A program made the position numbers and the translations under genes. Source: Polychytrium aggregatum (Eukaryota; Chytridiomycota; Chytridiomycetes; Polychytriales). From it: DNA of 64,000 nucleotides. The stretch lies in NCBI RefSeq assembly GCF_025602895.1, contig NW_026516230.1, positions 62,001-126,000 on the forward strand. Reading direction: 5' to 3'. The notes below the pieces were generated by a model. It was not told where the DNA came from. It did no database searches and worked only from the letters and a program-made list of their open reading frames with translations. Positions 1 through 64,000 of this stretch are shown here, one piece after another; the first letter of the stretch is position 1, and each line of letters starts with the position of its first letter.

Positions 1-2027
1 TGCCCCTGTTTGCTCTGGAGCCCCATTTCCATTGTGTTTGTATTGTCCGTCTATTCGAGATTTCATCCTGCATGAAGTTCTATTCATATTTCTCTGACTT
101 ATTGTCACTTATCTGGCAATCCCCCACTCGTTTCCTTACTTAGACTCCTATCGTCGTTGTTTACAATATTCTGATACAGTATCCACTGATTTCATAAGGC
201 TTCTCTTATGTGTATCTATCGTATTTTCCAGGATCATCATGATAGCTGTGCAATCAAATTCCTGAGCTCTTCCATTTATTCCTGAATGCAAATTTCCCCA
301 AAAGTACAACATGGAAACCCTACCCCCAAAATCCTTGCAAGGTTTTGGGTTAGCATATATTACCTTTGATATCCCAATGTGTGAAACAACTCACCCTCGT
401 TATCTCTAGATTCTGAGCCGCACTTTCGGAGTTTCCCTATCTCCAGCATTCTACTCTACTTCAGGAACCATTTGTTTGGACTCGAAAGCCAAATCGTGTG
501 ACGCGCCATTCATTACCACGTGCAGTATCAGGTCGGAGCTTGAATAGTTCTCTGGAATGCGAGAAGAAAGCGCTCAGCGCTGAACCGAATAGACCACCTA
601 TCTTTCCTTCTGAATGAACGTTCTTGAGTCATCATCCCAAAAAATGATTATCAATCATCTTGATGACCATAGTTCCAGTCAGATTATTCCACTCTGGCCC
701 TGTCCTGCTCTCATGTCCATTTACTGACACTACACGAAGCTATTGTGCACCATTTTCACCCTTCTGATCGGTTTATATATGTGGTGTTCTCCTCTTGATC
801 ATGTGCATAATTTTTTTTTGTGGAATTGATATTTTGATCATTCATTTTTGAGCACATCTCAGGGCTTATTCAAGCAATTGACATTCCAGTTTGTCACCCT
901 GTCAATACGACTGTGAAGTTGTGTTTTGATGTATCGGGAATCGTTCGCATGCGGAACAGTCAATTTTCACTGCAAGTCCCTGTACCCTGAATCCAGTCCT
1001 TCACGACTTCCAGATTATGTTACCATTCGGTATTAACATGGAAACGGACTGGAGCCCATCGATATGCAATGCTTGATTTTACCTGAATGTTCGTATTACT
1101 CCGATAATTTTTGTGAGATCACAGGATATCAATCTGATCCATTTCAATCACTCCATCACACATAAAAATGCCAAATATGGCCATTTTATGATATATTGTT
1201 CCTGAATATCTGCCGCTGGGATCTGCAAATATCTGAACTTGAAACATCAATCACAACCCCGGGTTTCAATGCCAGCGATTCAGCTCTTCCAGAACGAAAC
1301 TAGGCAGCTGTGCCGTCATCACCCCCCACATCAGCCACTCCCACGTATTGGTTTAGGGAACGCAGTCTCAAATATCCCCGTCTCCATTGTGGAGATGATC
1401 AATTGCATCCATCTTCGGAAGCGGCTGTCTTGTTCTCAATCAAGACCATCTTAACATCACTCTCGGTTCCCGACCTCATAATAGTCGGGTCGAACGGGTC
1501 GCTCGTTGTGTTTCCCTTCGCTTAGTCGTATTGGCTATGGCTGAGCTATTAATGATTTGTAACCCAGGCTCTGCTTGGATCTGTTGCATTTTCCATCTCT
1601 CTCTTCCACAATTGTTTCCAAAAGCATGCACAACCGTCAGTCTCCATCGGCACAGGTCATGATCGTTGTTCGTTTTCGGAGCCCACAAATCATGGATATT
1701 TACTACTAAACAAGGGGGCTTTTGCTTTGAATATGCTGCCATTCGTCAGCAGGTGTTCTGTTGGTTCATGTATGCGCTGGGAAGATACTATCATTTTCAA
1801 TTCCGATCCATTGCCGATCGTACCCTTGTATTCAGGACGATGCAGCCCACAGCAAACCTTGGGTCGTATCGAGCCGCGGCGCAACTCTCACGCGATTGAG
1901 TGAGTGGAGCCCTGGGATTCTTGAAAAACATTTATCGGCTTTCGCAATAAACTGTCAATTCTGCGGCATCTGGGGTTTCGTCGGACAGGCTCCACAGTTT
2001 GGATTTCTCGAGATTGTGCCAACGAGT
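1..2027. other. No gene recognised
   Basis: This stretch looks AT-rich, especially 1-1240. The open frames in it are short (under about 160 codons), overlap on both strands and show no family motif. I saw no tRNA, rRNA or tandem array. It lies downstream of the NELF-C/D gene, whose stop codon is at 2028, so the first part of it on the minus strand presumably includes that gene's 3' UTR. A decayed transposon cannot be excluded by eye. Confidence 0.5.
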
Positions 2028-4695
2028 TCAAAGGGCATTCATTTCTGCGGCCAATGCCTGTGCCTGTGGAGGGAGGTCGTTGAGAGGATCCGCGCAGGCG
2101 GCCATAAATCTGCTATAATGATCGATCGACTCGGGTCTCCTCAGTGGGCTCCTAGAGTCCAATCCATTGATCATCGCCAACAACGAAAGTGCCATTTCTC
2201 GTGGATAGGGCGGCTCTGTTCGTTCAAGTAGCTATTGGAGGTATCGATTATATCAGCCCGACAGTTTCGGCAGAAAGTTTGGACATCATGCATGTTAAAC
2301 GGTTTTGCACTTCTCTGTGAGTGGGTGGGCAGTCTCCCAAGCCAATTTTGAGCAGCGCAACGCCCAGTCATAGTGGCATTGGTGGCAAGATTTTGTCCGT
2401 CCATCGAATGACTCACTTACCTTCTTGATAAAGTATGTCATCACGGTCTCATCAATTTCCTCTGATTGTTTTTCAAAATACTCGATAATCGGAGATTGAT
2501 AGCCAGCACCAGCCATGAAAAGAACTCGGTCAACGAAGGCATCCTTGAACCTTGAGGTTATCAATGGATCTTTTCCATCGAAGCTCTTGCGAAGATTTTG
2601 AGTCCAGATATCAAAGATGCGAGGACGCTGGAATGGCCTCAATATTGTCGCCTGGAGAACCGTTCAAATACCGAATCAGACCATACGCACGGACAACGAC
2701 AGCGCAAACTTTTTTTAAGTAGCATCATTCAGCCCTCATGAATGATCAGCTCGTTTCTCAGGCCCACCTCGTCTAACAAATAGAAAATGAGAGGCGTGTC
2801 ACCCATCATGATATCCGACTCGATGAAACCAGTATCTTCCAGCATCTTCGAAATCCAATGTAGCAATGCCATCGATGTTAACGGATGTCTGCAGGTACAT
2901 GTGTTTGATCAGCCAATTGACATTAGTGCCTTTCGTTCAAAACCCAGTTGAGCTTCCTAAATCCTCTCTCGCAACTTACTCGAGAGCTTGTAGAAGTTCT
3001 GGAAATGCATTTTTAACCTCGATGGTGCTAGTAACGCGTTCAAGTAATCCCCCAAGTTCAAGTATTCGCTCCTTCATTGGTTCCACCCTACTTGTATCGA
3101 GCTGCCGTCCGCGTCGAATTAAGATAGAGCGATAATGAGGGACTGCCTCTCTCCAATTGTTGGCTCGAAGCCACGTCTTTGGTCGGATCAACAATGCCGT
3201 CGCGCACTCACCGATCCGTCTGGGAGTAGAATGGCACTCGAGATAAATGCCAATATGAAAGCTTTTTCGCTGGCGTTGGGAACATCGGATATCCGCATTT
3301 CTCCGAAAAGATGTATAACCAGCGCATCTATCAATAGATTCGCTCTCGGTGTCAGAAGCTTCACATCTCCCCAAAAGCCTACGAACGGTGCCAGTACACC
3401 TGTCGGGGTTGACTTGGCCCCTTGAGATCTCACCACCAAAGAGTCGGCTTTTATACTTACCCATAAATTCTGCCCGCCGTACCAGATCCAAGCTCGGGGA
3501 AGCCGATGAGCTGACATAGAGCTCAGAAAACTGGCAATCCGTGTTACTATGGGCCCGAATATCGAGCCAACATCGACCCCAAAAGTGTACGAGTCCGGTT
3601 TCCCGCTCAATGCTCACCCAACTCGCGCATCCCGTTTCGGACTACTCCTCCGAAGCACTCGAACGGCACTCGAATGGCACTCGAGAAATGAACTAGTTGG
3701 ATGATTCGAAGCCCATCACGAACGTACCTTCTGCATATCTCCCTGTGACAACCGACCTGACGTCTCCACATTCGATATAAACAGTCCTACCTCTCTGGAA
3801 AGAGGGCCGATGCAATTCGCTGTTTCTCGGACGACTTTCGACCTTGGACCATCCAATTAAAAAAAAAATTACCATAATCAGCTCCATTTGACAGACTCAT
3901 GGCCCGCACTGTCCGGAACCAATGTGGGCTCGTCTCAGCGTTGCGGGTCTCACCTGTTGCTATATATCATGTGAACATGCTCCTCCAACATTTCGGAGAC
4001 GCGCGAGAGTGTTGTGTGGCCTTCAGTGCCGAGAGCTATCGCCCGATGGAGAAGAGCCTGTGCAATAATGTAGTTGAACTCGCTTGCTGAGCACATGGGC
4101 TGAGCGTCACCGTCCATACCGTGAGAATTGCGTCAGTAACTTATCAGGATCCTCGAGCCCTTTCTATGTCAATTGGATTCAGAATCATGAGCTTGAAGCA
4201 ATACGAAGTATACGATTGGCGCAATACTGATAAGACCGTCGGTACATCGACAGGTCACCGGATGTGAGGCCCTTGCTTCATACACCCATACCAGCAGCAT
4301 CTCGTTCACGAAGCTTTCCAGTTGGGCGGGCGGCTGGCTGGGAAGCTCTCGCGCGATCTCGACAAGTCGAGAGCAAAACTCGGCGAGGTGAAGGACGACC
4401 TGATGCCGATGTCGATGAGAATGATGGGAAGGCAGCAAAGCTCGATCTCATTAGCGAATGCATGTTTGCTCTCGATATGGCGTCGATCCTGGCCCCCAAT
4501 GCATAGCAGGAATGCTCCTGTCCGCGTATACAGGGACTGCCAGGCGCCGGCTGCGAGTTGTCTGGGCGCAGCATCCGAGCCATCAGAACTCGCCCGATAA
4601 GCTATTCGCCGACTCACCATGTTGGCCTGCGGCTCAATGTCCTCCTCGGGTCTGCCGGTAGCCAGCGCAGACCCCTCCAATGCCGATGTGGCCAT
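2028..4695 (-). CDS. NELF-C/D (TH1) subunit of negative elongation factor
   Basis: This gene resembles the C/D subunit of NELF, the nuclear complex that holds RNA polymerase II at promoter-proximal pauses. Several consecutive minus-strand exons match the family in order. The exon near 4080-3960 reads FNYIIAQALLHRAIALG, against the human segment with YLFAQAMMSVLA. The exon near 2870-2750 reads VLHWISKML and later TPLIFYLLDEVG, against VLKWVDW and TPVHLALLDEI. The exon 2651-2421 reads RFKDAFVDRVLFMAGAGYQ and IIEYFEKQSEEIDETVMTYF, against the human LKKTLLDRMVHLLSRGY region. The last exon, 2231-2028, is joined in phase and begins LLERTEPPYPREMALSLL. Clear GT..AG borders flank exon 2651-2421. The N-terminal exons above about 4440 are not resolved, so the start near 4695 is a guess. 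The gene diverges from PRPP synthetase. NELF is absent from budding yeast, which makes a fungal copy notable. Confidence 0.75.
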
Positions 4696-5139
4696 GTGTG
4701 TCGGGATGATCGATCTGGGCAGAGCCGCTCGCGGTGTATGGTGGTGCTGTGGGGATCGGACTGGCCGTTCCCGTCCTGGATCCGGCGATTCTGGTCAGAG
4801 CACTTTCGGCCGTGGATGCTGCTGATCAGCGTGAGGCCGCAGATCCAGACGCTCCTTGCGATCACCAAGGAGCTCCGCCTGATGGCTCGTGGCACGCTCT
4901 TAATATGGCCCCTTTTGGAGCGGTCTTCCTGAACCCCGCCCGGCATCCTGCAAGAAAAAACCGCTTGGCTGTCCTTCAAGCACCCTGGATTCATCTCCAC
5001 CAGCCCTCTCGGCCACGGCCTGCAGTATTCGCAAGCAAGCTCTGCCGTCTGTCCTCGGGCTCTCATCGCAGCGACTACCCGTCAGCGCCACGCTTCAGCA
5101 CCCTGCCGACTTCCGCAACGATCCTTGGCGACTGCACAC

Positions 5140-6960
5140 ATGCGCGACATCAGCATCTTCTCAGGCACCTCGCACCCGGCCCTTGCAGAAAAGATCTGTC
5201 AGAAGCTAGGCATACCCGTGTCGAGGTGTAAGCTCTCAAAGTTTTCGAATCAAGAGACCAACGTTGAAATCTCCGAATCTGTGCGCGATACCGATGTCTA
5301 TATTATCCAGTCTGGATGCGGGCACGTCAATGATAACTTCATGGAGCTCCTCATTATGATCGCTGCGTGCCGAACCGCTTCAGCACGGTAAGTCTGGCGC
5401 CCCTCCACTCGTTATTCCATCGCCGCGGACGCGCCTCTGTCTTGGCAGTATTATGCCGATATCGCATCGTGGCCAACGCGCCGTTTGAGCAAACCCTGCG
5501 GCCGCGGCTCTTCCCGAACTGCTGGAGGTTTATGGCCACTGCTTGGGCCTCCTGGCTCCGATCGCGGCTCACACAAGTGGTGCCCTTTATATTCATTGGG
5601 TTTCTGGTTCTCTAGAAAAGTCACCGCGGTTATTCCGTGCTTCCCCTATGCCCGTCAGCCCGAAACGCCTTATAAGCGGAGCGGTGGCATCAGTGCGCGT
5701 GTGTCCCCTGGAGATGCCGAGCGGCTTTCAAGCATGACGGGCGGCCATGCTCCACTTTCGGAAATTGTCGGCACGGTCCACAAGGATGAAATCGTCGTCG
5801 ACCACGATCTCTCATATTCGAGTCCCCAGCTCTTTCAAACGAGATCATCGTCTGTCCAAAGCCTCGACTATTCATTGAATCCCGCAGCCTTTGACTGGGG
5901 TAGCTCGTCGACAAACGGTGGATACAAACACTGGACTGTTCGGTCTGGAACGTTGATTGCAAATCTGCTTGTCGCTGCCGGTAAGCTTTTGCGGCTCGAT
6001 CTGGAAACGCCTCTGTACTCTGTCGAAAGCCGCTGCTTGCCGGCTCTCTTCTTGTCGTATCCCCAAGCCAGCCCTACCGACCAAGCGTCTATTATGCTGC
6101 GTGAAGCTCTTCAATGCCAAGCCCCCGCGGCTTTGGCGCCGCCCCTCCTCGAACGTACTCAAAACAGCCCGCTGATCATCGCAACTTTGATGTGTGCATC
6201 AACATCCAGGCGCCGATCATATCATCACCATGGACCTGCACGATCCTCAATTCCAAGGCTTCTTCGATATCCCTGTGGATAACCTTGTCAGCCAGCCTCT
6301 GGTTGTCAAGTACATCAAAGAGCATATCCCCGACTACCGATCGGCTGTAATTGTATCGCCTGATGCAGGCGGCGCCAAACGGTAAAGTATGTCCACGGAT
6401 TCAGCCGTGTCGACCTGATCAAAATACCGACGCACCGAATCCGCCAGCGTCCTATATAGACCCAACCTGAGTTTGGAAGTATGCAGCGGCCCGCCTGACA
6501 GACTCTCATCCCGACCATACTTGCCTATAGAGCCACAATTGTAGCGGACAAACTCGGCATGGATTTCGCCCTGATCCACAAGGAGCGACGCCATGCTGCC
6601 AGCTCGGCTACCGATATGATGCTTGTCGGTGATGTCAAGGACAAAGTTTGCATCCTCATTGACGACATTGCCGACACCTCTTATACCATGACGAAAGCCG
6701 CGGCCCTCTTGGTAGAAAAAGGAGCAACGAAGATATACGCTGTGATTACCCATGGTATCATGTCCGGTAATGCCATCAGCCGCATCCAAGAATCACCGAT
6801 CGACGAGGTCATTGTCAGCAACACTGTCCCACAGGCGACGCACATGGAACAATCTTCCAAGATCAGAGAGTTTGATGTGGCTGCCATTTTCGCCGAAGCC
6901 ATTCGTCGTATTCATAACGGCGAGAGTGTGTCATTCTTGTTCGAACAAGTTCCATACTAG
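5140..6960 (+). CDS. Ribose-phosphate pyrophosphokinase (PRPP synthetase)
   Basis: This enzyme makes PRPP from ribose 5-phosphate and ATP in the cytosol, feeding purine, pyrimidine, histidine, tryptophan and NAD synthesis. Four exons join in frame: 5140-5387, 5616-5980, 6210-6381 and 6531-6960, all with GT..AG introns. Exon 1 has the N-terminal [19 protein letters not shown] and the [10 protein letters not shown] segment. Exon 3 carries the metal-binding motif [17 protein letters not shown]. Exon 4 carries the PRPP loop [15 protein letters not shown]. An insertion of roughly 90 residues between PYARQ and [11 protein letters not shown] is rich in Ser and Pro-directed sites, like the non-homologous regions of yeast Prs1 and Prs5. 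The ATG at 5140 is chosen because it opens directly into the conserved N-terminus. The gene diverges from NELF-C/D. Confidence 0.95.
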
Positions 6961-7263
6961 ATTTCTCCCGCTCCGGCTGCGTGGATCAGCATCCGAGGCC
7001 TGAAAACATGTCTCGAACCGAGAAGCGCGGCTCCTCAGAAGTGTGGAAGTCTTGTATCCGACGAAATGTAATCTGTTCATATTTTGATCAACGCTCACGC
7101 GCTCGATGAGTTCCTTCCAAAGATCCTGGGGTCTAGGACCTCGGGGTGTATTGTGGCGGCTCTTCGGTGGACCCAACCACGGGTATTCATTTGCTTCGTG
7201 ATCACAACAGTGCCCACCACCCATGGCTGCGGATATATGTCGTGGAAAGCGCCATCCCGAATA

Positions 7264-7949
7264 CAGTCAATCCAGGATTTTGAGCATGGATCAATTTTTG
7301 TCACCGGAGACCATTGCGCGCTGGCCATGACTATTTGTCAGTGTGTCGAAGGACACCATTCACCGCCGGCGCCGAGGACACAAACCTGATGACCCACCCC
7401 GTGCCCCGGTTCGAAGATCCACTTTCCTTGAGCAGGCATGTCCAGTCATTCGCACCCTGATTGAACACGACCCGTTCCAGACTGGTCCTGTGTTGCGATG
7501 CAAGCTCGGGACCATCTCCCAGAGGAAAGTGTCCCTCTCCCTCTGCCACACTGCCATCCACCGAGCAGGACTCTCCCAGACAACTGTCTGATTGTGATGG
7601 ACAATGCCAGCATCCACATGACAGGGGCTGTCCTGGACTGCGTCGAGCACCAAGCGGCCGTCGACAGGATGTGCAAGGCCGTCCTGAAGCACGCTTGAGG
7701 GAGAACGATGTGGTCATCGCCATTGGCAATGCGTCATGGTGTCAAGGCAAGGGCTATGCATCCAGCCCTCGGAGGTAGCGGTTTGCTCGGTACTTTGAGC
7801 AGTGCAGGTCGAATAGAGACCGGAGAGCGACCCAATGCCTCCACTCGGAGGTGATTTGTTGAATTGCATGTGGCTTTGTTGGGCACAAGCCGGTACATAC
7901 TACATGTTCATGGAACCATGTGCGTTGTCCCGTTTCCCTGAATAAAGTG
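7264..7949 (+). mobile_element. Internally deleted relic of the Fanzor/IS630-type transposon
   Basis: This 686-bp copy is related to the 3.6-kb element at 23362-26986, in the opposite orientation. Its left end starts CAGTCAATCCAGG after a TA (7262-7263). Its right end finishes CCCTGAATAAAGTG, followed by AG rather than TA, so one flank is altered. It keeps the transposase start, jumps to the second catalytic Asp region, jumps again into the Fanzor RuvC region, and then to the segment after the Fanzor stop. That is at least three internal deletions. The right-end sequence TACATACTACATGTTCATGG is nearly the same as in the full element. The 300 bp between the PRPP synthetase stop and this element hold nothing I recognise. 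Confidence 0.85.
7327..7800 (+). pseudogene. Fused transposase-Fanzor remnant
   Basis: The remnant begins at the ATG homologous to the transposase start (GCGCGCTGGCCATGAC context in both copies). It holds transposase pieces including RRSTFLEQACPVIRTLIE and KVSLSLCHTAIHRAGLS, skips to LIVMDNASIHMTGAVLD around the second DDE aspartate, and then enters Fanzor sequence at AVDRMCKAVLKHA. Several stops and frame changes follow. At about 7469 it reads GACCCGTTCC where the larger copy has lost one C, so this relic preserves the ancestral frame there. It cannot encode either protein. Confidence 0.85.
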
Positions 7950-8244
7950 AGCCCCTCGAACGATGGCTGATGGTGTTCATGGTCACACTAGATGGACATG
8001 TATGTGCTTTGGGTCCTGGAAGCTTGCCACAGCCGAAAAGAGCCCTGGTCGCTCCTGTGCGAAACACCATGTTCTCTCGAGGCTCAATGTCCCAGAGGGT
8101 CAAGGAGGCCGTGGCAGCCGTTGTGCCAGCAAGAACAAAAGCCGCGCCCGAAACCTCCACCTCATCCCCTTTCCCAATCCGCTGTCTGTCCCAACAGCGT
8201 GCGCCGCTGCAGCTCCGGTCAAACCGCCCAAGGCCCAGCAAATC

Positions 8245-9068
8245 ATGAATCGCTACAACCGTCCTGTCTCAAGGTCGGTTTCCATCAGCCCATGCCGCCA
8301 GATTCGATCCTTGCACCACCCGATCGATGTTGGGATTCCAGCCACGATCCAGTCACGTCAGCAGCGATTGTCAATCCTAAAGCCCTATGAGCGCCAGCTT
8401 TGCCTCCTAAAGTGCATCCTCTGAACTGATTTACTCAAACTGCGCTCTCTAGGCCAACGGGAAGTCGATATAATGATGACTTTGGCTATAGCATGGAGCA
8501 CCAGAACGACGAGCAGGTCGATCTGCTCTCGCAAAAGACCAGTCAACTTCGAGAGGTGAGCCAAGAGATCTTGCTCGCAAAGGGCTGTTGAGGAGTATCA
8601 TGGACATCTTCAGGCATATCGCCCGGAAACCACCAGGGAGAGGCAACCAGGACCGAGAACTGGACCAAAGTTGAGTGCGAATGGAGCGGCTCAGTCATCC
8701 AACCGGCCACTCCCACACATACCCTCAGATTACTTTGAGCCTCGGAGACGAGGTCCGCAACCAACAGGAAATGCTGCGTGGAATGGTAAGTCTTTCGGCC
8801 GAGTTGGATCCAAATGATAGAAAGCATCGCCCCAAGTTGGTCCATTCGATATGTTGCTTTGAGTGGTGCGCTTTCCCCGGCTGATGGTCGACCGATCGAT
8901 ACCCTTGGCTAGGAAACGCAATTCGGAGCGACAGGCGACCTCCTTGGCCAGTCGATGAAGCGCTTGCAGCAAATGGCCAAGACACAGACCGGGCGGTGGT
9001 TTCTCTATATGGTCCTCTTTGTGTTGGTTGTCGTGCTGTATGTATACTTCTTTCACATTAGAAAGTAG
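8245..9068 (+). CDS. BET1/SFT1-like Golgi SNARE
   Basis: This is a small tail-anchored Qc-type SNARE for ER-Golgi or intra-Golgi vesicle fusion. Four exons join in frame: 8245-8273, 8453-8555, 8729-8785 and 8913-9068, about 114 residues in total. The SNARE motif runs from NDEQVDLLSQKTSQLRE through ITLSLGDEVRNQQEMLRGM to ETQFGATGDLLGQSMKRL, with the glutamine-containing layer pattern of BET1. A single C-terminal membrane anchor follows (WFLYMVLFVLVVVLYVYFF), ending HIRK just before the stop. The length fits BET1 and SFT1, which I cannot tell apart by eye. The ATG at 8245 is the first that reaches the SNARE motif through a consistent splice. Confidence 0.88.
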
Positions 9069-9592
9069 ATATAAAATCACCAGCCGGACCCTCGAGTCCG
9101 CTCCTGTGACTGAAGTTATATATTTTTTGCGCACCACCCCACCGTCGAGCTGAACGTTCAAGAAAACGCACTCGGCCGTGGAGACCCGGGCGCATCAAGC
9201 ATCGCTGGCGCAAGTCGGCATTCGCCACGCTCACGGGGGGTGTTCGTTGTCGGGCCTGGGCGGGAACCGAGCAAAGCGCCGGCTCGCCGAATCTGGCCGG
9301 CCCTGTGAGGGAGGACCTTGGCTTGAGACAGCATCTTGCTTGCCCAGAAGCGCACTCCAGAGAAGCCCATGGATAAGCCTCTTGAATCCGACCCACGCCT
9401 GCCTCAGGTATACTGCCTCCTGATTGCACCGACTCCTCAAATCCGGGCGATTCCGCCGGCCAAGGGAGTGCCCGGAGGCGGCTGCGATCCTGGCCTATCA
9501 TCGGTCCATCGTAGATCTCATTCCCTCTTCCCCTGCCCTCATCGGCCAATCTCATTCTCCAGGCCGAAACACACCACACGTTTCGTCCATCG
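9069..9592. other. Intergenic, nothing recognised
   Basis: This segment of about 520 bp lies between the SNARE stop and the sirtuin start. It is GC-rich toward the right, with overlapping short open frames but no family signature. It presumably holds the sirtuin promoter. I saw no repeat or RNA gene. Confidence 0.5.
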
Positions 9593-11822
9593 ATGAAGCG
9601 ACTCCGATCACAGGATGGCAGTGCTTGGCACACTGCTATCTCGCCTGATTCCAAACCACCGTCGAAGGAAGATTTCAAGAGGCGAAAGCGGTCGAGCCTT
9701 GCCGGTGACGAATGCAGCGCTCAAAAGCCCGCTGGGTTACCTGCCAATGGCGCTATCGAAGATGAAGACATAGCGGCTCAAGAAATCAACAGCGGCAGTG
9801 GTTCCATGGGGGACGACGACGACGACGACAGTCGACTGGGATCTGTCTCTTCAAATGGAGATCTTGATGACCTGAATTCTGGCGAGGACCCGCTACTGGA
9901 TGGCTATGATTCGGATGCCTACGACTCGGATGACCTCGAGTCTCTGGCACTGGCTCTGAAACAGCGAGGACAGAGCTTGGGTGAGTTGATCTTGGCCCAG
10001 CCAGACGCAGGATCATGCTTTCGTTGTTGAGCCATTGCGGTTCCAAGTGCCGCTAGAAGTCAAGACAAGTCAGCCGCCACCTCCGCAAAATGCATGGGCC
10101 CTTTGATTCAGCCTATCCGGGGCGCTTGAGTGTCCCGGCAGATTCAGCCGGTCTTGGGGAGATGAGGCTCTGCTCTCCGATCGATTGGCGACAAGCTTCA
10201 CTAACGAAGTACCTTGGGCCCCTTCTGATTCCGCCCAGATATTCTGCATATTCTTCTTGGGCTCTCACGACGACCCAAGCTTGCGCACATCAATACCATC
10301 GACGATGCCGTGCGGCTCATCAAAGAATCACACAACATTGTCGTTTTGACTGGAGCAGGCGTTTCGGTTTCATGTGGCATCCCGGATTTTCGATCAAAGA
10401 ACGGTATCTACTCACGACTGGACGAATTCGAGCTTGAGGATCCCCAACAAATGTTTGATCTTGAATATTTCAAGTATCGGCCTGAAATTTTCTATTCATT
10501 TGCAAAGGTATCGCCATTCAAGGCATTCCACCGCATGCCCATCCTCTCTCATGAGATCCCGGCATAGGGACACGAGCAGATGCGGCAAGAAGAATGCACC
10601 GGCTCAGCAATCGATCATAACAGACCGGTTCTGTCGCCATCATCTCTAGGAAATCTTTCCCAGCAACTTCAGACCCTCGCCAAGCCACATGTTTGTGAAG
10701 CTACTTGAGGAAAAAGGAAAGCTGTTGAGAAATTACACGCAAAACATCGACACGCTCGAGCAAGTTGCGCAAATTGGAAATGTGGTTCAGTGTCACGGTA
10801 TGATGAGGGCTCCTGGATATCTGTTTGCTCAGGTGGCAAGGCGTCGCTCCAGTTGATTGTCCCGAAAATGCTTCTCTAAAGCCAAGGAAGGGACAACTTC
10901 CTCAGTCTCCACGCACCCACACAAAGAGCTCTGCATGGCACGATCTAAATATGTCTTCGACATCGTCACTCTAGGTTCGTTTGCCACAGCGTCATGTATC
11001 GTATGCAAGCATCAAGTTGACGGAAAGGCTATCAAGGATGATATTTTGGCCAAGGTACGGGAGCTGCGAAAGAACTACTGGTGCTTTGAGTAAATATCCG
11101 AGCGGTCACGAATTCTAATGATATGGCCCCTCTCCTCCACTGCCCAAGACGGTACCCTTGTGTCCCAAGTGCCCTGAGGAGGCCGACGGCATCATGAAAC
11201 CTGATATTGTGTTTTTTGGTGAAAAGCTCCCGCAATCATTCGATGCTGCCTTTGCCGAGGACCGCGACAAGATTGATCTACTTATTGTCATGGGATCCTC
11301 GCTCAAAGTTTCACCAGTGGCCAACGTGAAAGGTAGAGCACTAATCTACCGATGGCGAATACTGGCTGCCTCCATCCAGCGGAAGGTTCTTGGATGAACA
11401 GCAGTAGTCCTGGGTTTTGACCTATATCTCCTTCAAATGCGCCACTAGACCACATCCCCCGGGATGTCCCGCAAATTTTGATCAACTTGGAGGCGCTCCC
11501 GCATATGGCCGGATTTGACATCCAACTACTTGGATACTGTGACGTCATTGTACAAGAGCTCTGCCGGAGGCTCTCGTGGAGCCTTCCAGCCGCGCCACAG
11601 TCTCTAAAGGGCGACTCGGTGTCAGCGGTCAACGAAGCGGCACCCGTCGTAGCCGCTCCGTTTACCTTCATCCCTCCCAACCGGTATCTCTTCGAAGGCG
11701 CGATTTCGGCCCAAGCTGATTCAGACGCACAATTGGATTCCGATGAGCTGTCGCCACAACCCACAACTTTTGGTAGAACTGAGAGCCTCGGTGACTTGTC
11801 CAACAGCAATATGCCGATCTAG
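9593..11822 (+). CDS. SIRT1-type NAD+-dependent protein deacetylase (Sir2 family)
   Basis: This is a class I sirtuin, expected to deacetylate histones and other nuclear proteins using NAD+. Six exons join in frame: 9593-9980, 10239-10507, 10650-10797, 10975-11054, 11149-11332 and 11449-11822. The N-terminus is acidic and serine-rich. The Rossmann motif is [19 protein letters not shown], followed by [13 protein letters not shown] and the catalytic His in [13 protein letters not shown]. The zinc site is formed by CIVC and CPKC. Further signatures are [14 protein letters not shown] and [10 protein letters not shown]. Near the C-terminus, [12 protein letters not shown] followed by an acidic stretch matches the ESA element of animal SIRT1, which makes this SIRT1-like. 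Coding-looking sequence continues in phase directly after the stop, so the last exon could be longer by alternative splicing. Confidence 0.93.
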
Positions 11823-12173
11823 ACTCCACGTGTCCATAGCACCACTGTATCTGCCAAATACCACGAGGAGAACTCCCAGCTCTTCTCCAGCAAGGTCGGT
11901 GCGCATTCGTTCTGTTTTTATGTGCGCTTGGTTCACCTCAAGAATAAATTTGAGAGCGCATCACCACAATCACTCGCAGAGTACCTTGGCATGTCTCTGA
12001 AGGGGAGCACATGTATATTGGGTCAGCCACTCTTGCACCACTCAGGAATGGCTCATCCATAGCTCATTGACGCCGCTTGTTATGGTCGTCTTGATTGGAC
12101 TTGCTCTGGCGGTGTGGGGCCACTTGAATGAGCGAAGGAGCCTCATATGGCGGAGAGTGGAGGCATAGCCGTG
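11823..12173 (+). other. Possible small membrane-protein coding segment, unresolved
   Basis: After the sirtuin stop the frame reads TPRVHSTTVSAKYHEEN and SQLFSSK up to a GT donor at 11896. A later segment near 12063-12169 reads SLTPLVMVVLIGLALAVWG, then HLNERR, ending in a stop at 12167-12169. The second piece looks like a single C-terminal membrane anchor. I could not find a splice that joins the pieces in one frame, and I do not recognise the family. It may be the tail of an alternative sirtuin transcript, a separate small tail-anchored gene, or chance. Confidence 0.25.
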
Positions 12174-12240
12174 GTTTCCAAGGGGTGGATGGTTACTGTG
12201 TGTGTATTGCACTCGTAATGAAACCGTGATGCCTCATTTC

Positions 12241-12257
12241 CCCCTGAATACAGTGTA
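12241..12257. repeat. Solo terminal-repeat-like sequence of the Fanzor transposon family
   Basis: The sequence CCCCTGAATACAGTG followed by TA closely resembles the Fanzor-side terminus of the elements at 7.9 kb (CCCTGAATAAAGTG) and 32.9 kb (CCCTGAGTAAAGTG). No matching second end is obvious within a few hundred bases, so this may be a solo end, a heavily deleted copy or a chance match. Confidence 0.35.
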
Positions 12258-12381
12258 ACTTCCTCTTCCTCCACAAAACCACAGCGCCCGGGACCCAGTA
12301 AAGGAGAATCCAATACAGTTATCTATGGATGGCCATGGCGAGTGGCGGACAGATGCGTGTATTCCTGGTCCGGGACTGGAG

Positions 12382-15300
12382 TCACTGGCAGAGCGTATCT
12401 TGGTCGTCCCCGGGCTCGCTTTCAACAAACAATGACACCAGCTGGCCCAGAGTGGATGTCGGTGTTTGCGGATATCGCTTGCAGAGGATCACCAGAGCTA
12501 TCCTTTCAAAGGGGTGCGTGGAAAGCCCTCTCGGTAATTCCTTTGAACCGTGGCCTGATATGCCAAGGTGGCTTCCAGCTCGACCATTCTTCAATTGGTT
12601 GAGAAGAGACCAGATGGCTTCCAGATCGCCTTTGAGGGGCCACCGGGCGAACGTCAAGTACAGGGCAAGATCCCTGGGGCTGGGGTAACCTGAAACAACC
12701 GGCAAATCTTCTTCAAAATCGCTCTGGATCATGGCCCGCAATGAATCGCCCAAAGCGTCCAACGCACATCGCGATGGAGGCGGCGCCTCGATATGCGATT
12801 GAGTGGCTGTGGCTCCGCTCGGCGGCTTGGCGTTATCGGTATCACGGGGTGGCGGCACAGGAGTTGAGATACTACACGATGCCCTGGCGCCGAGCGCTTT
12901 CGACCGCAACGATGTCCCTAAACTCCTCACGGAGCTGCTTCCGAAAATATGGCCAAAGTAGGACTCGAGCTCATGTCGAAGGGATCTTGCAAAGTGCTCG
13001 CGAACAGGGGCCGCTGAGTTTGATCGAGCGAGTCCTTGAATCTTCGGTTTCACCGACTGCCTTTCGTAGAAGGATAGAACGATGATTGCACTCCAGAGAT
13101 TGGATAGACCAGTCGACCTTCGAAGATTGCGGACACCTTCGTATATCTCCAAGAATGATTGAATCATTTCCGGTTGATCATGCGCCAGACACTCGTACAG
13201 GACGGAGGCATGGAACTTTCTTGTCCTCTGTGGATTTGGCGCGGAGTAGTTTGATTGCCACGCTCGGTCGTTGCTTCCAAGCCCACAGAAATACTCGGCA
13301 AAGGCCAAGATCTGTGGATCGGCCGAAAAGGATTGAATAAAGTCTTGATGAGACTCTTTGATCAAGAAGCTATGGTGTCGCGGAAACATTTGACCAATAA
13401 ATGACTCGACACCTTTAGGATCCTGTTGTGCACAACCAAGCGGTTAGTCTATTTTTGCCCCTCATCGGCCCGGTTGCTCCGTCAGGCAGGTTTGATTTCC
13501 GGGGCTAAGCATCAGGACTGAAAAATAACATCTTTGGAATCAAGAAGACGGCTCGATTGCCGATCGGATATAAACAGCCGACCGTTGCCAGGAACGCTGA
13601 CCTGCAAATAGCCAAGTTGGCCAATCTTGCGCTTGACCACCAGTTCAATCCGCTTCTGGGAATCGACTGGTCGCTTGGCTCCCAACTCGAGTATCCACGA
13701 CCAGTACCGAGGCCCGCATATGCGTATTGAATGGATGAACTCATACGGCGGCAGTAGACAAGGGGTAACCATCCGCATTTCCACGAGTCTCTGATCCGGG
13801 CTCAAAGTATTGACGTTGCCTCCATGCACTTGGTCGTAGACCTTGATCGACACGGGCACACAGCACAGCTCGCGGGTCGTTACATCGCGTGTAACAAGGC
13901 ATCGATCCTCGACGGCCAAAACCCACATGTATCGAAGGGCTTGGAGGTGAGCTCGTTGATCGGTGACCGATGAAGGGAATCGAGGAAACACCGAGGCTAA
14001 CAGAGCCGCGACAGACTTGCTCGATGTGCCAAGGGTCCGCGTGCCGCCAGCCAGGAAGAGAAATCCGATGGCCATATGAGTGGCTACATGACTCCCGAAA
14101 GAAACGTGCGGCACGAGACGCTCGTGAAGTCGGGTGAATCTTTGGAAGAGGGCTCGATTTCCTGTTCCAGCCATCACCAATCCAACGGAGATCACGACGG
14201 AATCCTGGCACCACAAGGCAATACAGTGTTGCAATTGAGGCCGAAAGCCGGCATCTACAATGGCACAAATCAATGCCGCATGGGATAGAAGTACGGCCAC
14301 GATTAGAAACGGTGGTCAGGCGTTAACCGTTACCGCTGCACAACCATGCACAGCCATGCACAACCATGCACAGCCATGCATAACCATGCACAACCACAGT
14401 CAACCGGGCATCTTCGTGTGTGCCATGCGCCTCAGTATTCGATCAGAGCATGTGTCCTCATGATCGACTCTGGATTTAAATATCGGATATGGACCACACG
14501 AACGCCCCCGAGTCGCCCCAGCCATACCTTCTGGGAGACCCAAATCGAGGAACAGATCCAGATAATTCAAGAGAACGGAGCAGGCCATCTGATTAGCGGT
14601 TCCAGCGAACCGCAGCCCCAGGGAAAGGCAGCATCCAGCAATCACGCCATAGTATGAGTAGAGAAGCGAGTCATCTTTGCTCAGCGCAATCTTGGGAATC
14701 GCAACTCGAGTGAAATCCATCGAGTCGGCTTTGCCAAATAGGCCGCGCTTGACCGACTCTGGAATCTGGGATCGAATCCAGCGTTCTGTCGGCTCGATAT
14801 AGCTCCATAAGATCAGGTTGCGGCAGAGGATTCTCAAGGCAATTTGATCTGGAGGGAGAAAGTCAAGGTGGTAGAGCGAGGTTGGAATGGCCAATCGGTT
14901 GGCGATTTGTCGGTTGTTTGTCTTCAAAAAAGCCAGTCCGAGCGCCACAGCTGCAGCGGGTGCAACGACATCGGGGGAAACACTTGAAGTCAACCAGGCC
15001 GTGCTTCGACTCGAGCGCTCGGGTGTCGCAAAGTTGCCGCCGCTGTATGATCTGCGATACCAGACTTGACCATGTAAGGACGTTTCTTGACTGGTGCTTG
15101 ATTCCAGCATCGCAACGAGCCGTTGAACAGCCTTCCCACTATCGATGCCGCCGATTTTGCTGCCGTGACCGAGCGTGATCATGCCGAAGGCAAATCCAGC
15201 ACACAGAGCCAGGTTCTCTTGGCAAGAGTCGGCCGAGTCTGTGTCGGAGCGAGTGTGGCTCTGCATCTCATCGAGCATGGACTTGGCCATGACATTGTGC

Positions 15301-18300
15301 ATGCTACTCATGTATACGAGGCCGAGAGAAAACGTCGCAGCAGCCTGATTGATAGGTGCAATCTGGAGTTCAAGAGAGCTTGGAGGGAGCAGGCCAGGGA
15401 TGTGAACGGAGAGTATACGAGCAACTTGCTCTTCGCAGGTGGAAACGTGGGCCGCCCCAAGTCCTAGGAGATAGGCCATTACTGTGCTTGGGTGCTTTGG
15501 GGTGAGATAGTGGAAGCCGCGCCATTGAACCAGATTTCGGAGATGACCAAGAAGCCCCATCGAAAATAGGAATCCGGCATGATGTGGGTCGAGATCGTCG
15601 GGCTTGTTGAAGGCAATCCACGCGCCATCGAGCTCGCTCTCGTTTGCATCAACGCAAAGTCCATCTGCAACACCTTCGTGAAATTCCGGTCCTTCCAGAA
15701 AATCAGGTAGACACTGAGTCAGGTCTAAAGTCACAACCGAGCCCACAGGCGGCATCTTGGCTGATATGGAAATCGGCCTCAACGACTTGATTTGGCTGTT
15801 AGAGTGAAATGGCGTTGACTTGAACATCAAAGCCGCTCGTCCGAATGGGAGCGAGAGAACCCGATTGGCGAGGATCATCAGGCGAGACTGTTGCTCGATC
15901 GCAATGTCGTGCTCGCTTGGACCGATCACGAAGAGATCTTGGTAAGTAGTCTATACAACACCGGTATCCAAAGTATTGGCTGGCATGCGCGCCAGATGCT
16001 AGACTCGTCGTCGGCACAACCATGTCAGTCGGAACAGACACAAACCTCATTTCCCCATCAATATGGATATCCATTTCACAAGGCCTCGGATTGACCCCAA
16101 GCATGTCCTGGACATCTTTGATTCGATCATCAATCATAAATCTGAGTCGAGAGACGATGCTTGTATCCATCTTGCTGTGCGTTGCGCCCTCAGAAGCCTG
16201 GGCGCCGGAACCAAGGCATTTGGTAAGCTGTTGTGAACATACCGCCCCCGACTCTCGATCCGCTTGCTTCGGCCAGAAGCGCGCCATGGTCGAATGCAAG
16301 GCTTCCGGGAATCACCATCCTTCTTTGGATCGATCCACTGAAATGCTCATTTGCGCGCCATCGGCTCGGAGCAACAGTGCTTGATTAAGGGCTGCCCAGT
16401 ACTGCCAATTCCGCGTCTTCTGCAACACCCCAAAGTACTGGAGGCGAGATGCTGATTCTCGAAAATATGCTCTCGTAGCGATTCTCTCTGATCATACACT
16501 CATACCGAATTGGATGATCGCTTCAGCGAAAAGCATCGTGCTTTGAGGAGATTTTTGATGGTAGCCCTCTGTTCGGCAAGATCTTCGCGACCTTGATTTC
16601 GGATCAGTTTTCGATATATCGTCAGCAGCAAAGTTTCTGAACAGGCCGAGTCATCGCCACATTGGGAATGTGAATGCAGTGCAAAAAAGAAAGTCGCAAA
16701 CCCACCGATCAGTTTGAAGGCCTCCATGGGCCAGGTGCGAGTGATTTGTTCTGAAGGCGGCGTGCTTCGGATGCGGAAGAGGGCTTCGCGCAGTGGAATA
16801 GCGACACCTTCTGGAAGTAGCAGCAAATCCGCATGCTGAAACCGACACAGACTCATTGCGGCTATCAGGGCCTCTGGATGCCGGTCAAAGTCTGGATCCG
16901 AGATAACCTTGTAAAAACAGACGATTCGGGTGGTTTGTGCGCATGCCAAGTTGCAATCAAGACTCGATTTGAGGACTGAGAAAACGGCCTCAGCAGGGTC
17001 GTAGAAACCGGTGGCTATCTTTGAGACAGCTGCATCCTGGTTGCGCTGCACAACTTCTGAGAGTTGCCCCAGATCCAGAAAAGGTTTGACTTCCTTGCCA
17101 GCAACGCTATCAGAAAGCCATTCGAAGATGTTGGGCGCAGCATGTATCAAGATTTGGAGGGATTGATGAAGGGACTCTGGTCGGGCTGACCCTAGATTTC
17201 CAAGGGTAGGATCGATGGTAGAGGCGATCATGTCGCCAGTATAATCATAGTACGGCCATGAGTCTGATGACGGAGACGACAGAACAATACATGTGCACGT
17301 ACATGGGCGGGCAATAGCGAACCTTTAAAAACATCGGAGTGAAAGACGCCGTCACGGCGGTAGTAGTCGACGTATGATTTCCATTGGATTCGGTGAGCCA
17401 GCACGCAGAGAGCAGCGCCCAAGTGACCACGAGCCTGCTCCCGCAGGGTATTGAGTTTGAGATCCTCGTACACCAAATGCAAAGTGAGCAAAATCAGGGG
17501 GCCGTCTCCGGTGATGTCCGGCTCCAAGGGATAGAAACGACTTTTCAACCGCAACGATATGGTGTAAAGATACTCAAGGCGACTGCTGATGGAAAGAGTT
17601 GTGCTCGGACGGCAGTCGGCACTCGCATTCAAGCATTCATATTCGGGGCATCCGAAATCAACAGGCTGCCGATTGAGTAGCTCCTGAAAGGGTTGTGAGC
17701 TTGCTGTTGAGCCATGCTTGTTAGCACAATCCCCCACGATCGTTACCGTTGGGGCGGGTCCATGTAAAAAAGAGAAAAGCACAATCAAAAAGCGCTCCCA
17801 TGGAGTCAGTCCGTAGCTCAGTTCCTCCTCATACTGAAGCGAGTGTTGGCAGAGTAGATGCCGCCTCAAGAAGGGTGTCAGCGACCTGGCAGGTAGGACC
17901 GTTCGCAAGGCAGCTATACACTGTTTGACAAGAGGCTCCTCGGAGCAAAACTGGAGTGCGATTCGCACAGAGTTTCCGTCCGATAAGACTACATCTACTC
18001 GATTGCCCAAGACAAGGCGCAGATCGCAAACTCGGGATTCTTTCGAGGGGGAACGAAGTGTTTCCGGCAATGGCCCGGTGCCGTGATTTGGGGCTTGACT
18101 CGCGGCTTGGCTCGTGGCTTGAGGGGGATCCTCAGTCGACGATGAGCGACGTCGCTTGGTCGAGACGAAAGACGGAAAGGTCTCTGAAGCACGGCGCTGG
18201 AAATTGCGAGGCATTGTGCATGGAATCGGATCCTCGAGGCCGCACCAAAGTGCGAGAGTGTTGTCGGGCTGGAGAATCAGGACATCCTGGTCGCCTAATC

Positions 18301-20102
18301 TTGTTGCCGTGACTGGAACGGCGGTGAGGGCCCGATAGGAGCGGCGTGCTCCAAACTCTGGTACACTCCCGTCCACAGAATTGTGTATCGGTGCATCGAC
18401 ACTTAGCGGCAAACAGCAAAGCTGTTGTCGCTGGCTGTTCATGATCCACCATAAATAGTACCCTGAGACCGGCGTAGTCGTGAGGAATGGGAGTTGGGAG
18501 GGAGAGTACACGGAACTGCGCAAAGTACAGGCAGATCGGCCAAGATATGGATGGTTCAGAATTATGGAGCAATCGCAAAATAAAATGATGAGCTCAGCAC
18601 CGGTCATCGATAGGCGCACACCAGACCCACACTAGACTCACACCAGACTCACACCAGACTCACACCAAAACCAGACGGCCACACGTCCTCTGCGGATCGT
18701 TGCGGTCACTGTGCGCCATCAGTTGCGACCTTAGATCCACACCTACTCACCTGTGCGTTACACATGATATGCATAGGAGTCGAAATTGTGAAGGGCGATC
18801 AAGGACTGTCGCGGGTGAGGCTCGATTACTGCACCGCTGGTTATCCAGTTTTGGATTGTGTGCCGTGCTTCCATTATCTTTCTCCGCTGCAGTTGTTGAA
18901 GGTGCAGTGCTCATATGAACAAAGGTCGGAGCGACTGCTTCTTCTGGTCCAGCCGTTGACGAGACAAGGCTCCATATGTAATATCTCATCGTCGTCGGCG
19001 AGTGGGAAGTCAACAATATCTTGGAACCGGACCCTGAATGTCTTGGGCCATCGATGTAGATATGCACGATCCTCTGCCCGACAATGGAGGCCAGCGAGTC
19101 GGACATTCTCAGCATGGTTTCGGATGGGGTTGATTCAGGCTGCCCAGTCCAGGTGGAGCCCGTGGGCATAGGATCAGCACAGCCCCCATCTTGGTGGTGG
19201 GCCGATCGGTGGGCCGACAGACTGAGAATAGGATATGGTTGTTCGCTGATGGAGACAGCGCGCAAACTATCCAAAGGATGCTCAAGAATATACAGGGATG
19301 AGGATCCTAGTAGCGACTCGCCGGATGCTGCTTCCTTGCGCTCGAGTAAAACTCCGCAACCGAGAGGCCAAAGCCGTTGCATGGCAAAAGGCAGAGGAGT
19401 GACGTACTGCCGACCACAGAGATACTGTATCTGCAAATACTCTGGAAACAAAACGCAGAGTGCCTTGATCAGAGAATCGGATGAATCTTGATGTGAATCC
19501 TTGGCTGGAGAGGTGTCGGCCGGAAAGTAGACCCAAGCGGCCTGAACTGCAGTCGAGGCACCAGAGCTCGATAAAGAATCACGGGCGCTGGAAGAATCGT
19601 CCCTTCTCGACAGATGAAATCGAGCGATGTTTTCCTGATCTCTGGCTTGGTGTTGATCGCCGTCTTGATCGCGATTGAAATCATGGTGTTGCTCCAGATC
19701 CAGATCTGGCTCGAATGCGATCGCTGCCTGCGAAGCCAGCGGCTGAGGCAACGGATCGGATCTTGGGGTGTCCAGGGTCAGGGTCTGCTTGATGATGCCC
19801 GAGCGAGTCCACACCACGACTGGGGGCCGAGAATGATCCTTGGAAATATATAGGAGATCGTCGTAAAGGCCATCGACGACCGGACCGGAGCCAGGTTCCG
19901 ACGAGTCCGCCGAACCAAGTTGCCTGGGATTCGACTGGCCGGAATGACGCTGCACTGAGACATGAGGATCCGAGAGGTGAACACATTGCCCCGAGTCCAG
20001 AACGAACGAAGGGCGGATGGACTGCTGATCCGAGAATGCAATCTCCATGACGGCGGTCGTCCCCAAGGGCGATCCAGTGTGTGGGCGACCGGCATCGAGC
20101 AT
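12382..20102 (-). CDS. APC1: Anaphase-promoting complex subunit 1
   Basis: This is the large scaffold subunit of the APC/C ubiquitin ligase, which triggers anaphase and mitotic exit. Long minus-strand exons lie at about 20102-18747, 18619-17228, 17231-16500, 16300-15800, 15929-14528, 14300-13512 and 13389-12382, ending at a TGA at 12382. The N-terminal half is beta-rich with acidic low-complexity inserts. The C-terminal half carries proteasome/cyclosome-type repeats, for example AATFSLGLVYMSSMHNVMA and ALCAGFAFGMITLGHGS. The most diagnostic stretch is near 14100-13900: AIGFLFLAGGTRTLGTS, then VFPRFPSSVTDQRAHLQALR and YMWVLAVEDRCLV, which match the animal APC1 C-terminal repeat region. Predicted size is close to 2,000 residues, as expected. 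Exact exon borders are mostly not verified. The start at 20102 diverges from the La-family gene by under 300 bp. Confidence 0.88.
14341..14396. repeat. 10-bp tandem repeat in an APC1 intron
   Basis: Five to six copies of the unit CAACCATGCA (with CAGCCATGCA variants) lie in the APC1 intron between the exon ending at 14528 and the next exon near 14300. On the transcript strand it reads as TGCATGG repeats. It has no coding role. Confidence 0.85.
18617..18671. repeat. 11-bp tandem repeat in an APC1 intron
   Basis: Four to five copies of CACACCAGACT, with CCCACACTAGA variants, lie between the first and second long APC1 exons. It is a simple minisatellite with no obvious function. Confidence 0.8.
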
Positions 20103-20389
20103 CCAAGAGCACCCAAGAGCCTCGGCTCATCACGGCGTCCTTGTCGTCAGACCAGGGCCGCCCAGGCCGCAGCCCTTGCCCTGGCTGCGCACGCGCAGCC
20201 CATGTCCAGCCAATGAGCCACCCGAGCCACTGCTCCGCCACCCCAGCGTCTGTGCAACCTCGCAGTGGGCCGGCTCCTGGCGACCAATTTTTTCGGCCCC
20301 GTCGCCGGATCTGGTTGCCCGCAGTGCACTCTGTCGATCTGGTGCTCGCACTTGTTCGCTCCCACTCTCTCAAACAAGCGCCATCGATC

Positions 20390-23099
20390 ATGGCTGAACC
20401 CGCCCCTGCCGACGCTCTGATTGCTGCTGCTGCAGAGCCAACTGCCTCGAGCCCTGTTGCCGACACTGTGGCTCCCTCGGAGGTGATCTGCCCTGCAGCG
20501 CGGCTGGAGAAGCAACGAGATCAGACGATCGACGACAGCGTGCCCCCAGCTTTCGATCCCGTTCATCAGCTCAAACAGAAGATCCAAAGGCAAATCGAGT
20601 TTTACTTTAGCGGTAGGTCCTCGCTGGTCTTTGTCTGTGTTCGGCACTGTCGAGCTGCTTCTGAATATCTCGGCAACCTGGATATCATGCAAGGAGCCTT
20701 GGACTGGAGCCTTACTCCGCTGCTTGATGCTGACTGCGGCGTCTGTTGCAGATCGGAACCTGCTCTCAGATCGATTTATGAGGGCAAAGATCGAGGAGGC
20801 AGAGGGAGGATGTAAGTCTATCTGCTGGCAATGAAGGCAAGCATCGAGGCCTGTGCAATGGGCTCGATGCCAACGAGATCATTTGCAGCGGATCGTCGCC
20901 CAGCTCGGGTGGCCCAACTGTCGTCCTGCAGCTGGCTGAACCCCATCGAACGTCTGCCATGTACAACCTAGGGGTGCCAATCAGCCTCATCATGTCATTC
21001 AAGCGCATGGAGAGCCTGACCAACGATGAAGGCCTCGTCGCTGAAGTCCTTGCCACTTGCACCGTCCTCGAGCTCAACAGCGACCATCGCTCCGTCCGGC
21101 GTGTTGCCGAGTTTGTCGCGGAGGAAGCCATGAAGAACTCAGTCAATGCTTCGGTGTTTTTGGTGGGTCATCGGCGGTACCTTGGTTCGTTTCAGTGGCA
21201 TTTCCTCTTCATCGGTGCGCCATCATCGGCGACCTTTCGCAGCGATGCTTCGGTACAATTCTTTCTATCGTGTTCAAGCAGGTCCTAAGCTTGCATCCCT
21301 ACTACCTCCGATTTCAGCTGGTATCAGCAATATTTTTGTACGCACTCGACTGATTTGATTCTGCGCCATCTTCAGCGCGGCCTGGACGGCAGTCTTGATA
21401 ATCCCATGGAAGAGATCGAGAACTTGATGTCGCAATTCGGCCCGATTGCCTTCATTCGTCTGATCCGCGATGCATCCAAGCGGTTCAAAGTGGGTTGAGG
21501 CTCGCCATGGCCGTAGTCGCTATTGGTTGCTGCGATGGATAAGCGAGCGACAAAGGCGCCGCTCGGGCTTATCTGGCATGATTATCATCTCATACCCAGG
21601 GCGCAGCTGTAGTTGAATACCAGAACGAGGCTTCCGCCAAGGCGGCGATTGGATCCGAAATTGCTTACAACCGCAAGCTAGTGGTGTCTGCTCATGTGTA
21701 AGCATCGATGCCCAGCAAGGATTCAGGGGGCCTGGCTCTAACTCTCATGGCCAGCCCTGTGCTCGGCGGGACCATTCCGAACGCAGACTCTGGCCCTGCC
21801 TCGGCACTTACCGCCTGGTTGTTGCATTTGTATACCGAAACCCTAGACCTCGTGAAGAAACCCAGGCCCAGCGGCCCAATGGTCATGAACTCGATTCCGT
21901 TATTTACTTTGGCGAACTTGGCTCGCTCGTTCTTTCGGAAGATATCAAGGTTGGTTGGGCGCCTTGGCTCGCTATTGTCGCCAATGTCCGCCATGTCAAG
22001 CCCAGACATGGGCACAGGGACAGTGAGATCTGGCCGAGCACTTCTGGCAAAATGCAATTGAGTGGAATCCATTACTGTTTGGACCAATGCACGACGTCTC
22101 TGCCCGACTCGTTGAATGTGCATGCGGATTAGCGGAATGGCCCTGCTCTTGGAATCGCACTACTCGGCATCAACTCGACAGAGCCACACCCTGTCCGGTC
22201 GCTGAGCCAACTCTCACCAAACTCGTCTTTCTTGACCAGGATATCCTTTCCCGAGCCGGAGCCTCAGTCCGATCGGTGGTGTTCAACATGGGTGACAAGT
22301 TTGCATATGCGGTATTGGAGAGCCAATCGTCAGCCTCAACAGCCGTCAAGGCGCTTGGCGGTCCTGGCCTGCTTCCGGCAGAGCATGGCATCGCCAACAC
22401 GCAAGTCTTTGTCCGCGTGGCCAGCCAAGAAGAGCATCAAAATGCCATCGACAACACCCACGAGCGAAAGCGATGGTCTGATGCAAAGAGACTGAACCGC
22501 AGCGGCGGAGGTGCTGGAAGAAATCAGGGGCAGCAAAAAGATGAGCATGCCCTGACTCTGATTGGATTCGGCGACTTTGATGTTAAGGAGGTCAAGGTAA
22601 GTTGGCAGAGAGCCCAGATAGCGGCGGTACAGGCCAGCAACTACAACAGGCCCATTTTATAGTTCATTCATCATTGATGTCTTCTTCTCGTTCGCCGCTT
22701 GGACCTCGTTCTGGTCGTATCTGTGATATCCGTTATGGTCCGCTTCTGACCTCACTCAAGCACGCAATCAAAACCAGCTGTGGATTCTCCCCTGGTTGGG
22801 TCTATCGGCATCCCGCAGGCGAGGCTCTGACGGTGCTGGTGCCTGTTGACCAAGTTGAAGCGGTCAAAAGTGCTCTCCTTACTACGGCGAGCGCCCCGGA
22901 TGGGAGCATTCGAGATGCAACAAGCGATGAGGCGGAACAGTGTCGAGCTAGTCGCACCACGGTCCTCTCCAAACCCCACGATAATGGTACCAGAAGCTCC
23001 TTCGGGCGCTCCTCGCATGCCTCCTCCGTAAAGCGGAAGAGGGACGGCGAGCACACATTTGGCAACCACGCCAAGTCGGGGCGGCGTCGGGAGGACTAG
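20390..23099 (+). CDS. La-family RNA-binding protein
   Basis: La proteins bind the 3' oligo-U ends of RNA polymerase III transcripts in the nucleus and protect or chaperone them; LARP7 relatives bind 7SK or telomerase RNA. The first exon starts at ATG 20390 with an Ala/Pro-rich leader. The La motif then runs LKQKIQRQIEFYFSDRNLLS, DRFMRAKIEEAEGGW and VPISLIMSFKRMESLTNDEG, with introns between the pieces and codons restored across splices. An RRM follows: DNPMEEIENLMSQFGPIAF, GAAVVEYQNEASAKAAIGS. A second RRM-like segment (GASVRSVVFNMGDKFAYAVL) and a basic C-terminal tail (VKRKRDG) come later, ending at the TAG 23097-23099. The second RRM-like domain leaves open genuine La versus LARP7. Confidence 0.85.
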
Positions 23100-23361
23100 A
23101 CCAGGGGCTGACGTCTTTGTCTTGATACATCCGACACCGAGATTCTGCCAAGAGAGGAGCATCATGTCACACGCTATTCTTGAATGTTCATATAGCACGC
23201 ATATGAGCGGTTTATCAATGAGATTTCACTGTGGCTCTACTTGACCGCATCGGTCATCAGTCGCTGGCAAGCGCGCTTTGGGTGGAGCTTCCATCAGCCC
23301 TGGATGCTCATGGCTCCCGCAGGTCGGTCTGGATGAGCGGCGATCGGCCAATGCAGCGGTA

Positions 23362-23387
23362 CACTTTATTCAGAAAAAAACGGGACA
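23362..23387 (+). repeat. Terminal inverted repeat, Fanzor side
   Basis: It begins CACTTTATTCAG immediately after a TA and runs through seven A residues to CGGGACA. It pairs imperfectly with the opposite terminus at 26963-26986. The same end occurs in the two shorter copies, as CTGAATAAAGTG at 7.94 kb and CTGAGTAAAGTG at 32.95 kb. Confidence 0.8.
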
Positions 23388-23459
23388 ATATAGCCGTTTC
23401 CATGAACATGTAGTATGTGCTGTGCTTGCGTCAAGCAAAGCCACAAGAAATAAAACAGA
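23362..23459 (-). ncRNA. Candidate Fanzor guide-RNA (fRNA/omega-RNA) scaffold
   Basis: In TnpB and Fanzor systems the guide RNA is transcribed from the nuclease-side end of the element, with the scaffold reaching the terminus and the guide read from flanking DNA. Here about 98 nt separate the Fanzor stop from the element end. It includes CATACTACATGTTCATGGAA, containing the self-complementary CATGTTCATG (CATGAACATG on the other strand), and then TGTCCCG and the terminus. The segment is retained in both deleted copies although most coding sequence is gone. The guide would come from host sequence beyond 23361. This is inference from family biology; no RNA evidence is available, and the 3' end of the nuclease ORF may be part of the scaffold. 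Confidence 0.45.
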
Positions 23460-25832
23460 TCACTTTGGCAGCCTCCGAGTGAAGACCGCCGGTCGCTCTC
23501 CGATCTCCACAATCGACCTGCACACTGCGATCATGTTGCGCGCCGCATTGACGTCGCGATTCCACACTGTCCGGCAGCTGGGATTCTTGCAGCTCCTGAC
23601 AAAGTGGGAATTCGCAACACTGGGCGCATCGAGTCCTTCCAACCGAACTGGCTCCAGGCACTTGGAGCACACTTGCGAGGTGTTGAACTCGTTCGTCGAG
23701 GCCACCTTGACGCTTCCATGATGGTGATTGGGACGGCGGCGGTGGTGCTCGAATTGCTCAAAGTACCGAGCAAACCGCTGCCTCCGAGGGCTGGATGCAT
23801 AGCCCTTGCCTTGACGCCATGATGCATTGCCAAAGGCGATCACCACATCATTCTCCCTCGGGGCGTGCTTCAGGACGGCCTTGCACATCCTGTCGACGGC
23901 CACTTGGCGCCTCTTGTGGCCCGTGAAGCGATGGTGACGGGCCTTCTTGCCAAGGTGGAAGTCGAGCTGCACTCGCAGCTCCGGTCGCAGGACATGGGTG
24001 AGATGGACCTTGAAGGCCTCCGAGGATGACACCTTGGGCGAGGGAGTGGTTGACATCCAGGTCTCGATGCCGAGTCGATACTTCATGATAGTGTACCACT
24101 TGGTGTTGGACGTATGGCCACACATGTGCTGGTAGTGGCCATTGGAGAACGAGACCACCTCGTCTTGGTGGCCCGGTGCTTGGATGACCGCCGTGAAGAT
24201 GGAGCCGACTCCAGGATCGATGCCAATCCAAGTGGTGCGATCGGGGTCTGGGTCGCCGATGTGGGCCTGGATGCGCTGCTCGGCAGTCGGAGGAGGCTCG
24301 ATGGTCTCGGTGTGATCGGTTCGAGGCACAAACTTGACGAGACCGATGGTGCATCCAATGCCATCGGTGCTGATCTCGTAGTTGAACAGCTTCTTGTTCA
24401 CGTCCCGCTCTTGGAAGAGGGAACTACGCAGCTTGAAGCAACTGCGCCAGAGACGATCCTGGTTGTTGACACCGTCCTCACCTTCTTCCTTGAGCATGTC
24501 CCTGGTGAGTCCAAGACGATGTTCGGTGTCAAGGAGTTGCCAGAGAGTGACGGTGTCAATCTTGATGTACTTGGCCCTTGCAGTGCATAGAGGAACCATC
24601 GTGCACACGGCCGGAGGAGTGTCAAGAGCGAGCTGCTTGAGTGCCCACTTGATCCTGGATGCCAGCCTGTTGATCTTGGACTTGGTGGTGCCGAGCTCCG
24701 ACTTGGCCGTGGTGAACCTCTTGTCGTCGGAGGGAATGCCTTGGGTAGTGAGCTTGTCCAGCTTGGCCTGGCGCTGCAGCTCGGTGACTCGGAGGGCGGG
24801 CATGTCACAGTCGATCCACTTGTGGACATTGTCGACCATCTTGTCTCGGGCGAGGATTCTCACATGGTGTGAGAGGCGATGGAGGGCCCGGAAGCGGTCC
24901 TGGTCGTTGCTGTACCGAAACTCGTCCAGGACGTGGCCAAACTCGGGATAGAGGAACTCGAGATCGGCCTTGGGTGGAGTCGAGTCCGGTTTCTCGAAGA
25001 GCTCGAGACAAGCCTCGATGGCGTCGTGCTTATGCTTGTTGGCAGGGAAGACGGCAGCACAGAAGCGGCGAAGAAGTCGCCAGTAGGCCAGGTCGAGGTG
25101 GGTGGTGCAGTTGGTGGCATAGGCATTGACAGCCAGTGTGAGAAGCTGACTGTGAGCACCATCAGGCAGACGAGGGGCCGGAGGCAGGTCTGCGTGCCGA
25201 GTGGTCTGGTAGTCGCGAAAGGAAGCGACCAGATGCTCGTTGTATTTCTCATTGTCCCCGGTCGGCGAGAGGGCATCGGCCTCGACAATCGTGAAGCATT
25301 GGCGGATGAAAGCAGGGGTGGACTTGGAGATGACGGGGACGGGAAGATCCTGCTCGATGCACCGGAGGATGTGCAGGTTGAGCAGCCTGGATGCCTCGAA
25401 CTGGATCTGGGTCATGGCCTCGACGGTGGCCTGGATCTTGTCGCGGAGAGCGGGATTGAGACAACAGCCATCCATCGTCTGCTTGAAGCAGCTGAACTGA
25501 GGGGCGGATGACCTTCCATCCACGAGAGGGACGACAGAACTCTTGAGGGGCCGGTATTTTGGACACTTGCTGGTGTTGCAACGTTCGTGATCGGTGCCAT
25601 CGCACTGGCGACATCGCTTGCCGGTACTCGAGGAAGTAGATGGACCAGGCTCGGTGGGATCGACATCCATTGGATCTGCAGAAGCAGTGGTGGTGAGCGA
25701 CGGAGCAACAGACGACCAAGCATGCGTGGGGTCAGAAGACGAACCAGAGACAGGCTCCGACTGTGACTTGGCTTTCTTGGGCCTGGGTGGCCGAGGCTGG
25801 CCATCACCGGCACCCTTGCGCTTCGGAGGCAT
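23460..25832 (-). CDS. Fanzor RNA-guided DNA endonuclease (eukaryotic TnpB homologue)
   Basis: This is an uninterrupted 790-codon frame. Fanzors are RNA-guided DNA nucleases related to TnpB and Cas12. The chosen start, MPPKRKGAGDG, begins a basic nuclear-localisation-like tail (PPRPKKAKSQ); an in-frame ATG at 26018 would add 62 residues without domain signal. Numbering from that start: a CCHC-like cluster sits at Cys74, Cys77, His82, Cys85 and Cys90; RuvC-I is WIGIDPGVGS with Asp539. At the canonical RuvC-II glutamate site the sequence is VVIAFGNASW (Gly668), and a candidate replacement Glu715 lies 47 residues on in TNEFNTSQVCSKC. The zinc ribbon is Cys722, Cys725, Cys748 and Cys753; RuvC-III is NRDVNAARNM with Asp760. 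Moved glutamates of this kind are described for Fanzors. No intron is seen. It lies downstream of a broken transposase in the same element. Confidence 0.93.
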   Translation of the reverse strand: MPPKRKGAGDGQPRPPRPKKAKSQSEPVSGSSSDPTHAWSSVAPSLTTTASADPMDVDPTEPGPSTSSSTGKRCRQCDGTDHERCNTSKCPKYRPLKSSVVPLVDGRSSAPQFSCFKQTMDGCCLNPALRDKIQATVEAMTQIQFEASRLLNLHILRCIEQDLPVPVISKSTPAFIRQCFTIVEADALSPTGDNEKYNEHLVASFRDYQTTRHADLPPAPRLPDGAHSQLLTLAVNAYATNCTTHLDLAYWRLLRRFCAAVFPANKHKHDAIEACLELFEKPDSTPPKADLEFLYPEFGHVLDEFRYSNDQDRFRALHRLSHHVRILARDKMVDNVHKWIDCDMPALRVTELQRQAKLDKLTTQGIPSDDKRFTTAKSELGTTKSKINRLASRIKWALKQLALDTPPAVCTMVPLCTARAKYIKIDTVTLWQLLDTEHRLGLTRDMLKEEGEDGVNNQDRLWRSCFKLRSSLFQERDVNKKLFNYEISTDGIGCTIGLVKFVPRTDHTETIEPPPTAEQRIQAHIGDPDPDRTTWIGIDPGVGSIFTAVIQAPGHQDEVVSFSNGHYQHMCGHTSNTKWYTIMKYRLGIETWMSTTPSPKVSSSEAFKVHLTHVLRPELRVQLDFHLGKKARHHRFTGHKRRQVAVDRMCKAVLKHAPRENDVVIAFGNASWRQGKGYASSPRRQRFARYFEQFEHHRRRPNHHHGSVKVASTNEFNTSQVCSKCLEPVRLEGLDAPSVANSHFVRSCKNPSCRTVWNRDVNAARNMIAVCRSIVEIGERPAVFTRRLPK

Positions 25833-26100
25833 GGGGACAGAGGATGCTGGATGCCTGCCAGTGGTACTGGTCAGAGCAGAGACTTTTTTATCGTACAATA
25901 GCGCGATGATCAGATCAAGGCGAGATGAGGGAAGAAAGCAGCAGGACGAAGGTGTGGCATTTATACCCGAGAGCAGGAACCCGTCTTTGCGGGCTGGTTG
26001 GGGAAGCGACCTGTTCAAAAATCGCCGAGAGGTTCAAGCCAGGGATGTGAAAGCGAAAATGGCGGCGTGATTGGGGAGCTCAACCCCAAATTGGAGGAAC

Positions 26101-26904
26101 TCAACCCCAAATCGGTGGGGACTCAACCCCAAAGAAGTTCTCGATGGGATTGAAGTCGGGCGAGGCAGGTGGGGTGAAGATCACTGACCATCCTCGGCGC
26201 TCGATGTAGTCCAGGACAGCCATTGTCTTGTGCATGCTGACATTGTCCATCACAATCACAGAGTCGTCTGGGAAGCTCGCTCGCTCAAAGAACTCGACCA
26301 TCGAGTGTCTTGAATGATGTGGGGATGTACATGCGATGCAGCACACCAGAGTGGTTGATGGCAAATGCAGCCGAGACAGACTTGTGCTTCATGTGATTGA
26401 GCTGGCGAAGCGGAGCACCCTTCGGCGAGTATCCGTAGAGAGGGAAAATGGATCTCCTGATCCCTGTCTCGTCGACAAAAACGAGCCGTCGTGGGTCGAT
26501 GGAGCGGGCCTGGTCCCTGAACTGTGCCACTCGCTCATCCAGTCGCTTGGACTTGTAGAGGTGTGTTGCCCTCTTGTGCGAGAGACCTGCTCGGTGGATG
26601 GCAGTGTGGCAGAGTGAGAGTGAAACTTTCCTCTGGAGGATGGACTCGAGCTTGCATCGCAACACAGGACCAGTCTGGAACGGTCCTGTTCAATCAGGGT
26701 GCGAATGACTGGACATGCCTGCTCGAAGAAAGTGGATCTGCGAGCTGGGACCCGGGATGGGTCATCCAGCTTGCATCCTCGGTGCCATCGATGGATGGTG
26801 CTTTTGGACACATTGAATATGGTGGCGACCTTACGCAGGCTATGGATGAGGGCGTAGCATCGCAATGCGGCGGTGCGAAAGTCGGATGTGTGGCGAATGG
26901 TCAT
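26101..26904 (-). pseudogene. IS630/Tc1-type DDE transposase, frameshifted
   Basis: Translation starts MTIRHTSDFRTAALRCYAL with a helix-turn-helix (VATIFNVSKSTIHRWHRG). The catalytic residues are visible: first Asp in LVFVDETGIRRS, second in SVIVMDNVSMHK, and the Glu in PPASPDFNPIENFF. These lie in three different frames. One break is near 26685, where GACCGTTCC has lost one C relative to GACCCGTTCC in the relic at 7.47 kb. A second break is near 26307, around the CACTCGATGG sequence after TSFKT. All DDE residues survive, but no single frame spans them, so this copy is unlikely to make an active enzyme without frameshifting or sequence error. Confidence 0.9.
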
Positions 26905-26962
26905 GGCCAGCGCGCGATAACATTGGGTAACAAAATATTCGATGAATGGTCAAAAACCCGGG

Positions 26963-26986
26963 TGTCCTTTTTTATTGGATTGCCTG
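26963..26986 (-). repeat. Terminal inverted repeat, transposase side
   Basis: Read inward it is CAGGCAATCCAATAAAAAAG and then GACA, ending at the TA at 26987-26988. The homologous ends are CAGTCAATCCAGG at 7264 and CAGCGTTTCCAAAATG at 32666. It pairs imperfectly with the terminus at 23362-23387; the shared core is the ATyCA, A-run and GGACA. Confidence 0.75.
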
Positions 26987-27238
26987 TAATTTCCTGGAAT
27001 GCGATGTGGTGGCGGGCTGGGACAGCAGCGGCGCAGTCCCGTCGTGACACCCACATGACGGCCCAACTCTGCGGCAGCCCCGATCGGCCCGTCGTCTCTG
27101 GCTCGATCGATCTGGCCCAGCCCACCCGCACCCACACCCGCAAGACATCACAGCCTGTCCAAATCGCCCCCGTCTACTACTCCATTCCTTTCTCTTCCCT
27201 CATTGACCGCTCGGTGTGACTTCATCGTTCAGTAGCCC

Positions 27239-30200
27239 ATGTCAACGGCCAGCCCCCCGCGCACCAGACCACGCCGGTCCAAATCCAGCATTCTTACCAA
27301 GAAGGTGGAGTTTGTCCGGGCCCAGCACCCAGGATCATACGGACCCGCCCTTGACCCCAAGGTCATCGAAGAGGGAGGCCTCTCTATTCCCTCTGAGGCC
27401 TCTAGTACTTCTCTCGCTCCTTCAGCATCTCCTCAGCGACGGCGTCGTCCACGGCGATCTCGTCACCACGACGACACGGAGCTTGCCGATGGCGCTGTCC
27501 CTGCAGAGCCGCTTCCTATCGCTGATCAGATTGGAGTAAGTCTTGTCAGCAGCGCAAGGCAGTGAGGGTATGAGTGAGAGCTGTTGGCCAGCTCAATGAA
27601 TGCATATTTTCCAACGATATATTGGCTCATGCCACGTCAGTCAAAATCGACAAAATCCACACAGACTTCGAATCGCTCTTCGCAAGAGCTGTCCAACCGT
27701 GACAATCCAAGGCACCCGTCCAGTACGTCGCCCCAGGGCCCAGGCGAGGCGGAAGAACAACCGGCCGACGTAGGTGCGTCCGCCTCTGCCGCCACCATTT
27801 CCGGTAACGTCTCCGTGTCAGCTCCGAAAGCCCAGATTCGGTCCGGTAGCGTCCGAGCAGAGCGCTCTGAGCATTGCTCAGTCTGTTCCAAATCTTAAAT
27901 CTGAATCTTCTCATGTGGACACTGAGTCCAGCATCCTGTTTCCGTTTCCCGCACCATCTCTATCGTCTATTTTGATCAACATTGACGCTGCTTAATATGT
28001 CCATCATCTTGCAGGAGAAGCTACCACAAGCGAGCCGGGTCCGCATAAATCGCGCCGGGCACGACAAAAGCGTCGACCCAAGTCTTCAATTGAGGGCGGT
28101 CATATATCCGCGAGCCGCCCCGATGGCGATCCTTCCGGTAGCACTGCGCATTCATCTCCTCCCGAGGTGACGGAAGATGGCAGCGATATCTATGACTTCA
28201 AAGATCTCGAGCACGCCCTTCCCCCGACACCCACACCGACGCGCCAATCTAGAGCTGGGCCCAAAAGGAACCGACCGTCTGCTGTGCCAACAGCCTCAGC
28301 GACCGCGATCGAGGACGAGATTTCTACCTTTGCAAGCACACCTTCCGGTGGTGTCGGATCAGAGCGCCAGGCCAAGGCCAGTTCAAGTGCTGCACCGCAA
28401 CGGTACCCAAAGACCTCCAAGTCTCCGAAACACGCCCTTTCTGCCGAGCGTCCGCAAGCTAGCGCAGATTCCAGCACGACTGTCAACTCTGGTGAGCGTG
28501 GACAAGATCAGCAGCCAATTGGGTCTCGGAGCGACAGCATTGCCACCGCCCCTCGAAGCGATGGACGAGCCGCTCGATCAAATCGTCGAGCCCGAGTAAA
28601 GCAAGCTGAAGAGGGCGCTGGAGGACAATTGCATGCTGGAAACGGGTCTGATCGCGGCAACCATGCCAAGAAAATCGACAATGCGTCTCCGCTTGGATCC
28701 AACCCACAATCGCGCCCCAATTCTGCAACTCCCGTCCGAGGACAGTCTGCAAATGCTGTCGCTGCGAAAAATGATGAGTCGGGCGAAAGCGCCAGCAATT
28801 CAACCCCGACTGAGCGCCGGCTTTTCTACGAGGAGTAAGTCAAGCACGTCCCACGAAGGACCTGCGCCGTAGCTGCTGGATAATGACGAGATCATAGCGA
28901 GTACATCTGAATGGATAAGCGTACTGCCCAAGACTAACCGCATATGCTCATGTCGCATCTTCTGGCCGAAGGTACATCACCAGTAGCGAGCTCCAAGAAG
29001 GCCTTCGTTCCGGAAAGCTTGTTTCTGGCTCGATTCGGATCAACAAAGTCAATCGCTCCAATGCATACGTCACTGTTCAGGGCATGGATGATGATGTCAT
29101 GATTTGCGGGCAAATATCGCGCAACCGCTCGCTCGAAGGGGACATGGTGGCTGTTAGGCTTTTGGAAGGAAAGGAGCTGACCGCAGAGAAATCACGCGAG
29201 CTGCAGTTTGTTCGAAAGAGAAAAATGGATGGAGAAACTCGCCAGAAAAAGGTCGATGTCTTTTCGGGTGATGCAAACAACGAAGAAGTTGAAGGTGGGT
29301 ACTGGCGCAACGAACTTGTGATGTCGCAGAATCGGTATCTACACATCGCCGGGACAATCGCGCGCTCGACGGCGCGGAGAGCCAACCAACCTGGGGCTCG
29401 ATCCGAAGCCGACTGCAATAGCAGCCCCAATCGTCGAGGCCACTGATCATTGGAAATGGTGAAGAAAGCTGATGAGATCACCGACGCTCCGTGCTTGCTC
29501 ATCCAGATATAGATCGCCCGTTGGGAAAAGTCGTGTACATTATGGACCGTCGGCCCAATCAATACTTCAGCGGTACACTTCATTTGGATATCAACAATGG
29601 CTCGGCTGAGCCAAAGCGTAGAGAAGGCCGCCCTTTGCGATTCATATGGTTTAAACCTGTAGGTGTCAGCACAGCGAATATCCCTCACTGGCGGGGAAAG
29701 GATACGGAGGGTTGTTCTCTCCAGCTGGCGGAAATGGCGATTGCATTGAGGAGCGATGTACAGCTGGTCGACTCTCGGTTGAAGAACAGCAGACACTTTA
29801 TCGAGCGATCCGACACTGATCGAGGCCAGTCGCTGATCTTTTGCTCACTTTCTAACCCTCCGGGTAGACCGACAAGCGTGCACCTTATATGATGATCCCA
29901 GTTGAGAATGGTGTGCCCAAAGAATTCTTCCAAGATCCCGATGCTTTTTCATCCATACTGTTCAAGGCTGGGATATACAAGTGGAGGGCGTCCGACAACT
30001 TCCCGTTTGGAAGCATCATGGGCACTATTGGTCAAATCGGCGAGATTCCGATCGAAACAGAGGCACTCTTGATTGACAATGGAATCGCCTGGAAGGACTT
30101 TTCCGAGAGCGTACTTCAGTGTCTCCCTGATGTGGTAGGTGACCGGGTTGCAGTCGATCGTACGTGCGAAGCACCAACAATGTCAGTTTGTGGAATGTGA

Positions 30201-32434
30201 CCGGTAACATTCGTCTACGAAACGACTTCACCTAGCCGTGGCATATCCCGGCACAAGAATATGAATCGCGACGTGACTTCCGAAGCACTCGTATCTTTAC
30301 CATCGACCCTCAAACAGCTCGCGATTTGGACGACGCGGTTTCGTGTGTCGAGCTCGAAAACGGCAATCTCGAAGTCGGCGTTCACATTGCCGACGTGTCG
30401 TACTTTGTGCCGCAAGACTCGGCTCTCGACGTGGAGGCCTATAATCGTGCCACCACCGTCTATTTGGTGCAAAATGCGATCCCAATGCTGCCACGCCTTC
30501 TTTGCGAAGAACTCTGCAGTCTTAATCCTGGAGTCGAGCGCCTTGCCTTCTCAGTCGTCTGGGAGATGGATCGGAATGGAAACATCCAAGGCAACCCATG
30601 GTTTGGGCGCTCGATTATCAAATCATGTGCCAAGCTTAGCTATGACCACGCACAAGCCATAATCGAAGGGAAGGACGATTGGAACGGCTTGCCAGCAGTG
30701 CAAATCTCAAATGGTTACACTTTTGGTGATCTCAAACACGACATCCTCATTCTGTATCAAATCAGCAAAGAGTTGCGTAAGCGACGCTTTGAGGACGGTG
30801 CATTAGCCATCAACTCGATCAAGCTTTGGTTTGCCTTGGATGAAGACCAAAACCCCACCGACACAGGTGTCTATATGATCAAGGAGGCCAACAAGCTCAT
30901 AGAAGAGGTAAGCCCCCCGCTCGACATTGAGAGACACCCGTGCTTCCTTGCACCTTCTTTCCGTTGGCCCCGATCAGCGCCCATCGTCGTTGTGGCTCAC
31001 TTTGTGGAATCTGTGATTGACGAGGATGCGATGCCGCTATCGCCTAGTAACTCCTGTAACCTCCCTGTGAACCTGTCGTTCTTTTCATAGTTCATGCTCC
31101 TCGCCAATATGTCCGTTGCAAAGAAGATCTCGCAGACTTTCCCAAAAGCTTCGCTACTCCGCCAGCACTCACCGCCCTCGAAAGGATCGATGGTGACCTT
31201 TATCGAATTGGCTGCTAAGCTGGGCTTCGAGATCAATCCCGAGACCAGCTCCACGCTGCAGGCATCTTTCGATGCTATCGAGAACAACGAGATTCGGCAG
31301 GTCCTTCGCCTGCTCTGCATCAAGCCAATGCAACGAGCAAAATACTTTTGTACCGGATCAGTTGATTTGTCCTATTTCCACCATTATGCTCTGAACGTGC
31401 CCCTGTATACGCACTTTACAAGCCCAATCAGGTGAGGGATGTGACTTATCACAGTCCACTTTCATACAGCGCTGTTGAGTACCCGGCGGATCCTCGCATT
31501 GGCTACAGCCAGAGTGATTGGCAGAAGACGGCGCTGTCATGCCGCTTTGGTTGATAAGTTGCGCGACTCTGCTGAGTCGCCACGACCGATCCGATGAGAA
31601 TTAGGAGCAGCACACTGCGATCCTGATTGGAATCCTGAATGCGTCATCCTGAATGCGCAATCCTGAATGCGCAATCCTGGATGCGCAATCCTGAATGCGA
31701 TTGCTCATGCTTCCGCACATTCACGCCAACGGCACTTGTACAATTCTTCCAGGCGATATTGCGATCTGGTTGTCCACCGTACCCTGGACTTTGTTCTCCG
31801 AAAAGAGCCGAACCCTTACAGTCTCAAGAGTATCGAAGCGATTGCTAAACAATGCAACCTGAGAAAGGATAACTCTAAGAATGCACAAGATGCCTCGCAG
31901 CGGCTCTTTCTCTGTGCTCTCCTTGCCAAGAGACTTGAATCTGATGGGAATGACAGCATCACCGAGCCCGCTCTGGTTTACAACGTTGCCAGCCGAAGCT
32001 TCGATGTCATCGTTGAGAAATACGGCCTTGAGAAGCGTGTTTATGTGGAGGACTTGGTGGATGAGGGCCTGGCGCTTGGAAGCCATTACGACGGACAAGG
32101 TTTGGCTTTGTACATTTTTTGGATCCGGGATGCCACCGGCGCACCGGCTGTCGACGAGACCGTGTCCCACGAAGATTACTCCGATATGCTATCGAAACTC
32201 GCCGCAGATCGATCGTACAAACAGGAGATCGATCAGAGCCGGATCTACGTGCAAAAAGTCGGCATGTTTGAGCGCATTCCCATCCGAATCATACCAAACA
32301 TGGACAAGAGCCCCGTCGACATTCGCATTGTCGGTGCAGCACCCTGGACCCATATTCACAGCACCAGGCCCTCTGCCTCGATGAGCGGAGATATCACCGT
32401 TGTATGCCCTGCAATCACTGACATTGCCGATTAA
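27239..32434 (+). CDS. DIS3L2/SSD1-like RNB-family 3'-5' exoribonuclease
   Basis: This is an RNase II/RNB-domain protein of the cytoplasmic DIS3L2/Dis32 and Ssd1 branch. The N-terminal few hundred residues (27239 to about 28840) are low-complexity, rich in Ser, Pro and Arg, and split by introns. The first cold-shock domain follows: YITSSELQEGLRSGKLVSGS, INKVNRSNAYVTV, and the branch signature MICGQISRNRSLEGDMVAV. The RNB domain has the metal-binding motif IFTIDPQTARDLDDAVSC with its aspartates intact, then VGVHIADVSYFVPQDSALD and LCSLNPGVERLAFSVVW. Intact aspartates suggest an active nuclease rather than an Ssd1-like inactive one. After ALNVPLYTHFTSPIR an intron from 31434 to about 31756 precedes RYCDLVVHRTLD. 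The stop is at 32432-32434. Exon borders in the N-terminus are not all fixed. Confidence 0.88.
31631..31700. repeat. 14-15-bp tandem repeat in the DIS3L2-like gene's intron
   Basis: About five copies of the unit AATCCTGAATGCGC (with a GGATGC variant) lie in the intron just before the exon that begins RYCDLVVHRTLD. It is open in some frames only because of its periodicity, and I treat it as non-coding. Confidence 0.8.
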
Positions 32435-32665
32435 GCCTCGCCGATGTGAGCGCCTTGATTCCGGCGCCATTCCGCGCCGACGATGCGCCAACGATGCGCC
32501 ATCTTGAACAGCTGTGCATTCCACCTCGCGTCAATACAACCTTGCCAGCTCATCTGCCTGGCAGCGCTCGCAAAAATGAAATGGAGGCGCCCTGTTTTAC
32601 TTTCGGATGTCGAGAAAATCGCGCTTTGCACGGGGCTGTGCAAATCGTCGAACATGCGCACAATA

Positions 32666-32952
32666 CAGCGTTTCCAAAATGAAATGCGACATCCCCCCCC
32701 CCGTTTTTAACCAGGACATATATTTTGTTTCTGGAACCTGAATACACCCACCCACTCATTGCAATCATGGCAATCATGGCCAAACACATCACCCTCGATT
32801 TCCGCATCGCTGCACTGCGCCCGGTGGTCTTCACTCGGAGGCTGCCAAAGTGATCTGTTCTATTTCTTATGGCATAGTTAGACGCATGCCATCGCATACT
32901 ACGCTGACGAATGGGTTGTGGGCAAGTGTCCCATTCCCCCCTGAGTAAAGTG
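32666..32952 (+). mobile_element. 287-bp miniature derivative of the Fanzor transposon
   Basis: It is flanked by TA on both sides (32664-32665 and 32953-32954). The left end starts CAGCGTTTCCAAAATG and, like the full element, continues through GACA/GACATCCC and GTTTTT motifs to an ATG. The right end is CCCTGAGTAAAGTG. From ATG 32776 it reads MAKHITLDFRIAALR, homologous to the transposase start, and then jumps directly to VVFTRRLPK and a stop, the last residues of Fanzor. Almost all of both genes is therefore deleted. The region after the stop keeps GATCTGTTCTATTTCTTATG and CGCATACTAC, matching the full element. A run of about 11 C residues sits at 32692-32702. Confidence 0.88.
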
Positions 32953-33255
32953 TAAGAAACATTCGCATGCTTGGGATGATCATGCGGCCTGCAGAACATT
33001 GGGCTTCAGGCCCGTGATCGAACCACCGGAAGCGCGGCTCGTCCCGAGTCGCACTCATCCCGGTCAGCAGCGAAAGTGCGTCATGGATGGATGAACGTGT
33101 ATGTATTCAGTTCCTGAAGAGACGCCAATCTCCATGAATACACAATGCCCTTCATGAACGCTGCAATTTAGCCAAGATCGAAGAATGGATATGGAGGGTG
33201 ATGCGAGTGCATAACCTCGCCAACCCCGCCCAGCTCCATTACCGTCGGGGCTGTT
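32953..33255. other. Intergenic, nothing recognised
   Basis: About 300 bp separate the miniature transposon from the stop of the NAA15 gene. It holds no recognisable gene or repeat and probably contains the NAA15 3' UTR. Confidence 0.5.
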
Positions 33256-36200
33256 CTAGGCGAACGACGAAGCCTGAGCCAGCGGGAAAGACTGCTTGCA
33301 CTTGGCTTGTACTGCCTCAATGGCAGCAGAATCGCTGTTCTTCTTGACAAACGCATATGCAGCAACGGCCGTCTGTTGTATAGGACGAGCGTGTGAGCCA
33401 ACGCCAGCTGGAATTCAAACTGCGAGCAAGCAGCGAGCGGATACCACGGGTCATCACCGGGCCACCCAGGTAAGAAAAGGGGGGGGAGGCAGCCATACCT
33501 CTAGTGTGAACTCGCAGCCGTCCTTCATAAAAGCCTCCTTCACTTGCTTGGCCCCTTGGGCCTTGCTGTGTGCGGAGCCAAGCACCGAGCCGATCTCGCT
33601 TGCCGCTAGGACATGTGCAAGGCTGAGCGCATTCTGTTCACAGAATCGGTCGTTGTACTTGACGACATCGCCAAAAGCTCCAGGGATAATGGCTTCAAGC
33701 TCCTCATCGATCAAGGCGGCGACCGCTGCATCGGCTTCATTTTCAGGATTGCGAACTGAAGAGAGAAGGGCCGTCGCTGTTAGCAGCCACAAAGACCCAA
33801 AACATATGTATCAAGCTGCTCGGAGGAAAGTCTGCACCCACCGTCGCGAATAAAGCGGACAATGGCCTTGTGGAGATTGCTGTCGCGAGGGTCGATGGCT
33901 AAGCCAGCCTTGATGCACTTCAGAGCAAGCAAATACTTCTCTGTATACGATTTGAATACGCATTAGAGATGGCATGGCACGCCGCTTACACGATGCATAG
34001 CTACCGTACACCGCCATTATGGACGAGCGAGCAAGCAAACAATCGCTGGCCATGCGAATCAAGTATTGCAATGACATACTCTTTCTGATGTAGACTTCGG
34101 CACCCAGGTACTGGCTCTCGATCCGAGTTGGGCTCAGTTCGAGCAAGGGGCGAAGGAACTTCAAGGAATCACCCAAGAAGTCATTGGAATTCAAGAGCTT
34201 TTCGCCAGAAGGATCCTCGTCAACGGGCTTCTTCTTGCTGCTCGAGCCCGCCGCCACTGTAACGGCCGTGGCTCCGGCCGCTGGAGTGACATTGCCCTCC
34301 GCTGCACTCTTCAGTTCAGCCTTGCGAGCCTTACGCTGGGCCTTCTTGCGGTCCGAAGCGGACATGTTGGCTACAAGAGAGAAATGGAGGATTACAATGT
34401 GGGGTCGAGTAAAGAGCCAAGGTTGAGCCTAATGTCGTCGCACAGCCTCGATCAGGTCGCACACGCGACAGATTAAACCGGACATGGCTCGTCAACATCA
34501 TCCGACCCAAGCATGCTTACCATACTCTTCCATGTCAATGTCGCCAAGACCTTTTGGCTTGTCGTGAAGATTGATAAGCAGCTTGGTCGCCACAACGGCA
34601 GCCTGGAAAAAGAAGGGGTGGCTCTTCAACTTATCTTCGAGGAACAGGAACTCGGTGTAGGAGCGGAGGGTCATCTTGCGCAGACAATATGAATGGAAGT
34701 CGAACTGATCGTCGTAAATATCGTTGAATATCTTTTCGACCAAGTTGAGGCGCTTGAGCGCCATTCCGGGCTTGTTGAGCCGGACATAGCTCTTGGCGCT
34801 TTCCACCAGGAACCAAAAGCACTGCATGTCCGTGAGGTCGCTGACGGGGTCAGGTGCATCGTGCTGATGCAGAGTATAGGGTGGCGGCGGGGAAATTGTT
34901 AGCAAAGCCAGCGACTCGTCGAGCAGAGCGAGAAAGGTTGCATAACGCGAATCAGCACAATTGAAAGCGGATTGTATCAACTCGTCGGATTTACCTTTGT
35001 AAAGTAGCCAGCAGTCTTCTCCGCCTGCGCGATGTTATCGGCTCGAAGCCAGTACTTGGTGGCTTTCGAGTTGACAAACCGGTCTTGCAAGTCAAGCTCG
35101 CGAGCTTCCTCCATAAACTTGGCTGCGCTGAGATTGTCGCCGGCGTGCTGGATTCATGCGGACAGCGCAAATCCAGAGTATTCGGCGAAGGACACAGTGA
35201 GTGAGGAGGGAACCCGGGCGGCAAGAAAGGGAGGCGAACTGGTCAGCACGTCGGAACAAATGAACCCCCGCCAAACAACGATTCAAAGGCAATAAACACA
35301 AACACCAGCAGATCCGAAATTGCTCACTGGCCAAATGCAATGCCGTAGCACCCGACCCATCTCAAAAGCAGACACGAAACGCAAATCGACACCAAATGCA
35401 GGCCATTGTATACCTTGTAAATCCTAGCCCGAGTCATGTGCAGCTCAACAGAGGTAGGGGTGTGCTTGATGGCGGCCTCTATGTGCTTCAGCGCCGTGTT
35501 AGCCTGGCCCTGCTTGTCATAGAACTGGGCCAGGAAGTACAGCACCCACAGCAAGGTGCTTGGCGGCTCTTTCTCGCCTGTTTTCAACGACAACAATAGC
35601 TCAGGCACCAAGTATAATGGGATTGGCAAGTTCGGAAGGATCAACCGCAGCTGCACGCGTGACTGATCCTAGATAGCCCTGATGCTGATGGGGATGCTGC
35701 CTGCCTCTCAGCCCACAATCGTACTGCACTGACCTTCGGCACCGAAGCGACCGGTACGCTCAAGAGAGTCTTTGTAGCCGTTGACCAAGTCCTCGATGGC
35801 GCGGAGCTTCTTTGCATCCTTGAGACAGTCCTTGAGGCTGACAAAGAGAGATGGGACACCCTTGCGGAAGTTGTTCTGGAGATACACATCCATCAGCTGC
35901 GCGAAGCGATCGCCTAGGGTCCACGAATTGAGTTAATATCCCATCCAGAGACCAAGCCGCGAGGCGGTTGCGGATCGCCACTGTGCTACACGCGCGCGAG
36001 TCCGGCAGGAGTAGGATGTTGCTGGTAACAAGTGTCATGCAAGGCGCTTGGACTCGGCAAGTACAGATCGGTGGCATGTGCTGCAACAGCCCTTGCGCCT
36101 TACCCGTGGCATATTGCAGGGGTATGCGCTTGAGTGTGTTGGACCTTGGGTACGCGTTGGACAATTTCTCGTAAAACTGCAAAACCTCCTCGATATTGTC

Positions 36201-37390
36201 ATCGGCGACGGTGCTCCATCCAAAGGAGCCTTGGTATCCGATAATGTACTGGACACAGTCTGGATTAGAGCGAACCAGATCTTCGTAGACCTGCTGGCAC
36301 GCGGTCTCGTAGCCCAGGTTCATAGTAAGGCGGCCCTTGGCTTGCTTCCAGGACTGCTTGTCGACGACGCGGCGCTTGATGTCCTCCAGGTCGTCATAGG
36401 CCCTCTGCAGATCACCCGACGCCTCGATCAGAGAGTTGCGGTACAAGAGTAGCTCGCTGATCTCGAAGGCAGCCAGAGGACCCTCGATGGCACCGGCATC
36501 ACACTGCTCATAGGTCGTGAGCACATCGATGGCACGGTCGTAGTTCCCAAGAAGGTGGTAGGCAATTGCCAGACCGACCCAAAACAGTCGGTTGCTCGAG
36601 CGCAGTTGGATAAGCGAAAGACGCGAGTCCTTGAGCGTTTCGTAGTTGCGCATTTGCAACTGAAGGAGCGAATAGTCTCGAAGGATCTGGATGTTTTCCT
36701 ACATATATCCGGCCAAAGGAGCTGAGGGTCAGATTCACTGCCAGAGTTTCTCTCGGTGGAAGATCGATCGAAGCGAACCGCCAATGAGTTTGCCACCAGG
36801 TCACAGCGCGGGTACCTTGTCAAACTTCAGAGCCTGGATGTAGCACTTGGACGCCTCTTCGTAGTTCTTTTCGCCGCGGTAAAACAATCCGTAGACGTGC
36901 CAGCCTGATGCAGACCCGGGAGTCAACTTGGTTAGAGGAGGCATTACTGCACCAAGATCCGTCCGCTGGCATGGTAGCCCAACGGTCAAAGCACCCACAG
37001 GCATAGCAGACCAAAGGGCGTCCATCGCAAAGGACAAGGGACCTCTCCAACACATCGGAGCACATTTGTCTTACATATATGGCTCGTCATATCGGCCACG
37101 ATGCCCTTTTTGATAAACTGATGGGCATCCTCCTTGCGATCCAGGTGTCCGCAGAACAAACCCTTCATGGCCAGAGTCTCTGTAGGTATGGTGGAATATC
37201 CATCGCAGGATTCGTGAGCAAAGAGTTCAAGTTCTCAGAACAGTCGTTTCCACAGCGGACGGAGGCCAGGAAGTTTGGCAGCACGACTTAGGGCGGGTGC
37301 AGACCTCCATGATTGGGAAACTTTTTCAAGATTTGCTCGGCAACCTTGATTCCCTTCTTGTACTGCTTATGTTCATAAAATTTCTGCAAG
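33256..37390 (-). CDS. NAA15: NatA N-terminal acetyltransferase auxiliary subunit (NAA15)
   Basis: This TPR-repeat scaffold anchors the NAA10 catalytic subunit to the ribosome for co-translational N-terminal acetylation. Minus-strand exons follow the family in order: KFYEHKQYKKGIKVAEQILK (near 37385), MKGLFCGHLDRKEDAHQFIK (37168), HVYGLFYRGEKNYEEASKCY (near 36900), and QMRNYETLKDSRLSLIQLRS followed by FWVGLAIAYHLLGNYDRAID (36659-36500). Near 34365 is the signature lysine-rich segment MSASDRKKAQRKARKAELKS. The last exon ends KCKQSFPLAQASSFA with its stop at 33256-33258. Many short introns are present. The very N-terminus before KFYEHKQ is not fixed; a short upstream exon is expected. The gene diverges from EndoU. 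Confidence 0.9.
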
Positions 37391-38385
37391 GCCACAACCG
37401 AGTACGTCAGTCGGAATGTTGCTGTACTGTTGTGCAGGACATGTCTTTAAACCATATGCATGTGCCCGAGAATATGGCGTGTCATAGGCTGGGGACGATC
37501 CGCGACAGCATTGGTTGAGCTGGAGACGACTCCATGACTTGTTTCAGCGATGCGTCTGGGACTGATCCCAAAAGGAACTGAGCGGCGATCCTCGTGGGCT
37601 TGGCAAGATCATGTCCGGTAATGATTTGTGTGGTCGCTGCGATCCCATCCGAATAGGGTTCTGAGTGGCGGCATCAGACAATCATCCGATCGCCAGCCAT
37701 ATGGACCCACTCATGGTCATTTGGCTGGTAAGACTCAGACTTGCTGTCGATCTGCCGCCTGCCTGATAGCTGTGCTCAGGTGTCGTTCCTGCCCCAAGGT
37801 CGGTCGGGCACCCGAGGTGGCGGTGATCTGGAGCGCCGTCATGGACCGGGTGTTGAGTGGTGGCATCCAAGCCAGCTGCGTGGTTTGGACCAGGAGGCCG
37901 CTTGATACTGGTGATGGTTGGTATCGTTTCCGGGGCGGCCACCGTCACGATCCAGTCGGATGCAAGACGATCCTTTGGCACCGCTGGCGGGCAGCAAAGC
38001 AATAATCCGGGGGGGTGACAAACAACAGGACAGCGGCCGACCTACCAGGATCGACTTGAACAGAGCAGACTCCTTGGCCGGGAGCTCTCTCCCGGTGCGC
38101 TGGACCGATCCCGTCGACATGGCTGCTTGGTGGGCCAGGAATCCCCGAGATCTCGTTGCGGGGCTGTGACGGCCGTGTCGGTTCTGGGTGGCCTGGAGCG
38201 GCAAGCAGACCGCGGGGCGCAAGCCTAATGAAATTCATGTTCCCCATTTTGTGCATATGGTGTGCTCGCCACAGGGCAGCGCCGCCGTGGTGGATGGCGG
38301 CCTCCACCCGCCGGTCTCGTCACCAACCCTCCGCCACGGCGACCGCCATCACGAACACCACGACCACGAGGATAACCGGCCCGCC
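37391..38385 (-). other. Intergenic region with an unexplained coding-like island
   Basis: Between NAA15 and EndoU, the minus strand at about 37660-37493 is open and reads YSDGIAATTQIITGHDLAKP, TRIAAQFLLGSVPDASLKQV and a few more residues to a stop at 37493. It looks protein-like and includes no in-frame ATG near its start. It could be the missing first exon of NAA15, spliced at a GTCATG donor onto KFYEHKQ, or part of an unrecognised gene. The rest of the interval up to the EndoU ATG shows nothing I recognise. Confidence 0.3.
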
Positions 38386-40334
38386 ATGTCGTTCCTGAAC
38401 AACATCATCAACAAAGTCCAGCAGGAAGTTGACAAGAAGATCCCTGGCGCGGGGCAAATCATCGGGCAGCTACATAACGAGTTCCAACAATCTCACCAGC
38501 AGCAGCAGCAGCAGCAGCAGCAACCACCTTACCAACAGCAACCGCCTTACCAACAGCAACCGCCTTACCAACAGCAGCAATCGTATCAACAGCAGCAATC
38601 CTACCAACAGCAACCACCTTACCAACAGCAGCAGCCTTATGACCAAAACTTCCCCCCTCCACCGTCGAGTAGCACTGGCAACCAGACCGCCGCCACCTAT
38701 AATCAACCAGTGCAGGGCAAAGTCCACTCGTCCTACTCGGCGACCACCTCGCACTCGGGTGGCTCTACTACAACTTATGCCCAACATGTAACCGCCACTA
38801 CTACCACTGCAAACGAGGGCTCTGCTGACAATTCTTACGCACACCACGCCGCAGCCGGAGCCGTTGGTGGGTCCACAACCACCACAACGACTACCACAAC
38901 TACCACATCGAACCTCGGCACATCCACTTCATACTCCACGGTCACTACAACTTATGCCTCGGCGGACTGTCCTGAGCCCACACCTCAGGAACTGGGGGAT
39001 ATATCTCTGGCGGTCGAACAGCTGTGGAACTTGGATACAGACCGCCTGGCCCCTGGACAGAACTTCCAACTCAATCTCCAGCATAAGACATTTGTCTCTA
39101 ATGCCGGTAAGTAGCGAAAGAGCCAAAGGCCCGCGCAACCTTGCTCCCAGACATGCGTCGCATGGACTTATGGACACCATCCTGCATTGGGCATGAGTCG
39201 CCGTGGATCGGGTGCGTCCATGTCTGCGATAATGCAGACTGCTCACAAAGTCCTTGGCTGGCAGATGACGTCGCTCGAGAAAGGCTCTTCTCGAACCTTC
39301 ACCAAGACATCTTCGAACGCCCAACCTTCAAGTATTTCATCAGCCTCCTGGATAATTATCACGCTACCGTTGGCATCGAGGAGCATGAGACTGCGGCCGA
39401 AGTCACCGAGCAGCACAAGTTTGTTGATTCTGTCCTGAAGACCAAATGCGGTGCGTATCTGTACAAGTACCTGAAGGCCAAGGGACTCACCCACTGCGAC
39501 CTGAATGAGTTCAAGCGAAATGTCATCCATCTCTGGTTCGGAGTAGGTTTCCGCCTGGGCCTGTTTGTTTGATGTCGCTGCCGTGGATGTTGGAAGATTT
39601 ATGTTTGTGCCGATGCATCATGTGTCTTCGAAGCGGGACACATGGGTCATGGACCACGTTGGTAACCTTGCCACCGTGACGCAATGGCGCTACAGATGTA
39701 CAGAAGAGTCAGCAAGAACGACTCTTGTCCCTTCGAACACACGTTCCTGGGCGAGATCCGCGACAACCAGGTGATTGGCTTCCATAATTGGATCCAGTTT
39801 TATATCGAAGAAAGTCGCGGAAACGCCAATTATCGTGGCTACATCACGCCCAAGAGAAAGGGCACCAAGCTGGACCATGTAAGCAGATCACTTGCCAGCG
39901 CGCAAGCGACACGCAAGGGTTGCGGAAGCGTAGATTGCAATGTAGACCTGGATCGGCATGGAGACACTAAAACTCTGCTGTGGTCCAGCCGACGGGCAGG
40001 GATCACATCATGTCCTGCCAGCTTGAATGGCACGGTTGCGTCAAGCCCGTTTCAACCTTTCTGATGGGCGTCAGGTAGGAAATGCTCACTGCTAGGCCAA
40101 CTGGCACCAATGGTTGTTTCCCATCTAAAACGACACTGTTTCGCACTCCGTCCCTGCAATGACTTCAGCCCCGAGTTTGAGCTGGCGCTGTACACGCTTT
40201 GCTTTTACGCCCTTCCCGACCACGAGGGTCACATCCCCTTCACCATCGATGGCGTCGACATCGGGCTGACCATCCACAAGCTCAGGAACGGTCGAGAGAT
40301 TGCCCTAGGATCTGCCTACATTGAGGTTCTCTAA
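38386..40334 (+). CDS. EndoU (XendoU/PP11-type) endoribonuclease with low-complexity N-terminus
   Basis: EndoU enzymes cut RNA after uridines, usually Mn2+-dependent, leaving cyclic phosphates. Exons: 38386-39106, 39238-39542, 39696-39878, about 40020-40073, and about 40162-40334. The start ATG gives MSFLNNIINKVQQEVDKKIP; an in-frame ATG at 38188 adds a segment without domain signal. Residues about 35-85 are Q-rich PPYQQQ repeats, followed by a Ser/Thr-rich stretch. The EndoU domain begins ISLAVEQLWNLDTDRL and continues RPTFKYFISLLDNY, EHTFLGE, IGFHNWIQFYIEES, LEWHGCVKPVSTFLMG and SPEFELALYTLCFY. The two histidines (EHTF, GFHNW) and the lysine (KPVS) match the catalytic set. No signal peptide is seen at the chosen start, so it may be intracellular, unlike many animal relatives. 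Confidence 0.9.
38497..38640 (+). repeat. CAG-rich tandem repeat coding for PPYQQQ units
   Basis: A run of about nine CAG codons leads into repeats of the 18-bp unit CCTTACCAACAGCAACCG and variants, encoding PPYQQQ and SYQQQ in the EndoU N-terminus. Codons are mixed CAA and CAG after the initial run. Copy number could vary between strains. Confidence 0.85.
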
Positions 40335-41086
40335 TTGTACCGAATCCAAGACTCCGATGCCACATGGTCGCTTCACGGTCAGATTTTACAACGCTCGTCA
40401 GCTGAAGCTCGAGGGCACCTTGGCATATGAGTCCAATGACCACTTCCTTCACTCTCAGTATTTGAGAAAGGGGCTGGGATGTTGTGTGTTTGTGGCTGAT
40501 GGCCGCCTCTTCTTCGAAGCCTGAATACACACCCATCCGCCACTCCGCGATCGGAAGACCCCGCTGGATGTCCGGAGGCGGGCGCGTGCCAGTTGCTCGG
40601 TCGTCTGGAAGAGGGCCCCGACAGCGATCGTGGATAGGGCGACCGGCTCGTTCGGTCTGCGCCTGGTACTGTTTTAACTGAATGATATTCGATTGCATCG
40701 GATGGATCGGAAGCGGTCCGGTCTGGTCTGGCGGACAGCAATAAGACGGCAACTGGTCGAACAGAGATGGTCTGTAGGGCCGGACCGTCAGGACCGTCGG
40801 CACAGACCGTCGGCACAGCAAACATGAAACGGCACGCACTGCACAGCAAACGTTCAGGGGGTAGGCAGAAAAAAGTGGTCTGCGATCAAAAAGCACACAA
40901 TCTGGCCCAGAGTGCCGGGCAGGCGGCGGTTCAAGCCAGACGACCATCAGGCCCGAGCTGCGAAGGGGAGACACTAAAGGACATCAAAGAAAAAACATCA
41001 TCGCTGTCAGTATAGCTGCGGCTCGGAGAGACGACCTTCAGCATTGATACAATCGGAAGAGCAGCGGTGCGCAAAACACAGGATAG
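40335..41086. other. Intergenic, nothing recognised
   Basis: This 750-bp stretch lies between two convergent genes, EndoU (+) and the secreted Thr-rich protein (-). It contains short direct repeats of GACCGTCGGCACA near 40790-40815 but no recognisable gene. Confidence 0.5.
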
Positions 41087-41441
41087 CTACCATTCCCAGT
41101 CATCCAGAGCGCACTTGAGCTGTTGAGCACCGCAGTCGGCAATGGTGACCCATTCGGGTGAGGTCAGGGAGCCAAAGTTGGATCCGAAAGCGCACATTTG
41201 TACAGTGTTGGCACTGTCGCAGCAGCGATACGAGCCCATCTGCGATGTACTACAGGAGGACAGAACCGAGGCGGTGCAGTCACCAGTCGGGCTTGCGCTG
41301 GCAGACGTTGTGGCAGTTGGCAGCACAGTATTAGCATTGCCGGTGACAGAGACCGTTGGAGATGCAGCTACAGATGTGGGCACAACTCCGATGCCAGAGG
41401 GAGAACTGGAAGTTGCAACGGGGCTGGGCGAGGTGGTAGTT

Positions 41442-41487
<46 letters not shown>

Positions 41488-42037
41488 AGGTGGTGGTGGT
41501 GGTGGTGGTGGTGGTGGTGGTGGTGGTGGTGGTGGTGGTTGCGGTTGCGGTTGTGGCCGAGAGAGCGAGCTGGGTTGCAGATGTCGGAACAACAGATACA
41601 TGGGTTCTGGAGCGGCGGATGTGCGAAGTGGGCGAGGTGCCTGGGGTGCTATGAGAGTGCGTTGGCGAGACCGAAGCCCGGCTGGTGGAGCGGTGTGGAT
41701 GCTGGGAAGTTCGAGAATGGCTCGGGGGGCGCTTTGGCAAGCACTTTTCGGGTTTGCGGTGATGCTTCACTCGCTGCCAAACAACCGTCTTGATCCACAC
41801 TTCGTCTTCGTGCTCATAGACGGACTCGTCCCAGCTGCAGTCTTGATCTCGGAAGCCCGAGCAAACCAGCGAGCGCCAGTCGACGCCGCGGCAGCGATCG
41901 TCGTTGTCGTCGCGGTGGTATCGAGCAGGCTCATGACTGCTGCATTTGCCTCTACGGGGCGAATCAGAGTCGATGGCATGGGGACGAGCCACCCAGATCA
42001 GGATGGCGAGTACAAGAAGCTGACGCATGAGACCCAT
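41087..42037 (-). CDS. Secreted poly-threonine, cysteine-containing protein
   Basis: A signal peptide starts at the ATG read from 42037: MGLMRQLLVLAILIWVARPH, with a likely cut after HA. A Cys-containing segment follows (CSSHEPARYHRDDNDDRCRG, SLVCSGFRDQDCSWDESVYE), then a Ser/His/Pro-rich stretch, about 35 nearly uninterrupted threonines, and a Cys-rich C-terminal domain with GDCTASVLSSCSTSQMGSY, RCCDSANTVQMCAFG and DCGAQQLKCALDDWEW. The frame is open for 291 more codons upstream, but that part is repetitive and lacks support, so the signal-peptide start is preferred. The Thr tract probably carries O-mannose and acts as a stalk; the Cys domain could bind a wall or extracellular partner. I do not recognise the family. 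Confidence 0.7.
41436..41555 (+). repeat. Compound trinucleotide microsatellite (GTA)n(GGT)n
   Basis: About 16 GTA/TAG units run into about 17 GGT units and then GCGGTT variants. On the minus strand these are ACT/ACC threonine codons of the secreted protein. Length changes in multiples of three would alter the Thr stalk without breaking the frame. Confidence 0.95.
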
Positions 42038-43178
42038 GCTGACAACAGAGGCAATGAGTCCTTTGGGATAGGAGCGTAGGTGGCAGTGATGAGCCAGGCG
42101 AGATATGCAACGGACAGGGGCCAGTGTGAGCGAAGCAGCACTAACGAAAGCAGAGATCACCCAGCTGCGAGAGATGAGGTATATGGGACTTTTATGTACC
42201 GACGCACGGCGGAGGCAACGCCGATCGTCTGCCCGAGCCCGAAGAGGGCTGGGCGAGCTTGGGGTCGGGCGGAGGGCAGAGAAAAGACGGCAGCTGCGAA
42301 CGAGGGACGGCGACGGGGGGAGCGCAAGGGTGTTCGTCAGGCCGCCGGGATGGACCCGCCGAGGGCGAATGTTTGGATGCAGAGGGGTGCTATTGTTATT
42401 GGGGGTGTTAACGTGAGTGTTAATGTGAGTGTTGGTGCGAGTGTTGGTGCGAGTGTTGGTGCGAGTGTTGGTGCGAGTGCTGGTGCGAGTGTTAGCAGTA
42501 ATGTATGCGTTAACGATAGCAAGATGCATGCAGCGGAAGCATGCCGCAACAGTGTCGATGTCAGCGGAGACTGAAACCCCCAAGGTACAGGGTCCTCCGC
42601 GAATGCGCTTGTGCTGGGATTGCAGAGTCGGCGATCGATCGATCCAACGACCGCCTCGGCAGCGATGATCGCCCAAGTAACGATCGTTGATATTATGACC
42701 ACCGACGTTATGATCACTCATGCTACGATCACCGGTGCCCTGATCGCTGTCGATGTATCTTTCCTCCCTCCAGCGCTGCTGTCGGTCACTTTGTATCCCA
42801 CGGTTGGTACCCGTCCAGGCTTTCCTCTTCACACGGGTCCTCCCATCGCCATCCCATCGCATCCCGTCTGCGTCTTGCCACCCACCACGGAAGGCACCCT
42901 CCAAAGGCACCCTTGGGTCGTCATGGTACTGTTGCGCATCCTCGACCCGCCTGCACCCTTTGGTCCCCGACCCCAGATGCCTGCAAGGGACACCCCCCCC
43001 CGACCCTGAGCCACGAGGGCGGGGTCGCTTGGCCCACCGTCAGTCTCCGACGGCGATCGACACCAACAAGGCTTTGGAGTGGTCGACGGACGGGAGCTTG
43101 CCCAGAGCTCACCCCGGGGCGACACCCCCGCTCCAGCCGGGCCCGACCCTTCATACCGATTCATGATGCGCATTCGAT
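42038..43178. other. Intergenic region with a 12-bp tandem repeat
   Basis: This 1.1-kb region separates the secreted-protein start from the stop of the next minus-strand gene. It contains a tandem repeat of GTGCGAGTGTTG at about 42405-42493 and GC-rich sequence with long but compositionally driven open frames. No real gene is evident. Confidence 0.5.
42405..42493. repeat. 12-bp minisatellite
   Basis: About seven copies of the unit GTGCGAGTGTTG, preceded by GTGAGTGTTAAT variants. It lies upstream of the secreted-protein gene, where it could fall in the promoter or 5' UTR. Its reverse frame encodes a spurious Asn-Thr-Arg-Thr repeat. Confidence 0.85.
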
Positions 43179-45553
43179 TCATGATGCAGATTCCACAAGA
43201 CTCTCCTCATCAACCAGCACTCCCCATCGGGCAGTCATCCTCGAGTCCATCACCTTGACTCCCAGCAACACGCATACAAAGATCAGCAGCAGGGTCACAC
43301 TCATAAGCGACTTCTCTGTCAGAGTTCCCGACGTCAGAATCAGCACCAGCCCCGATAGGACGACATAGAACGTGCCCATGACGATCGAGTACGGCTGAAG
43401 GGTTCGGCGGGCCCGCCCGTAGAAGCCCACGGCAGACAGGTGGGCGTTCGGGCGATTCCAGTATGACGGACGAAAGCCAGGGTGGTTACTGGACTCGAGT
43501 TGTTGCGGTCCGATCACTTCATCGTACTGAGCTTCGTCGAGTTCGATTTGAATCCCTGTCGAAGCAAGAGCCGAACAACCACACAAGGACGTGAGCCAAG
43601 TGTGCTCGAGGCGCATATCTGAGGGGCCTGTGATGCTCCACTTTCCCAGCCCGCATGGCAACTGCTCGCGGTTATGAGAACGACAAGCGCCGCGCCTCGT
43701 TGGCAGCCCCGCAGAGCAACATGCTTCGGCATCGGAGACTCCCTCAAACGCTGAACCGTGCGCATGCTATCCTGGCCACCGACACACAACGTCATCATGG
43801 CTACGAGGCTCGTTGCAGCCGAGCATCCTGGCGCCACTCTGCCCTCAACTCGCTCGCCATGCCCAGCCATAGGCCCTTGCCGCGAATGGCTGTCTGTGGG
43901 ATTCGAACCTTCGTTCTCCAGGGCCTCGCGTGGAATGTCAAACAGTTGGCAATCGGCCGGGTCCAGGGCGTTGACCTCGAAGAGCTTGCGCACGACAGCT
44001 CGTGCCAGATAGTCATCGTCGGTGCCAATGAACACGGCCCGGTATCGTATCATGGACGAGTATGCCTCGACCGGGCTCTGCTCGCCCTGCTCGAGCATCT
44101 TTTCGTCCTCGCCGTACTGAGAATGCCCGCTGGCCTCGGATTGATCATTGTCGCAGTCACTCGACTCAAAGACGCCTGTCGGCGGAGCCCCCTTCTTCTC
44201 CAAGGTCGCCGTTCGGATCGCAGCGATGCTGCCCGAGACCTCTTCCGTGGGAATCGACTTTTTCCTCAGCGTCAGTTTAAGCGTAGCTTGACTCGTTTGG
44301 CCGCAGCCGGCCCCTGTGCTTGGTGAGAAGGGGCTGTCGCCAGTGGGCTTGGCATCCAGACACTCTGCCGACGGATAGTGACCTAGATCATCACCTGCAA
44401 CGGCTCGAGAAGCTGCAATGTTCGTGACCGATCTATATGCCTTCGGTCCGTTGAGGCACTCGCTAGACCCCATGTTGGCGAAAGGCTCAAAAATGTCCTG
44501 AATCGAAATAGAAGATAGTGCGCTTATGTCCTTTGGGCTCTTGATTTGATCCGGTTGATCTTCGATGCTCTTTGGCGAAGCTGTGTCCATGTTGCGATGG
44601 CCGATGCTGCCTCGATGCTCGTGGCTTTTGCTGGCCACTTGCTTCACATAGTTCTGGTGCTGCGAGCGCAGACGACGAACGCACTCTTCCATGGTGGTGC
44701 TCTGCAAGTCTTTGAGTCGCTGCAGCTCGTCAAAGGCCTGCAGCACCATGAGATCATCCCTGGATGCGGCCACAACCGGCTCGATCTTCAAGTCCGCTGA
44801 AGAGCCCCGGCTTCGAGCGGCGGTTCCCAGCTCCAGAGTCTTTGTGGACTTGTTCAACTCTGGGCCGACAATCTCGGCAACCTTGAGCGAGTTGAGACTC
44901 CCGACCGAGTTGAGCATGAGCTGGTTGAGCGAGAGCTTTCGCCGCGCGTCCCTGGAGCCTACAGAAATGCGACTGACCGGAGGGCTGCTGGGGAAGTTTG
45001 TGGCCAGTTCGTTGAATCGCTGTGCGAGAGCTTTCATACCCATGCCCGGTGTGGAGCGAGAGGACGAGACTTGGTCACTGCTGTTGCTGTTGTCCGTGGT
45101 CTCGACCATGAAGTAGTCCACATCACCAACAATCTCGGTGTTGGTTAGGGGGTTGAGCGCAAACAGCCGGAAGAGATACTCTTGTCGCCGACCATACTTT
45201 CGGAAAATAACCTTGTTCAGAGATGGCGCATAGTAATAGAAGAATACTGGCCGATGCGGCGCCGCTGGGTCGATCGTTTGCACCCGTGCGAGAATCAAGG
45301 ACTTGCCCTGTTTCGCGTGGGACTCGATGAGGGCTTCGAGCGTTTCCAACAGGAATGGATCCTCGCGGTCGAGGCTCAGCAACAACGCAGCGTCAGGCCC
45401 GCCCTCGCTGGACCGAGGATCGACAACCTGAAGATACCCTTCCTTTGGAGACATGGACGAAGCGTACGCCCAGGCAAATGCAATCGATCTTGGAGCAGAA
45501 CGCGGCCGTGGGAAGGTGACAGAGTGTGCAGTCCGAGTCGAAAACCCTGGCAC
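43179..45553 (-). CDS. Unrecognised protein with C-terminal membrane hairpin
   Basis: I do not recognise the family. The long first exon (about 45553-43930) encodes a folded N-terminal part: GYLQVVDPRSSEGGPDAALL, HAKQGKSLILARVQTIDP, VFFYYYAPSLNKVIFRKYGR and LNPLTNTEIVGDVDYFMVET. A long Ser-rich linker and RAVFIGTDDDYLARAVVRKL follow. An intron of about 370 bp seems to join ALENEG to GIQIELDEAQYDEVIGPQ near 43552. The C-terminus has two predicted membrane segments (VMGTFYVVLSGLVLILTSG and LMSVTLLLIFVCVLLGVKV) and ends at 43179. An alternative start, MSPKEGYLQ, lies at 45454. It is probably an integral membrane or membrane-tethered protein with a large cytosolic part. Confidence 0.65.
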
Positions 45554-46001
45554 ATGCGATGAGGTATCGGAGACCGAGTCAAAAGATCCGAGCGACTGTG
45601 TCGGGTACTAATGGCGGCTCCCGCAGGTGCGGCGACTGAGATGCAGATAGAAGCCGGGCTGACAGCACATCAATCTCAGCGTCGACGTTGCACCCAGGTC
45701 AGCGTGCTTGATTCAAGGTGACGTAGTCCAGGACTCAGGCTGTCCTTGGCGGGTGCAGCCACACTGGGCTACCCAAGGAGCAATCGTCAGGGACTCCATT
45801 TTTTTGAATATGCCGTGGCTATGTGGCTACATATAACACGGCGTGGCGCGGCCAGGATCGGCTGTGGCGCGGAGTCGGCGCCCGTCACATGACCGCAGTG
45901 ATGCCGAGCCGCAGCCTCCGGCCCAAACCCAGCCGACCCGATCTGGGCTGGATCGGTCTCTGCCACAGCCATCACCACAGCGACCGGTGCATTCGCCGAG
46001 A
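45554..46001. other. Divergent intergenic region
   Basis: About 450 bp lie between the unrecognised membrane-protein gene (-) and SUV3 (+). No gene or repeat is seen. The region from 45843 is open into the SUV3 first exon but is Pro/Arg-rich and more likely 5' UTR than coding. Confidence 0.5.
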
Positions 46002-49000
46002 ATGCGTCTCCATGTCTCTGCTTATGCTCTGCAGAGAGCCCTCCTTTCCCCAAGGCGTTTGATGGTGGCGACAGCGTGCCATTATCGTCAGCTGGGGGCT
46101 TTCTGCGGACAGAGTCTTCGCTTCCGCAGCAGCAAGTCTTCGGGCGAAGCCCAAAAGATCGTCAACCGACCCGACAACCTGCCAACGTACTCGACTCGCC
46201 AGTATGCAAAGGGGGGACACAACGAGTCCTCCCTTTCGCCCAAGAACCAGAGCTCCGTCACCGAATTTATCCCGCATTCTCGACTGATTGACCTGAACGA
46301 GGAGCTCTCCGATCAAGAGTTCCACAAGTATATGCAGAGTGAGTACACCTCGCGTGAAAAAGCCGTCATGAGTTTGACGAGGAATGCGAGCCGCAGCTAT
46401 CAGAAGATGGGCGAGTGGTAGAGAGAGATGGAGTGGGAGAGCCATGGTACAGCCGAAGCGGGCAACATCAGAGCCAACCATCCGTGCGCCGCACTTGTTC
46501 TTGCTCACACCGCCAATCCTGCTCATGAATTCAGAGCTGGAGCCGATCTTGACGAACCTCCCGAGGAACCGCATCCTGCTCGCGCGCTGCTTTGCCGTTG
46601 GTATCGGCGCCGAAGTTTATCGGCGCGCAATTTCTGCCTTCCGGGCCGATCTGCTGGACGGAAAACTGGATTTGACACTGAAGCATCTGATCATCCACAT
46701 GAAGGCGAGATGTACGTGCCGCCCAGGCCCAATCCCGATTCCAACTATGGCTGTGATTATGGCCGTGAACGTGTCTCGAGACATGATGATGAATATGGTT
46801 TTTTGCTCTGTGGTCGCTGGAGACCATATCCGTGCTCGATCGTTCGCTGTGAACAACTCCTGATAATCGCCCACGGCGCTATCTCGACTAACCCCAACCG
46901 GCCTCGTAAACCCCCCCCCAATCGACCTGAATCGACATGGCACCTCCAACGGAATGGGACCAAAACTAATCCGCCTGCCGAACCCGCCTGGAACGGATGA
47001 GAACGAACAGCCAATTTGAACCGGATCCTGTTGCCTGAGATCCTCAAGTACTTTGCCAAGATGGAGCCCGCCAAGGCACTGGTGATGTCGGCCATGCTCG
47101 AGTCCACCGATCTCACATCTCCAACCGAGCTGTTTCCGGCAGCCCGACGCATGGACAGGTGAGCTCTTTCCATTTACAATGTTTCTCTCTCAATGGCCGT
47201 GGAAGACCGTCGCGGTGAGGGAGGCCCACTCCTAGACGATGCAACAAGCGACCTCCTTCACCCGAGATAGAGCCTTGGCGAACGATACGGCCATGCCAGG
47301 ACTCACTCCGCCACTTGGATCTACACGTCTTGCAGCTGCATTCTAATCTCCCCGACCCCCCCCATGCTGCCCAGGAAAATCATTCTCCACGTCGGCCCCA
47401 CCAACTCGGGCAAGACCTATTCAGCACTTTCTCGATTCGAGAACTGTGCCAGCGGACTATACTGCGGTCCGCTGAGACTCCTGGCCCACGAAATTTACGA
47501 CAAAATGAATCGGAAGGGTGTCCCATGCAACCTGCTCACGGGCGAAGAGCGACGCGAAAGTGACGATGTGGATCTGTACTCGGCCACGGTTGAGATGGCG
47601 CCTCTGAACCGGATCTATGACGTTGCGATCATCGACGAGATCCAAATGATCAACGACGAACATCGCGGTTGGGCATGGACACAGGCCCTGCTAGGTCGGT
47701 AGATTTGGCCTCCGTGGCCATGGCTCGCGATGCCAGACGTGCCGATATCTGACTCGGAGCCGATGCATGTCCTCGGCTGTCCTGACATTTGACGTGCTTT
47801 CGCAGGTTTGCAGGCTCGAGAGATTCACTTGTGCGGCGAGTCCACCGTGGTCGATCTCATCAAGAGAATATGTGCCTCGATAGGCGAGGACGTTGAAGTC
47901 AATCAGTACAATCGTCTGACATCGCTTCATCTGAGTCCATCGCTCGATGGCCAATTTGGCAATGTCAAGAAGGGCGACGCTGTTGTCACGTTTTCGCGCC
48001 GAAACATCTTTGCGGTCAAGAAGCACATCGAGGAGAGCACCGGATTCAAGTGTGCGGTGATTTACGGCAGTCTGCCACCAGGTGAGCCGACTGCCCCCCC
48101 TCCTTGCGGATCGCAACGGCTGTTAAAAGTGCGTGGGTATATATCAATACTACTGCCTTGTGTCTAGATTCTGGAAAATCGCAGGACTAGCAGCGGCAGG
48201 ATGAGGGCACTGGCAAACTCAGTGCTCGACTCAGTGCTGAACTCGGTGCTCGACTCAGTGATAAACTCAGTGTTTAACCGACCAATCTTTGTCGCTTTCA
48301 TTTTCATTTTTTGCTGGCAGAAACCAGGGCTGAGCAAGCGCGACTCTTCAACGAGCCTGGAAGCGGATTTGATGTGCTCGTCGCCTCGGATGCCATCGGG
48401 ATGGGACTCAATCTGTAGGTTCTTCTCCAAGATGCATGTGGATGGTCCAACTGCCCAGAGAACTGTATACACGAGGCCTATAAAGTCTGTGGCTATGACT
48501 TACTCGGAAACACAATACTTCCCTTGTAGAAACATCAAGCGTATCGTCTTCGAGCGACTGACAAAGTTCGACGGAGAGGTCAGCCGCTACCTCAGTGTCT
48601 CGCAGGTCAAGCAAATAGCCGGCCGTGCGGGACGCTTTGGTACCGAGCACCCTGAAGGATACGTTTGCGCGTGAGTCCAGCCCCGATTCCACCTCTCAAA
48701 GAGCATGAGCATGCGAGGTCAGAGGAACCAAATGAGTGGATGAGGCCAGAGGACCTTGAGCAGCCGAGTATATTGGGAGGAGCTTCAGCAGCCAAAGCTG
48801 TCTGTGTGCATGGATGGGTTCAAGTATGAAGGATACTCACGCCCAGTCAACCAACGCTGTCTACAGACTCGATGATATCGATCACGAGAGGCTCAAGTAC
48901 TACATGAACGCCGATCTGCCCTTGGTCGAGGTTTGTGCTACGGACCGGTCACGAATGACAGAAGCAACCTGATTCCGGCCCCTGACACCATCCGCCACCC

Positions 49001-50142
49001 TTCGTCTTGGGCGACAGACCGCCGGTCTGCTTCCAACACTCGAACAGGTTGAGGAGTTCTCGAACAAGTTCCCGAGCATGGGCTTTACGAGCTTACTCGT
49101 ACGTAACCGTCGTGTTGTGCGGCAGTCGGTGCGGGCTGTCGTGTGTGGTCACTGTCGGGGTTGGCTACGCTTCGGTGGATGTCAGGACGTCGACGCAAAG
49201 GTACCGCAGCTAGTCAAAGCACTGCAACTAGCCCAAGGCTCGCCGCCTGTCAATAACGTCCGTTGTGCTCGTACGACTGCATCCTGCTCAGGAGCGATAC
49301 GAGGATCTCTCGAGGCTCGATGGCGACTACTTTCTGTGCAATCTCAGAAACCAGAAAGAGGTTGCCACGCTTCTTGAGAACAAGCCGCTCGAACTCCGGG
49401 ACCGGTTCATCTTCACAAACGCCCCGCACTCAGTCGACGGCGGGTTTGCAGACAAATGCATGATGCTCTTTGTGGATGCGTTTATCGAACGGCGCGAGTG
49501 CCCAATCGACCAAAAGATTGTGCTGCCGCGACAGCCTCCCGCAACCATCGAGGCCCTGCGTGTGATCGAGGGGATGCACAAGATCATCACACTCTATCTC
49601 TGGCTGAGGTAACGCTGCAGGTCACGGCTCGGGAGAGGAGAGGAGAGGAGAGGATTTCGTGGGATGCTGCGTTCATATCCGCAAGAAGCTCACCGCCAGT
49701 GTGCTCCTCTCGCAGCGTCCGCTTCCCAACGTGCTTCACCGATACCGAAAAGGCGGCATACCTGAAGCGCAACTGCGAGCGGCTCATCAATCTTAGTCTC
49801 GTGAAGCTCAGCTTCCAGCGATCCAAAAAGAAGGGGCTGCCGCGCGACAAGTCTGCATACAAGGGATCGGCCACGATCGCTCCTGGGCTGGAACACATCG
49901 GCCGGACTGAATGGAAGCAGGCCAAGCCTGTTGCACGGACCCTGGGTGTCTTTGGCGATCTTTCGTCGGCACCCTCGTCGGGCAAGAGCGTCTTTAAAGA
50001 GATCATCGAGTCTCTGGAAGAAGACGTCATGTCCCGCAAACGCTACGATGCCGATGACGGCAGTTCTGGGCATCCGGACGACCAGGAGGCCTTGGAGAAT
50101 CGCCAAAAGCCAAAGCCTGACGATGAGAGCATTCGATACTGA
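46002..50142 (+). CDS. SUV3: SUV3-like mitochondrial ATP-dependent RNA helicase
   Basis: SUV3 unwinds mitochondrial RNA for turnover, in yeast as part of the degradosome. The likely start at 46002 ([20 protein letters not shown]) or 46062 ([20 protein letters not shown]) gives a basic amphipathic presequence. Helical N-terminal exons follow, including [20 protein letters not shown]. The core has Walker A in [18 protein letters not shown], then [29 protein letters not shown], the DExH-type box [44 protein letters not shown] and [19 protein letters not shown]. The C-terminal exons carry LYLWLR and [20 protein letters not shown], ending DDESIRY at 50142. At least eight introns are present, and some borders are not verified. 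Confidence 0.9.
48216..48273. repeat. Short tandem repeat in a SUV3 intron
   Basis: Imperfect repeats of AACTCAGTGCTCGACTCAGTG, about 10-11 bp in basic period, lie in the intron between [10 protein letters not shown] and the next helicase exon. It has no coding role. Confidence 0.75.
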
Positions 50143-50531
50143 TGGGTGCAGCAGTAAATATATGAACCGTCTCTGCTCCCTGGGAAATCCTCACGAGAGA
50201 TGATCGAGTTGGAGCGAACGACTGTGCTCCGGGGCACGAAGCATGGAGCAGCATCGGATTCAACATGGGGAATCAGCAACCGACGGAGCACTCAGTGAGA
50301 CGGCGCCGCGCCCTGATTGGCTGGAAACCGCGCTTGTTCTGTCGGAGTCGCATCACGTGGACTGCCGGATCAATATTCCCAAATATGGGCGAGGTGCCCA
50401 GCACCCAAATCGATGCTGCTGCAAGCGGACACCTTCCAGAGCTGGCCACGCCAGAACAGACCAGGGCAGACCAGAACGCACCAGAGCAGACCTGAACGCA
50501 CCAGAACGGACTACCGCAGAGAGGAGCCAGG
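50143..50531. other. Intergenic, kinesin-5 upstream region with short repeats
   Basis: This region holds the SUV3 3' end and the kinesin-5 promoter. At about 50450-50511 there are repeats of CAGACCAGAACGCAC and variants, close to the kinesin start. I saw no gene. Confidence 0.6.
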
Positions 50532-53500
50532 ATGAGCAAGGACAACGACAAAGAAACAAACATCAATGTGATCGTGAGAGTCAGGTATGAGTGCCATCAA
50601 CCGATGAGTGACGATGTTGAGGGGCAGGTTGGTTGCGGCCCTCGAGGTCGGAAGCAGAGCGATGTCTCGCATTGATCTTGGGCTTTAGCGGCACGAAAGC
50701 TTTGCTGGACATGCCTCGCGAAGGCGCTGGTCCTTGGTCCAAACGGCGATCGCTCATGAGCTCGTGCAGATACAAGTTGCCTCGAGATTTTAACCCTGTC
50801 ATGATTGTATGTTCATCCACCAATGTCACCAATGCCACCAACCTGCTGTCTCTCTCTCGATTGATGCCGCCGACTGCCATTCGTATTCTTTGGACCTCCC
50901 CGAAACATCAATATCTCGACCAGGCCGAGGAACTCCAAGGAAATCGCCGAGAACAGTCCTTCGGTTGCGTCGGCCCAGAATGGCAAGGAAGTGCTGCTGA
51001 AGGTTGGACCGGGCTCGAGCTCGATGAGCACCAAGACCTATCATTTCGACAAGGTTTTTGGGCCAGAAAGCACCCAGAAGAACGTCTTCGATCAAGTGGT
51101 CTCTCCCATATTGGAGGAGGTGAGACTGACGAGCGGCATTGATCGCTGTGCCAGAGACGGTGGTGGCAATGAAGCCCGATTTGAGGACGAACGAGCTGGA
51201 CCTGTGCCCACGTTTGGTCTGCTCTTCCGTCTAACTCGCCATCTTATGGCCCCTCATCTCAACGTTATGCTAACTGCATCCATTGACTGTCGCTGTCGCC
51301 TTTAAAATCCTCAACGGACAACTGACAGGTCTTGATGGGCTACAACTGCACCATATTCGCTTATGGTATGTGGGAAGCTGCGCAGGGACAGGACGATTGT
51401 TGGAATCGCACAGTCCGCGAAGCAGCCACGGTCTGCGGTTGCTGACGACGTCCATTTTGATGATGCTCCGCTTGTTGGGGGGGGGTGTAGGCCAAACGGG
51501 AACCGGCAAGACCTACACGATGGAGGGCAACCTCACGGACCCCAATCACCCTGATGCTGGTGTGATCCCGCGAACCCTGTTCGCACTGTTCGATGCGTTG
51601 GACGGCGAATGCGCAGAGTACACGGTCAGAGTTTCGGTATGTACAACTTGCCCATCCGTCGGCCACAGCTCTGTTGGGCAAGGATAGTCAATCAGTGAAA
51701 GAGTCGAGTCGACTCACAGGACCGATTGCGCGCTCCTATAGTTTGTTGAGCTCTACAATGAGGAGCTGAAGGACCTGCTTTCTCCCGAGGACGATTTCCG
51801 AAAGCTGCGGATCTACGACGATCTTTCTCGGAAGGGATCGGTGGTGATCCAAGGGCTGGAGGAGATCATGGTCAAAAACGCCCAAGATGTGATTTCAATC
51901 CTGCAAAAGGGATCGCATAAGCGCCAGATCGCGGCCACCAAGATGAACGAAGTCTCGAGGTGCGCACTGACGTCGACTACAGAGGCTGGGCGGCGGCAAC
52001 GTGCTACTACCAAGGCTGTGCTAACACACCACCACCAACCCCTCCAGTCGATCCCACAGCATCTTTTCAATCACCGTCCACACCAAAGAGTCAACGCCTG
52101 ATGGAGAGGAGCTGCTGAAGGTGAGCCGATGCAACTCTTGGGAGCCAGGATGGACTGTCACAGCGCCGATGTGGCCCGTCGTAGCACCGGCAGACAAGCT
52201 TACTTCTACTGCTGCTGATTAACAAACGCTCGACTCCGTTTCACAGATCGGAAAGCTCAATCTTGTCGACTTGGCTGGCTCTGAGAACATTGCCCGATCC
52301 GGTGCCGAGAAAATGCGAGCCAAGGAGGCCGGAATGATCAACCAGGTACTGGCGAGACGGCAGCATACATGGGACAGAGCACTGGATGAATACTCACCAA
52401 CATAGTTCCTGAGGGCGCTTACGCTGCGTCATTCCGAATCGGACCGAGTTTCCCGAATGCACGCGACGCTCTTCCACTAACGTGCGGATCGACCTGGACA
52501 CCTGCGCTTGTATCATATCTAGAGCCTGCTCACTCTGGGCCGCGTTATCGACGCCCTTGTGGGTCGCAGCCCGCACATTCCCTATCGCGAGAGTAAACTG
52601 ACTCGCCTCCTCCAAGATTCACTCGGTAGGCTGGACTCTCGGCAAGCAGACAGGCAGTGAGATTATCTGGGGCATCGTCCATCTGCAGCTAACGATTCCA
52701 CTTTCAACTTGAATCCCCGAATCAGGTGGCCGCACCAAGACTTGCATCATTGCTGCAGGTAAGTCTGGCGAGACGGCCGGTCCAGAAGAGTAGATTCGCA
52801 CCATAACACGGGCTTGCCGATACGTTGCCGGCCCACAGTATCTCCGGCCAAGTGCAACTTGGAAGAATCGCAGTCCACGCTGGACTACGCCAGTCGAGCC
52901 AAGAACATCCGAAACAAGCCCGAAGTCAACCAGAAGATGACCAAGAAGGCGCTGATACGCGAGTATGCCTTCGAGATCGAGAGGCTGCAAAACGACCTGC
53001 AGGCTGCGCGAGACAAGAACGGCATCTACTTGTCGCAGGAGGTATGGGCATGCAAGACTGCTTTCCTCGTGTGCTTCCATTTCTGGGTTTCTAGATGTCC
53101 GCCCCGGGTTGAAAGGGCTGCAATCTGGGAACGCATGCACACCAATCGAGGGGGGTATAGTCGACCGCACGGACCTTGCTCCGGCACGTTCTGATCACTG
53201 TTGCATTGGAAAACCCCGCTCGGATGCACCAGACCTACCAAAGCATCGTTGGTGAGAGCCAGGGACGAAAGGAGCGCATCGAGGAGCTCCTGAAGAACAT
53301 CGAGCACCGCCAAGAAATGATCCGTCATCTCGAGACAAAGTTTGAGCAACACACAGAGCTGCTCAAGACCACGAACGAAAGTCTGACTGCGGCCCTGGTG
53401 AGGACAACGAAACGAAGGAAGGGAGGGGCGGAGATCCTGATGGCGGAGCAGCGACGAAGCCGATCGCATGCGCCACCTTGGAGAGCAATGCAACCTCCAC

Positions 53501-56500
53501 TGACAAGTCAAAAACGCCATTACTCCCTCTCAGAATGAGATTGACGAGAAGAAAAATGAACTGAATGAGACCCTCCAACAATTGGAAACCACCCGCGATT
53601 CCCTCCAGAACCAAATCATCATCACGAGGTAGGTTATAGAGTGACAGGATAGGCAGACGTGACTGAGGATCGCAAGCAAGGACGATTCATAAGGACAACG
53701 GTGTTTGAAACCACCTCGATGAGGCGGCTGCATTTGGGTGACAGAGGAGGGTCTCACAGCCCGGAATACGTTGGGTCTGTGCATGCCTGACCTTTGTGCG
53801 CCTGATCTGACCCCACTTGCACCGTCAGTGCCTATGCCGAAACCGAGAAGCGCATGGATGCGCTCGCCTCCGGTCTCGTCTCCACACTCAAGTCGAGCGT
53901 GCAAGATATTCACGGACTGCATTCCAAGCTAGGTACTATGCTTTGCCCAGTCATTGCGATATGCGTTTGGAGCGACAAAAACGGAGTCTGGCCGCCACCA
54001 ATCCCCGCATCTGAGTTCATCCTCGTATCTGGTCCTCGTATCTGGTCCCCGTATCTGGTCCTCGTATCTGATCCTCGTATCACATCCTCACATCTTGTCC
54101 CTCGTATCTACATCGACCTTACAGAGCGCAAGTCGGCCCTCGAGATCCAAAACACCAGAGTCTTCTCGGAATTCCAAGAGGACCTGCAGAGCCATGTCCA
54201 CACGATCGAAACCCAAGTCGATAATATGAGAAACAGTACCAGCGAGTTTCTGGATTCGCTCGCCAGCAAATTTGGACTGTGTTCGTCACAGCTATCCAAG
54301 GTAGCTTAACCACCTTTTTTTACTCGGCGACTGGGGCACTTTGGCAAACCGACAAAGACACACACACACACACACACGCCGAGATATCGGAACTAAACAG
54401 ACTTTGCTCCAACATCCTCATCGCCACGTTCCCGCTAATGCTTTCTCCAGGACTGGGCTGATGCTTTGGCCCAGCACGATGCTGGCCTGCATCATTTGCT
54501 CGGCCATAGCGAGCAAATCAAGGCCCAACTTGATACCGGTAATCAAGCACTGCAAAGTGATTTGAGCCAGCTCGAAGACTTGATCAAGGCCATTCGCATA
54601 GAGGCACACGACCGAGCCCGTGCCAGTGTCGAGGGCAACGTGCGTGTGTTCGAGTCGATGAGGCAGGCTTTCGGACAGCACCAGACCGAGGTAAAGAACT
54701 CAACAGAAGCAACTGAGACGATCAATTGTAGCCAACATGGGGGAGGGATACGACGGTGACCGGCAGAGTGTCTGTGGTGGGATAACCAACGAAACTCTTG
54801 CTAGATGCTTGTCTGGAGCCAGCAGTTTGGCAGCGAGCTCCGAGCTGCGTTCTCAACCATGGAAGGCTACATCAACCAGCGCAAGGTCGCCGAGTCACAG
54901 CGAGAAGCACAGGTGCAGCAAGTGCTTCGTGCCGAGGTGAGTAGTGCGTTGCACGAGCGATTCGTAGAATCGAGGCGTGGTCTGGGCGAAGGGGTGGCGT
55001 CGGCGGTGAGTTGGTTGGGACAGCAAGACCTTGGCCTGTGCGCCTGCATGGTGTTATTGCGCATCAATGTGCGCATTAGCGTCATGCGACGACTGCGATT
55101 CGGGTGGTCAGGACACCGATGTGTCTGGACTCATGAGAGCGGTGGTCTCCTTGTGCTGCTTGTACTTATGCAGCTCATTGCCTCCGCTCCACGCGTATCC
55201 AGATCACTGCCCTGCAGGAGCAAAACCGCTTATTGCGTGAGCAGCTGGCACAGGAACGCGAGGCCGTGCCTTTGGCAACGCAGACCCTGCTCTCGGATAT
55301 CACGCAGCTGGTCACAGCGTTCTCTAGTCGCCGAGAGCAAGCATTCACTGAGACGGCGACCCGACAGTGCGATGCTGCCCAAGAGCGGATTGATCATATC
55401 CTTTTTATGAATGCGGCAGAGGGTGGCGATTGGCTTCGTGGAGTTTGGTCAGGATTGAGTCTCCCCCCGCTACTCCGCGCAGGCAGCGGTCTGGGCTAGC
55501 ATGGAGGGAGACCCTTTTCACAAGAGTCACTGACCGAATCCGCAAAGGGCAAGGATGCGATTGGTGATGCTACAGCGCGATGTTGTTAGTCCATAACTTT
55601 GCAGTGGCTGTGTTTTACGTCTGGAAGGTCTCTTTAGCACCGCAGCGGCGTTTGCCGACGACTCGGTCAAGACGCACGATGCGGCACTTGTGGAGCTAGG
55701 CACACGATCGACCGACGCAGAGAAAACGTTGGCACTCGGAAGCAACCTGGTGGATGAGAAGATGCGGTCGTTTGTCGATGGTACACATGGTGTTCAGCAG
55801 ACCCTGCAGGCGCACACTGAAGCCACCGTGGATACCGTTGAGCAAGGCACCACGAAGCTGGCGGCCACTGTCGAGGCTGGTGAGAACACGAACTGTGCAT
55901 GATGGATGTTGTGGAGTCGGGCGAGTCTTTGGGCGTCTTTGACGGTTGATGCAGCGGAGGTTGGGCGACAAAGGCCCGGCCAACCCAAGTCGCTGGGTAT
56001 CCACTGGCGCAGCCTACTCGACTGATGTGAATGACGCCATTGACGCTACTAATGTGACCGATGCGACTGTCTCAACCTGGATTTAGCCCAACTGGCTCGG
56101 CAACAGAGACACGAAGCTGCGGCCGAGACGGCCACGGTTGCAGAGCAGGATACACAAAGTATCCTCAACGATATGAAGACACGATCAAGTCAACTTGGCG
56201 AGGCAACCTTGGCGCACTTGAGTGCATGGGCACAGGAGGTATGTAGGGGTTGCGTCTGGAAGAGCAGGATGAGTCACGAGCAGACAGATCGGTGGCAAGC
56301 AAAGGCGCGATAAAACTTGACGGCAGTGGTGATGGTGGTGGATCGGCTTCCAAGCCAAGGCGATATCCTCACAATCCCTTGGTGTGCGACGCTTGACAGA
56401 CCGAAGAGTTCACCGGTTCCGCATCCGAGGATCTGTTCGATCAGATCGACTCTACAATCGACCAGATGCAGCAAAAGATTGCGTGCCAGGTGATTGCCAT

Positions 56501-57161
56501 TGACACTCCGACGGGCAAGACTCCGCGCAAGAGACCGATCCGGTGAGTCGCCAAAAGCCGAATTATCCCTGGGGTGACGAGGACAGCAACAGAGCCGGAA
56601 TTCCGGCCCGGACAAGGCACAGGAAGCATCCAGGCGACACAGCGGCACAGATGGCTGTCTAGTGACCGAGATCGACTCGGATGGACTCGGATTGTGCACC
56701 ACGGGGCCGAGTGAAACACTGCTGACGCGCCGTATCGGTTTGATGTGATGTCTGTTCGACCGCCTGTGATCACTTGCGACCGCCTGTGACCGCCTGACAG
56801 ATTCCCTGTCCAGTGGTCGCTCACACGGAGCCCAAGTACGCTGATCAAGGAATACCGTGCCAACGCCAGCGCCCACGCCGCAACCATGGCCCCGGAAGGA
56901 AGCGAGCACGACGGTGGCATGATTGGAGAGCCATGTCCATCGCCAGCACCATCACCACTTCCAACGCCAACGAGCATCCGGCAGCGCACATCCGGATACG
57001 AAGGCATCGGCAACGAGCCCAGCGACACGCGCATGTTTGATGCGGTGATGGAGACGCCTGGGGCTGCATCGTCGCGGCAGGTGTCAATGACGCCGATGGC
57101 AAGCAAGCTGCCCACACGCCGCCAGCCGTCCGTGCGCTTCTCGGCCGCGGATGATCAATGA
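50532..57161 (+). CDS. Kinesin-5 (BimC/Eg5/CIN8-type mitotic motor)
   Basis: This plus-end-directed bipolar motor slides antiparallel spindle microtubules. The first exon (50532-50584) encodes [18 protein letters not shown] and splices to [20 protein letters not shown]. The motor domain then has [14 protein letters not shown] (P-loop), [18 protein letters not shown], a switch I segment ending [11 protein letters not shown] across an intron, [20 protein letters not shown] (switch II), [18 protein letters not shown] and [20 protein letters not shown] (neck linker). A long coiled-coil stalk follows over many small exons. Near 56490-56540 is the BimC box [13 protein letters not shown], whose Thr is the expected Cdk1 site. 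The tail is Pro/Ser-rich and ends at 57161. More than a dozen introns interrupt it. Confidence 0.93.
54020..54110. repeat. 13-14-bp tandem repeat in a kinesin-5 intron
   Basis: About six copies of CCTCGTATCTGGT and variants lie in the intron just before the exon that begins [20 protein letters not shown]. It is a non-coding minisatellite. Confidence 0.85.
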
Positions 57162-58426
57162 CATGCGGCGATGCCTGGCGAAGGCCAGAGGGCACAGCGC
57201 CCGGCCGAGTCAACAACAGAGCGAGGATTTGAAAGGGGGGAGGCAGAGCCCAGCTGCTTCTCTGCGTAAATCTCTGGCTACTGCCCATTCGGGCACAAGA
57301 AGGCCGATGCATTCGGGACAACCGCTTCCGTGTGTCAGCATCCCTGATGGCTTTGCCCGATAGTTTCGCCCAATAGCGCAATTCGGGGTGCGGTTGCCTC
57401 CAAAGTCGATGGTCTTTGAGCCACGAGCCGCTTTCGAGAGATGGTGTCATTGACGAACGGAATACAGCTTGCTGCACGGGCGAACCAGACCATCGCCGAT
57501 CGAGTGGGGCTGACCATACTTTTTTTTTTCCTTCTTTCGTTGCGTCAAGAAGGCCGGGAGTGGGAACGGAAGCCGGGACTGCCGACGGCGAGGCCCCAGA
57601 CGACCAGCCAATGCGGGCGCGGCACGCAGTGGCGGTGGCAGACAGGCAAGGGTCGCTCGGATGGGCTTCGTGCGCCAGGCGGGCCGATGCGATTCCTGCG
57701 AGAGAGAACGCATGCCGATTGGCGCAGAGCACGGCCTGGCTGGAAAGACGACGGGTTCGGGCCGGGCAGCCTGGTCGAACGAAGGGCCGGGTCTGGCAAG
57801 AGGCAGCTGTGGTTAGCGTCTCTGGACAGATGTCGCTGAATGCATCGCTCGGTCTGTCTCAGACACAGCCAAATGACTCCCAAAGACATTGGCCCGGATG
57901 GCCGGGATGTCGCAAATGCAGACGCTTGCACAGCACATGGACGACATCACTATGAAAAAAAAGCTGACGTGTAAATTACGCGTTGGCCAATACTTCCCTC
58001 GCAAATCCCCCACCGGACTCAGCATAACAAGGAAAAACACGTCTTCTCGCGTTTTGTTTTGCCTTGGGGGTCGCGTCTGGCCACTGAAGCGACCGCGACG
58101 GGCTCGGGTCACCCGCATTTCTCCTTGTTCGTCCAGGTTGCTGGCTCCCTGGGTGTCCCCGAACCCGCACTGCCACATCCCGTGGAGCCCTCGGCCAATG
58201 GGCTGCTTCCGTTCACGTGACATGGCATCCGAGTCATCCCGGCTTTTCACTGTCTTCCGCGACTCGTTCACTGTCCATGACCCCCGGCTGCTTTCCTGAC
58301 TCATCTGTGTTCATGGGTCATCAGAGCCTTCGGACTTGGACAAAAACCGGGCATTTCCGCCCCCAGTTGCTTCGTCAATCTCCTCTTGATCCTTTCTCCC
58401 CTCGACCTTCTCATCCGACTCTAATC
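57162..58426. other. Intergenic, nothing recognised
   Basis: This 1.26-kb region separates kinesin-5 from the CACTA-type transposase. It contains a T-rich run near 57519-57532 and overlapping short open frames. It may include the left terminus of the transposon, but I could not identify a matching pair of terminal repeats. Confidence 0.5.
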
Positions 58427-61400
58427 ATGAGTTCAGCCGCTCAACCATCTGGGCACGATCACCCAAGGCATACTCCATATCCAATATCATCGACCAGGGT
58501 ACCATCCTCGATAAATAGGGCTCACGATGGGCTTCCCAAGAACAGATCCATCTGTCGTTGTCGCAAGTGTAGCACCGATTCGCAAGGCTTCAGGATTGTC
58601 TCCAGAACGACCTACTACGACCACTTCTATCGCTATGGCTTTCCACCTGGAGTCCCCCCTGTTCACATGTACTCGCTCAAAGATCCTCAAGAAAACACAG
58701 CTGGCCATCTTTCTTCGTTCCCTCACCGTCCTATTACAAGCATATGCGAAAATAACCCCAATTTGCGAACTTCGCCGACATTTCATCCCCCAGTGTTGGT
58801 GGTAGATGAACTGCGACCACATGGGATAACATCGCAGCGACCTTCATTGGGTAAGACTGAGCACCTGATATCACATTCTCGCTAAATTTTTGTGTGCGTC
58901 ACGGTTTCAGTCTTGAGCAATAATCAGTGATCTGTGCTTGGACGCTGCCAGAGCTCACTACGAAATGACCAATACACTCTCGATTTGTCCGACTTTGTTT
59001 CTTCATCCTTGGCCTGGCCCAAAGGCTCACCCCGCGCATTTGAGCACGAGAGCATGGATATCCAAACAGGAGCATCTATTCAGCAATGCACCCAAGACAA
59101 CGAAGGCCCTGCTCCAGCTCAATTTGAACGCTGCCCTTCGTGGTCGCCAAGCATGTGGGCATCGCGGGACTCTGAAGAAGCGTCCATGTACTACGAAGAC
59201 TCTGAAGACTCTTCGATAGACTCAGAAGACACCACTTCAAGCTCACCGAGAGAATTCGATGACATTTCGGGTGAGATATCAACGTCACCCAGCCTGATCG
59301 TATCGTCGAATCTTCCTGGTCTTGCTTCAGAGTCCGGTTGACTCATATAAATGCCACGGTTCACCTTCCAGGACAGTATCCGGATAGCTTCCTCGGCCAC
59401 TTTCGACTGCTTGAAATGAATGAAGATGATGAAGAAACTGGTGACGAAGAGCCCCGCATATCAGATGGTGAGTCAAATTCAAAGGACAGATAGCAATCCG
59501 ATGTAGCATCCGAATTGATGTATTCACCCGCGGCTTTCCCCCAGATATCCCGCCCTTCTATTCGCAGCTGGTCAAGGTGTTGACCGAGTGCAATGTTACC
59601 GACAAAGCCATCAAATCTGTCCTTAATCATTGCAACAAATTCCAAGGATTGTCATTACCAGCTGCACCCAGTCTGTACAAGATCCAAAAGATCATTTGTT
59701 GCGAGTGGAACGAGTATCTTCAGAGGCTTCCCTGCTGCCCAAACAGCTGCATGGGATTCGACATCAATGATAACCAGAGTCGAATATGCACGTTTTGTGG
59801 AGAGGATGCTTATGCGACGGTGAACGAAAAACTTCTGAATGGCGGCATTCAACCACAACTGAGGCCGATTCAGACCTACAAGTATTTCGATTTTGTTCAG
59901 ATACTTCAGACACTCTACCGAAATCCAACTATGGCAGAGTTGATGATGTACAGAGCAAACAGAGCGAGCGAACCAGGTACTTTCCACCCGTATTATTTCC
60001 CAATACTATATTGCTATATGGTGCTCTGAACTCACCAAATCTGAATCTTCAGGCGTCATGAGCGACATTTTCGATGCCGAATATTACCAGCACCTTTGTA
60101 GTCGCTCAATGTTCCAGCAGCCCACCGACGTTGCTCTCGGGCTGCATTTTGATGGCTTCAATATCAATCAGAGGTACGCCCGCTCTCTGTTTCAAAATCA
60201 GATTATAACCACAGCTGACCTTTGTATCTGGTGTAGGCAAAGCCATCAATCGTGGGGCTTCATCTTGATCAACTTCAATCTTCCACCTGCTCTGCGCTAC
60301 AAAAAGGAAAATCTCATTACGGTCTTGCTTACGCCTGGTCCACGATCGCCTCGTGACTTTGATACATTTTTGAAGCCGTTTTTCGAAGATATGAAGAGAC
60401 TTGAGACCGGTGCGTAAGCCCCTCTGGTGTGGATCACTTGGTCACTCCACATAATCCTCGCGAGAGCACGCTGCTGACGGAGCAATGTCTCTCGCTCCCA
60501 GGTGTTGAGGCGATAAGGGTCGACAAAAATGGCGTGGAACATTCTTTCACTCTCCGAGGTCACTTGCTGTACTGCCAGAGTGACATGCCCGGATCCAACA
60601 AATTCGGTAAATTTTCTGGGCACACCGCCACGAAGGGCTGTCGTCTCTGCGAAATAACGGCCACGAGGGCCGGGGGTGCCATGTGCTTCTATGAACGTGA
60701 CACTCCCAGTCCATACCGCACCGAAGAGAGTCTGAACAGAATATGGGAGGCCATCGATCAAGACGGCATGCCCCGAAACGGTACGTTAACGAGACGAGTC
60801 AGGGCGTTGTTTTCGACTCCGATGTTAACATTAACTATGTTGATCAGGGATCGTGGGGCGACCAGGTGTAACTCAACTTGAGTCCATCGAGCTCAGCTTC
60901 TGTCTTCCTCTCGATCTGATGCATGTGATCTCGAACATCGGTCCACTCATGATGGAGATTTGGAATGGAACGCGGAAGGCTCCCTCATCCTCAAGTTTGG
61001 ACCAAAAGATCACGTCCAAGTGCCTGAAAAAGATCGGAAGATGGATCAGCGAAGGCAGGATTCAGATTCCAACAGGCTTTGGTGCCTCTTGTCGGGACCC
61101 TGTCTCATACAAAAGCTTCAAAACCGAAGAATGGAAGAATTGGATTATCATGTACTCCCTACCTCTGCTCAATGCGGCGGGCTTTCCACTAGAACACTTG
61201 TAAGCTCTTGATATTGTACCCTGCTCGAACCGGGGCCCGTCCTACGGTCGATGAGATACTTGATTCGAATTGATCCTAACAGTGATGCTATTGTGCCTAG
61301 ATTGGGATGGAGGCGCTTTGTCTATGCCCTTCGATTGATGCTGCTTCCCCAGTTGAATGTTGCTCAATGCAATCAGATCGAGAGAAATCTTCAGAGGTTC

Positions 61401-62539
61401 CAGGAGTACTACACAGAGCAAGTAGCACGAGACAGCAGTCCCTTCACTTGAGGATGTTGGGCAGCTCACTAATTCTCAATATCTAACCACGTATACTCGA
61501 AATGTATTCACCAGGTCAATCGCAAATCTCCCAGAGTCACTCGAACCTCCTCCAGACAGAGCTCCAGACCTGTCTGGACTTCGTTTGATGAAAACCTACG
61601 TGCATCAGCTCCAACACTTGCCTAGGTGCATCCGATTGTTTGGACCCTTGGTATATCAATGGCAGTTTGAAATGGAAAGAACCTGTGGTCGCCTGAAGCT
61701 CATCGGGCGATCGAAGGTCCATCCAGTGGACAATATGGCCAATCGGCTCGTCCTCCAAAGCTCTCTGAGCGGTCCAAGCATTGCTCCGAACTTGACCTTG
61801 AGAGGAACATCCAGGTTGGGCGAAGACCCTGGGATATGGCCATCCTCCTTTGCAAACAATGGGCGGGCCTCGAATCAAGATAGCCGCGGAACCTTGTCTG
61901 GCCAGCAACAAAAGCTGAAACTACCTTCTGAACAAGTCGCGAAGCTAAAGAGCGCTTATGCCAGGACGATTTCTGCCAATTCCTCATACGGCTATCGTGA
62001 AGCCTTGCAATATGTCCATTCACTTTGGGATCAGAATTCGGACACTTGCTCCAAACACACCAAGATGGACGCGGGGGAACTACATGTCATATCTCAATCA
62101 CATCGGATGAGCACGGCACATCATCGGATGAACTCTGTTGTGAAGGTAAGGCATTCGGCAGCGCGCGATAGCGAAGCCTCATATGAGCTAATGCATTCTG
62201 AATCTACAGGTTTGGACCAATATGCCCGATGCATCAGCAAGCAATCACCCATATTCTTCTGTCCGCTTCTATCAAGTCCAATATTTCATCAGCCACTCCT
62301 TTGATGGAGAAACAACAAACTGGGCATACTGTGTGATTCCAAAGATCAACATCAGATATGGAGATGACAGTTCAGGATACCGCCCATGCAACGAGTGCGC
62401 TACCTTCCACCTCGACAGCATGGAGTCAACGAATCATATCTTTGTTCCAGCCGATGCCATCGTTTCTACTGTCGGATACTTCGAGATGGAAGGCGGTGGG
62501 TACAGCTTTGCTGCAATTGGAGAGGCAAAGTCAGGCTGA
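58427..62539 (+). CDS. CACTA/EnSpm (Tnp2-like) transposase, intron-containing
   Basis: This resembles the Tnp2-type transposases of CACTA elements common in fungi. The suggested start, MSSAAQPSGHDHPRHTPYPI, leads to a Cys cluster and YDHFYRYG (RCRKCSTDSQGFRIVSRTTY). The catalytic core spans several exons: DVALGLHFDGFNIN (first Asp), WGFILINFNLPPALRYKKEN, LLTPGPRSPRDFDTFLKPFF, LLYCQSDMPGSNKFGKFSGH (second Asp), KGCRLCEI and CLPLDLMHVISNIGPLMMEI. A C-terminal segment FGPLVYQWQFEMERTCGRLK matches the usual domain after the core. Most exons lack internal stops and introns have GT..AG borders, so the copy may be recent, but no single complete splice was built. The terminal repeats were not found, and the C-terminus may extend past 62539. 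Confidence 0.8.
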
Positions 62540-63292
62540 TACTTATATCAACCATTCCAGGTGGCTTTTATATTATCGAGCAAGATCCTCCGATTTGACA
62601 AGTCGATGCAAATGTCGCAGGTAGTTGGGCCAAAAAGTGCTTGAGGCCGCTTGATGACGAAGGGAGTTTGTCCGAACTTGACCCATAGTGACCATATCAG
62701 TGTAATGACAGGTCAAGTCGGAAGGTTTGGAATATAAATATCCCCCCGACCACCGCTTCCTGCCCGCTTCCGTCGTCAGGCTCAAGTCAATACTCCCCTC
62801 AGGCCCTCTCTATCCTAACTTCCTCGGCGGGCCCATGAGCCGATCGATGACATAGGTGCCGTTAAACGCATGCATATTGAGGATGAGCCGCATCATGAAT
62901 ATGTCTCTAATGTTTTTAACTCTAACGCTTCCTCTTTCACTATCTTGAATATGTCTCGAATGTAGGAAGCCATCCAAATCCAAGTAAGTCCCTTCATGAC
63001 GATTGAGTATCATCTGAGAGAGCTCGAAGGCGACGCTTCAACTAACCGCATCGCTCATTCCCTCCAGATATCCTCGCCCCCATGGGACATTATCTTGATT
63101 ATTATCATTTCGGGTTTGTTATCACTTGCGTTTTTACTGAACACGGCATATCATACCGCATTCTGTTTGCGACTCTGAGGTTAAACTGGCTGGTGGAGCA
63201 GTGACCACCGCGGGTTTGACCTAATCCTGGACTAGTTAGAACGGCCGAGGATTGCCCCAGGAGTTCACGGTGCCGCCCAACGGCGGTCGGAA
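62540..63292. other. Intergenic, nothing recognised
   Basis: This 750-bp region lies between the CACTA-type transposase and the inverted repeat at the window end. It has a repeated TTGAATATGTCTC/CATGAATATGTCTC motif near 62896-62960 and no recognisable gene. It may hold the right end of the transposon. Confidence 0.5.
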
Positions 63293-64000
63293 CTGGGGTG
63301 TCCGAAAGGCAGTTCTCAGAACGGGTCATGGTGAGGGAGAATGAGGATATGAGAGGTTCGGGGCCGGGAGAAACCGGGGCGGAGGGGTCCCGGAACGGAG
63401 CGGGACGGAGCGGGACGGCAAGCGAATGCCAAATCGGGCCAGAGCACGTGTGGGAAGCAACGCTGTTGATTGGCTAGCGAGCAGTCCCAAAATGGCATCG
63501 TTCGGACGAGGCTGCACCAGACTGTCGGCACACACGTGACTCATTCTGTGTCTTAATGTGCCTGCTGACCAGGTCCCGAGCCGAACACAGCCACTGTAGA
63601 GGGGTCACGTCCTATTTTTTTCATCGTGCATCCGGCGCTGGTGGGGTCACGTAGCAGATGCAGGCACGATGAAAAAAATAGGACGTGACCCCTCTACAGT
63701 GGCTGTGTTCGGCTCGGGACCTGGTCAGCAGGCACATTAAGACACAGAATGAGTCACGTGTGTGCCGACAGTCTGGTGCAGCCTCGTCCGAACGATGCCA
63801 TTTTGGGACTGCTCGCTAGCCAATCAACAGCGTTGCTTCCCACACGTGCTCTGGCCCGATTTGGCATTCGCTTGCCGTCCCGCTCCGTCCCGCTCCGTTC
63901 CGGGACCCCTCCGCCCCGGTTTCTCCCGGCCCCGAACCTCTCATATCCTCATTCTCCCTCACCATGACCCGTTCTGAGAACTGCCTTTCGGACACCCCAG
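63293..64000. repeat. Perfect inverted repeat (palindrome) reaching the window end
   Basis: Bases 63293-63629 are the reverse complement of 63664-64000, with a 34-bp spacer at 63630-63663. The arms, about 337 bp each, match through every segment I compared, and the right arm is still matching at the last base, so the palindrome may continue. The arms contain GC-rich repeats of CCGGAACGGAGCGGGACGG type. The spacer repeats GGGGTCACGT from the arm. Equal short open frames in both arms follow from the symmetry and are not genes. Confidence 0.95.

Follow-up and report, generated by a model that had tools for sequence, protein, structure and literature searches.

An element of 3.6 kb at positions 23362-26986 of a 64,000-nucleotide stretch of Polychytrium aggregatum DNA (the window) is flanked by TA dinucleotides and carries an intact Fanzor gene and a frameshifted transposase. 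It belongs to a high-copy IS630/Tc1-type transposon family whose insertion is polar with respect to TTA, whose short copies, where read, keep the 3' end of the Fanzor gene, and whose members exchange sequence with one another. RNA-guided keeping of insertion sites is the best-supported reading of this family, with a probability of roughly 55%.

Other copies lose similarity at the two flanking TA dinucleotides (Table 1), so the ends given in the original prediction are exact; its TA-flanked inverted repeats are also borne out, although they are imperfect and about 26 bp long. One insertion, L019, interrupts a repeat that has just one TA in its remaining copies. A genome search with the left-end pattern, allowing at most one mismatch, returned 351 matches, compared with none for a backwards control, and the matches are therefore not due to chance. 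In all, the further copies sought amount to 293-351 left ends in the 64.7-Mb genome, with full copies, shortened copies and haplotypes pooled, and the copies are approximately 96% alike. The TA target duplication, the terminal inverted repeats and a DDE_3 transposase with an N-terminal HTH are those of the IS630/Tc1/mariner group, and together with a PF07282 match they support the predicted placement of a Fanzor inside a TA-inserting transposon. The further description of the element as a separate, complete system does not hold, since it is one of many copies and its transposase is frameshifted. Rather, it is an added member of a kind already known from SPu-1, PGv-1 and PUl-1. A screen of viral contigs for relatives gave 41 pattern matches, none of which was confirmed.

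Table 1. Features of the element, in window coordinates (LE, Fanzor 5' side; RE, Fanzor 3' side)
Feature	Position	Strand	Basis or remark
Predicted guide sequence, flank just past the RE TA	23340..23359	-	Insertion sites and published Fanzor layout
TA target duplication, RE	23360..23361	.	Similarity between copies stops sharply
Terminal inverted repeat, RE	23362..23387	+	CACTTTATTCAGAAAAAAACGGGACA
Candidate guide-RNA (omega RNA) scaffold: Fanzor 3' end and 98-nt 3' non-coding stretch	23362..23527	-	Present in all 13 short copies that were read
Predicted terminal hairpin of candidate guide RNA	23368..23407	-	Folding
Fanzor gene, 790 aa	23460..25832	-	ORF and PF07282 profile match
RuvC-III Asp760 codon	23553..23555	-	Sequence comparison of Fanzors
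Glu715 codon, alternative RuvC-II Glu, six residues before C722	23688..23690	-	Rule given in PMC10711439
RuvC-I Asp539 (DPG) codon	24216..24218	-	Same residue in three Fanzor sequences of the genome
Three 21-22-nt tandem repeats, 3' end of transposase remnant	26070..26138	-	Stretch longer in the allelic copy on contig C136
IS630/Tc1-type transposase remnant, frameshifted	26101..26904	-	HTH piece 26389-26904 and DDE_3 piece 26101-26301
Terminal inverted repeat, LE, imperfect	26960..26986	-	CAGGCAATCCAATAAAAAAGGACACCC (Fanzor sense)
TA target duplication, LE	26987..26988	.	Similarity between copies stops sharply
Predicted TAM, TTA in Fanzor sense	26987..26989	-	T bias at position -1

The 790-aa protein is, from its sequence, a Fanzor and a predicted nuclease. 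It matches PF07282 (Cas12f1-like_TNB) above the cut-off over residues 708-767 (E 6.5e-9), and the residues named beforehand are present as stated: a RuvC-I D539-P540-G541 (DPG), a four-cysteine zinc ribbon (C722, C725, C748 and C753, the second pair being C-x4-C rather than CxxC), and then the RuvC-III D760. Two further Fanzor sequences from this genome have D539, the four cysteines and D760 unchanged. Fanzors are described as having DPG at RuvC-I and an alternative catalytic Glu before the zinc ribbon (PMC10711439). E715, six residues before C722 (E715-x6-C722), aligns with the Glu of SpuFz1 in a two-sequence PDB search and occupies, by sequence, this Fanzor-type position; the earlier prediction left the middle catalytic residue unnamed, and E715 fits it. 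Of three PDB searches, the one with two query sequences placed SpuFz1 first among solved structures (SpuFz1 0.0033, TranC 0.075, GtFz1 0.097); TranC came first with one query (TranC 0.14, SpuFz1 0.77) and with three (TranC 0.072, SpuFz1 0.086). AlphaFold2 models from the window sequence alone were unusable (pLDDT 35.3 for a 391-aa C-terminal part and 37.6 for the whole protein). Across copies, Fanzor dN/dS is 0.31 (95% 0.25-0.40), and the frame is shorter than 780 aa in seven of 28 copies chosen by DNA match.

The DDE transposase remnant predicted beside the Fanzor is confirmed by its DDE_3 piece (E 2e-12); the best Pfam match of the HTH piece is below the cut-off. In the 35 window-type copies that were inspected, no open frame spans the 310-aa transposase of a related element. 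That intact homologue is found on one element of the TTGRC-end type (B), with DDE_3 at E 2.8e-23 and HTH_23 below the cut-off. Transposase dN/dS is 0.22 without the window copy; a value of 0.57, inflated by that frameshifted copy, was set aside. A nearly identical transposase end also bears a second Fanzor, about 40% identical to the first, and one B element has a right end with 94.7% identity over 870 bp. The TTGRC-end group includes the second-Fanzor elements and is mostly derived from that type.

The base before the upstream TA (position -1 in the Fanzor sense) is T at all 34 distinct loci, and other positions are less biased. This set leaves out L001 and L004 (which coincide in position with L009 and L038), L034 (right end missing) and L027 (flanks identical to those of L024). 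Genome-wide, the -1 base is T at 227 of 238 right ends, compared with a background of 0.164 (16%) taken from the window, and the mirror base is unbiased (56/293). Two unoccupied copies of the repeat entered by L019 read a single TTA, and the T is therefore part of the target. The TAM is predicted to be TTA, and the guide is predicted to be the flank past the 3' end (RE).

Short copies fall into four classes, in two of which the LE part retained is longer than the RE part. In all 13 that were read (283-1114 bp), 166-449 nt of the Fanzor 3' end are still present, and these copies may be guide-RNA-only derivatives. The predicted fold of the candidate guide RNA has a z of about -2, a modest value. 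Diversity between copies is 0.023 in the 3' non-coding stretch, whereas third codon positions reach 0.070; with 0.024, the non-coding stretch at the LE is equally conserved, and conservation by itself is thus no pointer to an RNA. Rfam at the gathering threshold and ARAGORN gave no matches in the window. An AATAAA at the end of the window element was considered as a guide-RNA 3'-end signal and dropped, as it is absent from the B ends read.

Polarity, occupancy and exchange were measured in the Fanzor-carrying families. Empty sites, which the original prediction proposed to look for, were sought as junction-spanning matches for 26 of the 29 empty junctions built, and none was found at these 26 loci. 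The second places of 10 of the 26 loci have a match that stops at the junction. The occupied alleles may be merely old, fixed insertions. In nine allelic pairs, 472 of 17221 aligned bases differ within the element, as opposed to 4 of 4704 (~0.1%) in the flanks. In eight of the nine, the two alleles differ in element sequence or length class, two pairs differing in length class. Of the 472 differences, 387 are states present in other copies, and r2 between sites, 0.29 for distances under 20 bp, declines to 0.03, with near linkage equilibrium beyond about 100 bp. Sequence is exchanged between copies.

In the site-keeping model, an RNA from the Fanzor 3' end would run beyond the element into the flank, and each copy's RNA would thus bear the sequence of its own site as guide. 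The Fanzor and this RNA would cut the same site if empty (TTA followed by the guide sequence), either after excision or on an unoccupied homologue, and repair of the break would restore the element. Short copies would give RNA only, with Fanzor and transposase acting in trans. Repeated breaks mended from other copies would leave sites filled while the sequence of the occupant changes. A stronger form of the model, to be taken as tentative and clearly short of even odds, is that full copies and derivatives supplying only a guide are confined to a single orientation on TTA, since only that orientation permits Fanzor re-cutting of the empty site, and that break repair makes them one recombining gene pool across the genome.

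The polar TTA may instead reflect which targets the Tc1-type transposase prefers, with the Fanzor a passenger or a user of the site that the transposase provides. In IS200/IS605 elements, the transposase target is itself the TAM. The TTGRC-end group also prefers T (16/27 against the 0.164 background, after removal of L053 and 11 rows sharing the flanks of another row; one of these, L085, lacks the -1 T of its partner L084, so that the removal favours T slightly). A contrast between Fanzor types of the form "same transposase, no T rule" consequently fails; the transposase may contribute to the T, and the argument for the Fanzor is weaker. However, despite the 94.7% identical right end, the groups differ in the strength of the bias (34/34 versus 16/27, p 3e-5; 227/238 versus 23/39 among right ends genome-wide, haplotig copies included, p 5e-9). 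Polar targets are not known to be common among TA-inserting DDE transposases, and at four distinct exceptional loci with a known other end, a tiny sample, the TTA is reversed in three and not in one. This explanation is less likely than not.

With a probability only a little below even, exchange and occupied alleles are due to normal ectopic gene conversion and to fixation, as expected of a repeat this abundant, independent of the Fanzor. Numerous copies of such similarity would serve well as conversion partners, the tracts show no link to Fanzor cuts, and a site-specific guide predicts no cuts within other copies. Differences in eight of nine pairs at such low flank divergence do imply a high rate, although the Fanzor is not singled out by this. 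It is improbable that mixed alleles and low linkage stem from errors of assembly or polishing, or that the paired contigs represent duplications and not haplotypes. The alleles were read from the assembly, and linkage decays within 20-50 bp, below read length; however, L024 and L027, which share flanks, are 99.56% identical over 3.6 kb, the window copy and its C136 partner differ by one mismatch and one gap in 1188 positions of right end and flank, many frames are open with the low Fanzor dN/dS, and the two pairs of differing length class also argue against artefact. Repeat mutation (RIP or CpG decay) as the source of allelic differences was rejected as very improbable: common transitions do outnumber transversions (149 versus 67), but linkage decays equally for transversions, only 52 of the 149 transitions touch CpG, and most differences match states found in other copies.

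The TnpB of IS200/IS605 elements is likewise an RNA-guided nuclease whose guide records the insertion site, as proposed here. It is prokaryotic, with a canonical Glu, whereas the present element has the alternative Glu and a DDE transposase; the IS200/IS605 transposase is of the HUH type. TnpB has been reported as a gene drive for insertion sequences in plasmids (PMC11870625). Fanzors in transposons were described in 2013 (PMC3627910). SPu-1 of Spizellomyces punctatus, which encodes the Fanzor1 SpuFz1, similarly has TIRs and putative TA duplications and is multicopy, with 17 full-length copies (PMC3627910), but it is described with a single ORF. SpuFz1 has 633 aa, compared with 790 aa here, with a weak, C-terminal sequence match; its TAM, CATA (PMC10432273), differs from the predicted TTA, although both end in TA. 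The Mariner elements PGv-1 and PUl-1 are described with Fanzor1 adjoining a Mariner-like transposase and with TA duplications, as here (PMC3627910), PGv-1 being viral and single-copy, in contrast to this large family with short copies. The Guillardia theta Fanzor1, GtFz1, has a TAM, TTAAN (PMC10432273), close to the predicted TTA; its sequence match is weak (E 0.097), and its third catalytic residue is Asn (PMC11423790) rather than Asp.

What is new here is the polar insertion, the short copies keeping the Fanzor 3' end, two Fanzors on a near-identical transposase end, and allelic exchange. The biological role of Fanzors is said to be little known (PMC10711439). Because one genome combines a large family whose insertion sites yield a TAM prediction with two Fanzors, short copies and allelic pairs, retention, homing and exchange are directly testable. 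If the site-keeping model is true, Fanzor would protect and spread eukaryotic transposons as TnpB does bacterial insertion sequences.

The 790-aa open reading frame, its motifs and both element ends lie where they were originally predicted, and in a profile search the protein matches the Pfam Cas12f1-like TNB domain (residues 708-767, E 6.5e-9); NCBIfam matches to TnpB and Cas12f2, one covering 532-767, are weak and far under cut-off. The published Fanzor signature is a DPG at RuvC-I with a catalytic glutamate six residues ahead of the zinc ribbon (PMC10711439), and the window protein agrees with it in D539-P-G and E715-FNTSQV-C722. D539-P-G, E715, C722, C725, C748, C753 and D760 are invariant across three Fanzor sequences of the genome. 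In searches of solved structures by sequence, SpuFz1 is the top relative in one of three (E 0.0033), and TranC ranks first in the other two, where SpuFz1 has E 0.77 and 0.086.

Further copies are present in the 64.68-Mb genome (418 contigs). Among the best 57 of 1282 protein candidates, the window's included, the other 56 are 94-96% identical to it and six of the 57 have one stop, these being the best scores and hence biased toward intact copies. Allowing up to one mismatch, the pattern of the left end has 351 occurrences, against 0 for the backwards control; 293 (56 + 237) are found when an exact match including the TA is required. Both counts take in short and haplotig copies. A set of 28 copies was selected through DNA matches (L009-L038 minus L027 and L034); 21 of them have a Fanzor frame of at least 780 aa and the remaining seven one of 399-766 aa. 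Fanzor dN/dS is 0.31 (0.25-0.40), from the 21 of 34 copies with an exact-length frame, three of these with an internal stop; that of the transposase up to its NPIE motif is 0.22 (0.14-0.34; 19 frames, window copy excluded).

At C2:38416 lies an element with an intact 310-aa DDE_3 transposase and a right end that is 94.7% identical over 870 bp to that of the window's type (A). Its Fanzor (B), of 850 aa, is 39% identical to the window's by BLAST and 43% in alignment. The usual 3' end is missing from this copy; five other B copies end ...TTTCTTTCTGGTTTGACTG followed by TA. No open frame covers the 310-aa transposase in any of 35 window-type copies inspected: similarity stops at residue 260-261 in 27, and the best frame is 268 aa in 15. 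Among the best 53 of 1399 candidates for the B protein, 42 at 80-86% identity form a further Fanzor set, and the one member read, L107, represents this third set with 866 aa; its unit ends ...CATAGTGTC, and the stretch fetched holds no Tc1-type transposase.

Locations of the element, its neighbours and other copies mentioned in the text
Feature	Location	Strand	Observation
APC subunit 1 frames	window 12382-18631	-	Match PF18122, PF12859, PF20518 and PC_rep domains of anaphase-promoting complex subunit 1; split up, as intron-containing eukaryotic genes are
Element	window 23362-26986		TA at 23360-23361 (RE, the Fanzor 3' side) and 26987-26988 (LE, the Fanzor 5' side)
Fanzor gene	window 23460-25832	-	790 aa
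Tandem repeats	window 26070-26138		Three, of 21-22 nt, where similarity to the transposase's last ~49 codons stops; the C136 partner has ~105 bp more here
697-aa open frame	window 43514-45607	-	DUF5092 (PF17010, E 5e-19)
L019	G000:C90:331832-335469		Inserted at the end of a repeat; many copies of this repeat adjoin another Fanzor family; predicted guide would resemble ends of such repeats beside TTA (38 rows listed)
L107	G000:C10:76600-81700		B-type 3' end relic (75%) after the gene
L047, L072	C30:24520-24950, C79:298330-298840		Short other-subtype element abuts RE of a Fanzor copy; common flanks

Insertion is polar. In Fanzor sense, the base before the upstream TA (-1) is T in 34 of 34 distinct loci, and within 25 bases to either side no other position is comparably biased; four of the 34 have A as the mirror base at the other end. 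As background, the fraction of TAs preceded by T is 0.164 in the part of the window that lies outside the element. Genome-wide, the base following the right-end pattern on the window strand is A 250 times and another base 27 times. The T rule is followed by 23 of 39 TTGRCTG ends and 227 of 238 others, a split that includes haplotig copies and 'other' ends not each confirmed as the window's type. At the left end, the mirror base is without bias either way (56/293). The 27 distinct loci of the TTGRC-end group comprise full-length B and short copies; most are B-like and a few have A-like parts. At 16 of the 27 the -1 base is T, a share below that of the window's type (p 3e-5) and above background (p 6e-7). 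This evidence points in two directions, since the group follows the rule less strictly but does not lack it. L019 is inserted in a repeat of which two other copies (L039, L041) read a single TTA, so that the TA is a duplication and the T part of the target. The target motif (TAM) of SpuFz1, CATA, likewise ends in TA (PMC10432273). Given this and the polar T, the TAM of the window Fanzor is predicted to be TTA, with the flank past RE as guide. The prediction follows from the layout, whether the site is chosen by the transposase or by Fanzor.

Of 16 stretches analysed around short or exceptional copies, 13 hold a short element (283, 311-313, 383-385 or 1113-1114 bp) and three extend to the right end only. 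Two pairs of the 13 have common flanks, and the left end of one copy, L098, is altered. All 13 retain the Fanzor 3' end (166-449 nt). Most short copies were located by means of the left-end pattern, so that its own 18 bases are bound to be present, though not the rest. LE is retained as well (~100-210 nt, but 667 nt for the longest class), and two of the four classes keep more of it than of RE. As some were chosen for their -1 base, no T rate is drawn from them. Diversity in a 98-nt 3' non-coding stretch is 0.023, a third of that at third codon positions (0.070), and the LE non-coding stretch is equally conserved (0.024). Folding of the 3' stretch is somewhat more favourable than that of shuffled sequences (z about -2). 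In the A and B ends that were folded, prediction gives a terminal hairpin whose stems differ but are paired. The retained 3' end, its conservation and its folding fit a candidate guide-RNA scaffold; the same facts would also fit conserved transposase-binding ends.

Searches with joined flanks from 26 loci gave no junction-spanning match, and thus no empty site, among the best 40 of 87 candidates; an intact one would score above all 40. In ten of the 26, a second place was found where the match halts at the junction. These ten, L024/L027 and the window with its C136 partner make 12 allelic pairs, nine of which were read, four in part (L007, whose partner place has a Fanzor match, L008 and L025 were left out). 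Across 4704 aligned flank bases, 4 differ (L024/L027 supplies 3002 of the bases; without that pair, 2 of 1702 differ), and elements differ at 472 of 17221. In two pairs the alleles are of unlike length, a full-length element facing a short one of the 312-bp or 1113-bp class. The window copy has one mismatch with its partner in 1188 bases across the right end and flank and is 96% identical over the rest; copies at different sites differ by 2.9-5.3% (561 pairs). Of the 472 allelic differences, 387 are states present in other copies, and linkage decays with distance across the 216 common sites of 34 copies, r2 being 0.29 below 20 bp, 0.06 between 20 and 50 bp and ~0.03 past 200 bp, close to 1/33, with the same decay in transversions alone. 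Element copies therefore exchange sequence at a high rate. Mixed alleles could also be a polishing artefact, against which L024/L027, near-identical throughout (99.56%), argue.

A 2013 paper (PMC3627910) described Fanzor1 in TA-inserting Mariner elements; RNA-guided cleavage by Fanzor followed in 2023 (PMC10432273), and a gene drive by TnpB in plasmids in 2025 (PMC11870625). No prior description of the present observations is apparent in titles and abstract openings of the literature on Fanzor gene conversion, non-autonomous copies and guide RNA, and chytrid genome copies, a body with subscription journals mostly outside it and so no proof of absence.

A target preference of the transposase is a less likely account of the polar TTA. 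Plain gene conversion as the source of exchange between copies is a somewhat stronger contender, if still the less favoured one; keeping of the site alone does not predict that sequence is exchanged within the element body; for that, breaks inside the element or ends invading other copies would be needed. RNA-guided cutting by Fanzor may keep the element at its site, and such site keeping would account for the polar TTA, the 3' end retained in short copies, the conserved Fanzor frame and the lack of empty alleles.
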